Of a DNA stretch of 64,000 bases, positions 1 to 64,000 are shown in pieces; the stretch's first letter is position 1; the number at the start of each line of letters is the position of its first letter. The position numbers and the translations under genes are program-made. Location of the stretch: positions 1-64,000 of the forward strand of contig JAOACS010000015.1 in assembly GCA_026417655.1 (NCBI GenBank), read 5' to 3'. This DNA is from Syntrophobacterales bacterium (lineage in GTDB: Bacteria > Desulfobacterota > Syntrophobacteria > Syntrophobacterales > Thermodesulforhabdaceae). The notes under the pieces were generated by a model. That model had not been told where the DNA came from, did no database searches, and worked only from the letters and a program-made list of their open reading frames with translations.

Positions 1-140
1 AGATGGTGATGCCTGGGGATAATATAAATCTTGAAGTGGAATTAATAACTCCTGTGGCCCTTGAAAAGGAGCTTCGTTTCGCTATCCGTGAAGGTGGCCG
101 AACCGTAGGGGCAGGTGTTATTACGGAAATATTACAGTAA
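1..140 (+). CDS. tuf: Elongation factor Tu, C-terminal end (partial)
   Basis: Only the last ~45 codons are in the window; the 5' part lies outside it. The reading frame from base 3 ends in TAA at 138-140. The tail contains [16 protein letters not shown], the hallmark of EF-Tu domain 3, which delivers aminoacyl-tRNA to the ribosome as a GTP complex. It sits 12 bases before rpsJ, the usual tuf-S10 junction of bacterial str/S10 clusters. Identity is firm from the motif; whether a second tuf copy exists cannot be seen. Confidence 0.95.
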
Positions 141-152
141 AGAGGAATAGCG

Positions 153-464
153 ATGACCACCGCAGGCGATAGAATACGGATCCGCTTGAAGGCTTACGAT
201 CATAGATTGTTGGATCAAGCAGTGAGAGAGATCGTAGAAACGGTTAGGAAGACAGGGGCAAGAATCTCTGGTCCTATCCCGCTTCCAACGAGAATCCATC
301 GTTATACTGTGCTCCGTTCACCCCATATTGATAAGAAATCTAGGGAGCAGTTTGAGATTCGTGTCCATAAAAGGCTTATTGACATACTCGAACCTACTCA
401 ACAAACAGTTGATGCCCTTATGAAGCTCGATCTCTCAGCAGGCATTGATGTAGAAATCAAGTAG
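153..464 (+). CDS. rpsJ: 30S ribosomal protein S10 (NusE)
   Basis: 103 residues, the normal length. The sequence has the typical [14 protein letters not shown] start and the [29 protein letters not shown] core. S10 binds the 30S head and, as NusE, joins NusB in antitermination. It is the first gene of the S10 section, directly after tuf. ATG start follows the purine stretch AGAGGAATAGCG. Confidence 0.97.
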
Positions 465-495
465 TTTAAACGAAGGCTAAGAGAGAGTGGAAGCC

Positions 496-1146
496 ATGGT
501 CAAGGGACTTATTGGACGTAAAATTGGAATGAGTCAAGTTTTCGCAGAGGACGGAACGGTTGTGCCGGTTACAGTCATTGAGGTTGGTCCCTGCGTGGTG
601 ACTCAGGTAAAGACTGAGGAAAAGGACGGCTATCGTGCTGTCCAGCTTGGATTTGGGCGTGCAAAACCGAAAAATCTTACTCGTCCTATGAAGGGGCATC
701 TTGAAAAGGCGGTTTCTCTGCTTGAGACTAAGGAGTATCCAAAGGTTCTCAGGGAATTTAGGGTTGATGATCCTTCGGTTTTTCAGCTAGGACAGAGGAT
801 AACCGTGGGAGATGTCTTTTCCATTGGGGAGCGAGTAGATGTAACGGGCATAACTAAAGGAAGAGGTTTTTCAGGAACGATTAAGAGATGGGGCTTTAAT
901 CGTGGTCCCATGACTCATGGATGTAAAAACATCCGCGAGCCTGGTTCTACAGGATGTGCTACCTTTCCTGCTCGGGTCATTAAGGGCAAGAAGATGCCGG
1001 GTCATTACGGTAGTGAACGTGTGACGGTTCTCAATTTGCGGATCGTAGACATAAGACCTGAGGACAACGTAGTGTTGGTGCGTGGCGCTGTGCCAGGATC
1101 GAGAAATGCAATCGTGTTAATTCGTAAGACTAACCGTCTTAAGTAG
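496..1146 (+). CDS. rplC: 50S ribosomal protein L3
   Basis: 216 residues from the ATG at 496, giving the canonical MVKGLIGRKIGMSQVF start. An in-frame GTG at 487 would add three residues but leaves less room for a ribosome-binding site. L3 is an early assembly protein near the peptidyl transferase centre. The KGKKMPGHYG segment typical of L3 is present, and the central loop carries two Cys. It lies 31 bases after rpsJ in the same operon. Confidence 0.97.
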   Translation: MVKGLIGRKIGMSQVFAEDGTVVPVTVIEVGPCVVTQVKTEEKDGYRAVQLGFGRAKPKNLTRPMKGHLEKAVSLLETKEYPKVLREFRVDDPSVFQLGQRITVGDVFSIGERVDVTGITKGRGFSGTIKRWGFNRGPMTHGCKNIREPGSTGCATFPARVIKGKKMPGHYGSERVTVLNLRIVDIRPEDNVVLVRGAVPGSRNAIVLIRKTNRLK

Positions 1147-1166
1147 CACAATGTTGAGGGTTTCCC

Positions 1167-1790
1167 ATGCCAACAGTTGACGTATACAATATGCAAAAGG
1201 AGATTGTAGGACAGTTAGCTTTACGGGACGATATATTCAATGTTCCCGCAAAAATTCCTGTTCTTCATCAGGTGGTGCTTTATCACCTAGCAAAGCGTCG
1301 AGCAGGGACTGCCAAGACCAAGACTCGGGCTGAGGTATCGGGTGGTGGAAGGAAGCCCTGGCGTCAGAAGGGGACAGGTCGAGCTCGGGCCGGGAGTATC
1401 CGTTCGCCCCTTTGGAGGGGAGGCGGTATTATTCATGGTCCTCAACCGCGTTCTTATGCCTTTAAGCTACCTAAGAAGGTCAGACGGCTAGCTCTTAAGA
1501 TGGCTCTGTCTCAGAAGCTTCGCGATTCTGAGCTTACTGTGCTCGACCAACTCCAGATGGAACGTATTAGTACCAAAGAATTTGTTACAATGATGAAGCG
1601 ATTTGAGTGGGGCAAAACCCTTTTTGTAATACCCCAATCGGACGAGGTGGTGGAAAAATCGGCAAGAAATATCCCTTTGGTAAGGGTTATTCGTTGGGAA
1701 GGTCTCAATGTTTACGATATTCTTAACTATCACCACCTTGTTCTTACGCAGGAAACCGTTCAAAGGATAGAGGAGTTCCTGGGGCGATGA
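1167..1790 (+). CDS. rplD: 50S ribosomal protein L4
   Basis: 207 residues. The loop with [19 protein letters not shown]-like sequence that enters the exit tunnel is seen ([20 protein letters not shown]). In enterobacteria L4 also autoregulates the S10 operon; nothing here shows that directly. The stop overlaps the rplW start by 4 bases (ATGA), suggesting translational coupling. Confidence 0.97.
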
Positions 1791-2089
1791 GTAGCGATAT
1801 TATCAGGGCATATAATATCATAAAGCGGCCTATTTTGACTGAGAAAACGCTTCTTCAAAAGAATCTGTATAATCAGCTTACCTTTGAAGTGGATCCGAAG
1901 GCTAATAAGATAGAGATCAGAAAGGCCGTTGAGCTGATTTTTAAGGTGGATGTGATTAAGGTGCATACTATCAGGATGAAGGGTAAACGGAAGCGAGTTG
2001 GTCGATATTGGACAAAGAAGCCCGACTGGAAAAAGGCGATAGTGACTATTAAACCTGGACAGAAGGTTGAGCTCTTCGAGGGTGTGTAG
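1787..2089 (+). CDS. rplW: 50S ribosomal protein L23
   Basis: 100 residues, normal length. It has the [10 protein letters not shown] start and the [19 protein letters not shown] end. L23 lies at the tunnel exit and docks trigger factor and SRP. ATG overlaps the rplD stop, so it is probably translated by coupling. Confidence 0.97.
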
Positions 2090-2131
2090 GATACTGGCGG
2101 GGAGCGAGGTCTGTAATGTGAGGGTTAAATC

Positions 2132-2956
2132 ATGGGTATTAAGAAGGTAAAACCAACATCACCGGGCAGGCGATTTCAGACCTATTTGACCTTTGAGGAG
2201 ATTACTAAAACTGAGCCGGAAAAGAGCCTGGTGGAGCCCCTCAAAAAGACGGGCGGAAGAAATAATTACGGCCGAATAACCGCATGGCATAGAGGGGGCG
2301 GCCATAAAAGGCTTTATAGGATTATTGATTTCAGACGAGACAAAGAGGGCATCCCTGCAAAGGTTGCAAGTATTGAATACGATCCTAACAGGTCGGCAAA
2401 CATAGCCCTTCTCCATTATGTAGATGGGGAAAAGCGCTATATCATTGCTCCAGTGGGTTTGAAGGTGGGCGACCGGGTTATAACTAGTGACGATGCTGAC
2501 ATTAAGCCTGGGAATTGTCTTAGACTGAAGGCTATTCCAGTAGGAACGATTGTCCACAATGTTGAGCTTCAACCTGGAAAAGGGGGGCAGTTGGGTAGAT
2601 CCGCAGGGGCGGCTATACAGCTTATGGCTAAAGAGGGTCGTTATGCGGTGCTAAGGCTTCCTTCTGGCGAAATGCGGATGGTTCTTCTGGAATGTAAGGC
2701 TACTATCGGACAGGTAGGAAATATCGATCACATAAATGTATCCATAGGTAAGGCAGGGAGGAATCGTTGGAGGGGGTGGAGACCTCATGTAAGAGGTGTT
2801 GCTATGAACCCAATAGATCATCCTATGGGTGGCGGTGAGGGTAAGAGTTCAGGCGGACGTCATCCCTGCACTCCCTGGGGCGTGCCTACTAAAGGTTATA
2901 AAACCAGGAAACCTGGTAAGCCGAGTGATAAGTTCATAATAAGACGACGTAAGTAG
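2132..2956 (+). CDS. rplB: 50S ribosomal protein L2
   Basis: 274 residues. Hallmarks include the [20 protein letters not shown] motif and the C-terminal [20 protein letters not shown] segment, which holds the conserved His needed for peptidyl transfer activity. L2 binds 23S domain IV and bridges the subunits. A 42-base gap separates it from rplW, with GTGAGGG upstream of the ATG as ribosome-binding site. Confidence 0.98.
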
Positions 2957-2978
2957 CTGAGAGGTTAAGGAGGATAAC

Positions 2979-3266
2979 GTGCCACGTTCCTTAAGAAAGG
3001 GACCTTTTGTAGATGATCATCTCATGAAGAAGGTTCTTAAGGCGAGAGAGACGGGTGATCGAAAGGTTATAAAAACATGGTCTCGTCGATCAACCATTGT
3101 GCCTGAGTTCGTGGGACTCACAATAGCAGTGCATAATGGGAAGAAGTTTATCCCAGTCTATATTACAGAAAACATGATTGGGCACAAGCTTGGTGAATTC
3201 GCTCCCACAAGAACCTTTTATGGACATGCAGGTGATAAGAAATCTAAGGTCAAAGGGAAGAAATAA
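2979..3266 (+). CDS. rpsS: 30S ribosomal protein S19
   Basis: 95 residues beginning [14 protein letters not shown], the family signature. The start codon is GTG at 2979, preceded by AAGGAGG; no ATG fits. S19 forms a head complex with S13 near the A site. The last base overlaps the first of rplV. Confidence 0.97.
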
Positions 3267-3598
3267 TGGAAGCGAGAGCTGTTACTAAGTATGTGCGGGT
3301 TTCACCCCAGAAGGCTCGTTTGGTTGCCGACCTAATTAGGGGCAAAACTGTAAGCGAAGCCTACCACATCCTTCGTTACACCCCAAGAAAGGCTGCTCGT
3401 ATTATTTACAAAACTCTTGCTTCTGCAGTGGCTAATGCGGAAGAGACCAAAATGATGGATGTGGACAACCTCTATGTAAGTAAAATTTATGTCAATGAGG
3501 GACCTCGACTTAGGCGGTGGAGAGCCAGGGCTATGGGGAGGGTGAGACCTATAGTGAGGAGGTTAAGCCACATTACGGTTGTTGTGGCGGAGAAATAG
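3266..3598 (+). CDS. rplV: 50S ribosomal protein L22
   Basis: 110 residues, [26 protein letters not shown]-type start, and the tunnel hairpin region GPRLRRWRARAMGRV. L22 lines the exit tunnel with L4. Its ATG overlaps the rpsS stop (TAATG), indicating coupling. Confidence 0.97.
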   Translation: MEARAVTKYVRVSPQKARLVADLIRGKTVSEAYHILRYTPRKAARIIYKTLASAVANAEETKMMDVDNLYVSKIYVNEGPRLRRWRARAMGRVRPIVRRLSHITVVVAEK

Positions 3599-3627
3599 GT
3601 AACTTTAGCAAGGTGTGGAGGTGAAGC

Positions 3628-4254
3628 TTGGGTCAAAAGGTTCATCCAAAGGGGTTTCGACTTGGAATTATAAAAACCTGGGATTCGAAATGGTTTTCCA
3701 GCAAAGAGTATGCGAAACTTGCGGTAGAGGATCGCAATATTAGAAGGATCATTAAAGAGAAATTCTACCATGCGGGGGTTTCCTCTATTGAGATTGAACG
3801 GGCAGGTGACAAGGCTAAAATAATTATTCATACGGCTCGACCAGGTATTGTTATTGGTAAGAAGGGTGTTGAGATTGAAGCCCTTCGGAAGGAACTGGAA
3901 CAGCGTTTTCATCGAGAGTTTACCATTGATACCAAGGAGGTTAGGCGCCCGGAGCTAGATGCTACTCTTGTAGCAGAAAATATTGCTCTGCAACTTTTAA
4001 GAAGGGTAGCCTTTCGAAGAGCTATGAAACGGGCTGTAACTGCCGCGCTCAAGGCAGGGGCGAAGGGAATTAAAGTGGCCTGCTCTGGTCGGTTGGGTGG
4101 GGCAGAAATGGCTAGATACGAATGGTATAGGGAAGGACGAGTCCCCCTCCACACCATCCGAGCCGATATTGATTATGGAACTGCTATAGCCAAGACAACC
4201 TATGGTGTTATAGGAATAAAGGTTTGGATCTTCAAGGGAGAAGTACTCCCTTAG
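3628..4254 (+). CDS. rpsC: 30S ribosomal protein S3
   Basis: 208 residues, beginning [13 protein letters not shown], so the start must be the TTG at 3628, preceded by GTGGAGGTGA. A KH domain with the GxxG loop (VIGKKG) is seen near residue 75, and the C-terminal domain carries the conserved [21 protein letters not shown]3 guards the mRNA entry channel with S4 and S5, two other TTG-start genes here. Confidence 0.97.
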
Positions 4255-4280
4255 AGATGGTAAAGTAAGGAGACCTAGAT

Positions 4281-4697
4281 ATGTTAGCTCCCAAAAGAGT
4301 AAAATACCGTAAGATGCAAAAGGGTCGTATGAAGGGGATGGCCACAAGGGGCAATAAGCTCTCCTTCGGAGATTACGGCCTTAAGGCGCTGGAATGCGGT
4401 TGGTTGACATCAAAGCAGATTGAGGCAGCACGAATAGCTATTACCCGTTACGTAAAGCGTGGAGGGAAGGTTTGGATTCGCGTCTTTCCCGATAAGCCGA
4501 TTACAAAGAAGCCGGCTGAAACCCGTATGGGTAAAGGGAAGGGTGCTCCCGAAGGTTGGGTTGCTGTCGTTAGGCCGGGCAGAATTCTTTATGAAATAAA
4601 GGGTATTTCTGAAGAGATCGCAAGGGAGGCTTTGCGCCTCGCATCCCATAAACTTCCTATTGCGACAAGGTTTGTGTCGAGGCAGGATGTGTTATGA
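4281..4697 (+). CDS. rplP: 50S ribosomal protein L16
   Basis: 138 residues with the [19 protein letters not shown] start and [20 protein letters not shown]16 shapes the A-site tRNA pocket. ATG at 4281 follows AAGGAGACC. The end overlaps rpmC by 4 bases. Confidence 0.97.
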
Positions 4698-4903
4698 ATA
4701 AGAGGGCGAATGAATTGAGAAATCTTACCAAAGAAGAGCTTTTGGCGAGATTGAAGGATCTTAAGGAGTCTCTCTTTAGCCTTAAGATCCAGCATTCTCG
4801 TGAACAGCTCCAGAATACGGCTCAGTTGAAAAAAACTAGAAGGGAAATAGCTCGGGTTTTGACAATTCTTAGAGAACGAGAGCTACAAGGCGAAGGCAAA
4901 TGA
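4694..4903 (+). CDS. rpmC: 50S ribosomal protein L29
   Basis: 69 residues, mostly helical, with [25 protein letters not shown] and the [15 protein letters not shown] end. L29 sits near the tunnel exit beside L23. ATGA overlap with rplP suggests coupled translation. Confidence 0.96.
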
Positions 4904-4915
4904 GGATAAGGGTTT

Positions 4916-5221
4916 ATGGAAGAACAGGTTAAAAGGGTTCCCCATAGGAAAAGGTTTGTGGGTGTTGTTGTAAGCGATAAGATGGACAAGACGGTAACAG
5001 TTCGAGTTGAAAGGCTTATTGAACACCCAAAGTATCACAAATACATTAAGCGATATAAGAAGTTTAAAGCTCACGACCCCCAAAATCGTTGTCAGGAAGG
5101 GGATAAGGTTCTTATTGAAGAGACTAGGCCTCTCAGTAAGACAAAGCGGTGGCGAGTGGTGAAAATATTAGAACAAAATGTAAAGCGTGGTATTGAAGAA
5201 GTTCCAGTAAAGGAGCAGTAA
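4916..5221 (+). CDS. rpsQ: 30S ribosomal protein S17
   Basis: 101 residues, an OB-fold protein with the family core [20 protein letters not shown] and a [13 protein letters not shown]-like motif. It is slightly longer at the C-terminus than the E. coli form. S17 is a primary 16S 5'-domain binder. Lies 12 bases after rpmC. Confidence 0.96.
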
Positions 5222-5233
5222 GGAGCGGGAGCC

Positions 5234-5602
5234 ATGATTCAGCAAGAAACACAACTCAACGCGGCAGACAACTCGGGAGCTAAAAGGCTCTACTGCATCC
5301 GTGTGCTCGGGGGTAGCAAAAGACGGTATGCGACCGTTGGAGATGTTATTGTTGTCTCCGTGAAGGAAGCTCTTCCAAACTCTAAAGTGAAGAAGGGCGA
5401 TGTGATGAGAGCTGTGGTGGTGCGAACCAAAAAGGAGGTTCGACGTCCCGATGGTTCGTATATAAAATTTGATGACAATTCTGCCGTTCTTATTAACAAC
5501 GCAGGGGATCCAATAGGGACTCGAATTTTCGGTCCTGTAGCGAGAGAGCTCCGAGCTAAGAATTTTATGAAGATCATCTCGCTCGCTCCCGAAGTACTAT
5601 AG
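5234..5602 (+). CDS. rplN: 50S ribosomal protein L14
   Basis: 122 residues, the exact usual length. [19 protein letters not shown] start and the [24 protein letters not shown] end are diagnostic. L14 forms bridge contacts with 16S rRNA and is the RsfS binding site. AAGGAGCGGGAGCC precedes the ATG. Confidence 0.98.
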
Positions 5603-5616
5603 AAGGGAGAAGGTTT

Positions 5617-5976
5617 ATGGCGTCGAAAAAAGCTTCCTCGACACTCAAGTATGAAAAGAAGTTTCGGATAAGGAAAAATGATGTTGTAATGGTGATAGCC
5701 GGTAAAGAGAAGGGGAAAACCGGTAAGGTGCTTAAGGTACTTAAGAAGAAGGACCGGGTTATAGTTGAAAAGCTCAATATGATTAAGCGACATCTTAGAC
5801 CAGGTCGTTACAGTCAAGAGGGGGGAATTCTTGAAAGGGAAGGCCCCATTCATATTTCCAACGTTATGCTTATGTGTCCAAAGTGCACGAAGCCAACACG
5901 GGTGGGCTATAAGTTTCTAGATGATGGTCGCAAGACGCGCTATTGCAAAAAGTGCGGCGAAATCATCGGAAGCTAG
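5617..5976 (+). CDS. rplX: 50S ribosomal protein L24 with C-terminal zinc ribbon
   Basis: 119 residues. A KOW motif (residues ~20-50, [18 protein letters not shown]) begins the protein. The C-terminal part has Cys at about 87, 90, 110 and 113 (CPKC...CKKC), a zinc ribbon absent from enterobacterial L24 but common in deltaproteobacteria and some other phyla. L24 initiates 50S assembly. It ends 22 bases before the true rplE start. Confidence 0.97.
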
Positions 5977-5998
5977 ACGTCCCCAATGGAGGAATTTC

Positions 5999-6538
5999 AT
6001 GGCTCGACTGAGGCAACTTTACGAACAGGAAATTAAACCCATGTTGCAGCAAAGGTTTAATTACAAAAGTCCAATGCAGGTTCCTAAAATTGAAAAGATA
6101 GTGCTGAACATGGGGCTGGGTGAAGCCATCCAAAATGCTAAGATTCTTGATACCGCATCGGAGGATTTGAAGCTCATAAGTGGTCAGAAACCGGTTATTA
6201 CCCGAGCTCGCAAAAGCATTGCTGCCTTTAAGCTCCGCAAAGGTATGCCTATAGGTTGTATGGTTACCCTTCGGGGCGATAGGATGTATGATTTTTTGGA
6301 AAAGCTTATTCATGTAGCGCTTCCTCGAATCAGGGACTTTAGAGGGGTCTCTCCAAAATCCTTCGACGGTCGAGGTAATTATACCATAGGTATTCGGGAG
6401 CATATTATCTTTCCCGAGATCGACTACGATAAGGTGGACAAGATAAAAGGACTTAATGTAACCATCACAACAACAGCTAAAACCGATGAAGAAGCACGAG
6501 CCCTTCTTGAAGGGTTTGGGATGCCCTTCAGAAAGTGA
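5999..6538 (+). CDS. rplE: 50S ribosomal protein L5
   Basis: 179 residues from the ATG at 5999 ([16 protein letters not shown]), preceded by AATGGAGGAATTTC. The open frame extends upstream into rplX but that is not used. Conserved [20 protein letters not shown] is present. L5 contacts 5S rRNA and P-site tRNA. Confidence 0.97.
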
Positions 6539-6554
6539 TGGGGAGGGAGGAGCC

Positions 6555-6740
6555 TTGGCAAGGAAAGGATTGATTATTAAAGCTAATAGGAAGCCAAAGT
6601 TCAAAGTTAGAGCTTACAATAGATGTCCGCTGTGCGGGCGTTCACGAGCTTTTCTCCGAAAATTCGGGATGTGTCGTATATGTTTTCGGACACTGGCTCT
6701 TAACGGAGAACTTCCAGGAGTCAGGAAGGCAAGTTGGTAG
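6555..6740 (+). CDS. rpsN: 30S ribosomal protein S14, zinc-binding type Z
   Basis: 61 residues from a TTG at 6555, preceded by [34 protein letters not shown] fits the short type-Z S14 exactly, and Cys at 24, 27, 40 and 43 form the zinc knuckle (CPLC...CRIC). The open frame reaches back to 6486, but that part overlaps rplE. S14 is a late head protein near S3 and S10. Confidence 0.97.
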
Positions 6741-6761
6741 GTATAAGAGGAGCTGATTTCC

Positions 6762-7160
6762 ATGGTTATGACAGATCCAATTGCCGATTTTTTAAATAGA
6801 ATCGCTAACGCTCAGCGGGTGCGTATGGATAAGGTCGACATTCCTGCATCCAAGATTAAGCTGAACATTGCAAGGATTCTAAAGGAAGAGGGTTACATTA
6901 AACACTACAAGTTTATTCATGACAACAGGCAGGGCATTTTGAGGATTCAGCTAAAATATGATGCTCAGAGGCAAGCGGCGATTGCTGGGCTTAAGAGGAT
7001 TAGCAAACCCGGAAGGCGTGTTTACGTTGGCTACGAAGATATTCCCAAGATTTTGAACGGCCTGGGAATAGCCATTCTTTCCACTTCTAAGGGTATTCTG
7101 ACCGATAAGCAAGCGAGAAAAGAAAAGGTCGGTGGGGAGTTGCTCTGCGCTGTGTGGTGA
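6762..7160 (+). CDS. rpsH: 30S ribosomal protein S8
   Basis: 132 residues with [16 protein letters not shown] and the C-terminal [23 protein letters not shown] signature. S8 binds 16S helix 21 and, in E. coli, represses the spc operon. ATG at 6762 is used here, with an alternative ATG at 6768; AGAGGAG is well placed for the first. Confidence 0.96.
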
Positions 7161-7207
7161 AAAGAGAACGGATAACGAAAAGAGAGAAGGAGAAAGGAGA
7201 CAGGGTC

Positions 7208-7750
7208 ATGTCCCGTATTGGGAAGCGTCCTGTGCAGATACCAAAGAATGTGACGGTCACTGTTGAAGGTACAAAAGTGACGGTAAAAGGACCAAGGGGA
7301 ACCCTTACTCGCGAATTTCCCGATAGGGTCCGCATTGAACTGAAGGATGGGGCAGTGGTTGTAACTCCCAAAGATCAATCGCGTCAAGCGAGGGCTTACT
7401 ATGGGCTCGTGAGGACGCTAATTAACAACATGGTTGTTGGAGTAGATCAGGGGTTCACTAAAGAGTTGCATATATTTGGGACCGGTTATCGTGCAGATAC
7501 TAAGGGCAATGCTTTAGTGCTTTCGCTGGGATATTCCCATCCGGTTGAGTTCCCACTCCCCGAAGGGGTCAAAGCAACGGTAGATAAACAGGTGGTAATA
7601 AAACTTGAAAGTGCTGATAAGGAGCTTTTGGGACAGACGGCAGCGAAGATTAGAGCTCTAAGGCCGGTCGAACCATACAAGGGTAAGGGTATTCGCTACG
7701 GAGACGAGGAAGTACGACGGAAGGCCGGTAAAGCTGGATCTAAAAAATAG
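7208..7750 (+). CDS. rplF: 50S ribosomal protein L6
   Basis: 180 residues from ATG 7208 (MSRIGKRPVQIP), preceded by AAAGGAGACAGGGTC. The frame is open back to 7154 but that part overlaps rpsH. The EPYKGKGIRY signature near the end is present. L6 supports the sarcin-ricin loop region and factor binding. Confidence 0.97.
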   Translation: MSRIGKRPVQIPKNVTVTVEGTKVTVKGPRGTLTREFPDRVRIELKDGAVVVTPKDQSRQARAYYGLVRTLINNMVVGVDQGFTKELHIFGTGYRADTKGNALVLSLGYSHPVEFPLPEGVKATVDKQVVIKLESADKELLGQTAAKIRALRPVEPYKGKGIRYGDEEVRRKAGKAGSKK

Positions 7751-7774
7751 GCGCAATTGGAGGAGGATCTATAC

Positions 7775-8149
7775 ATGGGTTCAGAGATCAATCCGCGGGT
7801 GGCAGCACGTCTTAGACGGAAGAAAAGGATTAGAAAAAAGGTGTTTGGAACAGCCCTTCGCCCTCGTCTGTGCGTCTATAGAAGCCTTAAACACATCTAT
7901 GCTCAAGTAATCGACGATGAAAGGGGTGTAACTCTCGTGGCAGCATCTACTCTGTCCCCAGAAATCAAGAGCCAAGTTGAGACTATGGCTGGTAAGGTCG
8001 GTGCTGCCAGGGTGGTTGGTCAGCTCGTTGGAAAAAAAGCTATAGAGAAGGGCATTAAGAAGGTAGTTTTCGACCGAAATGGTTATCTCTACCATGGGCG
8101 AATTCAGGCTCTGGCAGAGGGGGCTAGAGAAGCCGGTTTGGACTTTTAA
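7775..8149 (+). CDS. rplR: 50S ribosomal protein L18
   Basis: 124 residues from ATG 7775, preceded by a strong TTGGAGGAGG. A basic N-terminus ([12 protein letters not shown]) is followed by [18 protein letters not shown] and the C-terminal [27 protein letters not shown]18 carries 5S rRNA into the 50S subunit. Confidence 0.97.
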
Positions 8150-8167
8150 AAGAAGGGAGGCAACATC

Positions 8168-8680
8168 TTGATAAGGCAAGTTACAACCGAGGATGCTTAC
8201 GATCTTCAGCTTATCGATAAGGTTGTTCATATCAGTCGAGTAGCCAAAGTTGTAAAGGGTGGTCGTCGCTTTTCTTTCAGTGCCCTTGTGGTGGTTGGCG
8301 ACGGCAAGGGACGTGTAGGATACGCTCTTGGAAAAGCTCGAGAAGTGCCAGATGCTATAAGAAAGGGGATGGAATCTGCTCAGAAGAATATGTTTTCTAT
8401 CCCTCTTGTTAATGGCACAATACCTCATATGGTGGAAGGAAACTTTGGTGCATCCAAGGTTATTCTTAAACCAGCTTCTCAGGGAACGGGTGTTATCGCT
8501 GGTGGTGTAGTAAGAGCTATTATGGAAGCCGCTGGGGTGACCGATATTCTTACTAAGTGTCTTGGATCTCGAAATCCTCATAACGTCATAAAGGCAACGG
8601 TAGAGGGGCTTAAAAAGCTCAAAAGCGCTGAAGAGGTTGCGAAACTGAGAGGGAAGGATTTAGAAGAGCTTACAGCTTAG
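8168..8680 (+). CDS. rpsE: 30S ribosomal protein S5
   Basis: 170 residues. The start is the TTG at 8168, preceded by AGAAGGGAGGCAAC; the next ATG would cut into the RNA-binding domain. The [28 protein letters not shown] double-stranded RNA-binding core is present, cut here only by description. S5 works in decoding accuracy with S3 and S4 around the mRNA entry. Confidence 0.96.
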
Positions 8681-8706
8681 AGTAGGAGCAAGAGGGAGTG
8701 GGGCTA

Positions 8707-8898
8707 ATGGCTCAAATGATCAAAGTGAAACTGGTAAGAAGTCCTATAGGACATCCGCAAAAGCATCGTAGAATCTTGAAGGCCTTGGGTCTTACAAAAC
8801 TTCATAAAACTCGCCAGCTCTACGCAACACCGACTGTGCTTGGAGCGATTAGGAAGGTTATTCACTTTGTAGAGCTAGAAGTTACGGACGGAAAGTAG
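8707..8898 (+). CDS. rpmD: 50S ribosomal protein L30
   Basis: 63 residues from ATG 8707 (AQMIKVKLVRSPIGHP). A GTG at 8698 would add three residues and would remove the GAGGGAGTGG spacing, so ATG is preferred. The LGLTKLHKTRQLYATPTVLGAI core is typical. Between rpsE and rplO as in most bacteria that keep L30. Confidence 0.95.
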   Translation: MAQMIKVKLVRSPIGHPQKHRRILKALGLTKLHKTRQLYATPTVLGAIRKVIHFVELEVTDGK

Positions 8899-8925
8899 GA
8901 CATAGGAGAAGAAGAGAGGTGCACA

Positions 8926-9393
8926 ATGGGTTTGAGACTATCTGATCTGGCTCCAGCGCCAGGATCAAAGCATAAAAAGAAAAGAGTAGGAAGGGGACCT
9001 GGATCAGGACATGGAAAGACTGCCTGTAAGGGTCATAAGGGGCAAAAGGCTAGAACAGGGTTAGAGATCCCTCCTTGGTTTGAAGGCGGTCAAATGCCGC
9101 TTATCCGTAGGGTCCCTAAACGAGGTTTTCATAACAAGTTTCGAAAGGAGTATGCGATAGTTAACCTGAGAGATCTTAATAGATTTGAGCCAAATAGCGA
9201 AATTGGACCTGAAGAGTTAAAGGAAGCGGGACTGGTTAAGAAGTTCAAGGAGGGGATAAAACTCCTTGCAGAGGGAGAATTGGCCCATCCTCTTACCTTG
9301 AAAGTTCATAAGGCCAGTGCTGCCGCTGTAGAAAAAGTGAAAGCTATTGGTGGTCGGGTGGTAATTATCTCACAAAGTGAGGCTACTCAATAA
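8926..9393 (+). CDS. rplO: 50S ribosomal protein L15
   Basis: 155 residues. [20 protein letters not shown] start and the GQKARTG segment mark L15, a late 50S assembly protein. The stop overlaps the secY ATG (TAATG), so secretion channel and ribosomal protein synthesis are coupled. Confidence 0.97.
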
Positions 9394-10706
9394 TGTTTAA
9401 CGTAGGGAGTTTCCAAAATATCGGGAAAATTCCCGAACTTAAGAAACGTATTTTAATAACTTTTCTTTTTTTAGCCATTTACAGAATTGGTGTGCATGTG
9501 CCAACGCCTGGTATTAATGCCGAGGCGTTGAACGCTTTTTTCAACGCTTCCCAGGGCACTCTCCTCGGTTTCTTTGATATGTTTTCTGGTGGTGCGATGC
9601 GCCGCCTTTCTATTTTTGCCCTGGGCATTATGCCCTATATCAGTTCCTCAATTATCCTCCAACTTCTTACCGTAGTAATCCCCCATCTTGAACAGCTAAA
9701 AAAGGAAGGGGAGGCTGGCAGAAAGAAAATTGTCCAGTATACGAGATACGGGACGGTAATTCTTAGTTTTATCCAAGGGTTTGGTATAGCTTTTGGTCTG
9801 GAGGGTATGGCAGCTCCAAGTGGAGAGGCTGTTGTTATCAATCCCGGTTGGGGTTTTCGCTTTCTCACCGTTATCACTCTTACGGCTGGAACAGCATTTA
9901 TCATGTGGTTGGGAGAACAGATAACCGAAAAGGGGATTGGTAATGGTATATCTCTTATAATCTTTGCGGGTATAGTGGCAGGTATGCCATCGGCGGTTGG
10001 TAATACTCTCAGACTTGTGGAAACAGGGGAAATGAGCATCTTCAAAATGCTTATTATATTAGTGCTTATGTTAGTGGTAGTGGGCTTCATTATCTTCGTT
10101 GAGCGTGGACAGAGAAGGATCCCTGTGCAGTATGCTAGGCGAGTGGTGGGACGAAGGGTATATGGTGGCCAGAGCACCCATATCCCTCTTAAAATAAATA
10201 CCTCTGGTGTTATTCCTCCTATATTTGCGTCCTCTCTTATTATGTTTCCCGCTACAATAGCTAATTTCGTTCCCCATCCGGTGATTCAAACGGTTGCTAT
10301 GTGGCTTTCCCCCGGTCATTTGCTCCATACGGTCCTTTATATTGGATTCATAATATTTTTCTGCTTTTTCTATACGGCCATCGTTTTTAATACCCAGGAT
10401 GTATCGGAAAATATGAAAAAGTATGGAGGTTTTATCCCCGGTATAAGACCGGGTAAGGCGACGGCCGAGTATATAGACAAGGTGCTTAGTCGAATAACGC
10501 TTGGTGGGGCGATATATGTATCGGCAGTATGTATCCTTCCGGAGATACTTATTACTGAATTCAATGTTCCCTTCTATTTTGGTGGTACAGCTCTTCTTAT
10601 TGTAGTTGGTGTCGCTCTCGATACCGTAGCCCAGATAGAAGCTCATATGCTCACGAGACATTATGAAGGTTTTCTTAAACAGGGTAGAGTAGTAGGACGT
10701 CGGTAG
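9393..10706 (+). CDS. secY: Preprotein translocase subunit SecY
   Basis: 437 residues, ten predicted membrane spans. It forms the Sec channel with SecE and SecG. Visible family signatures: [13 protein letters not shown] near residue 25, the plug/TM2 region with [20 protein letters not shown], and the cytosolic loop with [10 protein letters not shown] that contacts ribosome and SecA. The position between L15 and adk is the standard one. The ATG shares a base with the rplO stop. Confidence 0.98.
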
Positions 10707-10743
10707 GACTTAAAGATTGCAGGGAAAAAGTGAGGAGGAACAA

Positions 10744-11385
10744 ATGAACATTATACTGTTAGGACCACCAGGGGCAGGTAAAGGGACTCAGGCTAAACGT
10801 TTAATTGAAAGGTATGGGATTCCTCAAATTTCTACCGGTGATATGCTGAGAGCAGCGGTGGCGGAAAAGACACCGCTTGGGCTAGAAGCAAAAAAATATA
10901 TGGACGCAGGTCAACTGGTTCCCGATAGCGTGGTTATTGGGCTGGTGAAGGAACGCATTCAGAAAGATGACTGCAAAAAGGGTTACATGTTGGATGGTTT
11001 TCCAAGAAATGTGAGTCAAGCTGAAACCCTCGACAGGATGTTAAACGAGCTTGGACAGAAGATTGATCATGTAGTATGCATTGAGGTTCCCGAAGATGAA
11101 TTGATCCAGAGACTTACAGGACGTAGAACTTGTAGACAATGTGGTGCAGGATTTCACGTTATGTTTGACCCTCCAAAGCAAGAAGGCCTTTGTGATAAAT
11201 GTGGGGGTGAACTCTATCAGCGTGATGATGACAATGTTCAGACAGTAACATCAAGACTTAAGGTTTACAAAGATCAAACAGAGCCCCTCATCGCCTATTA
11301 TGAAAAACAAGGAAAGCTTCGTCGAATTGATGGCCTCGGTTCCATAGATGAGATATTCAACCGTATTGTGGCAGTACTCGGATAA
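10744..11385 (+). CDS. adk: Adenylate kinase with zinc LID
   Basis: 213 residues from ATG 10744, preceded by GAGGAACAA; an in-frame TTG at 10717 lacks a site. It converts ATP + AMP to 2 ADP in the cytosol. P-loop GPPGAGKGT at 7-15, DGFPR at 84-88. The long LID has Cys at 130, 133, 150 and 153, the structural zinc form found in many Gram-positive and some Gram-negative bacteria, unlike E. coli. Standard place after secY. Confidence 0.97.
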   Translation: MNIILLGPPGAGKGTQAKRLIERYGIPQISTGDMLRAAVAEKTPLGLEAKKYMDAGQLVPDSVVIGLVKERIQKDDCKKGYMLDGFPRNVSQAETLDRMLNELGQKIDHVVCIEVPEDELIQRLTGRRTCRQCGAGFHVMFDPPKQEGLCDKCGGELYQRDDDNVQTVTSRLKVYKDQTEPLIAYYEKQGKLRRIDGLGSIDEIFNRIVAVLG

Positions 11386-11411
11386 AGCAGGTGGATAGAG
11401 GGTGGGTGTCG

Positions 11412-12203
11412 TTGATAACTCTCAAGAGTCGTGAAGAGATAGAAAAGATTCGTAGAGCATGTCTCATAGTGGCAGAAGTGCTGGAGCGTTTGAAAGAGGA
11501 GACTAAGCCTGGAGTTACCACATGGGACCTAAATCAATTGAGTGAAGAACTGGCTCGACGTAGGAAAGCAAGGCCAGCCTTCAAAGGGTATAGGGGTTAT
11601 CCCTATGCCCTTTGCACATCTATAAATGAAGAGATTGTGCATGGGATGCCATCAAAGAAGCGAGTTCTTAAGGAGGGGGATATAATCAGTTTGGATTTTG
11701 GTGTTATAGTGGATGGGTTTTACGGGGATGCGGCCATAACGATTCCAGTAGGTAGAATAAGTGAAAGGGCCGAAAGGCTTTGTCGAGTTACGGAAGAAGC
11801 GCTTTATAAAGGTATTGCCCAGGCAAGGGTAGGAAATAGGCTATCCGATATCTCTCATGCCATTCAAACTCATGTGGAAAAGGAGGGATTTTCCGTCGTT
11901 AGAGAGTTTGTAGGCCATGGGATAGGAAGATTTTTGCATGAAAGCCCTCAGATACCAAACTATGGTCCGCCAGGCAGGGGAGTAAGATTAAGAGCGGGGA
12001 TGGTTTTTGCTATAGAACCAATGATCAATGAAGGTGGACATCAAATAGAAATCCTTCCCGATGGTTGGACGGCAGTTACAAAGGATAGAAAACTTTCCGC
12101 TCATTTTGAACACACGGTAGCTGTAACGGTTTCGGGACCAGAAATTCTTTCTTCTTTAAATGAAAGGACGGTTTTCTTTGACAAAAGTAATTATAAGGTG
12201 TAA
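11412..12203 (+). CDS. map: Methionine aminopeptidase, type I
   Basis: 263 residues from the TTG at 11412, which gives the usual ITLKSREEIEKIRRA start and has AGAGGG nine bases upstream; a GTG at 11391 is an alternative adding seven residues. It removes the initiator Met from nascent proteins. Metal ligands are visible: Asp in SLDFG and GFYGDAA, His in VGHGIGRFLHE, Glu in AIEPMIN and in HFEHTVAV. Located between adk and infA as usual. Confidence 0.95.
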   Translation: MITLKSREEIEKIRRACLIVAEVLERLKEETKPGVTTWDLNQLSEELARRRKARPAFKGYRGYPYALCTSINEEIVHGMPSKKRVLKEGDIISLDFGVIVDGFYGDAAITIPVGRISERAERLCRVTEEALYKGIAQARVGNRLSDISHAIQTHVEKEGFSVVREFVGHGIGRFLHESPQIPNYGPPGRGVRLRAGMVFAIEPMINEGGHQIEILPDGWTAVTKDRKLSAHFEHTVAVTVSGPEILSSLNERTVFFDKSNYKV

Positions 12204-12257
12204 ATTTTTTGTTTTGAGATTTTAAGCCAAAATTTTTATTAAGGAGAAGTGATAGGC

Positions 12258-12479
12258 ATGCCAAAAGAGGATGCCATTGAAGTTGAAGGGACAGTGGTGG
12301 AAACATTACCGAATGCCATGTTCAGAGTGGAGCTTCCTAACGGTCACAGGGTGTTAGCTCATATCTCTGGAAAGATGAGAATGCATTTTATCAGAATCCT
12401 TCCTGGGGATAAGGTGACAGTGGAATTGTCACCCTATGATCTGACTCGAGGACGAATTGTTTATAGGGCAAAATCATAA
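12258..12479 (+). CDS. infA: Translation initiation factor IF-1
   Basis: 73 residues, an S1/OB-fold protein with [20 protein letters not shown] and the [19 protein letters not shown] core. ATG 12258 is used because AAGGAG lies 11 bases upstream; a GTG at 12249 is too close to it. IF-1 blocks the A site during initiation. A 54-base AT-rich gap precedes it. Confidence 0.97.
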
Positions 12480-12498
12480 TTGGGCAGGGAGTGGATTC

Positions 12499-12612
12499 AT
12501 GAAGGTTCGAGCATCAGTAAAGAGGATGTGTAAGAAGTGTAAAATTATAAAACGGCATGGTTCTGTAAGGGTTATCTGTGAAAACCCTAAGCACAAACAA
12601 CGTCAGGGATAA
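12499..12612 (+). CDS. rpmJ: 50S ribosomal protein L36
   Basis: 37 residues ([20 protein letters not shown] start, [10 protein letters not shown] end). The CKKC...C...H ligands make it the zinc-binding form. The gene is short: ATG 12499-12501, TAA 12610-12612, preceded by GGCAGGGAGTGG. It is in its usual place between infA and rpsM. Confidence 0.96.
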
Positions 12613-12633
12613 TGGGATCGGGAGGTAGAGAAG

Positions 12634-13005
12634 TTGGCTCGTATTGCAGGTGTTGATTTGCCGAAGAATAAACGCATAGAGATAGCTCTTACCTACATTT
12701 ACGGTATAGGGCGATCTACCGCTAGGAAGATTCTAGAGGAAGCGGGTGTAAGTCCAGATGTCCGCACAGATAATTTGACAGATGAGCAAATAGCTACGCT
12801 CAGACGAATTATCGACACCAATTATAAGGTTGAGGGAGAATTGAGAGCTCAGGTGTCGATGAATATCAAAAGACTAATGGATCTTGGGTGTTATCGAGGA
12901 CTTCGCCATCGCCGAGGATTGCCTGTAAGGGGGCAGCGAACGCATTCTAATGCTAGAACTCGAAAAGGACCAAGAGGGTCTCTAATTGGGAAGAAGAAAA
13001 AGTAG
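12634..13005 (+). CDS. rpsM: 30S ribosomal protein S13
   Basis: 123 residues with the [20 protein letters not shown] start; the codon is TTG at 12634, preceded by GGGAGGTAGAGAAG. The helix-two-turn-helix and the C-terminal [19 protein letters not shown] tail are normal. S13 contacts the P-site tRNA and subunit bridge. Confidence 0.97.
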
Positions 13006-13024
13006 GTATTAGAAAGGATCAACC

Positions 13025-13414
13025 ATGGGTAAACCTAAGGGACCAAGAAAGAAAAAAGAAAAGAAGAATATTCAAAATGGAATTGTTCATATTCAGTCGA
13101 CCTTTAACAATACCATTGTAACCATTACCGATATGAGTGGTAATACCATAGCTTGGGCCAGTGCTGGAACTCAGAATTTCAAGGGTTCGAGGAAAAGTAC
13201 GCCCTTTGCTGCTCAAATGGCCGCCGAAGCGGCAGCGAAGAAGGCAATGGAGCATGGTCTTCAGAATGTTGAGGTTTGCATCAAGGGACCAGGATCTGGT
13301 CGTGAAGCAGCCTTAAGGGCCTTACAAGCGGCGGGGCTGAACATTACCGCCATAAAGGACGTTACCCCAATCCCTCACAATGGTTGTCGCCCTCCGAAGC
13401 GTCGGAGAGTATGA
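13025..13414 (+). CDS. rpsK: 30S ribosomal protein S11
   Basis: 129 residues. [18 protein letters not shown] and the C-terminal [17 protein letters not shown] are diagnostic. S11 forms the platform near the E site. ATG at 13025 follows AGAAAGGATCAACC. Confidence 0.98.
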
Positions 13415-13451
13415 GAGTCTTTTAAATACGCAGGAAAAGGAGGTAAAAGCC

Positions 13452-14078
13452 TTGGCTCGATATACTGGACCTGTTTGTCGGTTGTGCCGCCGGGAGAATA
13501 TGAAGCTGTACCTCAAAGGTGACCGTTGCTACTCCGACAAATGCGCTTATGAAAGGCGAAATTATGCCCCAGGTCAACATGGAAGAGTGAGACCGAAGCT
13601 TTCGGATTACGGTTTGCGACTTAGAGAAAAACAAAAACTGAGACGCATCTATGGGCTTACAGAGAAACAGTTCAAGCGTTACTTCAAAGAAGCAGATAGG
13701 CAAAAGGGTGTTACAGGAACAAACTTTCTTATTCTCCTAGAAAGAAGATTGGATAATGTGGTTTATAGACTTGGCTTTGCTCAATCTAGGTCGCAGGCAC
13801 GTCAACTTGTTCGCCATGGTCATTTCCTTGTAAACGGCAAATCTGTAGATATACCGTCCTATCTGTTAAAACCTGGTGATACCGTTACGGTTGTGGAGAA
13901 GAGTCGTAGCCTTTCGGTGATTAATGAAGCTCTTGAAACTTTACCTCGCCGTGGGGTGCCTCCATGGCTAGAGTTGAGAAAGGAACAGTACGAAGGGGTT
14001 TTCAAGACCTTCCCGACGAGGGAAGAGATAGATATACCTGTGCAGGAGCAGTTCATCGTAGAATTTTATTCGAAATAG
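13452..14078 (+). CDS. rpsD: 30S ribosomal protein S4, zinc-binding form
   Basis: 208 residues from the TTG at 13452 ([13 protein letters not shown]), preceded by AAAAGGAGGTAAAAGCC; the frame is open further back but overlaps rpsK. Cys at 9, 12, 26 and 31 form the zinc site of C+ S4 proteins. An S4 RNA-binding domain ([20 protein letters not shown]) follows. S4 is a primary 16S binder. A 123-base gap with a terminator-like hairpin follows. Confidence 0.97.
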
Positions 14079-14101
14079 TTGCTACACCTCGATTTTCTAA
14101 G

Positions 14102-14149
14102 AACCGGTTGAAATCCCATTCCTTTCATGGGTAAAGCCGGTTTTTGTTG
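14102..14149 (+). terminator. Terminator-like hairpin between rpsD and rpoA
   Basis: AACCGG at 14102-14107 pairs with CCGGTT at 14137-14142, with an inner CCCAT/ATGGG stem in the loop, followed by TTTTTGTTG. This is the shape of an intrinsic terminator or attenuator. It sits inside what is otherwise a continuous operon, so it may reduce or regulate readthrough into rpoA. Confidence 0.6.
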
Positions 14150-14201
14150 TCTCTGTTTAAAGGAGACGAAATTGGTGTTGACGACTTGATGAGGATACAC
14201 C

Positions 14202-15239
14202 ATGGATATAGCAAAGAACTGGAAAGAACTTATAAAGCCTAAAGGTTTAAAGGTAGAAAAGGCAAGCGATTCAAATAGATATGCAAAATTTACCTGTGAA
14301 CCTCTTGAGAGGGGCTTTGGAATTACCCTAGGAAATGCTCTAAGAAGGGTTTTGCTTTCATCTCTAAGGGGTTGTGCCATAACCAGCGTCAAAATCGAAG
14401 GTGTGGCTCATGAGTTTTCTAGTATCCCAGGAGTTGTAGAGGATGTTACCGATATCATATTGAACCTCAAGGGAGTACGGTTTAAATCTAAGACTGATGA
14501 TCCAGTTACTCTTCGTATTGATAAAAGTGGTGAAGGGATCGTCAAAGCAGGGGATATCTATGGGAGTTCTCTTATTACCGTTCTTAATCCTGAGCATTAT
14601 ATATGCACCCTCTCTAAGGATGCCCATATCAGGATGGAACTTAGAGTGAAAAGTGGAAAGGGTTATGTGCCTGCGGAAAGAAACGCTGAACCCACCATGC
14701 CTATTGGGACTATCCCTATCGATGCTATATTTTCGCCTATAGAACGTGTAAGCTATACCGTTACTCAAGCACGAGTTGGTCAAATGACGGACTATGACCG
14801 TCTTACAATGGAAATCTGGACCGATGGAAGTGTCTCTCCTGAGGATGCCTTGGCCTATGCTGCAAAGATCCTAAAGGATCAGTTTACCATCTTTATTAAC
14901 TTTGAAGAGGAGCATGAAATCCCTAAAGAGGAAGCTCCTAGAGAAGAAAAGGTTGTATGGAACGAAAATCTATTCCGGCGGGTTGATGAACTCGAACTGT
15001 CGGTTAGGTCTGCAAACTGCTTGAAAAACGCTGACATTAAGTATATAGGAGAGCTGGTTCAGAAAACTGAATCGGAGATGCTTAAGACGAAGAATTTCGG
15101 TCGAAAATCTCTTAACGAGATTAAAGAAATCCTTGCCGAAATGGGTCTATCGTTGGGAATGAAGCTCGAGGGATTCCCTAGTAGAGAAGAGTTGGAAAGA
15201 AGAGAACGAGAGAGGGAAAAGGAAACCTATGCGTCATAG
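14202..15239 (+). CDS. rpoA: RNA polymerase alpha subunit
   Basis: 345 residues. The N-terminal dimerisation domain shows [20 protein letters not shown] near residues 37-56, and the C-terminal domain has [20 protein letters not shown] and the [15 protein letters not shown] helix-hairpin-helix that binds UP elements and activators. A short charged tail follows. ATG at 14202 is preceded by GATGAGGATACACC. It overlaps rplQ by 11 bases. Confidence 0.98.
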
Positions 15240-15600
15240 AGTAGCTGGAAGAAAACTAGGAAGAAAGACGGAGCATCGCCTTGCCATGTTCAGAAATATG
15301 GTCACTTCTCTTCTGGATCATGAAAGAATTGTGACTACGGTGGCTAAGGCGAAGGAGATCAGAAAGTTTGCAGAACAGATGATTACTCTCGGAAAGAGGG
15401 GAGATCTCCACGCTAGACGGCAGGCTTTGGCCTTTGTGAGGAACAAAAGGGTTGTTCACAAACTATTTGCCGACGTAGCCCCTAGGTATGCTCAGCGTAA
15501 GGGAGGATATACCCGTATAGTCAAAATGGGTTTCCGCCGTGGAGATGGTGCCCCCATGTGTCTGATTGAACTGGTTAAACCGGAAGAAGAAAACAAGTAG
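15229..15600 (+). CDS. rplQ: 50S ribosomal protein L17
   Basis: 123 residues. [20 protein letters not shown] start, [20 protein letters not shown] end. L17 lies near the tunnel exit. Its ATG is inside the end of rpoA (11-base overlap), indicating coupling. This is the last gene of the superoperon. Confidence 0.97.
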
Positions 15601-15609
15601 AAAGATCGT

Positions 15610-15646
15610 AAAGCGGGGAACACCCTAGGTTCCCTGCTTTATCTTT
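15610..15646 (+). terminator. Terminator of the ribosomal superoperon
   Basis: A 12-base-pair stem (AAAGCGGGGAAC at 15610-15621, GTTCCCTGCTTT at 15629-15640, one G-T pair) with a 7-base loop follows rplQ by nine bases. The trailing sequence ATCTTTC is only weakly U-rich, but position and stem strength fit the end of the operon. Confidence 0.75.
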
Positions 15647-15677
15647 CGCCTCGGCCAATTCTCTTCGCTACTATTTC

Positions 15678-17003
15678 ATGATTAAAAGCGTCTATCTTAT
15701 AAGCCTTGGATGCGATAAAAACTTGGTTGATGGTGAGCGGATGATGGGCATTCTTGCCCGTGAGGGGTTAGTTTCTGTAACTGATCCAGCCGATGCTCAT
15801 ATGATTGTTATTAATACCTGTGGTTTCATCGAATCTGCGGTTAAGGAAGCCATAGACCATATTCTTAAGCTATCTTTATGGAAAAAACGGGGAATATGCA
15901 AAAAACTGGTTGTCACCGGCTGTATGGTCCAGCGATACGGTAAGAAGCTTGTTTCACTCATACCAGAGGTAGATCTCTTTTTAGGAACGAATCACTACGA
16001 AGATGTGGGGGTAGCACTCGATTCGTCTCACCCTTCTATTTTAATCTCCCGTCCCTCAAAGGTAAGTCCTGAAACATTCCTCTCCCGCCCAATTTCAACT
16101 TTCCCCTCCTATGCCTACGTTAAAATATCTGAAGGTTGCAGTAATAGTTGTTCTTATTGTATGATCCCCAAGATTAGGGGCCCCGTAAGAAGTCGTCCTA
16201 TTAGGGATATTCTTCAGGAAGTCCAGAGGCTAGGTGAGCTGGGGATTCCCGAAATTATATTAATAGCTCAGGATGTTACTTCCTATGGATTGGATCGAGG
16301 GTGCCCAAGGGCACTACTCGAACTTCTTGAAGCCCTAGAGCTGGTTTCTCCAATTCGTTGGATCCGCCTCCTCTATGTCTATCCTGGTAACATAACTGAA
16401 GAACTCCTAGCTCTTATTAAAGAGTCAAAGAAAATTCTTCCTTATCTCGATATACCCTTCCAGCACGTTTCACCTTCCCTTCTTTCTGCGATGGGGCGGA
16501 AGGGGATAGCGATGGAACCTGAAAAATTGCTAGAAATGATCCGTTCCTTTATCCCTAATATTACACTTAGAACTACCTTTATGGTAGGATTTCCTGGTGA
16601 GGGAGAAGACGAATTTAATGAGCTCTTGGAATTTATTGAACGAATAGAGATAGATCACGTCGGAGCTTTCGCTTTCTCTCCAGAAAGGGGTACGAAGGCA
16701 GCTAGTTTTCCAAATCAGGTGCCCGAGAGGGTCAAGAAAGCGAGGTTAAAAAAACTTTATGGGGTTCAGAAGAAAGTCTCCAGAAAAAAGCTTAGGCAAT
16801 ATCTGGGTAAAGAGCTTCCTGTGATAATTGATGGTCTCCATCCCGAGTCTGATCTCTTGTTGGTTGGAAGACTTCCATCCCAGGCTCCACAAATTGATGG
16901 AGTTGTCACTATCACCTCAGGCACAGCAACGCCAGGCTCTATAGTAAAAGCTCGTATAACTAAAACTCATACTTATGATGTAGAGGCCGAGATACTAGAG
17001 TGA
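15678..17003 (+). CDS. rimO: Ribosomal protein S12 methylthiotransferase RimO
   Basis: 441 residues. A radical SAM enzyme that adds a methylthio group to the conserved Asp of S12. The N-terminal UPF0004 domain has the three cluster Cys (12, 48, 82: [20 protein letters not shown]). The SAM cluster motif CSNSCSYC is at 154-161, and a C-terminal TRAM domain follows. [11 protein letters not shown] distinguishes RimO from MiaB. The 3' end overlaps uvrB, which is on the other strand, by 9 bases. Confidence 0.95.
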
Positions 17004-19013
17004 GCCCTGGGTCATAAGCTGAAGATGTTTAAGTTTCTTGATCTTATCTCTAAGTTCCGCCGCTTTTTCGAACTCGAGCTTTTCTGCTGCCTCTTTCATG
17101 GCACGTTCTAACTCCTTTATTCGACCATCTAAATCATCTCTTGCCCATGTCTTTCCAGGTTCCATAATTTCATAAAATTTCTCTTTTAACTCTACTCCTA
17201 CTTCGTCAACCATACGGTAAGGAGCAAGTACGTCTGGAATACCCTTTTTTATCGTTTGAGGAGTAATACCATGCTTTTCGTTATAGGCGAGTTGAATGCG
17301 TCTTCGGCGATTGGTTTCTTCGATAGCCTTCAGCATAGACTTTGTGATTTTGTCAGCATAGAGAATGACTGTGCCATCGGCGTTTCTTGCTGCTCTTCCT
17401 GCGGTTTGAATGAGAGATCTTTCGGATCTTAAAAATCCCTCACTGTCAGCATCTAGGATGGCAACCAGAGAGACTTCAGGTATATCGAGCCCCTCTCGGA
17501 GAAGATTTATACCAACAAGGACATCGTAGCTCCCAAGTCTAAGTTCCCTTATGAGTTCGATTCTCTCAATGGTATCTACATCGGAGTGGATATAACGAAC
17601 TCTAATCTTTAACTCCGACAGATACTCCGTAAGATCTTCCGCCATACGTTTTGTAAGGGTTGTTACGAGGACTCGTTGTCCTTTTTTTACACGTTTTTTA
17701 ATTTCTCCAATAAGATCGTCAATCTGATTCTTTGCCGGTCTTACCTCAATAAGGGGATCGACCAACCCTGTAGGACGAATGATTTGTTCAACCACAGCAT
17801 CTCTAGATACCTTTAATTCATAGGGACCTGGGGTAGCGGACACAAAAATTACTTGATTTATTCTCTCTATGAATTCCTCGAAGGATAAAGGACGGTTATC
17901 CAGAGCTGAAGGGAGTCTGAAACCATGCTCTACAAGAGTTAGTTTGCGGGATCGATCACCCCTGTACATACCCTGTAGTTGTGGGACCGTAATATGGCTT
18001 TCATCTATAAATAGGAGCCAATCTGAGGGAAAATAATCAATGAGAGTAGGAGGCGGCTCACCAGGACGCCTTCCTGTAAGATGCCTCGAATAGTTCTCTA
18101 TTCCTTGACAGTATCCAAGTTCAAGTAGCATCTCCATGTCGAGCCTTGTTCTTTCCTCAAGTCGTTGGGCTTCGAGAAGTTTCCCCTCCGATCTTAGTTC
18201 TTTTAGGCGTTCTTTCAGTTCTTCTTCTATGGCTTTTATTGCTCGCTCAAGCTTTTCACGGCTCGTTATATAATGGGTTGCGGGATAGATTGCGACTTCA
18301 GCCAGTCTTCTGAGAGTTCTTCCTGTGAGGGGATCGAATTCTTTGATGTTTTCAACCCAGTTTCCAAAGAGCTCTATTCTCACGGCGAGATCTTCCTGAT
18401 GGGATGGGAAAATGTCTATCACATCTCCCCGAACTCTAAAGCACCCCCGCTTAAAGTCCAAGTCATTTCTTTGATACTGAATTTCTACAAGCTTTTTTAT
18501 AATGGATTCTCTAGAAATCGTTTCATTCTCCTTTAGCCATAGCATCATTTGCCTATACTCTTCTGGCTCTCCTAGACCGTATATACATGAGACGCTACTT
18601 ACTATGATCACATCTTTACGTTCTAGAAGAGCTCTTGTGGCGCTATGGCGCATCTTATCAATGGTATCATTAATGGAGGCGTCCTTTGCTATATAAGTGT
18701 CGGTCTGAGGGATGTATGCTTCTGGTTGGTAGTAATCATAGTAAGATACAAAGTATTCTACGGCGTTTTGAGGAAAAAAGGTTTTGAATTCTCCGTAAAG
18801 TTGGGCGGCAAGAGTTTTGTTTGGAGCGATTACGAGAGTTGGTTTTTGAACTTCCGCAATGACATGTGCCATTGTTAAGGTCTTACCGGATCCCGTAACC
18901 CCAAGGAGAGTTTGAAACTTACGGTTTCTTCTTATTCCCTCCACAAGTTTTTTTATAGCTTGGGGCTGGTCACACTTAGGTTCCAAAAGGTGTTCTCTAT
19001 TGAATATATTCAT
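16995..19013 (-). CDS. uvrB: Excinuclease ABC subunit B
   Basis: 672 residues from the ATG at 19013, with AGAGG eight bases upstream; a GTG three codons earlier would overlap that site. UvrB is the damage-verifying helicase of nucleotide excision repair, working with UvrA and UvrC. Walker A GVTGSGKT at 38-45; the beta-hairpin [18 protein letters not shown] near 93-110; DEAD-like box IDESH; the helicase C domain; and a C-terminal UVR motif ([17 protein letters not shown]) that binds UvrC. No LexA-type box was recognised upstream. Convergent with rimO and overlapping its end. Confidence 0.97.
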
Positions 19014-19123
19014 ATCCCTCACCTCTTTTTAACTGATCGCTTCGAAAGTTAAGATCGGATTGAAGAAAAAATCAATACATGTTACAAGCCAGTGGCACCT
19101 AATAAGAAGGATGAAGGGTTTTT

Positions 19124-20152
19124 ATGGTGGGACCATCTTTGTTGGAGATACTTCGACTCTTTAAGTCAGCTCTACCGGGAGGGATTTCAGGTTCTGAACT
19201 TGCTTCCCGGTTCGGAGTCACACGTGTGGCTATTTGGAAGAAAATAAAGAAGCTCCAGGAGATAGGTTATCTCTTCGAGGGGAGACCAAAGCAGGGATAC
19301 CGTCTCGTTTCAACTCCGGATCTACTTCACCCTATTGAGATTTATAGCGAATTGGAAACCTCCTGGTTTGGAAGAAAGTATATATATCATGAAGAGGTCG
19401 ATTCCACCAACACGGTTGCTACAAAACTTGCTATGGACGGCGCACCCCATGGAACCCTTGTTGTTGCGGAAAGCCAAACGGCAGGGCGGGGAAGGCTTGG
19501 CCGTAGCTGGATGTCTTTGCCTAGGAAGGGACTTTATTTTTCGTTTATTTTGAGACCCCCCTTAGAACCCCGAAGCGCTTTCCAGCTTACTCTCCTTACA
19601 GCCCTTGCCCTTTTGGAAACTTTACGGGGCCTATATGGCTTCCCTGTTATGTTGAAGTGGCCAAATGATATTGTCTTGGGAGAGAAAAAACTTGCCGGTA
19701 TCCTTGCTGAGTCTCACATGGAACCTCAGCGACTCAAATTCGTTGTCATTGGCGTGGGAGTTAACGTATTCCATCGGAAAGAAGATTTTACTGGAGAGTT
19801 TCGATACAGCCCTACCTCTATCCTAATAGAGCTTCAAGATAGGATCCCAATTCGTCGGCAGGACATACTGTGTAGCTTTGGGAAGAGGTTTGAAGAATAC
19901 TACGAAAGGTTTCTTGTAATTGGTTGGCAGCCTTGGATTGAGAAGCTCAAGGAGGTCTCTTTCCTGCTTGGACGGTTTGTGACCATAAATACGGGACAGG
20001 AAAAGATTTCTGGAATCGCTATCGACTTTTCAACCTCTGGAGGAATTATTCTTGAGACATCTTCGAAAGGGCTTAGAGAAATATGGATTGGTGACATAGA
20101 GCAGGTGGCGTGGAAATATAACAACGGCACCCCCTCCACGCCTTGTCTTTAA
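19124..20152 (+). CDS. birA: Bifunctional biotin ligase / biotin operon repressor BirA
   Basis: 342 residues. The N-terminal winged helix (residues ~5-60, SGSELASRFGVTRVAIWKKIKKL) and the catalytic domain with GRGRLGRSW at 121-129 and KWPNDIVLGEKKLAGIL show a group II BirA, which biotinylates acetyl-CoA or similar carboxylases and can repress biotin genes. No biotin genes are in the window. ATG 19124 is chosen; GAAGGATGAAGGG is upstream. Convergent with dksA, 12 bases apart. Confidence 0.93.
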   Translation: MVGPSLLEILRLFKSALPGGISGSELASRFGVTRVAIWKKIKKLQEIGYLFEGRPKQGYRLVSTPDLLHPIEIYSELETSWFGRKYIYHEEVDSTNTVATKLAMDGAPHGTLVVAESQTAGRGRLGRSWMSLPRKGLYFSFILRPPLEPRSAFQLTLLTALALLETLRGLYGFPVMLKWPNDIVLGEKKLAGILAESHMEPQRLKFVVIGVGVNVFHRKEDFTGEFRYSPTSILIELQDRIPIRRQDILCSFGKRFEEYYERFLVIGWQPWIEKLKEVSFLLGRFVTINTGQEKISGIAIDFSTSGGIILETSSKGLREIWIGDIEQVAWKYNNGTPSTPCL

Positions 20153-20164
20153 ATAAGCCTCCTA

Positions 20165-20527
20165 TTATTCGCCTTTGATTTTTTCTAGGGCTTCTTGTTT
20201 TCTTTTACACTCAATGCAAAGGGTGGTGACTGGTCGAGCCTTGAGCCGCTCAATGTCTATATCGTCACCACACTGTTCACAAATGCCAAAGGTGCCGTTT
20301 TCTATTCGTTCCAGGGCTGCTTGTATCTTGGAAATAAGTTTCCTCTCCCTCTCCCTGATACGGAGCAAAAAGTTTCTTTCTGCCTCTGCTGAGGCTCTAT
20401 CGGCAGGATCGGGGAAAAAGGTCCCATTGTCGCTCATGTCTTGAACGGTTTTTTCAGCTTCCTGCAAAAGCTCCTTCAAACGATCCTGGAGAAGCTTTTT
20501 GAAGTAAAGGAGGTCTTCTTGCTTCAT
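20165..20527 (-). CDS. dksA: DksA/TraR-family zinc-finger transcription factor
   Basis: 120 residues from ATG 20527, with AAGGAG eight bases upstream. DksA binds the RNA polymerase secondary channel and, with ppGpp, adjusts rRNA and stress transcription. A coiled-coil N-terminal half carries the DPADRASAE tip motif (~40-48), and Cys at 83, 86, 104 and 107 form the C4 zinc finger. It is shorter than E. coli DksA (151) but typical of delta-proteobacterial members. Next upstream gene is moaC, 26 bases away. Confidence 0.9.
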   Translation of the reverse strand: MKQEDLLYFKKLLQDRLKELLQEAEKTVQDMSDNGTFFPDPADRASAEAERNFLLRIRERERKLISKIQAALERIENGTFGICEQCGDDIDIERLKARPVTTLCIECKRKQEALEKIKGE

Positions 20528-20553
20528 GGAGCTCACTCCTTACGCGTCTGGAA

Positions 20554-21075
20554 TTAACTCTCATCCCCACCTGTGCGGGGCACGGAAGGGCGCTTGAATG
20601 TACCGCTTTTCCCGCCGGATTTATAAACAAGTCGTATTTGGTCTATAGTCATTGTTTTGTCAAGAGCTTTGCACATATCATAGATAGCAAGGGCTGCAAT
20701 AGCAACGGCAGTAAGGGCTTCCATCTCTACACCGGTTTTATCTGTGGCTCGAACAGTCGAACGGATAGCAATAGCTGGAGGATCCCATTCTATCTCAAAT
20801 TCAACGTTTATGGAGGTAAGAGCGAGCTGGTGACAAAGCGGTATAAGCTCCCAGGTTTTCTTAGCACCCATGATACCAGCTATTCGAGCTGCTTCTAGCA
20901 CGTTCCCCTTAACCGTTTCACCCTTTATAATCGCCTCTAGCACATCCTGTCCCATTTTTATTTTGCCTTCCGCCCTAGCTTCTCGGATTGTTGGGGATTT
21001 TTCAGTAACGTCCACCATCCTAAGGTGGCCCCTTTCGTCTAAATGACTTAATGAAGTGTGGTCTGAAAAGGCCAT
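20554..21075 (-). CDS. moaC: Cyclic pyranopterin monophosphate synthase MoaC
   Basis: 173 residues. MoaC converts the MoaA product to cyclic pyranopterin monophosphate in molybdenum/tungsten cofactor synthesis. Family sequence MVDVTEKSPTIREARAEG, the LIPLCHQLALT segment and TGVEMEALTAVAIAALAIYD with DMCKALDK are present, with the GGKSG end. AAAAGGAGAGAGCTCT precedes the ATG. No other moa gene is in the window, so MoaA must be encoded elsewhere. Confidence 0.95.
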   Translation of the reverse strand: MAFSDHTSLSHLDERGHLRMVDVTEKSPTIREARAEGKIKMGQDVLEAIIKGETVKGNVLEAARIAGIMGAKKTWELIPLCHQLALTSINVEFEIEWDPPAIAIRSTVRATDKTGVEMEALTAVAIAALAIYDMCKALDKTMTIDQIRLVYKSGGKSGTFKRPSVPRTGGDES

Positions 21076-21092
21076 AGAGCTCTCTCCTTTTT

Positions 21093-23162
21093 CTAAGCCT
21101 CCGGTAATAAATCTTCAACCCTTTCCACAATCCTACATGGTGGAAGATTTAGTAACACCTCTCGTCCATAACTTTTGATTCTTATCCTAACATCAAATAT
21201 GCCCACTAACCCCCGATCTTTCGATGAACGAATAAGCCTTCCTATGCCTTGTCGTAGCGTAAGTATCATTTTCGGTAAAAAATAGTTTTTAAAAGAATCG
21301 TAGCCTAACTCTTCCAATCGGCGAGAAGATCCTTCCACTAGAGGATCTACCGGAGAAGGAAAGGGAAGTTTATCAATAAATAATACCTGAAGGCTTTCTC
21401 CCGGGATATCTATTCCTTCCCAAAACGTTCCTGTAGCAACCAGTATGGAATTCTTGTCACGGCGAAATTCTTCTAATATGTGAGCCCTAGATGCTTCTCC
21501 CTGAACAAGGATGTACCTATCAGTTATAGCTTCACGGAGACCGCTTGCTATAGCCCTCATGTTTCGATAACTGGTGCAGAGGAAAAGGGTTCCTCCCGGC
21601 GAGGCTTTAATTAGTGGAGCCGAATAGTTAAGGATAGCTTCTATAAAGTAGGGACTGTCTGGAAGGGGAAAATCCTCCGGAGGGATAAAGCAAACCATTT
21701 GGTCCCTATAGTTATAGGGAGAACCTACCACTAGCGTGTCTGTAGGAGCCGAAAAACCTATCTCTTTCTTAAAATAGTCAAAGGAGGGTCCTTTTTTCAC
21801 ATTGGCTATGGCTATAGTGGCGGAAGTGAAAACAATAGAAGAATAGGAGTTAAGGAGCATATCTGAAACTATGGTGCCTCCATTTAAGGGGGTTATATGA
21901 ATGGAAAAACCTTGTCTTCCTATTTCGAACCATTTAAGGCCTTCAGAGGGTTCATCTTTAGCAAATTCCCTTAGAAGGTCTCGGTTTTTCCGTGCCATGG
22001 AAAGGACTGCTCCATGGTTTTCATTTTTTTCGTCAAAAAGAAGTGTTATTTCATCATAGCACTCGGAAATAGCCAAAAGGATATTTTTTAAACTAAGCTG
22101 ATTCTCTTCGGACTTCAAAGCCTTACTAAAGCTTACTCTATACTCCCTTGAGTCATCTGAGTTAAATGTTGATGGCTGTGATAGGATAGAGTAGAGCCTG
22201 TTGTGGTGTTCTCGGATGTTGTTTCCTATCTCAACAAAATCTTCCCAGATTTTACCGTCTTTTTTGGTTATTAGAGCCACCTCATCCATCAAAGGACTCA
22301 ACTGGTTTGAGTGATAGGAGATAGAAAGGGCCCGAGCGATTACATCTGGTAGGTGATGAGCCTCATCGAAGACAAGGAGATCAGCTGGAGGTATAATATC
22401 AAAGGTTTTGAAGAACTTGCCAACAAGGTCCGTAAAAAGAAGGTAATGATTTACAACAACAAGTTTAGCTTTTTGAGCCCTCTTTCTGATGGTTGTTACG
22501 AAACAGTAAGGGAAAAGACCACAGGATAGGCCAGGACACTGATCGGAAGATATCCCCAAAAGATACCCTAGCTTCTCTTCAAGGAAAGGGATGTCCTGAA
22601 ATTCTTCGGTGGCCTCTTTTACAAGTTCGGTAGCAAACTCTGAGATATCGCCAGTTTCGGTATTCTTTAACCATTGTATTAGGATCTTCATAAACTGTAT
22701 AAAGACCTTTGGGTCTATGGTAGGTCCAATTATTTGATCAAATTTTACGCGGAAAGCATTTCCTTCAAGGAATTTAAGTTTCCTCTTGCAAACGTAATTA
22801 GATCTACCCTTTAGGACACATAGGTAATTCTCGGGTTTGGTATTCATGTCGAGAAGAGTTAACAACAGAGGTATATCCCTTTTTACAAGCTGTTCCTGGA
22901 GTATCTTAGTGGCGGTTGATACGATAACCTTTTTTCCCGAAGCAACTATAGGGGCAAGGTAGGCAAAGGTTTTTCCTATCCCTGTTCCAGCCTCTACTAT
23001 GAGATGTTTTTGGTTTTCTAGTGCTTCCGTTATGGCCATAGCCATTTCAACCTGTTGTGGTCGGTACTCATAGGATGGGACTAGTTTAGAAAGGGCTCCT
23101 TTATGTTCAGAAGATCCAAACCAGGTGTTGAGAACCTCTCTCAGGTAGCCTACCTTGTTCAT
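21093..23162 (-). CDS. dinG: DinG-like ATP-dependent DNA helicase (XPD family)
   Basis: 689 residues. A superfamily 2 iron-sulfur helicase, 5'-3', for damage repair or R-loop removal. Walker A AGTGIGKT at 58-65; five Cys at about 115, 125, 209, 214 and 220, four of which could hold the Fe-S cluster; DEAHH box; and motifs FWEGIDIPGESLQVLFIDKL and LRQGIGRLIRSSKDRG in the C-terminal helicase domain. No exonuclease domain, unlike Gram-positive DinG. It lies 17 bases upstream of moaC on the same strand. YoaA is an alternative name. Confidence 0.85.
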   Translation of the reverse strand: MNKVGYLREVLNTWFGSSEHKGALSKLVPSYEYRPQQVEMAMAITEALENQKHLIVEAGTGIGKTFAYLAPIVASGKKVIVSTATKILQEQLVKRDIPLLLTLLDMNTKPENYLCVLKGRSNYVCKRKLKFLEGNAFRVKFDQIIGPTIDPKVFIQFMKILIQWLKNTETGDISEFATELVKEATEEFQDIPFLEEKLGYLLGISSDQCPGLSCGLFPYCFVTTIRKRAQKAKLVVVNHYLLFTDLVGKFFKTFDIIPPADLLVFDEAHHLPDVIARALSISYHSNQLSPLMDEVALITKKDGKIWEDFVEIGNNIREHHNRLYSILSQPSTFNSDDSREYRVSFSKALKSEENQLSLKNILLAISECYDEITLLFDEKNENHGAVLSMARKNRDLLREFAKDEPSEGLKWFEIGRQGFSIHITPLNGGTIVSDMLLNSYSSIVFTSATIAIANVKKGPSFDYFKKEIGFSAPTDTLVVGSPYNYRDQMVCFIPPEDFPLPDSPYFIEAILNYSAPLIKASPGGTLFLCTSYRNMRAIASGLREAITDRYILVQGEASRAHILEEFRRDKNSILVATGTFWEGIDIPGESLQVLFIDKLPFPSPVDPLVEGSSRRLEELGYDSFKNYFLPKMILTLRQGIGRLIRSSKDRGLVGIFDVRIRIKSYGREVLLNLPPCRIVERVEDLLPEA

Positions 23163-23259
23163 AAAATTTTCCCAAAAGACCTCTTCTTAATACTTTAGAG
23201 CAGAGAATTAAAAGCCCGTAAGTTGGTTGTTATTAGCGCCCACAGGTATTTTCTATCCG

Positions 23260-25689
23260 TTAGAAGAGTCCTGATTTATATACCGACTCGCCTCCCTCCT
23301 CTTCGGGAATTGATCTATCCTCTACAATGGCACTTTCTTCTTCCGATGGTGGTTCGAGATATGCCTTTCGAGATGAGACAGTATCGGGTTTGAAGGGAAC
23401 GTATGCGGTCTTTTCACTACCATCGACACTCGCAACCTTAACAAAAACTACTTGAGGAGGAGGCGTGAAGGGTTTTGCTGGTTTGTCGACAAGCCACTCT
23501 TTCATAAAATCTGTCCAAATGGGGCAGGCCAGTTTACCACCTGCTTCACCATGTCCTAGAGATCTAGTATTGTCATCGTAACCAACCCACACACCGGCTA
23601 TATAATCAGGGGTATAGCCTATGAACCAGGCATCACGGAACTCATTGCTAGTACCAGTTTTGCCGGCAACGGGTCTTCCTAAAGCTTTTGCTGCCTTTCC
23701 TGTACCTTCTTGAATAACAGCCGTAAGCATGTCAGTAATAATGTAGGCCGTATCGGGGGATATGGCAGTCTTCTGAAAGACAGGAAACTCCTCTAGTATA
23801 TTTCCGTGTCTGTCCAAAACCTTTGTGACGAATCTAAAGGGGACGAGGACACCATTGTTTGCAAAAACAGAATAGGCCTGGGTAAGTTCTATAAGGGGAA
23901 GTCCCGAAGCACCAAGAGAAAGAGCGAGAGTAGGTGTAAGAGGCGATTCGATACCGAGCTTTCTGGCCATATCCACAACCTCCTCTATTCCTACGGCATT
24001 AGCGAGCTTTACGGCTACAACGTTCCGAGATAGAGCTAGAGCTTTCCTCAAAGTCATTGGCCCCATATAGGATCCATCGTAATTTCCCGGTTTCCAAAGT
24101 TTACCATTGGAGCCCTTAAAAACGATAGGAGCGTCAACAACGGTTGTGAGCTCGGTGAAACCTTGGTCAACAGCCGCAGCATATACAATGGGTTTAAAGG
24201 CAGAACCTGGTTGGCGCTTTGCTTGCGTTGCCCGGTTGAATTGGCTAGATCTAAAATCCCTTCCTCCAACAAGGGCTAACACATCGCCGGTCTTTAGATC
24301 GGCAACAATCATGGCACCTTCGACCTCGAGGCTTTGTTCAAGTATAAGAGCTTCTACTATCTTTGGCTCTTCACGAGTTCTTTTCGATGGAACCGGTTTT
24401 AGAGGCATTTTCCTTACAGATACCTTTATGACTGAGCCGGGCTGCAGAAGAGACTTCATCGTAGAATAACCCTTTCCCGTCCATTCCCAACCGCTTCGTT
24501 CAAGAAGAAACTCTTTGGATCCAACTGAAACAACAAAGGCTTTACGTGAGTCATCACTTGCCAACACTAGACCATCAAGAATTTGATCCTCCAAGATGTT
24601 TTGCTGGCGCTCTCTAAGTTCCTGTATAAAAGCTTTCCATTGGGTTTTTGGAATTACTTTTAGAACACCCTTAAAGCCATGACGTTTTTCATAGTCTGAA
24701 AGTCCCTTAAGAAGAGCCCTTTCTGCAAGGGATTGGGCCTTGATATCGTAGGTGGTATAGACTTGAAGGCCCTCTTCGTAAAAGATCTTTTCACCATAGC
24801 GGTCAACAAGGCGACGTCGAACCTCTTCTATGAAGTGATTCATTTCTTTGAGGGATTTCCCTCTATGGCCCTTCAGCTCTATGAGTTGTTGACGGGCCTC
24901 TTCAGCCTCCTTTTTAGAAATAAAACGCTCTTCTTCCATCCGCTGTATAACGAAAAGCTGACGTCTTCTTGCCTCGTCGAAGTTTTCATAGGGATTGAAT
25001 TTTGATGGTGCCTTAGGAAGCCCAGCTATGAGAGCCGCCTCGGCAATGTTCAAATCCTGGACGTGCTTTCCAAAAAAGGTTCTCGCTGCAGCTTCAACGC
25101 CATAGGCTCCAGCTCCGAAATAGACTTGATTAAGGTAAAGCTCTAGGATTTCGTCTTTGGAGAGAAATTTATCGATCTTATAGGCAAGGATAGCTTCACG
25201 GATCTTTCTCTGCCAGGTTCTTTCTGGAGAAAGCAAAAGAGATTTAACCACCTGTTGGGTGATGGTGCTGCCGCCTTGAACTATTGTTCCAGCTCTGAGA
25301 TTGGCAAGGGCTGCTCTAAGAACTCCCCAAATATCTATGCCTGGATGTTCGTAGAACCGAGCATCTTCGGCGGCAAGAAAGGCTTTTATGACGTGCCTAG
25401 GAATGTCGTTAATTCGAACAAGATAACGTCTTTCATGGTAAAATTCAGCTATAGGGGTCTCATCGGCAGCATAAAAGGTGGTGACGAGAGGGGGATGGTA
25501 GTTTTTTAGCGAATCTACCGACGGGAGTCCCTTCGTAATATTGTTGTAAAGGGATAAACCTACCCCTATGGCAAAGGCCAGTAAAGACAAAATGATTACC
25601 AAAGAGACAGTAATCCACAAGGAGAGGCTACCTTTTTTAGAAAAGTGGTTATAAAGTCTGGAGTTAGTTGAGTCTTCCTTTCTCTTCAT
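23260..25689 (-). CDS. mrcA: Penicillin-binding protein 1A (bifunctional)
   Basis: 809 residues. A membrane-anchored peptidoglycan glycosyltransferase and DD-transpeptidase. One N-terminal membrane span at about 23-47. The GT51 domain has EDARFYEHPGIDIWGVLRA with the catalytic Glu, and GGSTITQQVVKSLLL. The transpeptidase has RQPGSAFKP (SxxK), SRN and KTGTSNE motifs. An insert between the domains resembles the OB-like PBP1A region. The C-terminal tail is acidic and disordered. Divergent from the DUF554 gene across 185 bases. Confidence 0.93.
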   Translation of the reverse strand: MKRKEDSTNSRLYNHFSKKGSLSLWITVSLVIILSLLAFAIGVGLSLYNNITKGLPSVDSLKNYHPPLVTTFYAADETPIAEFYHERRYLVRINDIPRHVIKAFLAAEDARFYEHPGIDIWGVLRAALANLRAGTIVQGGSTITQQVVKSLLLSPERTWQRKIREAILAYKIDKFLSKDEILELYLNQVYFGAGAYGVEAAARTFFGKHVQDLNIAEAALIAGLPKAPSKFNPYENFDEARRRQLFVIQRMEEERFISKKEAEEARQQLIELKGHRGKSLKEMNHFIEEVRRRLVDRYGEKIFYEEGLQVYTTYDIKAQSLAERALLKGLSDYEKRHGFKGVLKVIPKTQWKAFIQELRERQQNILEDQILDGLVLASDDSRKAFVVSVGSKEFLLERSGWEWTGKGYSTMKSLLQPGSVIKVSVRKMPLKPVPSKRTREEPKIVEALILEQSLEVEGAMIVADLKTGDVLALVGGRDFRSSQFNRATQAKRQPGSAFKPIVYAAAVDQGFTELTTVVDAPIVFKGSNGKLWKPGNYDGSYMGPMTLRKALALSRNVVAVKLANAVGIEEVVDMARKLGIESPLTPTLALSLGASGLPLIELTQAYSVFANNGVLVPFRFVTKVLDRHGNILEEFPVFQKTAISPDTAYIITDMLTAVIQEGTGKAAKALGRPVAGKTGTSNEFRDAWFIGYTPDYIAGVWVGYDDNTRSLGHGEAGGKLACPIWTDFMKEWLVDKPAKPFTPPPQVVFVKVASVDGSEKTAYVPFKPDTVSSRKAYLEPPSEEESAIVEDRSIPEEEGGESVYKSGLF

Positions 25690-25806
25690 TTTGAAAAAGC
25701 GAGCTCCTTTTCGGGTATTTTAAATCACCTGGTAGTTCTAGATCATGGATATTGCTATGTAAAGCGGTTTTTTCTTAATAAAATTCGGCTTTTCAGCATA
25801 CTTGGG

Positions 25807-25835
25807 ACGTGTTATGAGGACAAGACACGTAAAAT
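25807..25835 (+). promoter_or_regulatory. Inverted repeat with -10-like element upstream of the DUF554 gene
   Basis: ACGTGT at 25807-25812 is mirrored by ACACGT at 25825-25830, with 12 bases between. TAAAAT at 25830-25835 touches the second arm and resembles a -10 box; the first arm occupies the -35 position. This could be an operator-covered promoter. No family of regulator is recognised. Confidence 0.3.
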
Positions 25836-25874
25836 AGGGGTCTACACATTCGAACAGTAAGGTTGAGGTTTACT

Positions 25875-26600
25875 ATGGTTGGAACTCTTATAAACATTGC
25901 GGCCGTTTCGGTGGGATCCACCCTTGGCGTTATGCTTGGGAATAGGTTTCCTCAGCGTATTCAGGAGACAGTTTTTGATGGTCTTGGGTTACTCACACTT
26001 TTCATCGGTTTCCAGATGGCTTTTAAAACGGAGAATGTGCTTATTGTCCTAGGATCGCTCCTTGTGGGAGGTGTTGTTGGTGAGCTTTTTAAGATTGAAG
26101 ATAGGTTGAACCGGCTTGGAGAGATCCTTCAAAGAACCTTCTCCATGGAGCGGCACAAAAAGTTTGTAGAGGGATTCGTTACAGCAAGTCTTCTTTTCTG
26201 TGTTGGCCCTATGGCCATTCTGGGATCAATCCGGGATGGCCTTACGGGGGACTATACCATTCTTGCAGTTAAATCAATGCTTGATGGTTTCGCTTCCCTT
26301 GGTTTTGCATCGGCCTTGGGTTGGGGGGTGCTCTTTTCGATTCTTACGGTTTTTCTTTTTCAGGGAAGTATTACCCTGAGTGCTGCCTGGATTCAAAAGC
26401 TTCTTACCACATCAATGGTTAACGAGATGACGGCAGCAGGAGGACTTATAATTGTAGGGATTGGCATAAGACTTTTGAAGATAAAAGACATTCGGGTAGG
26501 CAACTTTTTACCAGCCTTAGCCATAGCCCCTACTACTGTTTTTATTCTTGACCGTCTTAGGCCGTGGATTGATCTTTTGAAAGAATTGATAAACTCTTGA
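25875..26600 (+). CDS. DUF554 family membrane protein (YqgA/YdfK-like)
   Basis: 241 residues from ATG 25875, with GAGG about eight bases upstream; a TTG at 25863 is an alternative. Six to seven hydrophobic segments, with the start VGTLINIAAVSVGSTLGVMLG and the FCVGPMAILGSIRDGLTGDY motif typical of DUF554. The family is widespread with no established function; transport of a small solute is a guess from its membrane nature. It stands alone between PBP1A and the efflux genes. Confidence 0.88.
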   Translation: MVGTLINIAAVSVGSTLGVMLGNRFPQRIQETVFDGLGLLTLFIGFQMAFKTENVLIVLGSLLVGGVVGELFKIEDRLNRLGEILQRTFSMERHKKFVEGFVTASLLFCVGPMAILGSIRDGLTGDYTILAVKSMLDGFASLGFASALGWGVLFSILTVFLFQGSITLSAAWIQKLLTTSMVNEMTAAGGLIIVGIGIRLLKIKDIRVGNFLPALAIAPTTVFILDRLRPWIDLLKELINS

Positions 26601-26734
26601 AAGAGGCTTTCCCTTATTTCGACAGCCGAGGGGCTCTGAAGAATCAATGGATATAAAGAGGCGGTTCCTGCTCACAAAGGGAGTATGAGATAGTCTAAAG
26701 AGGGTTCAAAGCGAGGCATAGAGGGAGAGTAGGC

Positions 26735-27982
26735 ATGAGTAGGGAGTTGGAGCAGATTTCTCAAAATGGTATTTCATCGCTAAGAAATAACCATAGGTTA
26801 AAAAGGGTGCTTATAGCTTTTATAGGGTTTATTACATTAGGAAGCCTTATCTGGTGGTTTTACACTAGTCGTTATGTAAGAACCGATAACGCCTATGTCG
26901 TGGCCGACAGCGCTACTGTAAGTAGCAGGATTCCTGGTAGGGTGGTTAAAATCTATGTAGAAAATGATGACTCTGTAAAGGAGGGGATGCTTCTTCTTGA
27001 AATTGATCCCTCGGATTACGCCTTAAAGGTTCAACAGTCGGAAGCCAATCTAAAAGCTCTCGAAGAAGAACTAAATTTACGTAGGGCTAGTCTTTCTTAC
27101 ATAGAAACCACAATGACCGCTAATGTCGATGCCGCTAAAGCCACCCTTAAGATAGCTCTCGATAGAGAGCATCAAGCCCAGAAAAAGATTGAGGAAATAG
27201 AGGAAAAGAGGAAATCGGCTGAAGCTGATCTGAAACAGGCGGAAAAGGATTTCAGACGCTTTGGGGCTCTCTATGATCAAAGGGCCATCTCAGAACGTGA
27301 ACTTGATCGAACTAGAACAGCCTACAAAAAAGCCCTTGCCCAGTATGAAGCTCTGTCGGCGGAACTGGCTTCGGCTCGAATAGCCCTTAGCTCGGCCAAG
27401 AAGGAGACGGAACGAGCTCAGGCACAACTTCGTGCTGCCGAAGCTCAGGATCTTCAAGCTCAGATGGAAAGGCATCGAATTAAAAATCTTGAAGCTCAGG
27501 TAGAAAAAGCTAAGGCAGAACTTGAATTGGCGAAACTTCAGTTGTCCTACTGTAAAATTTTCGCACCTATTTCTGGTTATGTAGCCCAGAGGCGATTTCA
27601 GGTAGGCGACTGGATTCAGACAGGGCAGCCTCTTCTTGCTATTGTGCCTCTACATGAAGTTTATGTTGAGGCGAATTTCAAGGAGACTCAACTTAAGAAT
27701 ATGCGAATTGGACAAAGGGCGGAAATTCGAGCCGATGTATACCCTAGATATGTTTATAAGGGTAGGGTTATAGGGATTAGAGCCGGAACGGGTGCCGCCT
27801 TTTCGCTCCTTCCACCAGAAAATGCCACAGGAAACTGGATTAAAGTGGTTCAACGAGTTCCTGTGAAGATCGCTTTGGATGAGCCTCCACCATCAGAATA
27901 TCCCCTCCGGGTTGGATTATCTCTTGAGGTAAAGGTCTATACTTCAGATAGATCTGGTTCGAAACTCAAGGAGGAGAGGTAA
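26735..27982 (+). CDS. emrA: Membrane fusion protein of an EmrA/HlyD-type efflux pump
   Basis: 415 residues. Periplasmic adaptor of a tripartite multidrug pump. One inner-membrane span near residues 25-45 is followed by RYVRTDNAYVVADSATVSSRIPG, the EmrA start of the lipoyl domain. A long coiled-coil hairpin rich in Ala, Glu and Lys spans ~100-260, then the second lipoyl half (SGYVAQRRFQVGDWIQTGQPLLAIV) and a beta-barrel. Directly upstream (7 bases) of the EmrB-like transporter. No TolC-like channel or regulator is adjacent. Confidence 0.92.
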   Translation: MSRELEQISQNGISSLRNNHRLKRVLIAFIGFITLGSLIWWFYTSRYVRTDNAYVVADSATVSSRIPGRVVKIYVENDDSVKEGMLLLEIDPSDYALKVQQSEANLKALEEELNLRRASLSYIETTMTANVDAAKATLKIALDREHQAQKKIEEIEEKRKSAEADLKQAEKDFRRFGALYDQRAISERELDRTRTAYKKALAQYEALSAELASARIALSSAKKETERAQAQLRAAEAQDLQAQMERHRIKNLEAQVEKAKAELELAKLQLSYCKIFAPISGYVAQRRFQVGDWIQTGQPLLAIVPLHEVYVEANFKETQLKNMRIGQRAEIRADVYPRYVYKGRVIGIRAGTGAAFSLLPPENATGNWIKVVQRVPVKIALDEPPPSEYPLRVGLSLEVKVYTSDRSGSKLKEER

Positions 27983-27989
27983 AAGGCCT

Positions 27990-29555
27990 GTGAGAAATAG
28001 CGAGATCCAAAAGCCCCCTAGTCCAAGCAAATGGATTATTGCCTTCACAGTGATTCTTCCTACCTTCATAGAAGTAATGGATACTAGTGTTGTGAACGTA
28101 TCTCTTCCCCATATCCAAGGAAGTCTTAACGCGGGAGTAGATGAGGTTACATGGGTTCTTACCTCTTATTTAGTCTCTAATGCTATCGTCATTCCAATTA
28201 CTGGGTGGCTTGCGAGCCTCTTCGGTCGAAGAAATTATCTTCTCTTTAGTATTATCCTTTTTACTTTGAGCTCTATCCTATGTGGTGCTGCTCCATCCCT
28301 TGAAGTTCTAATAATTGCAAGAATTCTTCAGGGATTAGGGGGAGGAGGACTTCAACCGCTTTCTCAGGCTATACTTCTAGAAACCTTTCCAAGGCGGGAA
28401 CACGGAATGGCGATGGCTATTTTCGGTATGGGCGTCGTATTCGCACCTATTCTAGGCCCTGTAGTGGGAGGATGGATTACCGATAATTGGAGTTGGCGAT
28501 GGGTTTTCTATATAAACATTCCTGCTGGAATTCTTGCCGTAATTTTGACTCTTTCATTTATCTTCGATCCGCCCTATATCCGCCGAAAGCTAGTCTCTAT
28601 AGATTATTGGGGACTTGCTTTGCTCTCGATAGGGCTCGGTTGCCTTCAGGTTGTGCTTGATAAAGGAGAAAGGGAAGACTGGTTTAATTCTAACTTCATA
28701 GTGACGCTTAGTGTAATATCAATAGTAAGTCTTATTGCCTTTGTTATTGTTGAACTCAAGACGGAACATCCAGTTGTGAATTTAAGAATTCTTAAGGATA
28801 GAACCTTCATTTTTGGCAATATCATTATGTTTACGGGGTTTTTCTGTATATTTGGAAGTATTGTCCTTCTTCCGCTTTATCTTCAAAATCTCATGGGTTA
28901 TACTGCCTTTTGGGCAGGGCTTGTGTTGGGTCCGGGTGGAATTGCTAGCCTCATGGTAATGCCTATAGTTGGACAACTTATCAGACGAGGGATACAACCG
29001 AAGTTGTTACTATCCCTTGGACTTATTTTAACTACCTGTAGCCTTTTTCAAATGGCTCATTTTAATCTTGATGCAGATTTCATAAGCGTTTCTATACCGA
29101 GAATTATCCTAGGTTTTGGGGTGGGAATGTTTTTTGTGCCTCTTGGGGCTGCATCTTATGTGAATATTAGAGTAGAAGATATGGGACAGGCTACGGGAAT
29201 TTTCAATTTACTTCGGAATCTTGGGGGGAGTTTCGGAACGGCCTTTTCAACCACTATACTTTCTCAGAGGTCTCAATTTCATCAACACATGCTTATTGAA
29301 CATATCACACCCTTTAATCCGATCTTTCAGGAAAGATTTCATGCCATTATGAATTTTATAGGAGGGGAGCATTTGTCGTGGATTCAACAGCAACAGGGAC
29401 TCTCTCTCTTCTATAGAGAAATCTTACGCCATGCTGGCATGTTAGCCTTTAACGATACCTTTTGGGTTTTGGGATGGATGACAGGTTGGTTAGTCCTTCT
29501 TGCTCTATTGATGAAGGGACCAAGGAAACCGATTATTATGGGAGCGGCCCATTAG
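27990..29555 (+). CDS. emrB: DHA2-family multidrug transporter (EmrB-like)
   Basis: 521 residues with about 14 hydrophobic spans, an MFS drug:H+ antiporter. Motifs: LPTFIEVMDTSVVNVSLPHI in TM1 (motif D1 with the acidic residue), the loop GRR between TM2 and TM3, and GPVVGGWITDNWSWRWVFYIN (motif C). GTG at 27990 is the start; a purine stretch AAAGGCCT precedes it. Works with the adaptor upstream to export hydrophobic compounds. Substrate unknown. Confidence 0.93.
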   Translation: MRNSEIQKPPSPSKWIIAFTVILPTFIEVMDTSVVNVSLPHIQGSLNAGVDEVTWVLTSYLVSNAIVIPITGWLASLFGRRNYLLFSIILFTLSSILCGAAPSLEVLIIARILQGLGGGGLQPLSQAILLETFPRREHGMAMAIFGMGVVFAPILGPVVGGWITDNWSWRWVFYINIPAGILAVILTLSFIFDPPYIRRKLVSIDYWGLALLSIGLGCLQVVLDKGEREDWFNSNFIVTLSVISIVSLIAFVIVELKTEHPVVNLRILKDRTFIFGNIIMFTGFFCIFGSIVLLPLYLQNLMGYTAFWAGLVLGPGGIASLMVMPIVGQLIRRGIQPKLLLSLGLILTTCSLFQMAHFNLDADFISVSIPRIILGFGVGMFFVPLGAASYVNIRVEDMGQATGIFNLLRNLGGSFGTAFSTTILSQRSQFHQHMLIEHITPFNPIFQERFHAIMNFIGGEHLSWIQQQQGLSLFYREILRHAGMLAFNDTFWVLGWMTGWLVLLALLMKGPRKPIIMGAAH

Positions 29556-29588
29556 AAGGCCTAATTTCATGAGTGGAGGAGATACCCT

Positions 29589-30668
29589 ATGAAGGCTCTC
29601 ATTTTATCTGGTGGGGCGGGAACTAGACTTAGACCACTTACATATACGGGAGCTAAGCAATTGGTTCCTGTAGCAAATAAGCCCATTCTTTTTTACGTGA
29701 TCGAAAATATTGTAGCTACAGGTATAAAAGATATTGGCATCATAATAGCACCAGAAACTGGACGAGAGATTATTGATAGGGTAGGGGACGGGAGTCGATG
29801 GGGAGTTACCATCCAATACATTTGGCAGGAAAAGCCCTTAGGACTTGCTCACGCTGTTTGGGTGGCCAAGGACTACCTAGGAGATAACCCCTTTCTTATG
29901 TATCTTGGAGATAACCTTATTGGGTCTCGTGTTACGGAAGAGGTAAAATCGTTTATAGAGGATGAAGACCTTTCGGCAGCTATCTTTCTGAAATCGGTTT
30001 CAAATCCAAAGGCCTTTGGGGTTGCGGTTATTGATGAAGGAGGAAAGGTTATAGATCTTATCGAAAAGCCTGAACATCCACCCTCCGACCTTGCGCTGGT
30101 TGGTATCTATCTATTTCGGCCAATTATCTTCGAGGCGATATCGAGAATAAGGCCTTCTAAACGCGGTGAGTTGGAGATCACTGACGCCATTTCTTGGCTT
30201 ATTAAGAAAGGTTACAACGTTCAGAGCCACATTGTCACGTCGTGGTGGTTGGATACGGGAAAAAAGGACGATTTGCTTCTTGCAAATGACACAGTGATGG
30301 ATGAATGGCTTACAACAGATATTCAGGGAATAATAGATTCAGGAAGTAGGGTTACGGGTAGAGTTGTGATAGAAGAGGGTGCTAGGATAGAGCAATCGGT
30401 AGTAAGGGGACCAGCTATTATTGGAGCCGGCTCCCATCTTTTTCATGCCTATGTTGGACCCTTTACGGCCATTGGAAATAATGTGCGCATTGTGAGAGCG
30501 GCGGTAGAACACTGCGTAATCATGGAGGGATGTGTAATAGAGGATGTGCCTAGGTTGGAACACTCAGTGCTCGGTCGGCGCGTTTTTGTCCGTCCTACAC
30601 CTCGTAATCAGGAATCGTTATGTCTCATGGTTGGAGATGATTGCGTTGTGGAGATTGGAAGAAAATAA
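29589..30668 (+). CDS. Sugar-1-phosphate nucleotidyltransferase, long RmlA-like form
   Basis: 359 residues. The N-terminal nucleotidyltransferase domain has LSGGAGTRLRPLTYTGAKQ with the signature motif, LGDN for metal binding and LGLAHAVWVAK. Residues ~250-345 form a left-handed beta-helix of hexapeptide repeats. This resembles the long form of glucose-1-phosphate thymidylyltransferase (dTDP-glucose synthesis) as well as archaeal UTP-type enzymes, so the nucleotide is not certain. It is 29 bases before a phosphohexomutase, which could supply its hexose-1-phosphate. Confidence 0.85.
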   Translation: MKALILSGGAGTRLRPLTYTGAKQLVPVANKPILFYVIENIVATGIKDIGIIIAPETGREIIDRVGDGSRWGVTIQYIWQEKPLGLAHAVWVAKDYLGDNPFLMYLGDNLIGSRVTEEVKSFIEDEDLSAAIFLKSVSNPKAFGVAVIDEGGKVIDLIEKPEHPPSDLALVGIYLFRPIIFEAISRIRPSKRGELEITDAISWLIKKGYNVQSHIVTSWWLDTGKKDDLLLANDTVMDEWLTTDIQGIIDSGSRVTGRVVIEEGARIEQSVVRGPAIIGAGSHLFHAYVGPFTAIGNNVRIVRAAVEHCVIMEGCVIEDVPRLEHSVLGRRVFVRPTPRNQESLCLMVGDDCVVEIGRK

Positions 30669-30697
30669 ATTAAATCGGCAAAGGGGAGGGAACGGTT

Positions 30698-32062
30698 ATG
30701 CTACCTAAGGTTTTCAGAGAATATGATATTCGAGGAATAGTGGGAACGGAGATCCCCGAAGCGGACGTCCCCATATTGGGGAAGGCTTATGCGACTTATA
30801 TGGCTAGAGAGGGAAAACGACACATCGTAGTGGGAAGGGATTGTCGTCTCAGTTCTGAAAGGTTTCGGGATCTCCTATTGGAGGGGCTCTTTTCTGGAGG
30901 GATGGATGTAGTGGATGTAGGGGTTTGTCCTACGCCGGTCTTTTATTTTGCTATCCGCCATCTTGATCGAGAAGGTGGAATGATGATCACCGCAAGCCAC
31001 AATCCTCCAGAATACAATGGTTTCAAAATCTGTAGCGGTTACGATACTATCTTAGGAGAGGAGATTCAAAGGATTAGAAAAATAATGGAAGAGGGTGAAT
31101 TTGTCTCAGGAAAGGGAAGCTACCAAGAATACGATATTCTCACACCTTATAAGGACTTCGTTGTCAATAATATTAAGATGGGACCCCGTAAGCTCCGAAT
31201 CGCTATCGATGCAGGGAATGCTACAGGTGGCCCCGTAGCTCTCCCGATTCTTCAGAGGCTTGGTTGCGAAGTTTATCCGCTCTATTGCGAGATGGATGGA
31301 ACTTTTCCAAATCATGAACCCGATCCTACGGTGATGGAAAATCTAAAGGACATTATAGATCTCGTTAAGAAAGAAAAACTCGATGTAGGGATAGCCTACG
31401 ATGGGGATTGTGATAGATTGGGGGTTGTAGATCACAATGGAAATGCCATATACGGCGATAGGTTGATGCTTATTTTTGCTAGAGAGATTCTGAGTCGTAA
31501 ACCTGGAGCTACCTTTGTCGCTGAAGTTAAATGTTCGAAAATACTTTTTGACGAAATAGAAAAGCTTGGCGGAAAAGCCATAATGTGGAAAACTGGCCAT
31601 TCGCTAATTAAAGCAAAAATGAAGGAAGTAGGAGCCGATCTTGCTGGAGAAATGAGCGGTCACATGTTTTTCAAGGATCGTTACTTCGGCTTCGACGATG
31701 GTATTTACGCATCTTGCCGTCTTGTGGAGATTCTTTCCAATACAACCAAAACCATTTCAGAGTTACTGGAAGGACTTCCAGAGGTTTTCACTACTCCAGA
31801 AATTCGAGTCCCCTGTCCTGATGAGGTAAAGTTTCAAGTGGTAGAAAGAGCTAGGGAGATTTTAAGAGGTAGGGGCTATAAAGTAATAGACGTTGACGGT
31901 GCAAGGGTGGTTTTCCCAGACGGATGGGGACTGGTGAGAGCTTCCAATACTCAGCCTGTTCTTGTTGTCCGTTACGAAGCAGAAACGGAAAAAAGGCTTG
32001 ATGAGATTAGAAATATTGTGGAGAGCGCTATTGAAGAGGCTAAAACCCAGCTTGGCGGATGA
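30698..32062 (+). CDS. Phosphomannomutase/phosphoglucomutase
   Basis: 454 residues, full length for the alpha-D-phosphohexomutase family. It interconverts hexose 6- and 1-phosphates. Visible: FREYDIRGIVG start, catalytic serine loop TASHNPPEYNGFK near residue 100, metal loop DGDCDR, sugar-binding GEMSGHMFF, and phosphate-binding RASNTQPVLVVRYEA. Pairs with the upstream nucleotidyltransferase for nucleotide-sugar supply to the cell surface. AlgC/ManB-type; sugar preference not decidable from sequence alone. Confidence 0.92.
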   Translation: MLPKVFREYDIRGIVGTEIPEADVPILGKAYATYMAREGKRHIVVGRDCRLSSERFRDLLLEGLFSGGMDVVDVGVCPTPVFYFAIRHLDREGGMMITASHNPPEYNGFKICSGYDTILGEEIQRIRKIMEEGEFVSGKGSYQEYDILTPYKDFVVNNIKMGPRKLRIAIDAGNATGGPVALPILQRLGCEVYPLYCEMDGTFPNHEPDPTVMENLKDIIDLVKKEKLDVGIAYDGDCDRLGVVDHNGNAIYGDRLMLIFAREILSRKPGATFVAEVKCSKILFDEIEKLGGKAIMWKTGHSLIKAKMKEVGADLAGEMSGHMFFKDRYFGFDDGIYASCRLVEILSNTTKTISELLEGLPEVFTTPEIRVPCPDEVKFQVVERAREILRGRGYKVIDVDGARVVFPDGWGLVRASNTQPVLVVRYEAETEKRLDEIRNIVESAIEEAKTQLGG

Positions 32063-32085
32063 TGATATTTTTGTTGGTTATGAAT

Positions 32086-32119
32086 GAAGGGTTCGGGACC
32101 TAGAAAACCCGAGCCCTTC
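32086..32119. repeat. Strong hairpin after the phosphohexomutase gene
   Basis: GAAGGGTTCGGG at 32086-32097 pairs with CCCGAGCCCTTC at 32108-32119 (one G-T pair), loop of 10. No T-run follows on either strand, so it is not a standard terminator; it may protect the mRNA 3' end or act with other factors. Confidence 0.55.
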
Positions 32120-32154
32120 GTAGAGGGCAGAGCGAGAGGAAGGGTCGGTCTATT

Positions 32155-33576
32155 ATGATAAGGCGAATTACTTTGAAAGATTTTATGAGCCATAGAGACA
32201 CCTCCATTGAACTTAACGGTGGAGTAACGGTTCTTACGGGTCCAAACAACATAGGAAAAAGCGCTGTGGTAGAGGCTCTTCGATGTGTTGTTGAGAACCC
32301 GGCCTCTCAAGAGCTAATACGTCACGGTGCATCAAAGGCCGTTGTGAGTATTGAATTAGATTCTGGTGAGGTTATCACCTGGGAGCGGACCCCTACCTCA
32401 TCGCGATATAAGATTTTCAAGGATGGTAGGGAAGAGATCTACGCAAAGGTTGGCAATAATGTTCCCGAAGATGTGAAAAAACTTCTTAGAATCTCGCCGG
32501 TCATTACTGGAGACAACGAAGAAGTTAACGTTCATATCGCCCTTCAAAAGGATCCGATTTTTATTCCCTCCGGATCAAGAGCTGCTGGGTTTTTTGCCGC
32601 CTCTACAGAGGCTCATTATCTTATTAGGATGCAACAAATCCTTAAGACGAAGGCTGATATTAAAAAAGCGAGAAGGAAGGAGATTGAAGAAGAAGTTACA
32701 AGGCTTCAAAGGCTAGTAGAGGCTTATCTTCCTTTGGATACCATCGGAGAAATGTTTTCCACAATAGATAGGCTTGAAACTGAAATAAAAAGACTTGAAG
32801 AGGCTATTCCTCTCCTTTTGGAAAATATTGAAAAATTGGAAATAACTGTCGGTGAAGTAACTTCTCTTAAAGCCCAATACGAGGTTTTTGAAGGTATTAA
32901 GGAACCACCCCCTATAAACAACACTGTTCCCCTTAAAGAATTGGTTAACGCTATGACCTCTGTTATAAGTTATCTTAACTACTTGGGGGAATTGGAAGCT
33001 ATTTTAGAACAGCTTGAATCCCCTCCAGAAATAAGGTCTACAGGGGAGCTTTATAACTACCTCTCAAATATTAGTGCTCTAACTGCTACTGTTCAGCATC
33101 TTGATTTAATAGATAGGGAATTGAAAAATCTTCTTCCCCCACCGGATATTTATCCATCTAAGGATCTTTCCAATCTCATTTCTCACATAGAAGAACTTGA
33201 GAGGGAAAGATTAGGACTTTCAGAGGAGAATCTACTACTTTCATCGTTAAAGCCCTTTCCTGATTTGCGTCCAATTGATGAATTAAGATCCTTTATTGGC
33301 AAGATAAAGTCCATAACAGAGGAAATGGCACTTCTTGGTAAATACCAAGAAATTATCTTCGATTTAAAGCCACCACCGGAGCTTAAGAGCCCACACGAAA
33401 TAACAGCTCTTAGGAACCTCATAACCAATATAGGGGATGTGGAAAGAAAAATAACGAAGGAAGAGGAGGAATATGCTGAGATCGAAAGACTTTTACAAAA
33501 AAGGCGGTCAGAGATTGAAGAAAAACTAAGAACTATCCGTATCTGTCCCCTCTGTAACCAACCAATTACCGGCTAA
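32155..33576 (+). CDS. Rad50/SMC-like half protein with 39-residue repeats and terminal CxxC
   Basis: 473 residues. The N-terminus is an ABC-ATPase N-lobe of Rad50/SbcC type: MIRRITLKDFMSHRDTSIEL, Walker A GPNNIGKS at 29-36, a Q-loop-like region near 131. A helical part follows. Residues ~251-447 are five units of exactly 39 residues, each opening with a P-P/F-P-[DE]-[IL] motif (Pro-Pro ends at 253, 291, 330, 369, 408). The protein ends with CPLC at 464-467 like a Rad50 zinc hook, then ITG and stop. There is no Walker B, signature motif or returning coil. No partner nuclease is adjacent. The function is unknown; a DNA-repair or DNA-tethering role is only inference. Confidence 0.8.
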   Translation: MIRRITLKDFMSHRDTSIELNGGVTVLTGPNNIGKSAVVEALRCVVENPASQELIRHGASKAVVSIELDSGEVITWERTPTSSRYKIFKDGREEIYAKVGNNVPEDVKKLLRISPVITGDNEEVNVHIALQKDPIFIPSGSRAAGFFAASTEAHYLIRMQQILKTKADIKKARRKEIEEEVTRLQRLVEAYLPLDTIGEMFSTIDRLETEIKRLEEAIPLLLENIEKLEITVGEVTSLKAQYEVFEGIKEPPPINNTVPLKELVNAMTSVISYLNYLGELEAILEQLESPPEIRSTGELYNYLSNISALTATVQHLDLIDRELKNLLPPPDIYPSKDLSNLISHIEELERERLGLSEENLLLSSLKPFPDLRPIDELRSFIGKIKSITEEMALLGKYQEIIFDLKPPPELKSPHEITALRNLITNIGDVERKITKEEEEYAEIERLLQKRRSEIEEKLRTIRICPLCNQPITG

Positions 33577-33637
33577 CCTTTCTAGAGCCAATCTCCTCTT
33601 CCATAGCAACTTTGAGTTCTTTGTTGGTATAAAGTTA

Positions 33638-34417
33638 TCATCGATTACACCAAGAGGGAGATCTTTTTTCTAAGAATGCGCATATACCCTCTTTAGCATC
33701 TCTTGCCATGGAGTTCATAGCCATAACTTCCTGAGCGTATCTATAGGCGCTATATTCGTCTAGGTCAATCTGGTCGTAAAAGGCTTTTTTACCAAGTCCA
33801 AGGGTAAATCGGCTGTATTGAGCTATTTCTCTAGCTAGACTAAGGGTTTCCTCTTCTAACCTTTCTTTCTCAACAACCCTATTGACGAGTCCCCATGAAA
33901 GGGCCTCTTGGGCAGAAATAAATCGGCCCGTCAGTAGCATCTCCATGGTCCTTCGCCTTCCTATAACTCGAACAAGAGGTACCATTGGGGTTGTGCAGAA
34001 AAGGCCGATCTTTACACCTGGAGTAGCAAACTTTGCTTCTGCTTCCGCAACTGCTAAATCACAGGTTGCCACCAATTGACATCCGGCAGCCGTAGCGATG
34101 CCCTGCACTTGAGCGATTACTGGTTGTGGAAGTTGGTGGATCATCCACATCATATCACTACAAACTCTAAAGATTCTACGAAGATAATTAATGTCCGTTT
34201 CTTTTCCAACCATGTCACCTAGGTCATGGCCTGCGCTAAAAACTGGTCCCTTCGCTTTAATTATCACGACCTTAATCGCCTCATTAGATGAAATGTCCTT
34301 TAAGATCTCTATCATGCTCTCCATAAGCTCTAGCGATAGAGCATTTCGCTTCTCGGGACGATTCAAGGTGATGATCCCAATAGCTTCATATTGATCCCAA
34401 AGTATAAGATTACCCAT
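33638..34417 (-). CDS. Enoyl-CoA hydratase/isomerase family protein (ECHDC3-like)
   Basis: 259 residues, crotonase fold acting on acyl-CoA. Oxyanion-hole segments FSAGHDLGDM (~60-69) and GIATAAGCQLVATCDLAVA (~107-125) are present. The Glu that matches E144 of rat enoyl-CoA hydratase (in the PEI motif) is replaced by Gly134 (TPGVKIG), while the second Glu (E164 equivalent, TMEMLLTG) is kept at 159. So it may not be a normal hydratase; it resembles mammalian ECHDC3. It is separated from glnD by 15 bases on the same strand. Confidence 0.85.
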   Translation of the reverse strand: MGNLILWDQYEAIGIITLNRPEKRNALSLELMESMIEILKDISSNEAIKVVIIKAKGPVFSAGHDLGDMVGKETDINYLRRIFRVCSDMMWMIHQLPQPVIAQVQGIATAAGCQLVATCDLAVAEAEAKFATPGVKIGLFCTTPMVPLVRVIGRRRTMEMLLTGRFISAQEALSWGLVNRVVEKERLEEETLSLAREIAQYSRFTLGLGKKAFYDQIDLDEYSAYRYAQEVMAMNSMARDAKEGICAFLEKRSPSWCNR

Positions 34418-34432
34418 AGGTTCCCTCCATGG

Positions 34433-37027
34433 TTATCCAATGCTTGAGGCCTTATCCAACCAAAAGATTAAAGCCTGTTGAATCTCTCTGATCTGGTCAG
34501 GATCATATAGTTTGTTGCCCAAGTGATCTTTAACATAAAATACGTCGGCTACCTGATCTCCTCTGGTGGTGATCTTTGCTACATACACTCTAATCTCAAA
34601 ACCTGCCAGTGTCTTGGTAATGAGATAAAGAAGACCTGGTCTGTCTTTAGTGTAGATCTCAAGAATTGTGTAATCCTCTGATGAATCATTGTCTACCACA
34701 ACTTCAGTCGATATTGGTCGAGAACCTCTTGGGAATACAGCCCTTTGGGCGAGCCGGTAGTCTAATGCTAGTTTATGTTCTAAGAGCCGTTTAAGGTCTC
34801 TTTGTATTTCCTCCCAGTTGGTTTCGTGGTCAGGAATTCTTGAGATACACTGAAAATCTAGGATCATTATGCCATTTTTCTTTACAAATACCTGCGCCGA
34901 TATGATGTCTAAATTATGGAGGGTAAGAAGACCGGCGACCTTGTAAAGAAGCCCCTGGGTCATTTCGCTTATAATTGTAAGGTTCCACCCCTTATCCATT
35001 CCTCCGTATTTTCCCAATGACCGTGGAACAATGCGGCAAACGAAGGGATCTGGGGAGTTGAAGAAAATCCATTCTAACCTTAAATGTTCTGCAATGTCCT
35101 CTGGAATCATTGAAAGAAGGTAGCGGGGAGAAACCTCTTCGAGTTGATTCTGAAGTTGGTGTTCATCCATAAGGTCTGAAACCTTTTCCTTTACTAACTT
35201 GGAAATCTGACTGATTCGGTCTCTGATAAGTTTTGGATTAGGTTCTCCCTTTTCTATGATTTGTCCTATCCTTTCGTACAAGAATAGAATGGGGCTTCTT
35301 TGCCACTTTTCAAAGGCCGTGGGACCGGTTGATTTTAAATCCGCAAAGGTCAAGATCAAAAGAAGATCAAGCCGGACAGGGTTCCCAATAATGAGGCTAC
35401 ACTGGGAAAGCATCCCCTCGTCACCAATATCCCTCATTGAAGCGCTATCCATAAGAAGGGTATGTTGAGCAACAAGAAATTGCACCATATCGCTTTCTTC
35501 AGGAAGGAGTCCAAGTCGTCTTGCAATGGGTGGAATCATTTCTCCGCCTTTTATCGCATGGTCTCTTCCACCGCTTTTTCCGATGTCGTGAAGAAGAGCA
35601 GCAAGATAGAGCCATCTTGGATCGCTTATTCGGTTACCCACCCTGGTTATCTCAGCCTCTTCCTTGGCATAGTCCCCGTTAAGCACTTTTTTAACCTCTT
35701 GAAGCGCCCTTATGGCGTGTTCATGGAAGGGGAAGGCATGGAAAAAATCGTGTTGAGCAAGCCCTAAGATTGAGTTCCACTCGGGGATAAGGGCTCCAAA
35801 AAAACCCATATCGTGAAATTGTCTAAAGGCAAGTAGTCTAGGAGAGTCTGAATGGATCATTAGAAGAAGTTCTTCAGAAACAGCCCTGTTACCTGCTGAT
35901 GATTCCAAAATATTTCGATGAGAAATGAGATGGCGAAGGGTTTTCGCTCCAACGGGAACTCCGTATTGAGCCGCCATTCTGAATATTGACACAAAACTTA
36001 CCGGATTGAGAGGAAATTTCTCGAAATCAATATCTAAAGAACCCTCACGAATAAAGACCCCCGATCTGATTTCCCTAGGGATTGGTTTCTCTCCAATTAG
36101 ATCGGTTTTCTCCTCTATGCTACGCCAAAAGATCTGGCAGATCCGGCTTACATCGTGGAGAGCTCTATAAACCTCTTGCATGAAAGCTTCCACCGCAGAA
36201 AAATCGGCTCGACCGGTATACCCCATTTTTAAAGCTACCTCTTCTTGGACATTATAGGAAAGAACCGATCCGCCGGCCGCATTAAGAATGCGTAAATAAA
36301 AACGTTCTACCTGCTGTAAACGATCTATATCCTGCCTTTCTAAAATTCCTTGGCGGGCAGCGTCGTCCAAGCGATTCATGCCAAGAATGTTAAGAGTGAT
36401 TCTTAAGCAACGAATGTCATCAAGGCCTCCAGAAAAACTATAGAGATCAAGCTCAAGCCAATCTTCCGCCTTTGTCGCCATCTCGAAGCGTTCTACCCAA
36501 CTCTTCTTACATTCACCGATGAGTTCGACGCCTTGAGTCCGAATCCACTCCTTAAGAACAGCCTCTAACTCATCCGCTATAAGGCGATTTCCGGAGATAT
36601 AACGCATGTAAATCACTTTCTTTAAGAAACTGTAATCTCTCGATAGCTTCTCTGTAAGAGCCGAAAGTGTAAGGACCTCCCATTCAACTTTCCATCCAGC
36701 TTCCTCCAAAGGATTGATAACCTCTCTGAACCATTCTTTTTCCTTTTCCAGTTTTGGAGTGACTAGAAATACGATTTGGACTGGTTGAAGGGGTCCTATC
36801 ATGCCACGGCCAAAGTCTCCAATAGCGATAATGGAGCCTTCAGAACGAAAAATTTCTGAGGAGTTTTCCAACATGTTAGCAACACGGTTATGAAGGGAGA
36901 TGATGGAAATCTCCAAAAGATTTGTGTGGGCGGTAAATCCCTCCTCACCATAGTCATTAATTAGCCGTTCCCTTTGCCTCCTGAGAGATTCTACTACGTA
37001 GCCGTATTCAACCATTGCCTTCCCCAT
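34433..37027 (-). CDS. glnD: GlnD-like protein with a degenerate uridylyltransferase site
   Basis: 864 residues, the normal GlnD length. GlnD adds or removes UMP on PII proteins according to glutamine. The N-terminal domain keeps GDFGRG at 70-75, but the following G-S-D-x-D catalytic motif reads PLQPVQIV, with no aspartates, and the later GGLRDI element is SGGLDDI. The HD domain is intact (LHDIGKSGGRDHA, HD at 480-481). Two ACT domains follow near 690 and 795 for glutamine sensing. Transferase activity is therefore doubtful while the removal (HD) activity may remain. ATG 37027 is used; an ATG four codons inside is possible. Confidence 0.85.
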   Translation of the reverse strand: MGKAMVEYGYVVESLRRQRERLINDYGEEGFTAHTNLLEISIISLHNRVANMLENSSEIFRSEGSIIAIGDFGRGMIGPLQPVQIVFLVTPKLEKEKEWFREVINPLEEAGWKVEWEVLTLSALTEKLSRDYSFLKKVIYMRYISGNRLIADELEAVLKEWIRTQGVELIGECKKSWVERFEMATKAEDWLELDLYSFSGGLDDIRCLRITLNILGMNRLDDAARQGILERQDIDRLQQVERFYLRILNAAGGSVLSYNVQEEVALKMGYTGRADFSAVEAFMQEVYRALHDVSRICQIFWRSIEEKTDLIGEKPIPREIRSGVFIREGSLDIDFEKFPLNPVSFVSIFRMAAQYGVPVGAKTLRHLISHRNILESSAGNRAVSEELLLMIHSDSPRLLAFRQFHDMGFFGALIPEWNSILGLAQHDFFHAFPFHEHAIRALQEVKKVLNGDYAKEEAEITRVGNRISDPRWLYLAALLHDIGKSGGRDHAIKGGEMIPPIARRLGLLPEESDMVQFLVAQHTLLMDSASMRDIGDEGMLSQCSLIIGNPVRLDLLLILTFADLKSTGPTAFEKWQRSPILFLYERIGQIIEKGEPNPKLIRDRISQISKLVKEKVSDLMDEHQLQNQLEEVSPRYLLSMIPEDIAEHLRLEWIFFNSPDPFVCRIVPRSLGKYGGMDKGWNLTIISEMTQGLLYKVAGLLTLHNLDIISAQVFVKKNGIMILDFQCISRIPDHETNWEEIQRDLKRLLEHKLALDYRLAQRAVFPRGSRPISTEVVVDNDSSEDYTILEIYTKDRPGLLYLITKTLAGFEIRVYVAKITTRGDQVADVFYVKDHLGNKLYDPDQIREIQQALIFWLDKASSIG

Positions 37028-37044
37028 CCCTCACTGATATCGTG

Positions 37045-37090
37045 TTTAAAGAAATAAAAAGAGTCAGGGCAACCACACAGGGGTTGCCCT
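37045..37090 (-). terminator. Intrinsic terminator after the superoxide dismutase gene
   Basis: On the minus strand AGGGCAACC (37090-37082) pairs with GGTTGCCCT (37074-37066), followed by a T-rich run (TCTTTTTATTTCTTT). It closes the ferritin-like/SOD transcript before glnD, so glnD probably has its own start or depends on readthrough. Confidence 0.8.
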
Positions 37091-37116
37091 ATAAAACTTT
37101 AGTTAAGTATATTTTC

Positions 37117-37824
37117 CTACATTGCCTGTTTTCCTTCGAATCGAGTCTCCACCACTTTCCAATTTATCTGTTGCATTACTGCTTTTATGTAGGAGGCTCG
37201 ATCGAGTTGATAGTCCACTATAAAAGCATGCTCGAAGACGTCCAAGACAAGGAGTGGAATGCACTGAGAAAGAAGCCCTACATGATGTTCATTGATCCAG
37301 GCGTTCATAAGGCGACCGGCCGAGGGATCATAGAATAGGACCGCCCAACCGATGCCTCTTATCTGAGCTGTCGCGATAAAGTCTTTTTGCCATGAGTCAA
37401 AGCTACCAAAGCTAGCTTCTAAGGCTTTATAGAGAGAACTATTTGGACTTAGAGCCGACGGTGTTACCCCAAGGTTTTCAAAAAAGAGTTCGTGAAGCTT
37501 CATCCCATTGAATTCAAAGGAAAAACGGCGTTTCAGTTCAGCATATTGAGGAGTGTTAGCCATGCCTTGTTCGGCTAGAGTTTTCATCTCCTCTAACAAC
37601 TTATTGGTATTGTTTACGTAACCCTGGTAGAGGGAAAAATGTAATCGTAACGCTGTCTCAGTTAGGCCCGGCATGCCTATTAAATGGGAGTAGTCCTTTG
37701 CCTCATATGATTTTACTTGTTGCATCTTCTGTTCCCCACTTTTTCCTTTGCCCTTGTCACATCCAATTAGGGCTAAGGTTAGAAAGGAAATCAAAATCAT
37801 ACCTTTAAAATGGCTTGCCCGCAT
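37117..37824 (-). CDS. Fe/Mn superoxide dismutase, predicted lipoprotein
   Basis: 235 residues. The first 22 are a lipoprotein signal peptide (hydrophobic MILISFLTLALIGC, lipobox Cys22), so the enzyme is predicted to sit outside the cytoplasm, attached to a membrane. The rest is an Fe/Mn-SOD fold: His111 (HELFFENL), Asp195 and His199 (DVFEHAF) match three metal ligands, and His62 is the likely first ligand though spacing to GYVNN is one shorter than in E. coli SodB. The usual DVWEHAYY is DVFEHAFI. GAGG eight bases before the ATG. Cotranscribed with the ferritin-like gene upstream (24-base gap). Confidence 0.85.
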   Translation of the reverse strand: MRASHFKGMILISFLTLALIGCDKGKGKSGEQKMQQVKSYEAKDYSHLIGMPGLTETALRLHFSLYQGYVNNTNKLLEEMKTLAEQGMANTPQYAELKRRFSFEFNGMKLHELFFENLGVTPSALSPNSSLYKALEASFGSFDSWQKDFIATAQIRGIGWAVLFYDPSAGRLMNAWINEHHVGLLSQCIPLLVLDVFEHAFIVDYQLDRASYIKAVMQQINWKVVETRFEGKQAM

Positions 37825-37848
37825 TTTCCATACCTCGGTGACTTTTAA

Positions 37849-38160
37849 TCATTTTTTAATCCCCAATTTTTGCATAATCTCTTCCACTTCTTCGGCTCCT
37901 TCTTTGTAAAACTCTTCTTCTTGGGGATCAAGGTATTTGAGGAGTCTTAAAAATTCTCCCGCATGAACTCTTTCTTCATTGGCAATATCCTTAAGAACCT
38001 CCTTTGCTAAAGGATCGTCGATTGATTCAGCAAGTTGCATATAGAGCTGAACAGCTTCGTATTCAGCAGCAATCAGAAACCTAATAGCTCTGATAAGTTC
38101 CTCCTTTGTCAATTTTCTTTCGTGTGCAACTCCTGAGAAAGGGTGTCCAAACTCTGGCAT
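37849..38160 (-). CDS. Small ferritin-like / rubrerythrin-type protein
   Basis: 103 residues, two-helix ferritin-like module that would dimerise to a four-helix bundle. Putative di-iron ligands: Glu33 (AAEYEAVQLY) and the E-E-R-V-H segment at 62-66. Similar short proteins are found beside or fused to encapsulins; no encapsulin or C-terminal cargo tag is seen here. It heads a two-gene unit with the SOD, suggesting iron or peroxide handling in oxygen stress. Strong site TTAGGAGGGAAAAGTAT before ATG. Confidence 0.85.
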   Translation of the reverse strand: MPEFGHPFSGVAHERKLTKEELIRAIRFLIAAEYEAVQLYMQLAESIDDPLAKEVLKDIANEERVHAGEFLRLLKYLDPQEEEFYKEGAEEVEEIMQKLGIKK

Positions 38161-38183
38161 ATACTTTTCCCTCCTAAGTTTGT

Positions 38184-38227
38184 AGTATAACTTGTTACAG
38201 CTCCTTCCCGATACTCTTATATAAGAG
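38184..38227 (-). promoter_or_regulatory. Candidate promoter and palindromic operator for the ferritin-like/SOD unit
   Basis: On the minus strand a TATACT -10 box lies at 38189-38184. The -35 position (38207-38212) has no consensus, but a perfect 14-base palindrome CTCTTATATAAGAG (38214-38227) sits immediately upstream, where an activator or redox regulator could bind. The intergenic region is shared with the divergent helicase gene. Confidence 0.4.
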
Positions 38228-38361
38228 AAAGACTAAAAATTTCTTTCGTCCCTGTAAAGGGAAAACGGAATGGATGGAAGTGAATCTTTACTTTTAACTC
38301 TCCTTTTCCTATAGTCCCTCGGGACATAGGGTGAAACTAAAGGAAAAAGGTTTGCTTAAGT

Positions 38362-40299
38362 ATGTGGCAAAGCATTAAAGAAATCCTTTCTCCCCTTCAG
38401 GAGCAGATAGTTTGTTGGCCTAGAGGGCCTATACTCGTTTCAGCGGGTGCTGGGAGTGGAAAGACGAGAACTCTTACAGCAAAGATCGCATACCTTGTAA
38501 GTGAAGAGGGCTACAGTCCTGATCGTATCTTGGCGATTACCTTTACTAATAAGGCTGCTGAAGAGATGAAGTCTAGGTTGGAGAGTATGACGGGTCTTTC
38601 TCGTTACCGCTTCCCATGGATTCGAACATTCCATAGCGCCTGTTTTAAGATTCTTAACCGAGAGGCTTTTCGCCTTGGCTATCGTCAACCTATCTCCATT
38701 TATAGTGAATCTCAACAGAGGACTCTTCTAAAGAGGATCCTTCTAAGCCTCAATTTGGATACGACAAAGTATTTAGGGTTAGCTCACAGCGCAATATCGC
38801 TAGCCAAAAATAGTGGATCCCCCGAGAGATTCCTTGATAAATACTCCCATGTTCCCAAGATCATGGATGCCTATGAAAGGTACAATGAGGCTCTAAAAAG
38901 CCTCAATGCTGTTGACTTTGAGGATATATTACTTCTTGTTCGAAACCTTTTAAGGTCGGAGGAGGCCATAAGAGGCTTTTATCAGAGTGCCTTTGACTAT
39001 ATCTTGGTAGATGAATTTCAGGATTCGAACCGTCTGCAAAACGAGATTACCGAATTGTTGATGAGAAATGGAAATCTCATGGTTGTAGGAGATGACTATC
39101 AGAGCATTTACGGCTTTAGAGGGTCTGATCTCGCCTATTTTGTGTCCTTTCCAGAAAGGTTTAGAGAAGGCGTTATCTTCAGGCTAGAAGAGAATTTTAG
39201 GTCGACCAAACCGATTGTAGCAGCTGCAGATGCCTTAATCGCTAACAATACATTTCGCTTGGAGAAACGTTGCTATAGTAATCGGCCGGGACCGCCCATA
39301 GTTCTTGTTGAGTGCTTAAATGAGCGGGAAGAGGCTAGATGGGTTGCCCTTAGGTGTATAGAGCACAACCTGAAGAATAACATCCCCTTCCAATCAATGG
39401 CGGTGCTTTATAGAACTCGCTTCTGTTCTTTACCCTTTGAGGAAGTTTTTCGGGAAATGAAGATCCCTTACCGAATAGTGGGAGCTCGAGGATTTTTTGA
39501 AAGTAAGGAGATTCAGGACATAAATGCCTATCTTGTGAGCTCTCTAAATCCGAGAGACGATATGGCCTTTGAGAGAGTGCTAAATGTTCCCAAAAGAGGT
39601 ATAGGATCCGCTACGTTAAAGAAGATTGAAGGGTTCAAACAACCTGGTATGTCTTTACAGGAAGCCACATGGATAGCTCTTCAGGCTAACATCTTATCCA
39701 AGAAGGTCTCGAAGGGGCTCTTGGATCTAAAGGTTCTCCTAAGTGACATAGCCAAGATGTCCCCCAAGGAGGCCATTGAATGTTTCATTAGTAGAACATC
39801 CTATCTGAATTATCTTCGAGACTACTCAGAAAGTGAGGAAGATTTTTTGAACCGGCAGGGTAACATCGAGCAATTTATCTACATGGCCTCTGAAAGCGAA
39901 TCTTTAGCTGACTTGCTGGAGCGGGCATCGCTTTTACAAGAAGATCGTAACCTGGATGGAGATGGTGAAGATCTTAGGGCAGTTCAACTTATGACCTTTC
40001 ATGGAGCAAAGGGACTTGAGTTCGATGTAGTGTTTATAATAGGCGTTGAGGATGGCCTTATACCCCACTGGAGAGCGATCGCCGACGAATGGTATGGTAG
40101 AAAGTATATAGAGGCTGTTGAGGAAGAAAGGCGACTTATGTATGTTGCCATGACAAGGGCAGCAAGATATCTTCATATAAGCTGGGCTCTCCAAAGGCAA
40201 GGAAAGATAACAGAACCGAGTCGTTTTCTTGACGAGATCCCTAAAAAGTATGTTATTTTTGAAAAAAGTTACAAAAACCTTGCTAAGAGGAGGACATAG
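38362..40299 (+). CDS. Rep/PcrA/UvrD-type superfamily 1 DNA helicase
   Basis: 645 residues. 3'-5' helicase for repair and replication restart. Walker A SAGAGSGKT at 27-35, motif Ia AITFTNKAAEEM, motif II DEFQDS, motif III VVGDDYQSIYGFRGSD, motif V HGAKGLEFDVVFIIG and motif VI EEERRLMYVAMTRAA. Shorter at the C-terminus than PcrA (~720), ending soon after motif VI, so the Tudor-like polymerase-binding tail is missing. ATG 38362 has AAAGGAAAAAGG upstream. Followed by a small gene and purC. Confidence 0.92.
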   Translation: MWQSIKEILSPLQEQIVCWPRGPILVSAGAGSGKTRTLTAKIAYLVSEEGYSPDRILAITFTNKAAEEMKSRLESMTGLSRYRFPWIRTFHSACFKILNREAFRLGYRQPISIYSESQQRTLLKRILLSLNLDTTKYLGLAHSAISLAKNSGSPERFLDKYSHVPKIMDAYERYNEALKSLNAVDFEDILLLVRNLLRSEEAIRGFYQSAFDYILVDEFQDSNRLQNEITELLMRNGNLMVVGDDYQSIYGFRGSDLAYFVSFPERFREGVIFRLEENFRSTKPIVAAADALIANNTFRLEKRCYSNRPGPPIVLVECLNEREEARWVALRCIEHNLKNNIPFQSMAVLYRTRFCSLPFEEVFREMKIPYRIVGARGFFESKEIQDINAYLVSSLNPRDDMAFERVLNVPKRGIGSATLKKIEGFKQPGMSLQEATWIALQANILSKKVSKGLLDLKVLLSDIAKMSPKEAIECFISRTSYLNYLRDYSESEEDFLNRQGNIEQFIYMASESESLADLLERASLLQEDRNLDGDGEDLRAVQLMTFHGAKGLEFDVVFIIGVEDGLIPHWRAIADEWYGRKYIEAVEEERRLMYVAMTRAARYLHISWALQRQGKITEPSRFLDEIPKKYVIFEKSYKNLAKRRT

Positions 40300-40332
40300 A
40301 TAAACAGTTTATCCAAAAAAGGAGAAGCAAGG

Positions 40333-40533
40333 ATGGCAACCATAATACCTGAAAGTGAGGCAATAAAGAAAGCGATAAAGTGGATTTCAGCTATGATTGA
40401 AGAACAGGGGAAGCAACACCTCAACCGTTTTATTAATGAAGCAATTCATAAATTCGATCTTTCACCAAAGGATTCGGAATTTCTGATAGGATTTTATAAA
40501 GAGAAAGGAAGGGAAGTAAAATGCAGTCAGTGA
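40333..40533 (+). CDS. Small helical protein of unknown function
   Basis: 66 residues, not recognised. Predicted mostly helical and charged, start MATIIPESEAIKKAIKWISA, no membrane span or signal. AAGGAG lies eight bases before the ATG, supporting a real gene. Its end overlaps purC by 13 bases, so it is probably part of the same transcript. Function cannot be inferred. Confidence 0.65.
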   Translation: MATIIPESEAIKKAIKWISAMIEEQGKQHLNRFINEAIHKFDLSPKDSEFLIGFYKEKGREVKCSQ

Positions 40534-41423
40534 TTTCTTCAGTTTACGAAACAAATCTCGAAGGTCTTAAGCTACTAGGAAGGGGTAAGGTCAGAGACAT
40601 TTACGATCTTGGTGACATGCTTCTTATTGTTGCAACCGACAGGATCTCAGCTTTCGACGTGGTTATGCCCGATCCTATCCCTGATAAGGGTAAAATCTTA
40701 ACAGCCCTTTCCCTTTTCTGGCTCGATTTTCTAAAGGACATTTGCAGGAATCATCTTGTATCATCGAATGTAGATGATTTCCCTTATGAGTGCCAGACTC
40801 ATCGAAGCCTTCTAGAAGGTAGATCCATGTTGGTTCGTAAGGCGAAGGTCTTTCCTGTAGAGTGTATAGTTAGAGGGTATTTAGTAGGATCGGGATGGAA
40901 AGATTACCAAAAAACTGGGAAAGTCTGTGGAATTGAATTGCCACCGGGACTTAAGCAGGCTCAAAAACTTCCAGAACCAATATTCACTCCATCTACCAAA
41001 GCCGAAATAGGCCAGCATGATGAAAACATCTCCTTGGATCAGATGGAATCCATAATAGGGAAAGAGAACACTGCCCACCTTAAGGAACTTAGCATCGCCC
41101 TTTACACTAAGGCTGCAGAATATGCGGAGGAGAGGGGCATAATCCTTGCCGATACCAAGTTTGAATTCGGCCTAATAGATGGAGAGATCGCCCTTGTCGA
41201 TGAGGTCTTAACACCAGACTCAAGCCGTTTTTGGCCAAGGGATAGATACGAAGTAGGGAAAAACCCCGAAAGCTTTGATAAACAATACCTTCGGGATTTC
41301 CTCGTGGAAATAGGGTGGAAAGCCAATGATCCTCCGCCTCATCTTCCCTCCGATGTTATTGCCAATACTAGACTTCGCTATATGGAGGCTCTAAAAAGGC
41401 TTACGGGGCGAACTCTTGATTAG
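40521..41423 (+). CDS. purC: SAICAR synthetase
   Basis: 300 residues. It joins aspartate to CAIR in purine synthesis, using ATP. Signatures: LGRGKVRDIYDLGD near residue 18, ATDRISAFDVVMPDPIPDKG, VECIVRGYLVGSGWKDYQ and LVDEVLTPDSSRFW. The length matches the yeast/plant-like longer bacterial group rather than the ~240-residue E. coli form. Overlaps the small gene before it and the transglutaminase-like gene after it by 8 bases. No other pur genes are nearby. Confidence 0.96.
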   Translation: MQSVISSVYETNLEGLKLLGRGKVRDIYDLGDMLLIVATDRISAFDVVMPDPIPDKGKILTALSLFWLDFLKDICRNHLVSSNVDDFPYECQTHRSLLEGRSMLVRKAKVFPVECIVRGYLVGSGWKDYQKTGKVCGIELPPGLKQAQKLPEPIFTPSTKAEIGQHDENISLDQMESIIGKENTAHLKELSIALYTKAAEYAEERGIILADTKFEFGLIDGEIALVDEVLTPDSSRFWPRDRYEVGKNPESFDKQYLRDFLVEIGWKANDPPPHLPSDVIANTRLRYMEALKRLTGRTLD

Positions 41424-43590
41424 CTTTAGTAATACAAGGCGTTCTATCCTTAGGATAGCTTTTACATTTCTTTTGTTTATGACGCTGGTAGAGATCGGGA
41501 AAGCTTCAGAGGCTCCATCTTTTCCAGCGTTTATTGAAGATAAAAAAAATAACATTATCAATGAGGCGACTAAGGCCTTTTCGCAGTCAGCTCCAGAACT
41601 GGCTGGCGTGAGATTTCTCGTTCAATATCTCAGCATTGGAGATCTCATACGCCTTACCTCAGAAGAGATTATTAACCACGTGCGTTATTCCTACAAAGCA
41701 AGAGAGCTTATGCCGTGGGGGAAATCTATCCCTGAGAAAGTCTTTCTTGAATATGTGCTTTTTCATAGAGCCGCTCAGGAGCCCTTTGAACCTTATAAAC
41801 CTAAGCTTTTTTCAAAATTAGCTCCTGTGGCCTATCAAGCTAAAAACATGAGTGAGGCGGCCTTGGCTGTAAACAGATGGGTTTTCGAGCAGGTATCCTT
41901 TCGTCCTAGCAGTGCCTGGGATATGGGACCTCTTGGGCTCCTCCGTAGAGGTTTTGGACGATGTGAAGAGCTGGCCATTCTTGTAGTTTCCGCTTTAAGA
42001 AGTGTGGCCATTCCTGCTCGTATCGCCTGGATACCTGCTTGGCGTCACACAGAGGGAAATCATGCATGGGTTGAAGTGTATCTCGACGATGGTAAATGGC
42101 ATTTTCTAGATGCCGCATCGCTACAGGATGACTTTGACCGTCCTTGGTTTAAAAAATTTCTTACCTACGCTCCTATTGTATGGACAACATCCCTAGAGGG
42201 CAAAAACTGCTCTGAGGGAATAGCTTATGGTAAAATTTTCCTTTGTAACGAAAGGGAGCGTTATATAAAGACGAAACCCTTTATTATAAGTGTTGTGGAC
42301 AGCTTAAAAGGTTTACCCCTAAAGGCTTCTTTGAGGCTCCTTGTTTGGAACGGAGGACGACTGAGATCCATTATTGACAGTAAGACTGATGAAAAGGGAG
42401 TGGCCCAGTTTAACGTTAGTCCCGGTGGGTGTGTTCTTGAGGTAGTTGCCGAAGAGCCCGACGGAGGATTTTTGCAAAAGCTTTTCTGTCTAAAAGATGT
42501 AGAAGGTATGATTACGGTAAGCTTTGATGGCGTATTCTCAGATTCTTTTAGATGTAATCTTTACTTGCCGGAGCTTCCCGCTAATAGTGAATCGGGCCTT
42601 TTTCCTTCCTCGGATGTTACACGATCCGAAAAGCTTGTGACCTCAATCGGGCAGCTGATCTCTCTGTGGCGAGATGATATGGATTGGAAGATTTCTAGTC
42701 ACTTGGCGGAAGCAGGCTCAAGGGCCTTTGAGCTACTTGTTGCTATGGAGGATTTTACAAACGAAGAACTTAGCGCTACTAGGGATATTCTTTTTCTCAC
42801 TGATCCCAAGGGACTTGCTTTAACGTTTTTCCATGACCTAAGGCACCATGTCAGGAAGCTACTTGGTATAAGAAGGGAAAGAATAAAGATGGGACTCTCA
42901 TACGACGATGAGGTATTTACCCATTTTGTCCTTAGCCCCCAGTTTCCCGATGAGCCCCCCTTTTGGTTTTCTGAAAAGATTAAGTTTTTATCGGAGAAGG
43001 AAGATCTTACAAAGCTTATTGAAAGGGCTCTGGAGATAGCCAAAACAGTAGCTCCTATCTCGCAGGAATTTTTTTCCTCTCCGCTTCATCCAGAGGATGT
43101 TATTTTAAATCGAATCTCCTATTCAAGACGTGAAACTCTTATTGCTCTAGGGGTATTTATGCGCTTTCATGGTGTAGCTACCTTTTACGATGAGCTTAAT
43201 GATCGCTTAATAATCCATGATGGTAGGAACTGGCAGGTGTTTAACCATAAAGCCGATTCTATTAAGGAGGCTCTTACTCCTCTAGAGCCACCGGGAGAGC
43301 TCGTTATTGAGTATGGTGATTGCCAAGGGCCGACTCGACCATCCTATGGGGTTGATTTTGCGATAACTAAGCTAGATGCTGGAAAGAGGATCTTCGTTAA
43401 GAATCCCAAGATGAGATGGGATAACAGGGACTGTTCCTTTCGTGTAACCCTTCCCGAGGGAGTTTATGAATTTTCTGCGGGCCGAAGGATTTCCCCAGCT
43501 AAGTATCCTATGGAAATTGAATTTTTCTTAGAATGGCCTTTGATAAAATCTGGTGAACAGACCAAGGTTAGATACCCCGAACTCAAATGA
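41416..43590 (+). CDS. Secreted transglutaminase-like domain protein
   Basis: 724 residues from a TTG at 41416 inside the end of purC. The start is supported because it gives a full signal peptide (TRRS, hydrophobic IAFTFLLFMTLV, then GKASEA). A transglutaminase-like domain lies at ~140-240 with the Cys183 (GRCEELAIL), His216 (GNHAWVEVY), Asp232 (FLDAAS) triad. After this a beta-rich carboxypeptidase-regulatory-like segment (~285-350) and a long C-terminal part of unknown fold follow. Such proteins often act as periplasmic proteases or transamidases; substrate unknown. Confidence 0.8.
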   Translation: MISFSNTRRSILRIAFTFLLFMTLVEIGKASEAPSFPAFIEDKKNNIINEATKAFSQSAPELAGVRFLVQYLSIGDLIRLTSEEIINHVRYSYKARELMPWGKSIPEKVFLEYVLFHRAAQEPFEPYKPKLFSKLAPVAYQAKNMSEAALAVNRWVFEQVSFRPSSAWDMGPLGLLRRGFGRCEELAILVVSALRSVAIPARIAWIPAWRHTEGNHAWVEVYLDDGKWHFLDAASLQDDFDRPWFKKFLTYAPIVWTTSLEGKNCSEGIAYGKIFLCNERERYIKTKPFIISVVDSLKGLPLKASLRLLVWNGGRLRSIIDSKTDEKGVAQFNVSPGGCVLEVVAEEPDGGFLQKLFCLKDVEGMITVSFDGVFSDSFRCNLYLPELPANSESGLFPSSDVTRSEKLVTSIGQLISLWRDDMDWKISSHLAEAGSRAFELLVAMEDFTNEELSATRDILFLTDPKGLALTFFHDLRHHVRKLLGIRRERIKMGLSYDDEVFTHFVLSPQFPDEPPFWFSEKIKFLSEKEDLTKLIERALEIAKTVAPISQEFFSSPLHPEDVILNRISYSRRETLIALGVFMRFHGVATFYDELNDRLIIHDGRNWQVFNHKADSIKEALTPLEPPGELVIEYGDCQGPTRPSYGVDFAITKLDAGKRIFVKNPKMRWDNRDCSFRVTLPEGVYEFSAGRRISPAKYPMEIEFFLEWPLIKSGEQTKVRYPELK

Positions 43591-43692
43591 GTTACTTCTT
43601 TTCTAAGCTGGGATTCTTATTGACTTGTTTATCACATTATTAGAAATGAGTCTTTGATGTTCCCTTGTATAAAACTTCTGGAGGGTTAGCCA

Positions 43693-44892
43693 ATGCCTGT
43701 TTCCCAAAAGATGCTTCAATTTATGGGACGGAGTTCCTGGATTAGAAAAATGTTTGAAGAGGGGGCTCGCCTTAAGGCGATTCATGGAGCAGATAAGGTT
43801 TATGATTTTAGTCTTGGAAACCCCAATGTCTATCCACCTGAGATTGTATACGAGGAGTTACATAGGGTGGTTCAGGAGAGCACACCGGCCTCTCACGGTT
43901 ATATGCCTAATGCTGGCTATCCTTGGGTTAGAGAAAAGATAGCCGATTTTGTAAGCAAAGATCATAACCTGTCCGATAAAGAATCTCTTTCCCCAGATCA
44001 CATTGTAATGACCTGTGGTGCCGCTGGTGGATTGAATGTTGTTCTTAAATCTATTCTCGATCCTGGAGATGAGGTAATCGTTACAGCTCCTTACTTTGTA
44101 GAATATGGCTTTTACATTGACAATCATGGTGGGGTGATGAGGCAAGTTCCAACTAGACCAGACTTTTCTCTAGATATTGAAGCCATTGAAAACTCGATTT
44201 CTCCTAAGACCAAAGCGGTTCTTATCAACTCCCCTAACAATCCTACAGGGCGTGTCTATAGTGAAGAGAGTCTATCGATTCTAGGAAATGTTCTAGACCG
44301 TAAGAGTCTTCAGTTCGGAAAAGTAATTTACCTTATCTCCGATGAGCCCTATAGGCGAATCGTTTTCGATGACCTAAAGGTTCCATCGATATTAAAGATG
44401 TATCCCCATAGTTTCGTTGTAACGTCCTATTCGAAGGATCTATGCCTTCCGGGAGAAAGAATCGGCTTCATAGCAGTAAACCCTTTGATGGAAAACGTTA
44501 GGGACGTTATCGATAGCCTCATTCTTGCAAACCGGATTTTAGGTTTCGTAAATGCCCCTGCGTTGATGCAGCGGCTTGTTGCAAGACTTCAAGGGGTTTC
44601 GGTAGATCCACTAGTTTATCAGAAAAAGCGAGATAAATTATACAATGCCCTTATAGAAATAGGTTATGAATGTGTTAAACCCGAAGGAGCTTTCTATCTA
44701 TTTCCAAGGACTCCCATCTCTGACGATGTAACCTTTGTAAAGATGCTTCAGGAAGAGCTTGTCCTTGTGGTGCCAGGGACAGGATTTGGTTGTCCTTCGC
44801 ATATGAGGATCGCCTACTGCGTGGACGATTCGACAATTGAAGGGTCTATTGACGGTTTTGCTAGGGCCTTCAAAAGAGCGAAGGCGATATAA
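43693..44892 (+). CDS. Class I/II PLP-dependent aminotransferase
   Basis: 399 residues, aspartate-aminotransferase fold. The PLP lysine is Lys248 in SYSKDLCLPGERIG; NSPNNPTGR (179-187) and SDEPYRRI give the other PLP contacts, and RIAYCV near the end holds the carboxylate Arg. The amino acid substrate is not clear; the STPASHGYMPNAGYPWVRE segment is typical of a subgroup common in anaerobes. GGAGGGTTAGCC precedes the ATG. Next gene downstream is the SPOR protein, 22 bases away. Confidence 0.9.
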   Translation: MPVSQKMLQFMGRSSWIRKMFEEGARLKAIHGADKVYDFSLGNPNVYPPEIVYEELHRVVQESTPASHGYMPNAGYPWVREKIADFVSKDHNLSDKESLSPDHIVMTCGAAGGLNVVLKSILDPGDEVIVTAPYFVEYGFYIDNHGGVMRQVPTRPDFSLDIEAIENSISPKTKAVLINSPNNPTGRVYSEESLSILGNVLDRKSLQFGKVIYLISDEPYRRIVFDDLKVPSILKMYPHSFVVTSYSKDLCLPGERIGFIAVNPLMENVRDVIDSLILANRILGFVNAPALMQRLVARLQGVSVDPLVYQKKRDKLYNALIEIGYECVKPEGAFYLFPRTPISDDVTFVKMLQEELVLVVPGTGFGCPSHMRIAYCVDDSTIEGSIDGFARAFKRAKAI

Positions 44893-44914
44893 GATTGTTA
44901 CTTAAGGAGATATC

Positions 44915-45904
44915 ATGGCAACTAATAAGGGTCTTTATCTTCAAAGGGGCTTAAAGAAAGAAAAAAAAAGCCATAGAAAAATTATATTGCTTCTTGCGGT
45001 CCTTTTTACCCTTGGAGTGTTGATTGCTCCTTTTTTGTGGAAGGTTGCATCAAAGTCAAAACAGGCTTCAGAAAAAGCCTCCATAGCAAAGCCTGGCGAA
45101 ACCTTTAGTGGAGGAGCTAAGCAGGATATTGTGGTGGGAAAAATTCCAAAGGGGCAAGTCGTTACTATGCCTCAGAGGGAGACACCACCTTCTCAATCTA
45201 CTGTAGGGGGAGAGGTTCCAAAGGGTGATAGTAAACCTTCTCCTGCCACCCTACCACCAACTACTCCTTCTAGTGCTTCTCCCCTTGTGGCATCGCCGCT
45301 CCTACCCCCTAAACAGGAAAATATTTACGAACTACGCTCAGAGTTACGGCAAAAGGAAATCGCTGAAGACAAGAAGGCTAAAGAGACTGTTGCTCAAAGT
45401 GCCCTTAGTGAAATGCCTTTTCCATCGGGAGGCGCTTCTACTGAAGCAACTAAGGCGTCATCAGGAAAACATACTATTGTAAGTATGCTTGAGCCGGAGA
45501 AAAGGGCTAAAAAAAAGGAACCCCCCGAAACCCCTTCTGAGAAAACCTCTTCTGAGAAAATCCCTCCAAAGGGTTCTACCGCTTCTGTAACTAAGCCTGC
45601 AACCCCTAGTAGTGCCCAACGAGAAGTAACCCTATCTTCAACATCCTCTTCTCCTAGCAAAAGTGAAGCCTCCTATTGGATACAGGTAGGTGCCTACCGG
45701 GAAGAAGGGAATGCAAAGAGAGTGAAGGCCATTATAAGTGAGCTCGGCCATGAGGCTATTGTGAAGCAGAGTTCCCATCCTAAGCTAGGTGTGATTTATG
45801 TTGTTCGTGTTCCTGTTAAAGGAAGCAAATCCGATGCTCAAAAGCTTATTTCGCTTATTGCTCAGAAAACAGGCGATAAACCGTTTCTTATGGAGTCCAG
45901 GTAG
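44915..45904 (+). CDS. Membrane-anchored SPOR-domain protein
   Basis: 329 residues. A basic N-terminus, one membrane span (~22-43, IILLLAVLFTLGVLIAPFLW), a long Pro/Ser/Thr/Lys-rich linker (~50-248), and a C-terminal SPOR domain (~250-326, YWIQVGAYREEGNAKRVKAI) that binds denuded glycan at division sites. The layout resembles FtsN or DedD. AAGGAGATATC precedes the ATG. Likely a cell-division or wall-remodelling protein. Confidence 0.88.
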   Translation: MATNKGLYLQRGLKKEKKSHRKIILLLAVLFTLGVLIAPFLWKVASKSKQASEKASIAKPGETFSGGAKQDIVVGKIPKGQVVTMPQRETPPSQSTVGGEVPKGDSKPSPATLPPTTPSSASPLVASPLLPPKQENIYELRSELRQKEIAEDKKAKETVAQSALSEMPFPSGGASTEATKASSGKHTIVSMLEPEKRAKKKEPPETPSEKTSSEKIPPKGSTASVTKPATPSSAQREVTLSSTSSSPSKSEASYWIQVGAYREEGNAKRVKAIISELGHEAIVKQSSHPKLGVIYVVRVPVKGSKSDAQKLISLIAQKTGDKPFLMESR

Positions 45905-45931
45905 CATTCCCAAGGGAAGAAAGCTTTTTTC

Positions 45932-45960
45932 TTGACATGATGCTTAAGATTTGCTAGAGA
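45932..45960 (+). promoter_or_regulatory. Promoter of tRNA-Asn
   Basis: TTGACA at 45932-45937, 17-base spacer, TAGAGA at 45955-45960; the tRNA begins 17 bases later. The -35 is perfect, the -10 weak. Confidence 0.6.
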
Positions 45961-45976
45961 GAACGGCGACTTAAAT

Positions 45977-46052
45977 TCCCCGGTAGCTCAACAGGCAGAG
46001 CGGGTGGCTGTTAACCACTAGGTTGCTGGTTCGAGTCCGGCCCGGGGAGCCA
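45977..46052 (+). tRNA. tRNA-Asn (anticodon GTT)
   Basis: 76 bases including encoded CCA (46050-46052). Acceptor stem TCCCCGG/CCGGGGA, discriminator G, D-arm TAGCTCAACAGGCAGAGC, anticodon loop CTGTTAA with GTT at 46010-46012, T-loop GTTCGAGTC. An AT-rich accessory island follows directly, so the gene may have served as an integration site. Confidence 0.97.
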
Positions 46053-46068
46053 TATTTAATAATACGAA

Positions 46069-46326
46069 CTAGGGATTTTCGGAAAGGGAAATGGAAGTCC
46101 CCTTTCTCTTTTTGTCCCCACACGACCTAACCCCTGAAGAAATATTTGAATTTTTGAAAGCGTTAAAATCCTCTGAATAATAAAGGATTTGCTCTTTCGA
46201 ATAAAGAATATCTTCGATGAACTTTTTGACTAAAATATTCCTTTCAATTTGAGAATATTTTGAATAGTTTGAGAGGAAATAAAAAAATAGAAGAGTCTCG
46301 ACTTTTGGTTTATTATCTATTATCAT
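46069..46326 (-). CDS. Unrecognised AT-rich ORF, possible recombinase remnant
   Basis: 85 residues. The middle (ERNILVKKFIEDILYSKEQ) has the feel of the C-terminal segment of large serine recombinases, but no catalytic domain is present and no ribosome-binding site is seen. It ends close to tRNA-Asn. It is either a relic of an integrase-type gene or a chance ORF in AT-rich DNA. Confidence 0.25.
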   Translation of the reverse strand: MIIDNKPKVETLLFFYFLSNYSKYSQIERNILVKKFIEDILYSKEQILYYSEDFNAFKNSNISSGVRSCGDKKRKGTSISLSENP

Positions 46327-46369
46327 ATATTAGCAATCGTTGATAAATATGAATAAAAGGATTATAATT

Positions 46370-46618
46370 ATGGATAAATGGTTAACACTGGAACAGATAG
46401 CAGAATATTTACAGATGAGCACATCTTCAATCTATAAGATGGCTCAGGCTGGTAAAATTCCAACCTATAAGGTTGGCAGGCAGTGGAGATTTAAGAAAGA
46501 GGTAATTGATAAGTGGATAGAACAACAAAAATATAGTAAAAAAAGAAAATATGAGAGTAAAAAAATTATTGTTCAATCAAAGAACTTGATTTTGAAACTC
46601 AATCATTATGCGCTTTAG
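46370..46618 (+). CDS. Excisionase-family helix-turn-helix DNA-binding protein
   Basis: 82 residues from ATG 46370 (upstream ATGs at 46340 and 46349 are possible). MDKWLTLEQIAEYLQMSTS, then SIYKMAQAGKIPTYKVGRQW is the compact winged HTH of phage excisionase/AlpA-type proteins; IDKWIEQQ closes it. The rest, with KSKK repeats, reads over the start of a decayed ATPase gene and is probably not native. AT-rich base use differs from neighbours, indicating acquired DNA. Confidence 0.8.
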   Translation: MDKWLTLEQIAEYLQMSTSSIYKMAQAGKIPTYKVGRQWRFKKEVIDKWIEQQKYSKKRKYESKKIIVQSKNLILKLNHYAL

Positions 46619-47022
46619 TCGGAGAAAATAATTCAGGAAAATCTAATATTCTAAATGCAATAGACATAATATTAGGTGAATCTTGGCCTTCTATAAAAAA
46701 TATTTCAAACGATGATATTTGCAAAAAAACATAAATCAAGATATTGAGATTAAAATATGGTTTGATCAACCTCTTAAAGAAGATTAAGACGCTACGGAGA
46801 ACCTAAAATTGATTTTATTTGTATAGATGAGGATGGAAATGAAATAAATATAATTAAGAGACTACAAAAAGGCAAGCGAGTTTATAGTGAACCTCTATTC
46901 GTTAATTCTGAATTAAGAGATATGGTCCCTATAGTTTCATTGGTGTAAATGGGAAAAAGGTATCTAAGTTTATCAATACAAACCAATTGTCTACACTAAT
47001 AAATTTCCCGGCCAATAGCTAA
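46562..47022 (+). pseudogene. Decayed OLD-family ATPase/nuclease fragment
   Basis: Reading the three forward frames in turn gives one interrupted protein: LDFETQSLCALVGENNSGKS (Walker A at 46621-46644), NILNAIDIILGESWPS, then a break at an A7 run near 46723-46729, IEIKIWFDQPLKED, a stop near 46785, YGEPKIDFICIDEDGNE onward, a further shift near 46935, and an end at 47022. This is the N-terminal ABC-type ATPase of OLD/RecF-like endonucleases often found in defence loci. The TOPRIM nuclease half is absent, so it is dead even if some A-run shifts are sequencing errors. Confidence 0.7.
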
Positions 47023-47339
47023 TGGGCATAGTAAATGGAGTAATACTGGTAAACTATATCCCCTCTTCTAAGAAAACTTTTTATCCCTTCAATTTGTAAA
47101 GCCCTATGAGACACTTTTCTTGTCCCTCCCCCAATTATTTTCTTTGCCTTTTTAGTTCGTTAAGCCTATGCCTCATATGCCACCCTTTATGCTTCCCTTT
47201 TAATACCTCAAGGAATTTGCCCCTCCAACGGTAATAAAGACCTTAGAGAAGATTAACCCAAGTAATCATCTCTTGACGGTTTTAAGCCTGACACCACATA
47301 TTATCTCCTGAAATATTAAATTAAAGGGAGGCTGGGAGT
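47023..47339. other. Non-coding stretch before the TGS GTPase gene
   Basis: No intact gene seen. On the minus strand at about 47135-47270 an interrupted frame (MITWVNLL, stop, then GLYYRWRGKFLEVLKGKHKG) resembles the C-terminal tail of family 2 glycosyltransferases and may be a gene relic. A ribosome-binding site for the next gene (AAAGGGAGG) lies at its right end. Confidence 0.4.
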
Positions 47340-48326
47340 ATGCCGGCAAATTTACCACCCCACTATTTTGAAGCGGAAAAAAGATACCGGGAAGCTAAGA
47401 CACCCGAGGAGAAGGTTCAAGCTCTTGAAGAGATGCTCACCATAATGCCCAAACATAAGGGAACCGATAAGCTGAGGGCAGCTCTTACAAGCAAAATTGC
47501 AAAGTTTAAAGCTCAGGCTCAACAGAAAAGGGGAGGAGGACGGAGGGATTCGGACTATTTAATAGAGAAGGAAGGAGTTCTTCAGGTTGCCATAGTAGGT
47601 GCGCCAAATACGGGAAAATCTTCTATAGTAGCTACCCTTACCAACGCCTCCCCTGAGATCGCCGACTTTCCCCATTCCACGTGGAAACCAGTGCCCGGTA
47701 TGGCAACCTTTGAAAACATTCAGTTTCAGCTTATAGACACACCCCCTATTACAGCTGAATATATTGACCCTGGGATGGCTGATCTGATGAGAAGAGCTGA
47801 TCTTATAGTCCTTGTCGTTGATGTTCAAAGTGATCCTTTTCATCAGTATGAAGAGACTATGGAGGTATTAAGAAGCGTACGAATTTATCCTAATGCTGAA
47901 TCTGTGCCGAAGGACCTTGTCAAGAAACCTTTTATAAAAAAGATGATGGTCCTTGTTAACAAAGTAGATACCTCCAAGGAAGAGGAGGATTATGAAGTTT
48001 TTATGGAGCTTCTTAACCTAGCTCTTCCATGTCTTCCCTTTTCTACTCTGAACGATAAGTATAAAGAGGTTTTCTTAAAGAAGCTCTATGAGCTCGGAGA
48101 TATTATAAGAGTTTATACCAAACCCCCTGGAAAGGAGCCTCGCCTAGATGCTCCCTTTGTGCTCCCCAAGGGAAGCACTCTGGAGGATCTAGCGGGGGAA
48201 ATTCATAAGGATTTCCTAGAAAAGCTCAAATACGCAAAAGTATGGGGAACCACGGTTTTTGGAGGCCAGATGGTTCAGAGAAACTATGTATTACAGGATG
48301 GTGATATAGTAGAACTTCACATATAA
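47340..48326 (+). CDS. TGS-domain GTPase of the Obg/DRG group
   Basis: 328 residues. A helical N-terminus (~1-70), then G domain with G1 GAPNTGKSS at 87-95, G3 DTPP (instead of DxxG), G4 NKVD, and a C-terminal TGS domain (~250-328, VLPKGSTLEDLAGEIHKDF...QDGDIVELHI). It resembles archaeal/eukaryal DRG rather than bacterial Obg, lacking the glycine-rich Obg fold. Probably ribosome- or RNA-associated; exact role unknown. AAAGGGAGG precedes the ATG. Convergent with the kinase, two bases apart. Confidence 0.88.
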   Translation: MPANLPPHYFEAEKRYREAKTPEEKVQALEEMLTIMPKHKGTDKLRAALTSKIAKFKAQAQQKRGGGRRDSDYLIEKEGVLQVAIVGAPNTGKSSIVATLTNASPEIADFPHSTWKPVPGMATFENIQFQLIDTPPITAEYIDPGMADLMRRADLIVLVVDVQSDPFHQYEETMEVLRSVRIYPNAESVPKDLVKKPFIKKMMVLVNKVDTSKEEEDYEVFMELLNLALPCLPFSTLNDKYKEVFLKKLYELGDIIRVYTKPPGKEPRLDAPFVLPKGSTLEDLAGEIHKDFLEKLKYAKVWGTTVFGGQMVQRNYVLQDGDIVELHI

Positions 48327-48328
48327 GC

Positions 48329-50593
48329 TCATTTCGTCTTTGAAAGAACTCTTTCAATAGTCTCTATCAGTTGTTTACTGGAGAAGGGTTTATAGAGCAC
48401 CTCCTTTACGCCCAATTCCATGAGAACCTCTTGGGAGAAGCTGAATCCATAACCGGTGCATATAATTATGGGCATGCTAGGCTCAGTGGAGGAAATCATC
48501 TTTGCTAGTATATCACCTCTAATACGAGGCATGGTAATATCGGTGATAACAAGATGGATATCCTCGGCGTGGTTTTTGAAAAACTCCCAAGCCTCTTTTG
48601 GATCAGTGAAGGCATACACCTTGTATCCTGCCGTAGTAAGGGTAAGGCTTACAAGCTCAACTATAGAAGACTCATCGTCCACAAAGAGAAGAGATTTTCC
48701 TTCCCCAGGTTTTGCATCAATCTTATCTTCATCCATTTCCAATGGGAATTTTTCTCTACGCACCACAGGTAGGTAAATCAGCATGGTTGTTCCTTTGCCA
48801 ATTTCGCTTATAATCTCCATATCTCCACCGCAGGATAGAACCACATTCCTAACGATTGATAGACCAAGACCTGTGCCTTTTGTTGGTTCCTTTGTGGTAA
48901 AGTAAGGATCGAATATTTTCGAGATTATGGTGGGAGGAATGCCATGTCCCGTATCTATCACCGCAAGTTTAAGATAGTCACCAGCGGGAAGGGTTGAAAA
49001 AAGGCAATTCTTTGGACTATCAAAGGTTACCTGTTGTGTTTCTATGGTAAGGAGTCCCTCTCCTTTCGATTCCATGGCATGAACACTATTAGTGCAAAGA
49101 TTCATCAAAACTTGTTGAAATTGGGATGGATCAGCTTTTATGTAAATCTCAGTATCCCTGAGCTTGTATTCAATGCCTATGGTAGAGGGGACACTAGCTC
49201 TTAAGAATTTTACAGCCTCCTTTATAAGAGGTGCAGGATTAAAGACCACAGCCTCCGACGGTTGGGATCTCCCGATAGCAAATATCTGTTGAATGAGGTC
49301 TTTTGCTCTTGAACAGGCACTGCATACGTGTGAAAGATACTCTTGGACGGGGGCATCTTCAGGTGACGCGAAACGGGCAAGGTCAGTGTATCCAATTATA
49401 ACTGTAAGGATATTATTAAAATCGTGGGCGATACCACTTGCAAGGGTTCCTATAGCTTCAAATTTTTGAAGGCGATGCATACGCTCAGTGGTTTCAATCT
49501 TCTCCCGCTCCATTTCTTTCCGCCATGAAAGATCACGCACAATAGCTACTACCAGCTCAGCGGAATTACCCTCCTCAAAGGTATTAGCAAGTGATACTTC
49601 CACGGGAACGGTTGAACCATCCCTTTTGATGGCGGTCATTTCATGGAGAGAAAGTGTTAGTTTCTCCCTTTTTAAAACATATTTTTCAAGAAGTTTTTTG
49701 TCGGGTTCTGAAAAGAGATCACAGATTGTTAACTTAAGAAATTCTTCACCTGAATAACCAAAAAGAAGCTCCGAAGCCCGATTAGCATAATCGATTCTAC
49801 CGTTAGAATATGAAATGATTACGCAGTCTCCAGCAACACTCATAACAGCTTTGAATTTAGCCTCACTCTCCTTAAAGGCTTGAAGGGCTTCTTCTCGCTT
49901 TTCAATTTCTAATTGAAGCTTTTCGTTTATCGCCCTTAGTAGTTCCTCTCTCTTTCTAATCTCCTCCGACATGTTCATCATTTCTTTAAGAATTATGGAA
50001 AGCTCTTGATATCTTGACTCATCTGGAAGGGAGAGATCATAGTCGCCAGAGGCTATCTTTTTCATGCATTCAGCGAAATGGCTTAATGGTATAGTAATAG
50101 TTTTCCAGGTGAACCAAGATACCCCTACTGAAAGAACTAGGGCGACTAAGGCAATAATTATAAGATGAAAAATAAAGACATTAAATACTTCACGATTGGC
50201 TAGCTCATATGTAAACTCAACTTTTACTTTGCCTACATTAATTCCTTCATAGGTTACGTCCTGGGTCTTAACTATAGAAACTGAAAACAGTTTACCAGTT
50301 TCGGAACATAGGGTATTTCCGTCGGAATCGAAGATAGTAAGACTTACTGTCCATGGTGTTGTTTCATAGAAAAGCCTACACATGTGTCTTACAGCATCGT
50401 ATTCCATCATCCAGAGCGGCAAGGCTATAGCCTGAATCAGATGGTGAGAATATTCGTCGGCGAGTTTTTTGTATTCATGGGAGATCCTATGTTTATAAAG
50501 CACGTAACCTAAGGTAGTTGATATCAAACTTATTACAGCAATTAAAGCAATACAGATAATAACGAGCCTTTTAGCTATTGTAGTTTTCGCCAT
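48329..50593 (-). CDS. Hybrid sensor histidine kinase with PAS and receiver domains
   Basis: 754 residues from ATG 50593, with TAGGAG ten bases upstream; a TTG seven codons earlier overlaps the preceding stop. Order: TM1 (~8-35), extracytoplasmic sensor region, TM2 (~140-165), HAMP, a coiled coil, PAS (~250-365), HisKA with phospho-His in GIAHDFNNILT, HATPase (NLCTNSVHAM, DTGHGIPP, GTGLGLSI), and a C-terminal receiver with phospho-acceptor Asp in VITDITMP. No separate DNA-binding regulator is adjacent. The neighbouring periplasmic binding protein is probably its ligand partner. Confidence 0.9.
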   Translation of the reverse strand: MAKTTIAKRLVIICIALIAVISLISTTLGYVLYKHRISHEYKKLADEYSHHLIQAIALPLWMMEYDAVRHMCRLFYETTPWTVSLTIFDSDGNTLCSETGKLFSVSIVKTQDVTYEGINVGKVKVEFTYELANREVFNVFIFHLIIIALVALVLSVGVSWFTWKTITIPLSHFAECMKKIASGDYDLSLPDESRYQELSIILKEMMNMSEEIRKREELLRAINEKLQLEIEKREEALQAFKESEAKFKAVMSVAGDCVIISYSNGRIDYANRASELLFGYSGEEFLKLTICDLFSEPDKKLLEKYVLKREKLTLSLHEMTAIKRDGSTVPVEVSLANTFEEGNSAELVVAIVRDLSWRKEMEREKIETTERMHRLQKFEAIGTLASGIAHDFNNILTVIIGYTDLARFASPEDAPVQEYLSHVCSACSRAKDLIQQIFAIGRSQPSEAVVFNPAPLIKEAVKFLRASVPSTIGIEYKLRDTEIYIKADPSQFQQVLMNLCTNSVHAMESKGEGLLTIETQQVTFDSPKNCLFSTLPAGDYLKLAVIDTGHGIPPTIISKIFDPYFTTKEPTKGTGLGLSIVRNVVLSCGGDMEIISEIGKGTTMLIYLPVVRREKFPLEMDEDKIDAKPGEGKSLLFVDDESSIVELVSLTLTTAGYKVYAFTDPKEAWEFFKNHAEDIHLVITDITMPRIRGDILAKMISSTEPSMPIIICTGYGFSFSQEVLMELGVKEVLYKPFSSKQLIETIERVLSKTK

Positions 50594-50606
50594 TTTAGAG
50601 TGTCTC

Positions 50607-51377
50607 CTAATCAAGCCACGATACGATTGAACGAATACTTTCGTTTATACGTTCAATAGTTCTTTCAGACAATCCTTTGCTACACATAAGATAGCGTTTG
50701 TTGCCTTCGTGAACCCCATCTATAACCATAGTGGCTAATGATTTTCTCAATTCGGGATAATTATTGAAAATGTAACCAAACTCTTCCGAAAAAATTATAG
50801 TGAAATCTACTCTCTTTGTAGCGATCATCTTCAAAACATTTACCACACTGGTGGAGATGCACCTAGTAAAGAGCTCTTCTTTAGAAAAGATTGAATCTAG
50901 GAAGGGACCATAGGAGAAACCACAGATGAGACCTGGAACCCGGGATGATCTAATAAAGGCGATCATTTCTTTAACGGTTATTTTTGAATCTTCAGCATTT
51001 TGCCTACTCATGACAAAGGTAAGAGGGGCATCCCGATAAATTGGAGCGGAAAATAGGTAGAGCTTTTCCCGATCGGGTGTTTTGAACCATCCTGGCGAAC
51101 AGGCTCTCTTAGGCTTTTTCAATTCCTCAAGAATTCGTTTAGGAGGAAATTCCTGAAAATCTACCTCAAGACCTGCCCTTTCAAAAACCTTTACCACAAA
51201 TGTCATGATAAACCCCTTGGGAGAAGCTCCATTAGTCTTAAAATAATAGGGTGGGCGATGAAAGTAATAGATGGTTAGGTTATTTTCTTTGGCACCAGTT
51301 TTTGTATAAAAACAGGTTAGGATCGCTATTACTAAACCCCCTAAAAACTTAAAACGGATTCTTCTACTTTTCATCAT
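50607..51377 (-). CDS. Periplasmic solute-binding protein (SBP_bac_3-like)
   Basis: 256 residues with an N-terminal signal segment (KFLGGLVIAILTCFY) and then NNLTIYYFHRPPYYFKTNGASPKGF, the start of the family 3 amino-acid-type binding fold; LICGFSYGPFLDS and RVDFTIIFSEE match later elements. No ABC permease is nearby. Its gene overlaps the glycosyltransferase end by 14 bases and precedes the kinase by 13 bases, so a sensory rather than uptake role is more likely. Confidence 0.75.
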   Translation of the reverse strand: MMKSRRIRFKFLGGLVIAILTCFYTKTGAKENNLTIYYFHRPPYYFKTNGASPKGFIMTFVVKVFERAGLEVDFQEFPPKRILEELKKPKRACSPGWFKTPDREKLYLFSAPIYRDAPLTFVMSRQNAEDSKITVKEMIAFIRSSRVPGLICGFSYGPFLDSIFSKEELFTRCISTSVVNVLKMIATKRVDFTIIFSEEFGYIFNNYPELRKSLATMVIDGVHEGNKRYLMCSKGLSERTIERINESIRSIVSWLD

Positions 51378-52533
51378 GTAAAATATCCTGCCAGAATAGG
51401 ATTCTCTCTATTTGAAACATAACCTCATCAACGGTTATCTCTTTGATACATCTAGCATTCTGAGGGCAGACCGCTGTGTAACCATATCGAGTGCAGGGGC
51501 TACAGGGAAGCCTTCTATTTATGACCACACTCTTATTGTCTCGTGGAGCCCATTTGGATTCTATACCAGGTCCAAAAAGAGCAACAACAGGCGTTCCTAC
51601 CGAAAGGGCAAGGTGCATTATGCCGGAGTCAGAAGAAAGGAGAAGATCCGCCGAGGCCAGGATATGAGCTGTCCCTTCGAGGGAGGTTTTTCCAGAGAGG
51701 TTCTCCACCCCCTTAATCCCCCCTGTGATCGCTTCAGACAATTCTACATCCTCCTTTCCTCCTATGACAACCACACTAACGTTTTTCGCCCTTAGCCTTT
51801 TTGCTACTTCTCGGAAATTCTCAGGAGGCCACTGCCTCTCTTTGATACTTGCGCCTGGGAATAGAACCACTCTTTTTGAATTTGAGGTTACAGGCTCTTT
51901 CAAAATTGGATAAAATCTGGAATAGGGGCGAGGAGGCTTAACCTTTATCTCAAGGGGTTCGAGAAGCCTAAAGAAATTGTCACCCTCAAATCCATCATCA
52001 TCATAGGGGACAGGGTGGGAGAATAGGTTCGCCCGATCGTCTGTAGCAAAACCAATAGTAATTCCTCCTTTTTTTGCAAGAAAGGAGGTAAGTAAGGCAG
52101 AAAGGACATGCCATTGTTCCGAATCTATGATGACATCGAAGCTCCTCATAATGATTCTTAGAAAGTCTCGAAGGTTGTCGTAACACAGTAGTTCGTCAAT
52201 AACGGAACCAACAAGGGGTCGAAAAACGGAGACGTTTCTTCGCTCTGAAAGGACAGTGATACTAGATTTAGGATATTGATTTCTAAGAGTGTTCAAGACC
52301 GGTATGAGAAGGACAGCATCTCCTATGCCACCTGGGCGTATAACAAGGATCTTTCCTCCTCTGTTAGACCCTATCCTCTGGATGGAACCACTTCTATGGC
52401 CCAGTCCAAATACTTTTCCTAGGGGCGAGGATATTATGGAGCGAGCTAGGTAATCGAGTTTTTTCAAGAAAAGCACATGACCATAGGAATAAGTCTTCGC
52501 TATCTCACTGCTCATTAAAGGAGGTTTAAACAT
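51364..52533 (-). CDS. Glycosyltransferase family 9 (heptosyltransferase-like)
   Basis: 389 residues. GT9 domain with KILVIRPGGIGDAVLLIPVL start and the LLSSDSGIMHLALSVGTPVVALFGPG nucleotide-sugar site. The Cys-rich end CSPCTRYGYTAVCPQNARC is a feature of ADP-heptose:LPS transferases. It probably adds heptose or a similar sugar to lipopolysaccharide core on the cytoplasmic face. An N-terminal extension of ~60 residues precedes the domain. First gene of the leftward three-gene unit. Confidence 0.9.
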   Translation of the reverse strand: MFKPPLMSSEIAKTYSYGHVLFLKKLDYLARSIISSPLGKVFGLGHRSGSIQRIGSNRGGKILVIRPGGIGDAVLLIPVLNTLRNQYPKSSITVLSERRNVSVFRPLVGSVIDELLCYDNLRDFLRIIMRSFDVIIDSEQWHVLSALLTSFLAKKGGITIGFATDDRANLFSHPVPYDDDGFEGDNFFRLLEPLEIKVKPPRPYSRFYPILKEPVTSNSKRVVLFPGASIKERQWPPENFREVAKRLRAKNVSVVVIGGKEDVELSEAITGGIKGVENLSGKTSLEGTAHILASADLLLSSDSGIMHLALSVGTPVVALFGPGIESKWAPRDNKSVVINRRLPCSPCTRYGYTAVCPQNARCIKEITVDEVMFQIERILFWQDILHDEK

Positions 52534-52576
52534 TTGACCATGAGACCTCCACTAGGTTTTTGGGAAAGGGGCATCC

Positions 52577-52605
52577 TTGCATTCTTAATTCCCCTATATT
52601 ATATC
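52577..52605 (+). promoter_or_regulatory. Candidate promoter of the ECF transport unit
   Basis: TTGCAT at 52577-52582, 17 bases, TATATC at 52600-52605. A leader of about 75 bases with a small GTAGAT/ATCTAC stem follows before the permease gene. No known riboswitch consensus was recognised in it. Confidence 0.35.
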
Positions 52606-52686
52606 AACCTACGGCAAAAAGTTCATCGGTAGATTTTTGTTGGATCTACAAGATTTCTTGTTCGTATTTACTTGGAGAACTTGGCG

Positions 52687-53598
52687 ATGAGTAGCTCTGT
52701 TTTAAGAATCCCAGCTTATCTTTGGTTATCTTCTACGTTAGTAGTGTTTTTATTTTTTTTCATAGGGTTTATAATCAAAAAAATAGGTCGCCCTAACTCT
52801 TCTATTAGTTCCTTTGAGGTTAAGGTACCATCCATTGGAGTGATAAGGGAGAAATCGTTTTGGCATCGTTGGGATCCAAGAATAAGGATAGCTTCGAGTT
52901 TATTATTTTGCTTCTTTTCAGTTAGCTTATCAAAGGTTCCTTTGCTTCTTGTCTCTCTTGGTTGGTCAGTTCTATTTTCTATTGCGGTAAAAATGCCCAT
53001 TAGCCTAGTGGCTAGAAGGCTTAAACCGGTTCTGATCTTTGTTTTAGTTATAGCCATATTGCTTCCTCTTACTGCCACCATAGAGCCCTCTTCTAGGATT
53101 ATAATTTTTGAACCCTTTACCGATTGGCCAATTAACTACGAGGCCTTTATTAAGGCTATTACAATAGCTATTAAGGCTATCACCGTTGTTATTACAACAA
53201 CCCTAATATTGGAGATGTCCCCTTATACGGTAACGATTACGGCTCTTCAAAAGATAGGAATTCCCACAGGTCTTTCTCAAATGCTCCTTCTTACCTATCG
53301 CTATATTTTTGTGGTTATTGATGAGGCGGAAAGAATGGCAAGAGCAATGACCCTTCGGGGGTTTTATCCTAAAACCAACATAGAAACATTCAAAGTCATA
53401 GGGCAGTTTATAGGGACTTTGTTTTTAAGAAGCTTTGAGCGTGTTCAGAGGATAACGGAAGCGATGGAGCTTCGAGGTTATAAAGGACAATTCCCGGATT
53501 TTTATCACTTTAAGTCGAAACCGGGGGATTGGATTCTTGGTCTTCTATGGGTTGGTATCTCTTTCGGACTTTTTATAGTTCAACATTTCTTCCTTTGA
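52687..53598 (+). CDS. Energy-coupling factor transmembrane protein EcfT/CbiQ
   Basis: 303 residues from ATG 52687 (GGAG nine bases upstream; a TTG at 52672 is an alternative). Five to six membrane spans, with an extra N-terminal span before the usual FWHRWDPRIRIA start. The two cytosolic coupling motifs A-R-A/G style are seen as ARAMTLRGFYP and TEAMELRGYKG, which grip the ATPases. Forms an ECF vitamin or metal transporter with the double ATPase 15 bases downstream. No S component (CbiM, BioY and others) is next to it. Confidence 0.88.
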   Translation: MSSSVLRIPAYLWLSSTLVVFLFFFIGFIIKKIGRPNSSISSFEVKVPSIGVIREKSFWHRWDPRIRIASSLLFCFFSVSLSKVPLLLVSLGWSVLFSIAVKMPISLVARRLKPVLIFVLVIAILLPLTATIEPSSRIIIFEPFTDWPINYEAFIKAITIAIKAITVVITTTLILEMSPYTVTITALQKIGIPTGLSQMLLLTYRYIFVVIDEAERMARAMTLRGFYPKTNIETFKVIGQFIGTLFLRSFERVQRITEAMELRGYKGQFPDFYHFKSKPGDWILGLLWVGISFGLFIVQHFFL

Positions 53599-53613
53599 TA
53601 GGGAGCACAATTC

Positions 53614-55164
53614 ATGCATGATATTTCCCAGCCAATACCTTACTTAGAACCATCAAAGCCTACCATCATCGAACTTCGTGATATAGATTATGATTATCCT
53701 GGAGGAAGGAAGGCTCTTCGGCGTATTTCTCTGTTTATTTATGAAGGGGATCGACTAGCTGTTGTCGGCAAAAACGGAGCAGGAAAGACCACCCTCGCAA
53801 AACTCATTGCTGGTATTTACAAACCCACTCAGGGGGAAATTGCCATTATGAAGTCCCAAAGGATAGGAATGGTCCTTCAGGATTGGGACGATCAACTATT
53901 CTGTCCTACAGTGTTTGAAGACATTGCCTTTGGGCTTTTACTTGCGGGATTTTCAAGGAGGGAGGCGGAAGAGAGAGTTCTGGAATGGGCTAGAAAACTT
54001 GAGATTGATGAGTATCTTGAGAGAGAGCCCCACCGTCTAAGTTATGGAGAGAGAAAACGGGTTGTTCTTGCTGCAGTTCTTGCTCTAGAGCCGGATATTC
54101 TCATTTTGGATGAACCAACCGTAGGTTTGGATAGGAAGAGCGAGGGTATTATCTTCGATATTTTGAGGGGATTTCGGGGAACTATTATATGTATAAGCCA
54201 TGATCTTTTCTTTCTTTACTTTCTGTGTCAACGGGCTTTGGTTCTTAAAAATGGCTCGGTCCATCACGATTATACAATGAGGGACTTGGTGTCTCAAAGG
54301 GGGACTCTGAGGGAGCACGGATTGGATTTCACGTTTAGGTTTGAATGTTGCGGGGGATCTTCACCGGTCATAACTAGGACTAAAGGAAGGTCCTTTGTTG
54401 ATCAAGGGACTTCCTATTTAGAACTTTATAACTATTCCTATCGTTATCCTGGCGAGATAACGGCTATACGGAATATTAGCCTAAAGATTGAAAGGGGTGA
54501 ACGTGTAGCGGTAGTTGGAGAAAATGGGGCTGGAAAATCTACCTTGGCTCTTTGTCTTGTAGGCCTTTTAAAGGGCGAAGGAACATATCTTCTAGAGGGT
54601 CGAGAGGTTTGTGACAGGACTAGGAAAACCCTATGGAGGCGAATAGGCATTGTGTTCCAAGATGCTAGAGATCAACTATTTACTTCTTCCTGTTTTGAAG
54701 AGGTAGCCTTTGGGGTTAAGCGGATGGGGCTTAGTGAAAGGGAGACTAGGGAAAGAGTAAAATGGGCGCTTGAAGCTCTAAGGCTCAGGGCTTATGAAGA
54801 TAAAGTGCCCTATCACCTGAGTGGGGGAGAAAAGAAACGGCTTGCTCTGGCAACAATTCTTGCGATGAAACCAGATGTTATTATCCTTGATGAACCTACA
54901 AACGACCTTGACCCAGAGGGGGAGAAAATTCTTATGGAGGTTCTCGACGAAGTTGAAAGCACGTTGATAGTTATAAGTCACGATGTGTGTTTTTTATCTT
55001 TCCTGTGCGATCGAGCCCTTATCCTCGAAAATGGTTGTCTAAAGGCCGATGTGGCCTATGAAGAGTTCTTAAAAGCAGAGCACCTCTCACTGGGTCATCA
55101 CCATGAACAGGACTATCGTCTGAGATGTTGTCATGCTATTCGGGAGCTTTTTTATTCAAGCTGA
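53614..55164 (+). CDS. Fused double ATPase of an ECF transporter
   Basis: 516 residues, two ABC ATPase domains in one chain. Walker A motifs GKNGAGKTT (52-60) and GENGAGKST (302-310), signatures LSYGE (142-146) and LSGGE (402-406), Walker B LDEPT in both halves. The first signature is non-canonical. The C-terminus is His-rich (GHHHEQ). It would power the EcfT protein upstream. Substrate is unknown; cobalt/nickel or a vitamin are the usual options. Confidence 0.9.
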   Translation: MHDISQPIPYLEPSKPTIIELRDIDYDYPGGRKALRRISLFIYEGDRLAVVGKNGAGKTTLAKLIAGIYKPTQGEIAIMKSQRIGMVLQDWDDQLFCPTVFEDIAFGLLLAGFSRREAEERVLEWARKLEIDEYLEREPHRLSYGERKRVVLAAVLALEPDILILDEPTVGLDRKSEGIIFDILRGFRGTIICISHDLFFLYFLCQRALVLKNGSVHHDYTMRDLVSQRGTLREHGLDFTFRFECCGGSSPVITRTKGRSFVDQGTSYLELYNYSYRYPGEITAIRNISLKIERGERVAVVGENGAGKSTLALCLVGLLKGEGTYLLEGREVCDRTRKTLWRRIGIVFQDARDQLFTSSCFEEVAFGVKRMGLSERETRERVKWALEALRLRAYEDKVPYHLSGGEKKRLALATILAMKPDVIILDEPTNDLDPEGEKILMEVLDEVESTLIVISHDVCFLSFLCDRALILENGCLKADVAYEEFLKAEHLSLGHHHEQDYRLRCCHAIRELFYSS

Positions 55165-55177
55165 TTTTGATCTTGGC

Positions 55178-55207
55178 TTGACGCTTTTTCCTATCTTGTG
55201 TTATGGA
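55178..55207 (+). promoter_or_regulatory. Promoter of tRNA-Thr
   Basis: TTGACG at 55178-55183, 18 bases, TATGGA at 55202-55207; the tRNA begins 13 bases later. Confidence 0.5.
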
Positions 55208-55219
55208 CGGATTTGCTGG

Positions 55220-55294
55220 GCCGGCGTAGCTCAGCGGTAGAGCAGCTGATTCGTAATCAGCAGGCCACCGGTTCGAATCCGGTCGCCGGCTCCA
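55220..55294 (+). tRNA. tRNA-Thr (anticodon CGT)
   Basis: 75 bases with encoded CCA (55292-55294). Acceptor GCCGGCG/CGCCGGC, discriminator T, D-arm TAGCTCAGCGGTAGAGC, anticodon loop TTCGTAA with CGT at 55252-55254, T-arm ACCGGTTCGAATCCGGT. Reads ACG codons. Confidence 0.97.
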
Positions 55295-55320
55295 TTGTTT
55301 GTTTTGGGGCAGACCTATCT

Positions 55321-56094
55321 CTAAGAACCTGGCTGGAATCTAGGCTTTCGCTCGAAGAAAGCCCGAACTAGTGCGTTATCCATAACTTTTAGTTCTTCTA
55401 ATGTCCCTTCCGCGATCACACCCTTTACTGACCGGTCAAGCATGATACACCGATCGGCGATTCTCTCGATACTGAGGAGTTCATGGGTTACCACGACGAT
55501 TGTAACGTTCAGAAGTTCTTTAAGGCTGAGAAAGAGCTCATCGAGTTCAGCCGCTGTTACGGGATCCAGGCCTGCACTAGGTTCATCGCAAAACAACAAT
55601 GGGGGATCAAGCACCAGAGCTCTTGCAAGTCCTGCTCGCTTCTTCATGCCTCCGCTTAGTTCAGAAGGCATCTTATGGGCATGATCTTCAAGATTTACCA
55701 TCTTTAGCTTGAGCATTACAATTTCGGTTATCCAGGTTTCTGGAAGAGATGTTGATTCCCTAAGGGGAAGGGCTACGTTATCAAAGACGTTAAATGAGCC
55801 AAGAAGGCCGCTCGCCTGAAAAAGGATCCCCATTTTTTTACGGAGAGAGAGGGGGTATCCGGCCGTGCCAATCTCCTCCCCAAGAATATTGATTTCACCC
55901 GATTTAGGGGGAACTAGGCCTATGAGAGCCTTAAGAAGAGTGCTTTTCCCACAACCGCTTGTTCCCAGTATAACGGCGATCTTTCCTTTTTCGACCTTAA
56001 AGGAGACATTTTCTAATATTAAAGATTCATCGTAGCCCACACTGAGATTTCTTACTATAACGGCCAAAGGGGTTTGATCACCAGTGGAAAACAT
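55321..56094 (-). CDS. mlaF: Mla-type ABC transporter ATP-binding protein
   Basis: 257 residues. Walker A GTSGCGKST near 39-47, signature LSGGMKKRAGLARAL, Walker B LFCDEPSAGLDPVT, all in MlaF/Ttg2A style. Powers phospholipid transport between inner and outer membrane. Overlaps the end of the permease gene by 17 bases. Lacks a following mlaD; next on this side is tRNA-Thr. Confidence 0.9.
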   Translation of the reverse strand: MFSTGDQTPLAVIVRNLSVGYDESLILENVSFKVEKGKIAVILGTSGCGKSTLLKALIGLVPPKSGEINILGEEIGTAGYPLSLRKKMGILFQASGLLGSFNVFDNVALPLRESTSLPETWITEIVMLKLKMVNLEDHAHKMPSELSGGMKKRAGLARALVLDPPLLFCDEPSAGLDPVTAAELDELFLSLKELLNVTIVVVTHELLSIERIADRCIMLDRSVKGVIAEGTLEELKVMDNALVRAFFERKPRFQPGS

Positions 56095-57232
56095 GGGCCA
56101 TAACCGTCACAAAGGCATCTGCTACGATTATCAAAAATAAGGTTGTAACTACCGAGGAAGTCGTCTTTCTTCCAACACTTTCAGGACTATAGGCGGTTTT
56201 TATCCCCATATAACAACCAATGTTACCTATTATAAGTCCAAAGAGAATACTTTTTAAGAATCCAACCCACAAATCCGACATTTTTATGATTTCATAAGCC
56301 TCTGTTAAAAAGGAAACCGGTGTAACCTCAAGGCTAGCAAAGGCTACAAACATTGCGCCTGTAAGCCCTGTAAAAAATGACCAAACGGTTAAAAGCGGTG
56401 CCGTCAAAAGAGCCCCCATAATTCGAGGGACTATAAGAAATTGAGTTTCGTCCACATTCATAACCTTGAGGGCATCAAGCTCCTCGTTTATCTTCATAAT
56501 GCCAATTTCTGCAGCAAAAGCCGATGTTGTGCGCCCAGCCATAAGGATGGCGGTAATAAGCGGAGAAAGTTCCCTTGAAAGTCCAAGGGCTGCAAGATCC
56601 GCAACAAAGATATTGGCTCCGAATTGCCTTAATTGAACTGCTGCCTGGAATGCTGTAACTAGGCCTATTAAAAAACTCATTATGCCCACAATGGGCATTG
56701 CTCTAGAACCGGTCTGTTCCGTAATATAAGCTAATTCTTGCCATCGTATGATACGAGGATTGACCACCGCCTTAGCAATAGCACTGATTTGATCCAGAAA
56801 GAATTTGAAGGCCTCCTTGCAACTGTCAAGGCCATTTAGAGCAGTTCTACCTAGTTTTTCGATCAAACCATATTTTCTCTCACCTATCGACGGTTTTTGG
56901 CTGAAGGATATTTTTTGATACTGAAGTTTAAAAATTTCTATAAGTTGGCGATTGTTTTCCCCTTCAATGATACACTCTAAGGTTATGCCCTTAGATCTAC
57001 ATATTTCTTCGATTTTTAGAGTGAATAGAAAAAGCATCGTATTGAGGTTTACACCTTCACCAATAAGGATGTTCACTTTAGAGATCGATCTCACTTGGAT
57101 TATCTTGCCAAAGCTTTCAACAAGTCCAGGTAAAAGCGAAGAAGGAGGAGGTTCGTAAAAATAGAAGGATAACTGATCTCCATTGGGTATTAGTATCTTA
57201 GAACTCATCCCTTGAAGGGGCTTATTAATCAT
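56078..57232 (-). CDS. mlaE: Mla-type ABC permease with N-terminal STAS-like domain
   Basis: 384 residues from ATG 57232, which overlaps the ihfA stop (ATGA). The C-terminal ~260 residues are MlaE, with MPIVGIMSFLIGLVTAFQAAVQLRQFG, AGRTTSAFAAEIGIMKINEELDAL and DLWVGFLKSILFGLIIG. The first ~115 residues resemble a STAS/MlaB-like domain fused to the permease. It would move lipids with MlaF, helped by a substrate-binding MlaD encoded elsewhere. Confidence 0.9.
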   Translation of the reverse strand: MINKPLQGMSSKILIPNGDQLSFYFYEPPPSSLLPGLVESFGKIIQVRSISKVNILIGEGVNLNTMLFLFTLKIEEICRSKGITLECIIEGENNRQLIEIFKLQYQKISFSQKPSIGERKYGLIEKLGRTALNGLDSCKEAFKFFLDQISAIAKAVVNPRIIRWQELAYITEQTGSRAMPIVGIMSFLIGLVTAFQAAVQLRQFGANIFVADLAALGLSRELSPLITAILMAGRTTSAFAAEIGIMKINEELDALKVMNVDETQFLIVPRIMGALLTAPLLTVWSFFTGLTGAMFVAFASLEVTPVSFLTEAYEIIKMSDLWVGFLKSILFGLIIGNIGCYMGIKTAYSPESVGRKTTSSVVTTLFLIIVADAFVTVMAHVFHW

Positions 57233-57528
57233 CGTCCATGGTTCATACGCTTTTTGAGAATTCCGGAGCACTTGAATGTAACCACCTTCCGCGATGGAAG
57301 AATAATGGATTCGCCCGTTTGAGGGTTTCGTCCCCGACGCTCGTTCTTTGTTCTTATGCAGAACTTCCCAAACCCGCTTATAAGAACATCTTCACCCTGA
57401 GCAAGACTTCCTTTGAGTAGTTCGAAAATTGTCTCTACAAAGCGAGCACAATCATTTTTTGTTACTTTTGCCACCTGGTGAAGCTCTGCATGAAGCCGGT
57501 CTACAATGTGAGCCTTTGTTACGGTCAT
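57229..57528 (-). CDS. ihfA: Integration host factor alpha-type DNA-binding protein
   Basis: 99 residues, HU/IHF fold. TKAHIVDRLHAELHQVAKVTK start, ISGFGKFCIRTKNERRGRNPQTGE DNA-bending arm region cut by the RNPQTGE motif of IHF. It bends DNA and shapes the chromosome. First gene of an ihfA-mlaE-mlaF unit, which is an unusual partner set. AAAAGGGAGATCCGGT precedes the ATG. Confidence 0.9.
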   Translation of the reverse strand: MTVTKAHIVDRLHAELHQVAKVTKNDCARFVETIFELLKGSLAQGEDVLISGFGKFCIRTKNERRGRNPQTGESIILPSRKVVTFKCSGILKKRMNHGR

Positions 57529-57611
57529 ACCGGATCTCCCTTTTAAGTTTTCTCCTAATCCCCTTAGACAGGGTAACAGAAAAGAGCATAATTTTGCAAG
57601 TAAAATTGAAC

Positions 57612-57650
57612 TCTTAAAAATAAAGAGCTTCCTTTCAATATAGGAAGCTC
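57612..57650 (-). terminator. Terminator-like hairpin upstream of ihfA
   Basis: On the minus strand GAGCTTCCT (57650-57642) pairs with AGGAAGCTC (57633-57625), loop of 8, then TTTATTTTTAAG. It points towards ihfA, so it either ends a transcript coming from the right or acts as an attenuator in the ihfA leader. A short open C-terminal-like frame precedes it (about 57660-57740). Confidence 0.65.
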
Positions 57651-57809
57651 CCTTCTTGGGACTCTAAACCAAAAAGTGAACGCTTATGCCAGCGAAGTAT
57701 CTACCAGAAACTTCTTCTACCTTCCAAAGATCATGATAATACAAAATAAGGTGTTATAGCAACTAGTGAAGAAAGGGTTGATTGAACTTGAAGGAGGAGA
57801 AGAGTTGTA

Positions 57810-60332
57810 ATGGCGGAACTTATAGGTGTAAGAGCCTCGGCAGGGGCAGGAAAAACTTATCAACTTTCCTTAAGGTATCTTTCCCTTCTTAAAATGGTTG
57901 GTAGTCCTAAACCGGAAAATTTAAAAAGTATAGTTGCCATCACTTTCACCAACAAGGCCGCTACTGAAATGAAGGAAAGAATTCTACGTTTTTTGCGAGA
58001 GATAGCCTTTGAGACCCCCCTTGGACAGGAGCTTTCCAAAGAAGCTAATCTATCACCTAAAGAAGCTTCAGCTTGGATAGAAACTATTATCTCCCACTAC
58101 TCAGACTTTTACGTCCGCACCATAGACAGTCTCCTTTTTACCATTTTTAGAGGCCTTTCCTTCGAATTGGGATTACAACCGGAGGTAGAGGTTTTTTTCA
58201 ATAGAGACAAAATCCTTGAAACTACCTTTGAAGATCTACTTTCGGAATTTGAAAGACATAGAGAACCTTTGGAAGAGGCTATTTCTACTTACCTTTACAT
58301 AGACAGTAGAGGCGGATTTTATCCCGAAGAGGGTTTGAAGAGACGGCTTTTTGATCTTTACCCAAAGGTAGAGTGGGAAAATATCGAGGAAGTTAGAGCT
58401 GACATTTTGAAGATAGAAGAGATGGAGCGAAGTTGCCGTGAGGCTTATACCCATTTTTATAGTTTAATCGAGAGGTTGAAATCTCACCTAAAGGAAAACT
58501 TAGTAAAGGGACTTTCGGAAGATATTGAATGCGAGGATTTGGCAAACCGTGCCTTTTTAAAACAGGATCCTCTAGCCCTCTTTAAAGATAGAGCCAAAGT
58601 ATCTGAAAAAGAGAAAAAAGCTCTTAGCGAAGCTTTAACCCATCTTAGGGAAAAAGTGTGGGAGTGGCTCAACTGTCAATCGGAGAGGGCCTATTCTCGC
58701 GTAGGTGGGTATGTGAAAATTTTAAACATTCTGAAGGATCTAATTAAAGGGATTTGCCATCGCGATGGGATTATTCTTGGGGGAGACTATTGGACTAGAT
58801 GTATTCTTGAACAAATAAGGCTAGAGGGAGTTCTTCCTCTGATTTATGCCCATTTTGCGGAGAGGTTTTCTCATTTTCTCTTTGACGAATTTCAGGATAC
58901 ATCCCGAGCCCAATGGGATGCCCTTTATCCAATTTTTGAGGATGCCCTGGCCCACAAGGGAAGTCTCTTTGTAGTGGGAGATGGAAAACAGGCTATTTTT
59001 GGCTGGCGTGGTGGGGACTATCGTATCTTCGATGAGATATTCGTTTTTAGAAACCGATATTTTAGCTCAGTTGAAAAGCCTAAGGTGATAGTTCTAAATA
59101 AAAACTTTCGTTCAGATCATTCTCTTGTAGACTTTTTCAATAGGCTTTTTAAACCACTTGGGGAAAGGGATATAGTCAAGAATAAACTTGCCCCTCTTGC
59201 ATTGGGGACTCAATGCCCCGATGATGTTAAGGAACAATTTGCCGAAAATGTATCGAGGAGTTTTTTTGATCATTATCAGGAACCACATAGGATTAAGAGT
59301 CTATCTCAGGGATCAATAAAAATCTACGAAGCTTACGGTGATAAAGAAGAGATCAGAGCTATGGTGCGTAAAAGGCTTTTAGAGGACATTAGGATCGAGT
59401 GGGAAAGGCGCAAAGACCATACAGAAGAGACACCTATTGCGGTTCTAGTAAGGAGGCATTCTGAGGGGGAAGAGGTCTCCTCATGGTTGCTGCAGAAGGG
59501 GTTTCCGGTAGTTACGGAAAGGGCTTTAAGACTTAAGAGCTCGAAGGTGGTGAGGGGGATTTTGTGTTTTCTTGATTATCTTTACGATTTTCGGAATTTG
59601 AGTGCCCTTTATGGCTTTCTTTCTTCAGGCCTTCTTAAAGGTGGTCCAAACAGCGAAGAAGACCTAATTGATGGATGGCTAAGTGGGAATTATGAAAGAT
59701 GGAGAGAAGAGGTCCATGAAATTAAAGATGGACTCAAGCCATTGCTGAATCGTCATTCTCCCTATGAGCTCATCTGGACACTGATGGAAAGGATTGGTCT
59801 TCACGAAAGGCTCAAAGGTGATTTAGCCCCCCATCAACCATTTGTGGAAAGACTCCTAGAGGTAACAAATCAGTTTGAGATTGAAGAGGGAGCTAGTATC
59901 GCTAAATATCTTTCTTTCTGGAAGAAGGGAGGACTTGAGGAAAGGGTTGGCCTTCCCGAAAACATCCGGGCCATAAAGATTCTCACCGTTCATAAGGCTA
60001 AGGGTCTCGAGTTCCCAGTGGTTTTTATTCCCTTTACCGACTGGCGTATAGGAGAACTATCTCCAATAGAGATTCATAAAGGACGATTAATCCATCTTAC
60101 GGGCAAACTAAGTAAGGAGCTTGAATACCTAAAATTTGAACTTAGAGCGAGGGAAGCCCAGGAGATTCTTAATCTTTTCTATGTTGCTTTAACGCGGGCA
60201 AAGGAGGCTATCTATTGCTTTATTACCTGCCCACGGGGAGGTGGATTAAGAGCGATGTCTTATTGGATAAAGGAGACCATTTTCGATGGAGGAAATATGT
60301 TATGTCCCATCCAATTATTAGAACCCGAGTAG
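57810..60332 (+). CDS. addA: AddA-like UvrD-family helicase lacking its nuclease domain
   Basis: 840 residues. Walker A SAGAGKT at 10-16, AITFTNKAATEM (motif Ia), LFDEFQDTSRAQW (II), VVGDGKQAIFGWRGGD (III), NFRSD (IV), ILTVHKAKGLEFPVVFIP (V), NLFYVALTRAKEA (VI). The inserts are those of RecB/AddA helicases. It stops about 40 residues after motif VI, where the C-terminal nuclease domain would begin; that domain is in the next gene in another frame. Together with AddB this would process double-strand breaks. GAAGGAGGAG lies upstream of the ATG. Confidence 0.88.
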   Translation: MAELIGVRASAGAGKTYQLSLRYLSLLKMVGSPKPENLKSIVAITFTNKAATEMKERILRFLREIAFETPLGQELSKEANLSPKEASAWIETIISHYSDFYVRTIDSLLFTIFRGLSFELGLQPEVEVFFNRDKILETTFEDLLSEFERHREPLEEAISTYLYIDSRGGFYPEEGLKRRLFDLYPKVEWENIEEVRADILKIEEMERSCREAYTHFYSLIERLKSHLKENLVKGLSEDIECEDLANRAFLKQDPLALFKDRAKVSEKEKKALSEALTHLREKVWEWLNCQSERAYSRVGGYVKILNILKDLIKGICHRDGIILGGDYWTRCILEQIRLEGVLPLIYAHFAERFSHFLFDEFQDTSRAQWDALYPIFEDALAHKGSLFVVGDGKQAIFGWRGGDYRIFDEIFVFRNRYFSSVEKPKVIVLNKNFRSDHSLVDFFNRLFKPLGERDIVKNKLAPLALGTQCPDDVKEQFAENVSRSFFDHYQEPHRIKSLSQGSIKIYEAYGDKEEIRAMVRKRLLEDIRIEWERRKDHTEETPIAVLVRRHSEGEEVSSWLLQKGFPVVTERALRLKSSKVVRGILCFLDYLYDFRNLSALYGFLSSGLLKGGPNSEEDLIDGWLSGNYERWREEVHEIKDGLKPLLNRHSPYELIWTLMERIGLHERLKGDLAPHQPFVERLLEVTNQFEIEEGASIAKYLSFWKKGGLEERVGLPENIRAIKILTVHKAKGLEFPVVFIPFTDWRIGELSPIEIHKGRLIHLTGKLSKELEYLKFELRAREAQEILNLFYVALTRAKEAIYCFITCPRGGGLRAMSYWIKETIFDGGNMLCPIQLLEPE

Positions 60333-60835
60333 GATGGCCTTATAGCATTGAACTGACTGGAGAGTGGTTACGGAAACGAAGAAGGGGTGAGATATTTCAC
60401 CTGGCGCTTTCCTTTATCAATACTAGAGAGGACAAGGATAAACTGGAGATATACATAAAACGCGCTCTGGCTATGTTGGGAGAGAGGTCTTCCTGTTGGA
60501 AGATAAAGGAAGATCTACTTTTACCTTTGGAAAGAATCTTTTTGCTCCCAGAGGCAGAATTTATCTTTTCTCCGGAGGCCCTTCAGGTTTTTAGGGAAAA
60601 GGATATCCTCTATCGAGTTCGAACTTTTCGCCCAGATCGCATGGTGCTTTTTGATGATAGGGTTGTAGTGGTAGACTTTAAAAGCGAGTTTCCAAATGCC
60701 GATAAGATTTATAGAGAGTATCGTGGAAGGATCAAAGTTTACTCTCGATTGGCTAAGAGTATATTTCACCGACCTTCCGAAGGATACCTACTGTTTATTG
60801 AAGAATCTAAGGTAGAAAGGGTTTGTAGGGTTTAG
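60302..60835 (+). CDS. Stand-alone AddA/RecB-type nuclease domain
   Basis: 177 residues from ATG 60302, with GGAGG nine bases upstream; it overlaps the helicase 3' end by 31 bases in the -1 frame. The PD-(D/E)XK elements are visible: His33 (GEIFHLAL), Asp112 (FRPDRMVLF), Asp125 and Lys127 (VVDFKS), and the Y-R-E-Y-x5-VYSRLAK helix. It is the expected C-terminal domain of AddA as a separate polypeptide, or the result of a frameshift. Three bases before addB. Confidence 0.8.
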   Translation: MSHPIIRTRVGWPYSIELTGEWLRKRRRGEIFHLALSFINTREDKDKLEIYIKRALAMLGERSSCWKIKEDLLLPLERIFLLPEAEFIFSPEALQVFREKDILYRVRTFRPDRMVLFDDRVVVVDFKSEFPNADKIYREYRGRIKVYSRLAKSIFHRPSEGYLLFIEESKVERVCRV

Positions 60836-60838
60836 GAT

Positions 60839-63649
60839 ATGAGCCAGGTTTTTGTCGTCCATCCCTGCCTTAACTTGATTGAAATCGTCATAGAACATAT
60901 GTTCGAAAGAAATCATATCTCCTCAGCTCTCGTGCTTTTTCCCCATCGACGACCAATCCTCTTTTTTGAATACTATATGGGGAAAAGGATCAAAAAACCC
61001 TGCCTTCTCCCCCAATTGAGGACACTTGAAGAATGGATAAAGGAGACCTTTGTTCATTCTAAGGACGATCCAGAAAGGGTTCTTTCAGAATATGACCAGG
61101 CCTGGCTAGCCTATCTAGCAACCAGAAAGGTTTTTTCCAAAGAGGGAAGGAGAGAACCCTCTTGGGAAGAATTTTTGCCTTGGGCTTTACGTCTCGTTGA
61201 GCTTTTCAAAGAGATCGACCTAGAACTTATGGAGGCTAAGAATCTCCGTTACCTGCCGGAGGAATCTATTCCTAAGAGAGCGGTTGAACTTCTAGAAAGA
61301 GTTGGCACAGTTTACGAAGAATTCAACATTGGATTAAGGGAGAATGGTTCTATTACGCCTTCAAAGATACTCCGTTATCTAGCTGAAAATAACTTTCCTT
61401 TGCCTAATTGCCCAACTTATCTAGTCGGGTTTTATACCTTGAGTAGGGCCGAGAATCGGCTTTTTCGAAAATTACAGGAAAATGGGGCTTTTGTTTATTG
61501 GCACGCCGACTCTAATGCACTTCCAGAGCCCTATAGAAAGTGGAAAGAGGAGTTGGGAGTTGAACTCGTGGATATTAGGCCAGAGACGGAGCATGAGCCA
61601 GAACTTTTCTTCTTCGAAGCTCACGATCTCCATTCCGAGCTCAAGGAACTTAAGGAGAGACTTTCCGAAAATCCCTCTGACAACAGGCCTGACCGTCGTG
61701 TAGTGGTGCTCCTGTCCGCCGGAAGCCTAATTCCTTTAATACATCACCTTCCCAGTTGTCTAGCTAATATCACTCTAGGATATCCCCTGAAACTTACAGG
61801 ACTCTTTTCTTTCCTCCAGACCCTTCTTTCCCTTGTTCTTGAAAAGAGTGAAGGACGGGGGTTTCGAGTGCAGACTCTCCTCGAATTTCTAAAAAACCCC
61901 TATCTTGAAGGGACTAATACCTTGGAACATATAATCGAAGAGTATGGAGCACCATTCATCACTGAAGAGAAAATTCTTGAACTTGCTGGGGATTCTCTGG
62001 TCAATTGGGAAAGTATCTCCAATGAACTCATAAAACCCCTTGAAAGGGTCGAAACGCCGAAGGAGCTTTCACAGTCCATTTTGGATATATTTCGCTTCCT
62101 TGAGCCGGAGAAAAATTTTGGCGATTTTGAAAGGGAGTTTCTTATAGCTATCATTGAGGCTATACTTCTAGTATTAAGAGATTCCCTTTTTTCTGAAGAA
62201 AGGATGGGGAAGCAGGGGCTTTTCAGGCTATTTGGGGAGCTGATTTCAAATGTCCGGGTTCCCTTTGAGGGAGAGCCCCTTGTTGGTCTTCAAATAATGG
62301 GGCTTCTGGAAACTAGGTTGTTATCCTTTGAGGAGGTCTTTTTTCTCGACATAAATGAGGGGGTGCTCCCGGATGTGGAAGAAGTGAACCCCCTTGTTCC
62401 ACAGGGGATTAGAAGGATTCTTGGACTTCCTGATCGGCAAAGGCACGAAACCATTTTGTGGTACCACTTTGAAAGGTTGGTTAGGAACGCCAAAAGGGTT
62501 TACCTCCTGTGGCAGTTTCAAACCACTGAATCTGGGGAAAAAGGGCTTGAAGGCAAAAAAACACGCAGCCGCTATGTTGAAAGGCTCATGTGGGAAATAG
62601 AAAAAAGGGAAAGGAAGCTTTTTTTGCAGAGCAAAGAGTCCTATCGACTCAAAAGATCTTCCCTTGAACTTTATCCAGAAGTTTTTTCCCCTCCCGAGTT
62701 TATAAAGAAAACCAATTGGGCCAGCGAAAGAATAGAGAAAAAGCTAAAGAAAATTTCTCCCTCCCTTTTGGAAAGCTACTTGGAATGTCCCCTTAAATTT
62801 TTCTACAACCACGGCCTTGAGCTTTCTTTGCCAGAGGATCCTATAGAAGTAGACCTCGCCCAACTTGGAGAGGCAACTCATAGGGCTCTTGAAATATTTT
62901 ATGGAGAAACTGGAAAATTAGGAGAGGTAATCTCAAAGGAAGAGCTTAGCTTTGAAAGACTACTGAAGTTATTTGAAGAGGAGGTAGAAAAAAGGAATTT
63001 TTATCGCTTTCTTTCCCCAGAGAGACGATTTTTCCTGCAAAAGGGAGCAGAGTTTAGATTAAGAAGATTTTACGAAAATCAACCGAAGAATATAACAATT
63101 GTCAGTCTAGAAAAAGAGTATTCTTCAAGGCTTAGAATTTTAGATCTAGAGGAAGTAATCATAACGGGAGTTATAGATAGAGTTGATCGTAGAAATGGGT
63201 ATTACATCATCCTTGATTATAAGACTGGCTTTATTAAACCTCCTAAGGGGAAGAGATTCCTGGAGCTTGATCCCTCTTCCTGGCTTTTAGAGGAAAGATA
63301 TGATGACAATACCTTGAGGGAAATCATAAGATATTTAGGTAGCCTACAGCTCCCACTCTATGTCTACCTGTTTTACCATAACATGTGTCCCGACAGGGGT
63401 GATCTACTGAAAAAGACCACAGCGGCTTATATAGAGCTACGTAAGGAGGGAAGGGAAATTTACCTTATTAAACCTGATGAATTGAAGGAGATAGCTGACG
63501 ATTATGCAAATTGGTTTAGGAATAAATTTCCGGAGCTTATAAAATATCTAGTTCTTCACATAGTGAAAGCTCCTTACTGGTATCCCGCAATAGAGGATTT
63601 TACCTGTAGCAATTGTAAGTTTAACAGAATGTGTCACTATAGCAGGTAA
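60839..63649 (+). CDS. addB: AddB-like subunit with iron-sulfur PD-(D/E)XK nuclease
   Basis: 936 residues. A RecB/AddB-type protein without a clear Walker A. N-terminal ALVLFPHRRPILFFEYYM is the degenerate helicase start. The C-terminal nuclease has SPSLLESYLECPLKFFY, Asp in ITGVIDRVDRR, and LDYKTG, and ends with Cys923, Cys926 and Cys932, which with the Cys in LECPLKF make the 4Fe-4S staple. Pairs with the two genes upstream. Followed by tRNA-Met on the other strand. Confidence 0.88.
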   Translation: MSQVFVVHPCLNLIEIVIEHMFERNHISSALVLFPHRRPILFFEYYMGKRIKKPCLLPQLRTLEEWIKETFVHSKDDPERVLSEYDQAWLAYLATRKVFSKEGRREPSWEEFLPWALRLVELFKEIDLELMEAKNLRYLPEESIPKRAVELLERVGTVYEEFNIGLRENGSITPSKILRYLAENNFPLPNCPTYLVGFYTLSRAENRLFRKLQENGAFVYWHADSNALPEPYRKWKEELGVELVDIRPETEHEPELFFFEAHDLHSELKELKERLSENPSDNRPDRRVVVLLSAGSLIPLIHHLPSCLANITLGYPLKLTGLFSFLQTLLSLVLEKSEGRGFRVQTLLEFLKNPYLEGTNTLEHIIEEYGAPFITEEKILELAGDSLVNWESISNELIKPLERVETPKELSQSILDIFRFLEPEKNFGDFEREFLIAIIEAILLVLRDSLFSEERMGKQGLFRLFGELISNVRVPFEGEPLVGLQIMGLLETRLLSFEEVFFLDINEGVLPDVEEVNPLVPQGIRRILGLPDRQRHETILWYHFERLVRNAKRVYLLWQFQTTESGEKGLEGKKTRSRYVERLMWEIEKRERKLFLQSKESYRLKRSSLELYPEVFSPPEFIKKTNWASERIEKKLKKISPSLLESYLECPLKFFYNHGLELSLPEDPIEVDLAQLGEATHRALEIFYGETGKLGEVISKEELSFERLLKLFEEEVEKRNFYRFLSPERRFFLQKGAEFRLRRFYENQPKNITIVSLEKEYSSRLRILDLEEVIITGVIDRVDRRNGYYIILDYKTGFIKPPKGKRFLELDPSSWLLEERYDDNTLREIIRYLGSLQLPLYVYLFYHNMCPDRGDLLKKTTAAYIELRKEGREIYLIKPDELKEIADDYANWFRNKFPELIKYLVLHIVKAPYWYPAIEDFTCSNCKFNRMCHYSR

Positions 63650-63661
63650 ACTTCCTGGATT

Positions 63662-63738
63662 TGGTGGCGGTGCAGGGCTTCGAACCCCGGACACTGCGGA
63701 TATGAGCCGCATGCTCTGACCAGCTGAGCTACACCGCC
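63662..63738 (-). tRNA. tRNA-Met (anticodon CAT), probably elongator
   Basis: 77 bases on the minus strand with encoded CCA. Acceptor GGCGGTG/CACCGCC is fully paired, which argues against initiator tRNA. Anticodon loop CTCATAT, CAT at 63704-63702. Elongator Met fits best; an Ile tRNA with modified CAT cannot be excluded from sequence. Confidence 0.9.
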
Positions 63739-63753
63739 CTTCCCATAGCTCTA

Positions 63754-63782
63754 TAGATATAAAAGTTTTCAAGAGTTGTCAA
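63754..63782 (-). promoter_or_regulatory. Promoter of tRNA-Met
   Basis: On the minus strand TTGACA (63782-63777), 17 bases, TATCTA (63759-63754), with the tRNA starting 16 bases further. A close match to a sigma-70 promoter. Confidence 0.75.
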
Positions 63783-64000
63783 GAGTCGGGGGAGTAAAAT
63801 ACTAAGGAGGTGTTCCTAGTTTCGAGGGACCTTCCTTATAATAGGGAACGTTAACCCGATCGATACATCTTGACGGTAGGGATTTCTATATGCTAGTTGA
63901 GTTTGCTCCTCAACGTTATAGGAGATTGTGAAACTTGGGAAAGGTTACGGTTCGGTAAGATCCTGTAGCTTCCTTGCTCTCGGTGGTGGAACACGAGGGC
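63776..64000 (+). other. Region without ORF, possible start of a non-coding RNA
   Basis: No reading frame of note. TTGTCA (63776-63781), sharing its bases with the -35 box of the divergent tRNA promoter, is 16 bases before AATACT (63798-63803), a possible promoter to the right. Downstream bases form hairpins, the last being GCTCTCG/CGAGGGC with an 11-base loop ending at the window edge. It could be a structured RNA cut by the window, but no known RNA family is identified. Confidence 0.25.

Follow-up and report, generated by a model that had tools for sequence, protein, structure and literature searches.

A gene in the window (the whole 64,000-nucleotide stretch of Syntrophobacterales DNA analysed here) is most likely one half of the DNA-break-repair ATPase Rad50, which is made as two proteins in the host and its relatives. 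Judged from the sequences, the Rad50 chain is divided at the zinc-hook turn, with one protein (N-half) carrying the Walker A motif, the ascending arm and the CxxC motif, and a second protein (C-lobe, or C) carrying the rest. We estimate a probability of about 0.83 that the N-half is part of a split Mre11-Rad50-type complex, together with the C-lobe, a small coiled-coil protein (S) and a phosphoesterase (M), of which we infer the assembly and biochemistry.

The natural cut exactly at the hook, together with a natural permutation of the same chain, would show that the link between the N- and C-lobes is dispensable, and would let lobes, arm and hook be changed independently. Further, the arm varies in exact 39-residue steps, which gives a ready-made set of natural lengths for studying the function of arm length, a question that is open for both Rad50 and SMC proteins. 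As the C-lobe genes match no Pfam, NCBIfam or PADLOC model, probable DNA-repair genes have been missed in sulfate reducers, planctomycetes, phages and megaplasmids.

Half-length gene and its product

The N-half gene and its features in the window are listed below with the evidence for each.

32155..33576, + strand: predicted N-half of split Rad50 (473 aa); ORF, Pfam AAA_23, Foldseek matches to Rad50 N-lobe chains; single copy in the host genome (G000)
32155..32610, + strand: predicted N-lobe of ABC ATPase head (residues 1-152); AlphaFold2 secondary structure, Foldseek 9a9j_A, 1ii8_A, 1f2u_C
32239..32262, + strand: Walker A GPNNIGKS (residues 29-36); sequence, conservation in homologues
32611..32892, + strand: predicted arm base of two long helices (residues 153-191, 194-246); AlphaFold2 secondary structure
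32905..33489, + strand: five motif copies in a 39-residue register; self-alignment and shuffles, whole-unit gain and loss in homologues, predicted helices
33544..33555, + strand: predicted terminal zinc-hook half CPLC (residues 464-467); invariance of C464 and C467, CxxC near the C-terminus of chromosomal, phage and megaplasmid N-halves

A sequence-only reading of this DNA had recognised a Rad50/SbcC N-lobe with the Walker A motif GPNNIGKS, and the searches bear this out. Pfam AAA_23 matches residues 4-225 with a score exceeding its cut-off (E 2.9e-15), the nearest sequences of solved structure are Rad50 N-lobes, and the best Foldseek matches of an AlphaFold2 model (48 sequences, mean pLDDT 80) are the Rad50 N-lobe chains 9a9j_A (E 1.1e-6), 1ii8_A and 1f2u_C, all with E values around 1e-6. 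NCBIfam gave sub-threshold Rad50 matches only. Neither the Walker A residues G29, N31, N32, G34, K35 and S36 nor the cysteines C464 and C467 vary among 48 homologues. The protein thus combines a Rad50-type N-lobe with a CxxC zinc-hook motif, which is terminal here and central in Rad50/SbcC.

The polypeptide stops right after CPLC, as the same reading had noted, with six residues following the motif; the stop is genuine and the ORF intact. A genome of the same genus (G001) also has a half-length ORF, with 47% identity to the window protein, preceded by the same gene order of MFS transporter, nucleotidyltransferase and phosphomannomutase. A frameshift or misassembly, named beforehand as what could overturn the reading, is ruled out by the conserved half-length homologues and by this synteny. 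On the 3' side of the N-half there is an opposite-strand gene, and no C-lobe gene adjoins the N-half within the window. Scans for DNA-level repeats, promoters and terminators at the locus gave no signal above chance. A GC-rich hairpin without a T-run (GGGTTCGGG ... CCCGAGCCC) lies at window positions 32085-32135, in the gap separating the N-half from the phosphomannomutase gene.

Candidate partner genes in the host genome

In relatives, N-half homologues are followed by genes for a calcineurin-type phosphoesterase (M), a coiled coil of about 100 aa (S) and a protein of 220-250 aa (C) with the motifs GQGGSVCN, LVLDEQDCW and ISHH. The host genome carries the N-half alone on contig 7, and M, S and C consecutively, with overlapping ends, on contig 20, approximately as follows.

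G000:C20:6223-7200: M, phosphoesterase
G000:C20:7187-7486: S, coiled coil
G000:C20:7476-8129: C, candidate C-lobe

The host C-lobe (217 aa) is 61% identical to its counterpart in genome G004, and the host M 55%. It consists of a short coil, a signature region with Gly-Gly, a Walker B motif and an H-loop, and is the only C-lobe match in the genome, located on a separate contig from the N-half. The sequence-only reading held that the missing lobe is supplied by another protein, to be sought genome-wide by its Walker B and signature motifs, or else that the protein does something different. The first alternative is supported: a candidate gene lies on another contig, clustered with S and an Mre11-like phosphoesterase, and the pairing is backed by the co-occurrence of the two halves, by their shared operon in most relatives and by megaplasmid fusions. 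G001 has the same dispersed layout. Since it also shares the upstream neighbours of the N-half and a lipoprotein-like gene 3' of C, the operon of N and M-S-C probably broke once, in the ancestor of the two genomes. No match to the canonical SbcC Walker B model PF13558 above cut-off, nor to the canonical SbcC model TIGR00618 at E 1e-20, was found in the host genome.

The separate C protein has Walker B, the H-loop and a predicted Rad50 fold. Its model (pLDDT 88) matches the Rad50 C-lobe chains 9a9j_B (E 3.6e-8) and 1f2t_B (9.9e-8) in Foldseek, and the viral structures closest to it belong to phage proteins some 200 residues long that stand alone. It belongs to no family in Pfam, NCBIfam or PADLOC, and its profile match to canonical SbcC C-lobes is not significant (hhalign E 0.12); predicted fold, motif order and the fusions together point to its identity as a C-lobe. 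The LSGG signature is absent from these proteins: C-lobes have GQGG[SA]V.N, whereas LSGGE is invariant in nine canonical SbcC. In the host C-lobe the signature Ser is replaced by Gln (GQGGS for LSGGE), and the ATP chemistry may differ from that of Rad50 given this residue.

The host M resembles an Mre11/SbcD partner, with the metal-binding motifs GDPH, GDLFH, GNHD, THH and NGHLH. Its G004 homologue matches Pfam Metallophos (1.4e-10), and no NCBIfam match to M exceeded the cut-off. All five motif patterns are present in 69 of 77 M proteins, the remaining ones being short of one.

Distribution of the probable split system

A scan for C-lobes, covering one genome per species and making no use of the N-half, returned 122 loci, and 80 of them were retained. 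These come mainly from Desulfobacterota and Planctomycetota, with a few from Poribacteria, Spirochaetes and Bacillota MAGs. The active-site motifs LDEQDCW and SHH are conserved in the C-lobes, in the 80-locus set partly by selection, as the scan patterns included LDEQDCW. The four genes stand in the order N-M-S-C on one strand at 57 of the 80 loci. Another 15 have M-S-C only; each of them begins no more than about 1.1 kb from a contig end, where a full N-half would not be visible. The rest are S-C (1/80) or C alone (7/80), and three of these eight are cut by a contig end. At L115, L116, L117, L125 and L169 the C-lobe gene has no N, M or S nearby in the examined stretch, a layout resembling dispersal. 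One planctomycetotal locus (L154:2338-4608) encodes a 754-aa N-half ORF without CxxC near its end, in a four-gene operon that is otherwise normal.

Of 395 genomes of the host's phylum, Desulfobacterota, 20 encode the N-half, and the 19 with a C-lobe are all among these (Fisher 1.7e-31 with kinship ignored; 7 families). The additional genome, G009, holds a decayed remnant (L043:2191-2430, - strand) that comprises only part of the N-lobe, plus a stop. Another remnant, in G011 (L044:2198-2977, - strand), consists of N-lobe pieces without Walker A joined to a C-lobe tail. Canonical SbcC is absent, at E 1e-20, from G000, G001 and G004 and present in 5/19 split-system genomes as against 83/376 others, and mutual exclusion of the two systems was thus not seen (p 0.78). 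Because these five genomes retain canonical SbcC, the split system is not a simple replacement of it, and the two can coexist.

Megaplasmid fusions and phages

On eight megaplasmids, from Alteromonas, Vibrio, two Pseudomonas, Variovorax, Aeromonas, Rhizobium and Methylorubrum, the two halves form a single chain with the C-lobe first, the N-half second and CxxC at the end, that is, a circularly permuted Rad50. An M or a degenerate M lies just downstream, and S was recognised just upstream in seven of the eight. The megaplasmid order S-C-N-M is a rotation of N-M-S-C. The phosphoesterases of the gamma-proteobacterial megaplasmids (L046:9026-9832, L048:9281-10153, L049:9145-10086, L199:5329-6102, L202:5181-6104) have lost their metal-binding motifs; those of the alpha- and beta-proteobacterial ones (L198, L200, L201) retain them. 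The ATPase is therefore not a single N-to-C chain with antiparallel arms joining its lobes, being split in chromosomes and phages and permuted on megaplasmids.

In phage vB_BboS-125 and on a Bacillus velezensis plasmid, N, a small coil, C and M are each encoded by a gene of their own. In the phage, the N-half and the small coil are separated by a gene with an AP2 domain, which is frequent in homing endonucleases (L045:7407-7979). Out of 28 IMG/VR loci, 23 encode a half-length protein with CxxC 8-21 residues before the end. The C-lobe scan of viral contigs found none at that sensitivity; three IMG/VR loci found via the N-half do encode a C-lobe. In a FastTree phylogeny of N-lobes, 90 split or permuted sequences are set apart from nine canonical SbcC (support 0.96). 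The 56 chromosomal sequences group as one clade (0.98) and the eight fused ones as another (0.95), and the phage sequences do not form a clade. This is compatible with a possible phage reservoir of the split system.

A 39-residue repeat in the arm

The strongest self-alignment lag of the window arm is 39 residues, a score reached by none of 2000 shuffles (about 8.6 SD), followed by lag 78. The motif copies start at residues 251, 290, 329, 368 and 407. Hence, of the five exact 39-residue repeats described in the sequence-only reading, the exact spacing holds, and the exactness of the units does not: the sequences have diverged, and the fourth copy reads FPDL and not PP. According to AlphaFold2, each unit would comprise a helix of about 28 residues (27-29 predicted) and a PP linker of about 11 residues, the linker being of low confidence. 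The predicted arm helices span residues 258-285, 297-323, 336-363, 375-403 and 413-461, with the fifth unit continuing into the terminal helix.

The gene had by implication been taken as unique, which proved wrong, as the family is widespread and 56 of the 57 N-halves tested have 39 as their strongest lag. In 48 of the 57, the distance from the conserved FFAA segment to CxxC equals 237+39k residues, falling into classes of 237 (n=11), 276 (15), 315 (7), 354 (13), 393 (1) and 432 (1); the other nine, including the window protein (318), are at most 4 residues off such a value. Additionally, the N-half alignment has gaps equal to one whole unit, and whole units have been gained and lost among homologues. 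In line with what was supposed, the periodicity was not found in canonical arms: nine canonical SbcC from the same phylum have their CxxC mid-protein and no 39-residue signal (z at lag 39: -1.7 to 2.6).

Proposed mechanism and alternative explanations

By analogy with established Mre11-Rad50 biology, from which we infer the composite head, ATP engagement, cleavage by M and the shared zinc, one N-half and one C-lobe would form a composite ABC head, and two such heads would sandwich ATP, as in Rad50. M would sit at the head-proximal coil and cut DNA ends or hairpins, and two N-half C-termini would share one zinc, tethering the arms at their tip. Wherever S is recognised it precedes C, matching the place of the descending arm in a normal Rad50, and S plus the C-lobe coil may for this reason be the severed descending arm. 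Since these coils fall short of the length needed to pair with the full N arm and do not vary in length with unit number, the repeat section is probably a self-contained spacer, and its 39-residue units would be modules that set arm length. We give about even odds to the broader proposal of a distinct and widespread Mre11-Rad50 branch in phages, megaplasmids and chromosomes, with a head of two separately made chains, a hook formed by chain ends and, in place of an ordinary coiled coil, an arm built as a rod of 3 to 8 helix-plus-proline units of 39 residues each. The length of this rod would be quantised, and it would act as a ruler from the DNA-bound heads to the hook.

An unlikely alternative is anti-phage defence, with the N-half as a Lamassu-like, Gabija-like or other OLD/AAA ATPase and the partners as effectors. 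PADLOC does match the N-half to LmuB (3.5e-12), AriA and GajA, but these matches stem mainly from the generic N-lobe P-loop region, and the host C-lobe, M and S have no PADLOC match. A Lamassu system comprises LmuA and LmuC together with full-length LmuB, whose Walker B Glu is usually changed to Gln (PMC10586767), whereas here the Glu is kept and the partner is an Mre11-like phosphoesterase; no LmuA or LmuC partners were found beside the split-system genes. A Pfam scan of the N-half and one fused protein revealed no TOPRIM domain of the Gabija GajA/OLD type.

Slightly less probable still is a purely structural role, in which N-halves homodimerise via zinc and their proline-rich arms as a tether, without ATPase cycling with the C-lobe. 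Such a role would suit an N-half that lacks Walker B and has the arm and CxxC as its most regular features, and also the several gamma-proteobacterial megaplasmids in which the ATPase is retained and the metal motifs of the phosphoesterase are gone; against it stand the invariance of Walker A in 48 homologues, the finding that, across the phylum sample, no intact N-half occurs without a C-lobe, and the existence of fusions of the two. That the gene is a decayed, truncated leftover of an ordinary Rad50 is hardly credible: true decay is known in G009 and G011 and the window gene is no longer in an operon, but it contains neither a stop nor a frameshift, G001 retains the N-half at the same location, and the terminal CxxC, Walker A and half length are kept across phyla and phages.

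Relation to known systems

The proposed split Rad50 shares with Mre11-Rad50/SbcCD the Walker A N-lobe, the Walker B C-lobe fold, the CxxC hook and an Mre11-type phosphoesterase. It differs in that the ATPase is two chains split at the hook, with GQGGS in place of LSGG and an extra coil protein of about 100 aa, and in its 39-residue modular arm, which the nine canonical SbcC controls do not have. Neither the libraries nor the open-access literature searched describe a split Rad50, and an earlier report may exist elsewhere.

Fusions of Mre11 and Rad50 have been described from Mimivirus and others, two of them noted to be without one P-loop segment (PMC3175470). Like the split system, they are gene rearrangements of this machine that viruses and plasmids have spread, but they join Mre11 to Rad50 in one chain, whereas here Rad50 itself is split and, on megaplasmids, permuted. 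Lamassu LmuB is similarly a short Rad50-like ATPase, in many cases with a zinc-hook motif, but has both lobes in a single chain and LmuA and LmuC as partners (PMC10586767). Other published oddities nearby are the hinge-less SMC (PMC12153180) and ASRP (PMC9389158), and none of these four is a split Rad50. In the phage protein library, two separate entries that give no hint of one split ATPase match the two halves: phrog_16465 ('exonuclease', 491 aa) matches the N-half (1.2e-30), and phrog_15167 ('ATPase', 211 aa) matches the C-lobe (host 1.4e-9; phage gp35 6.1e-105).
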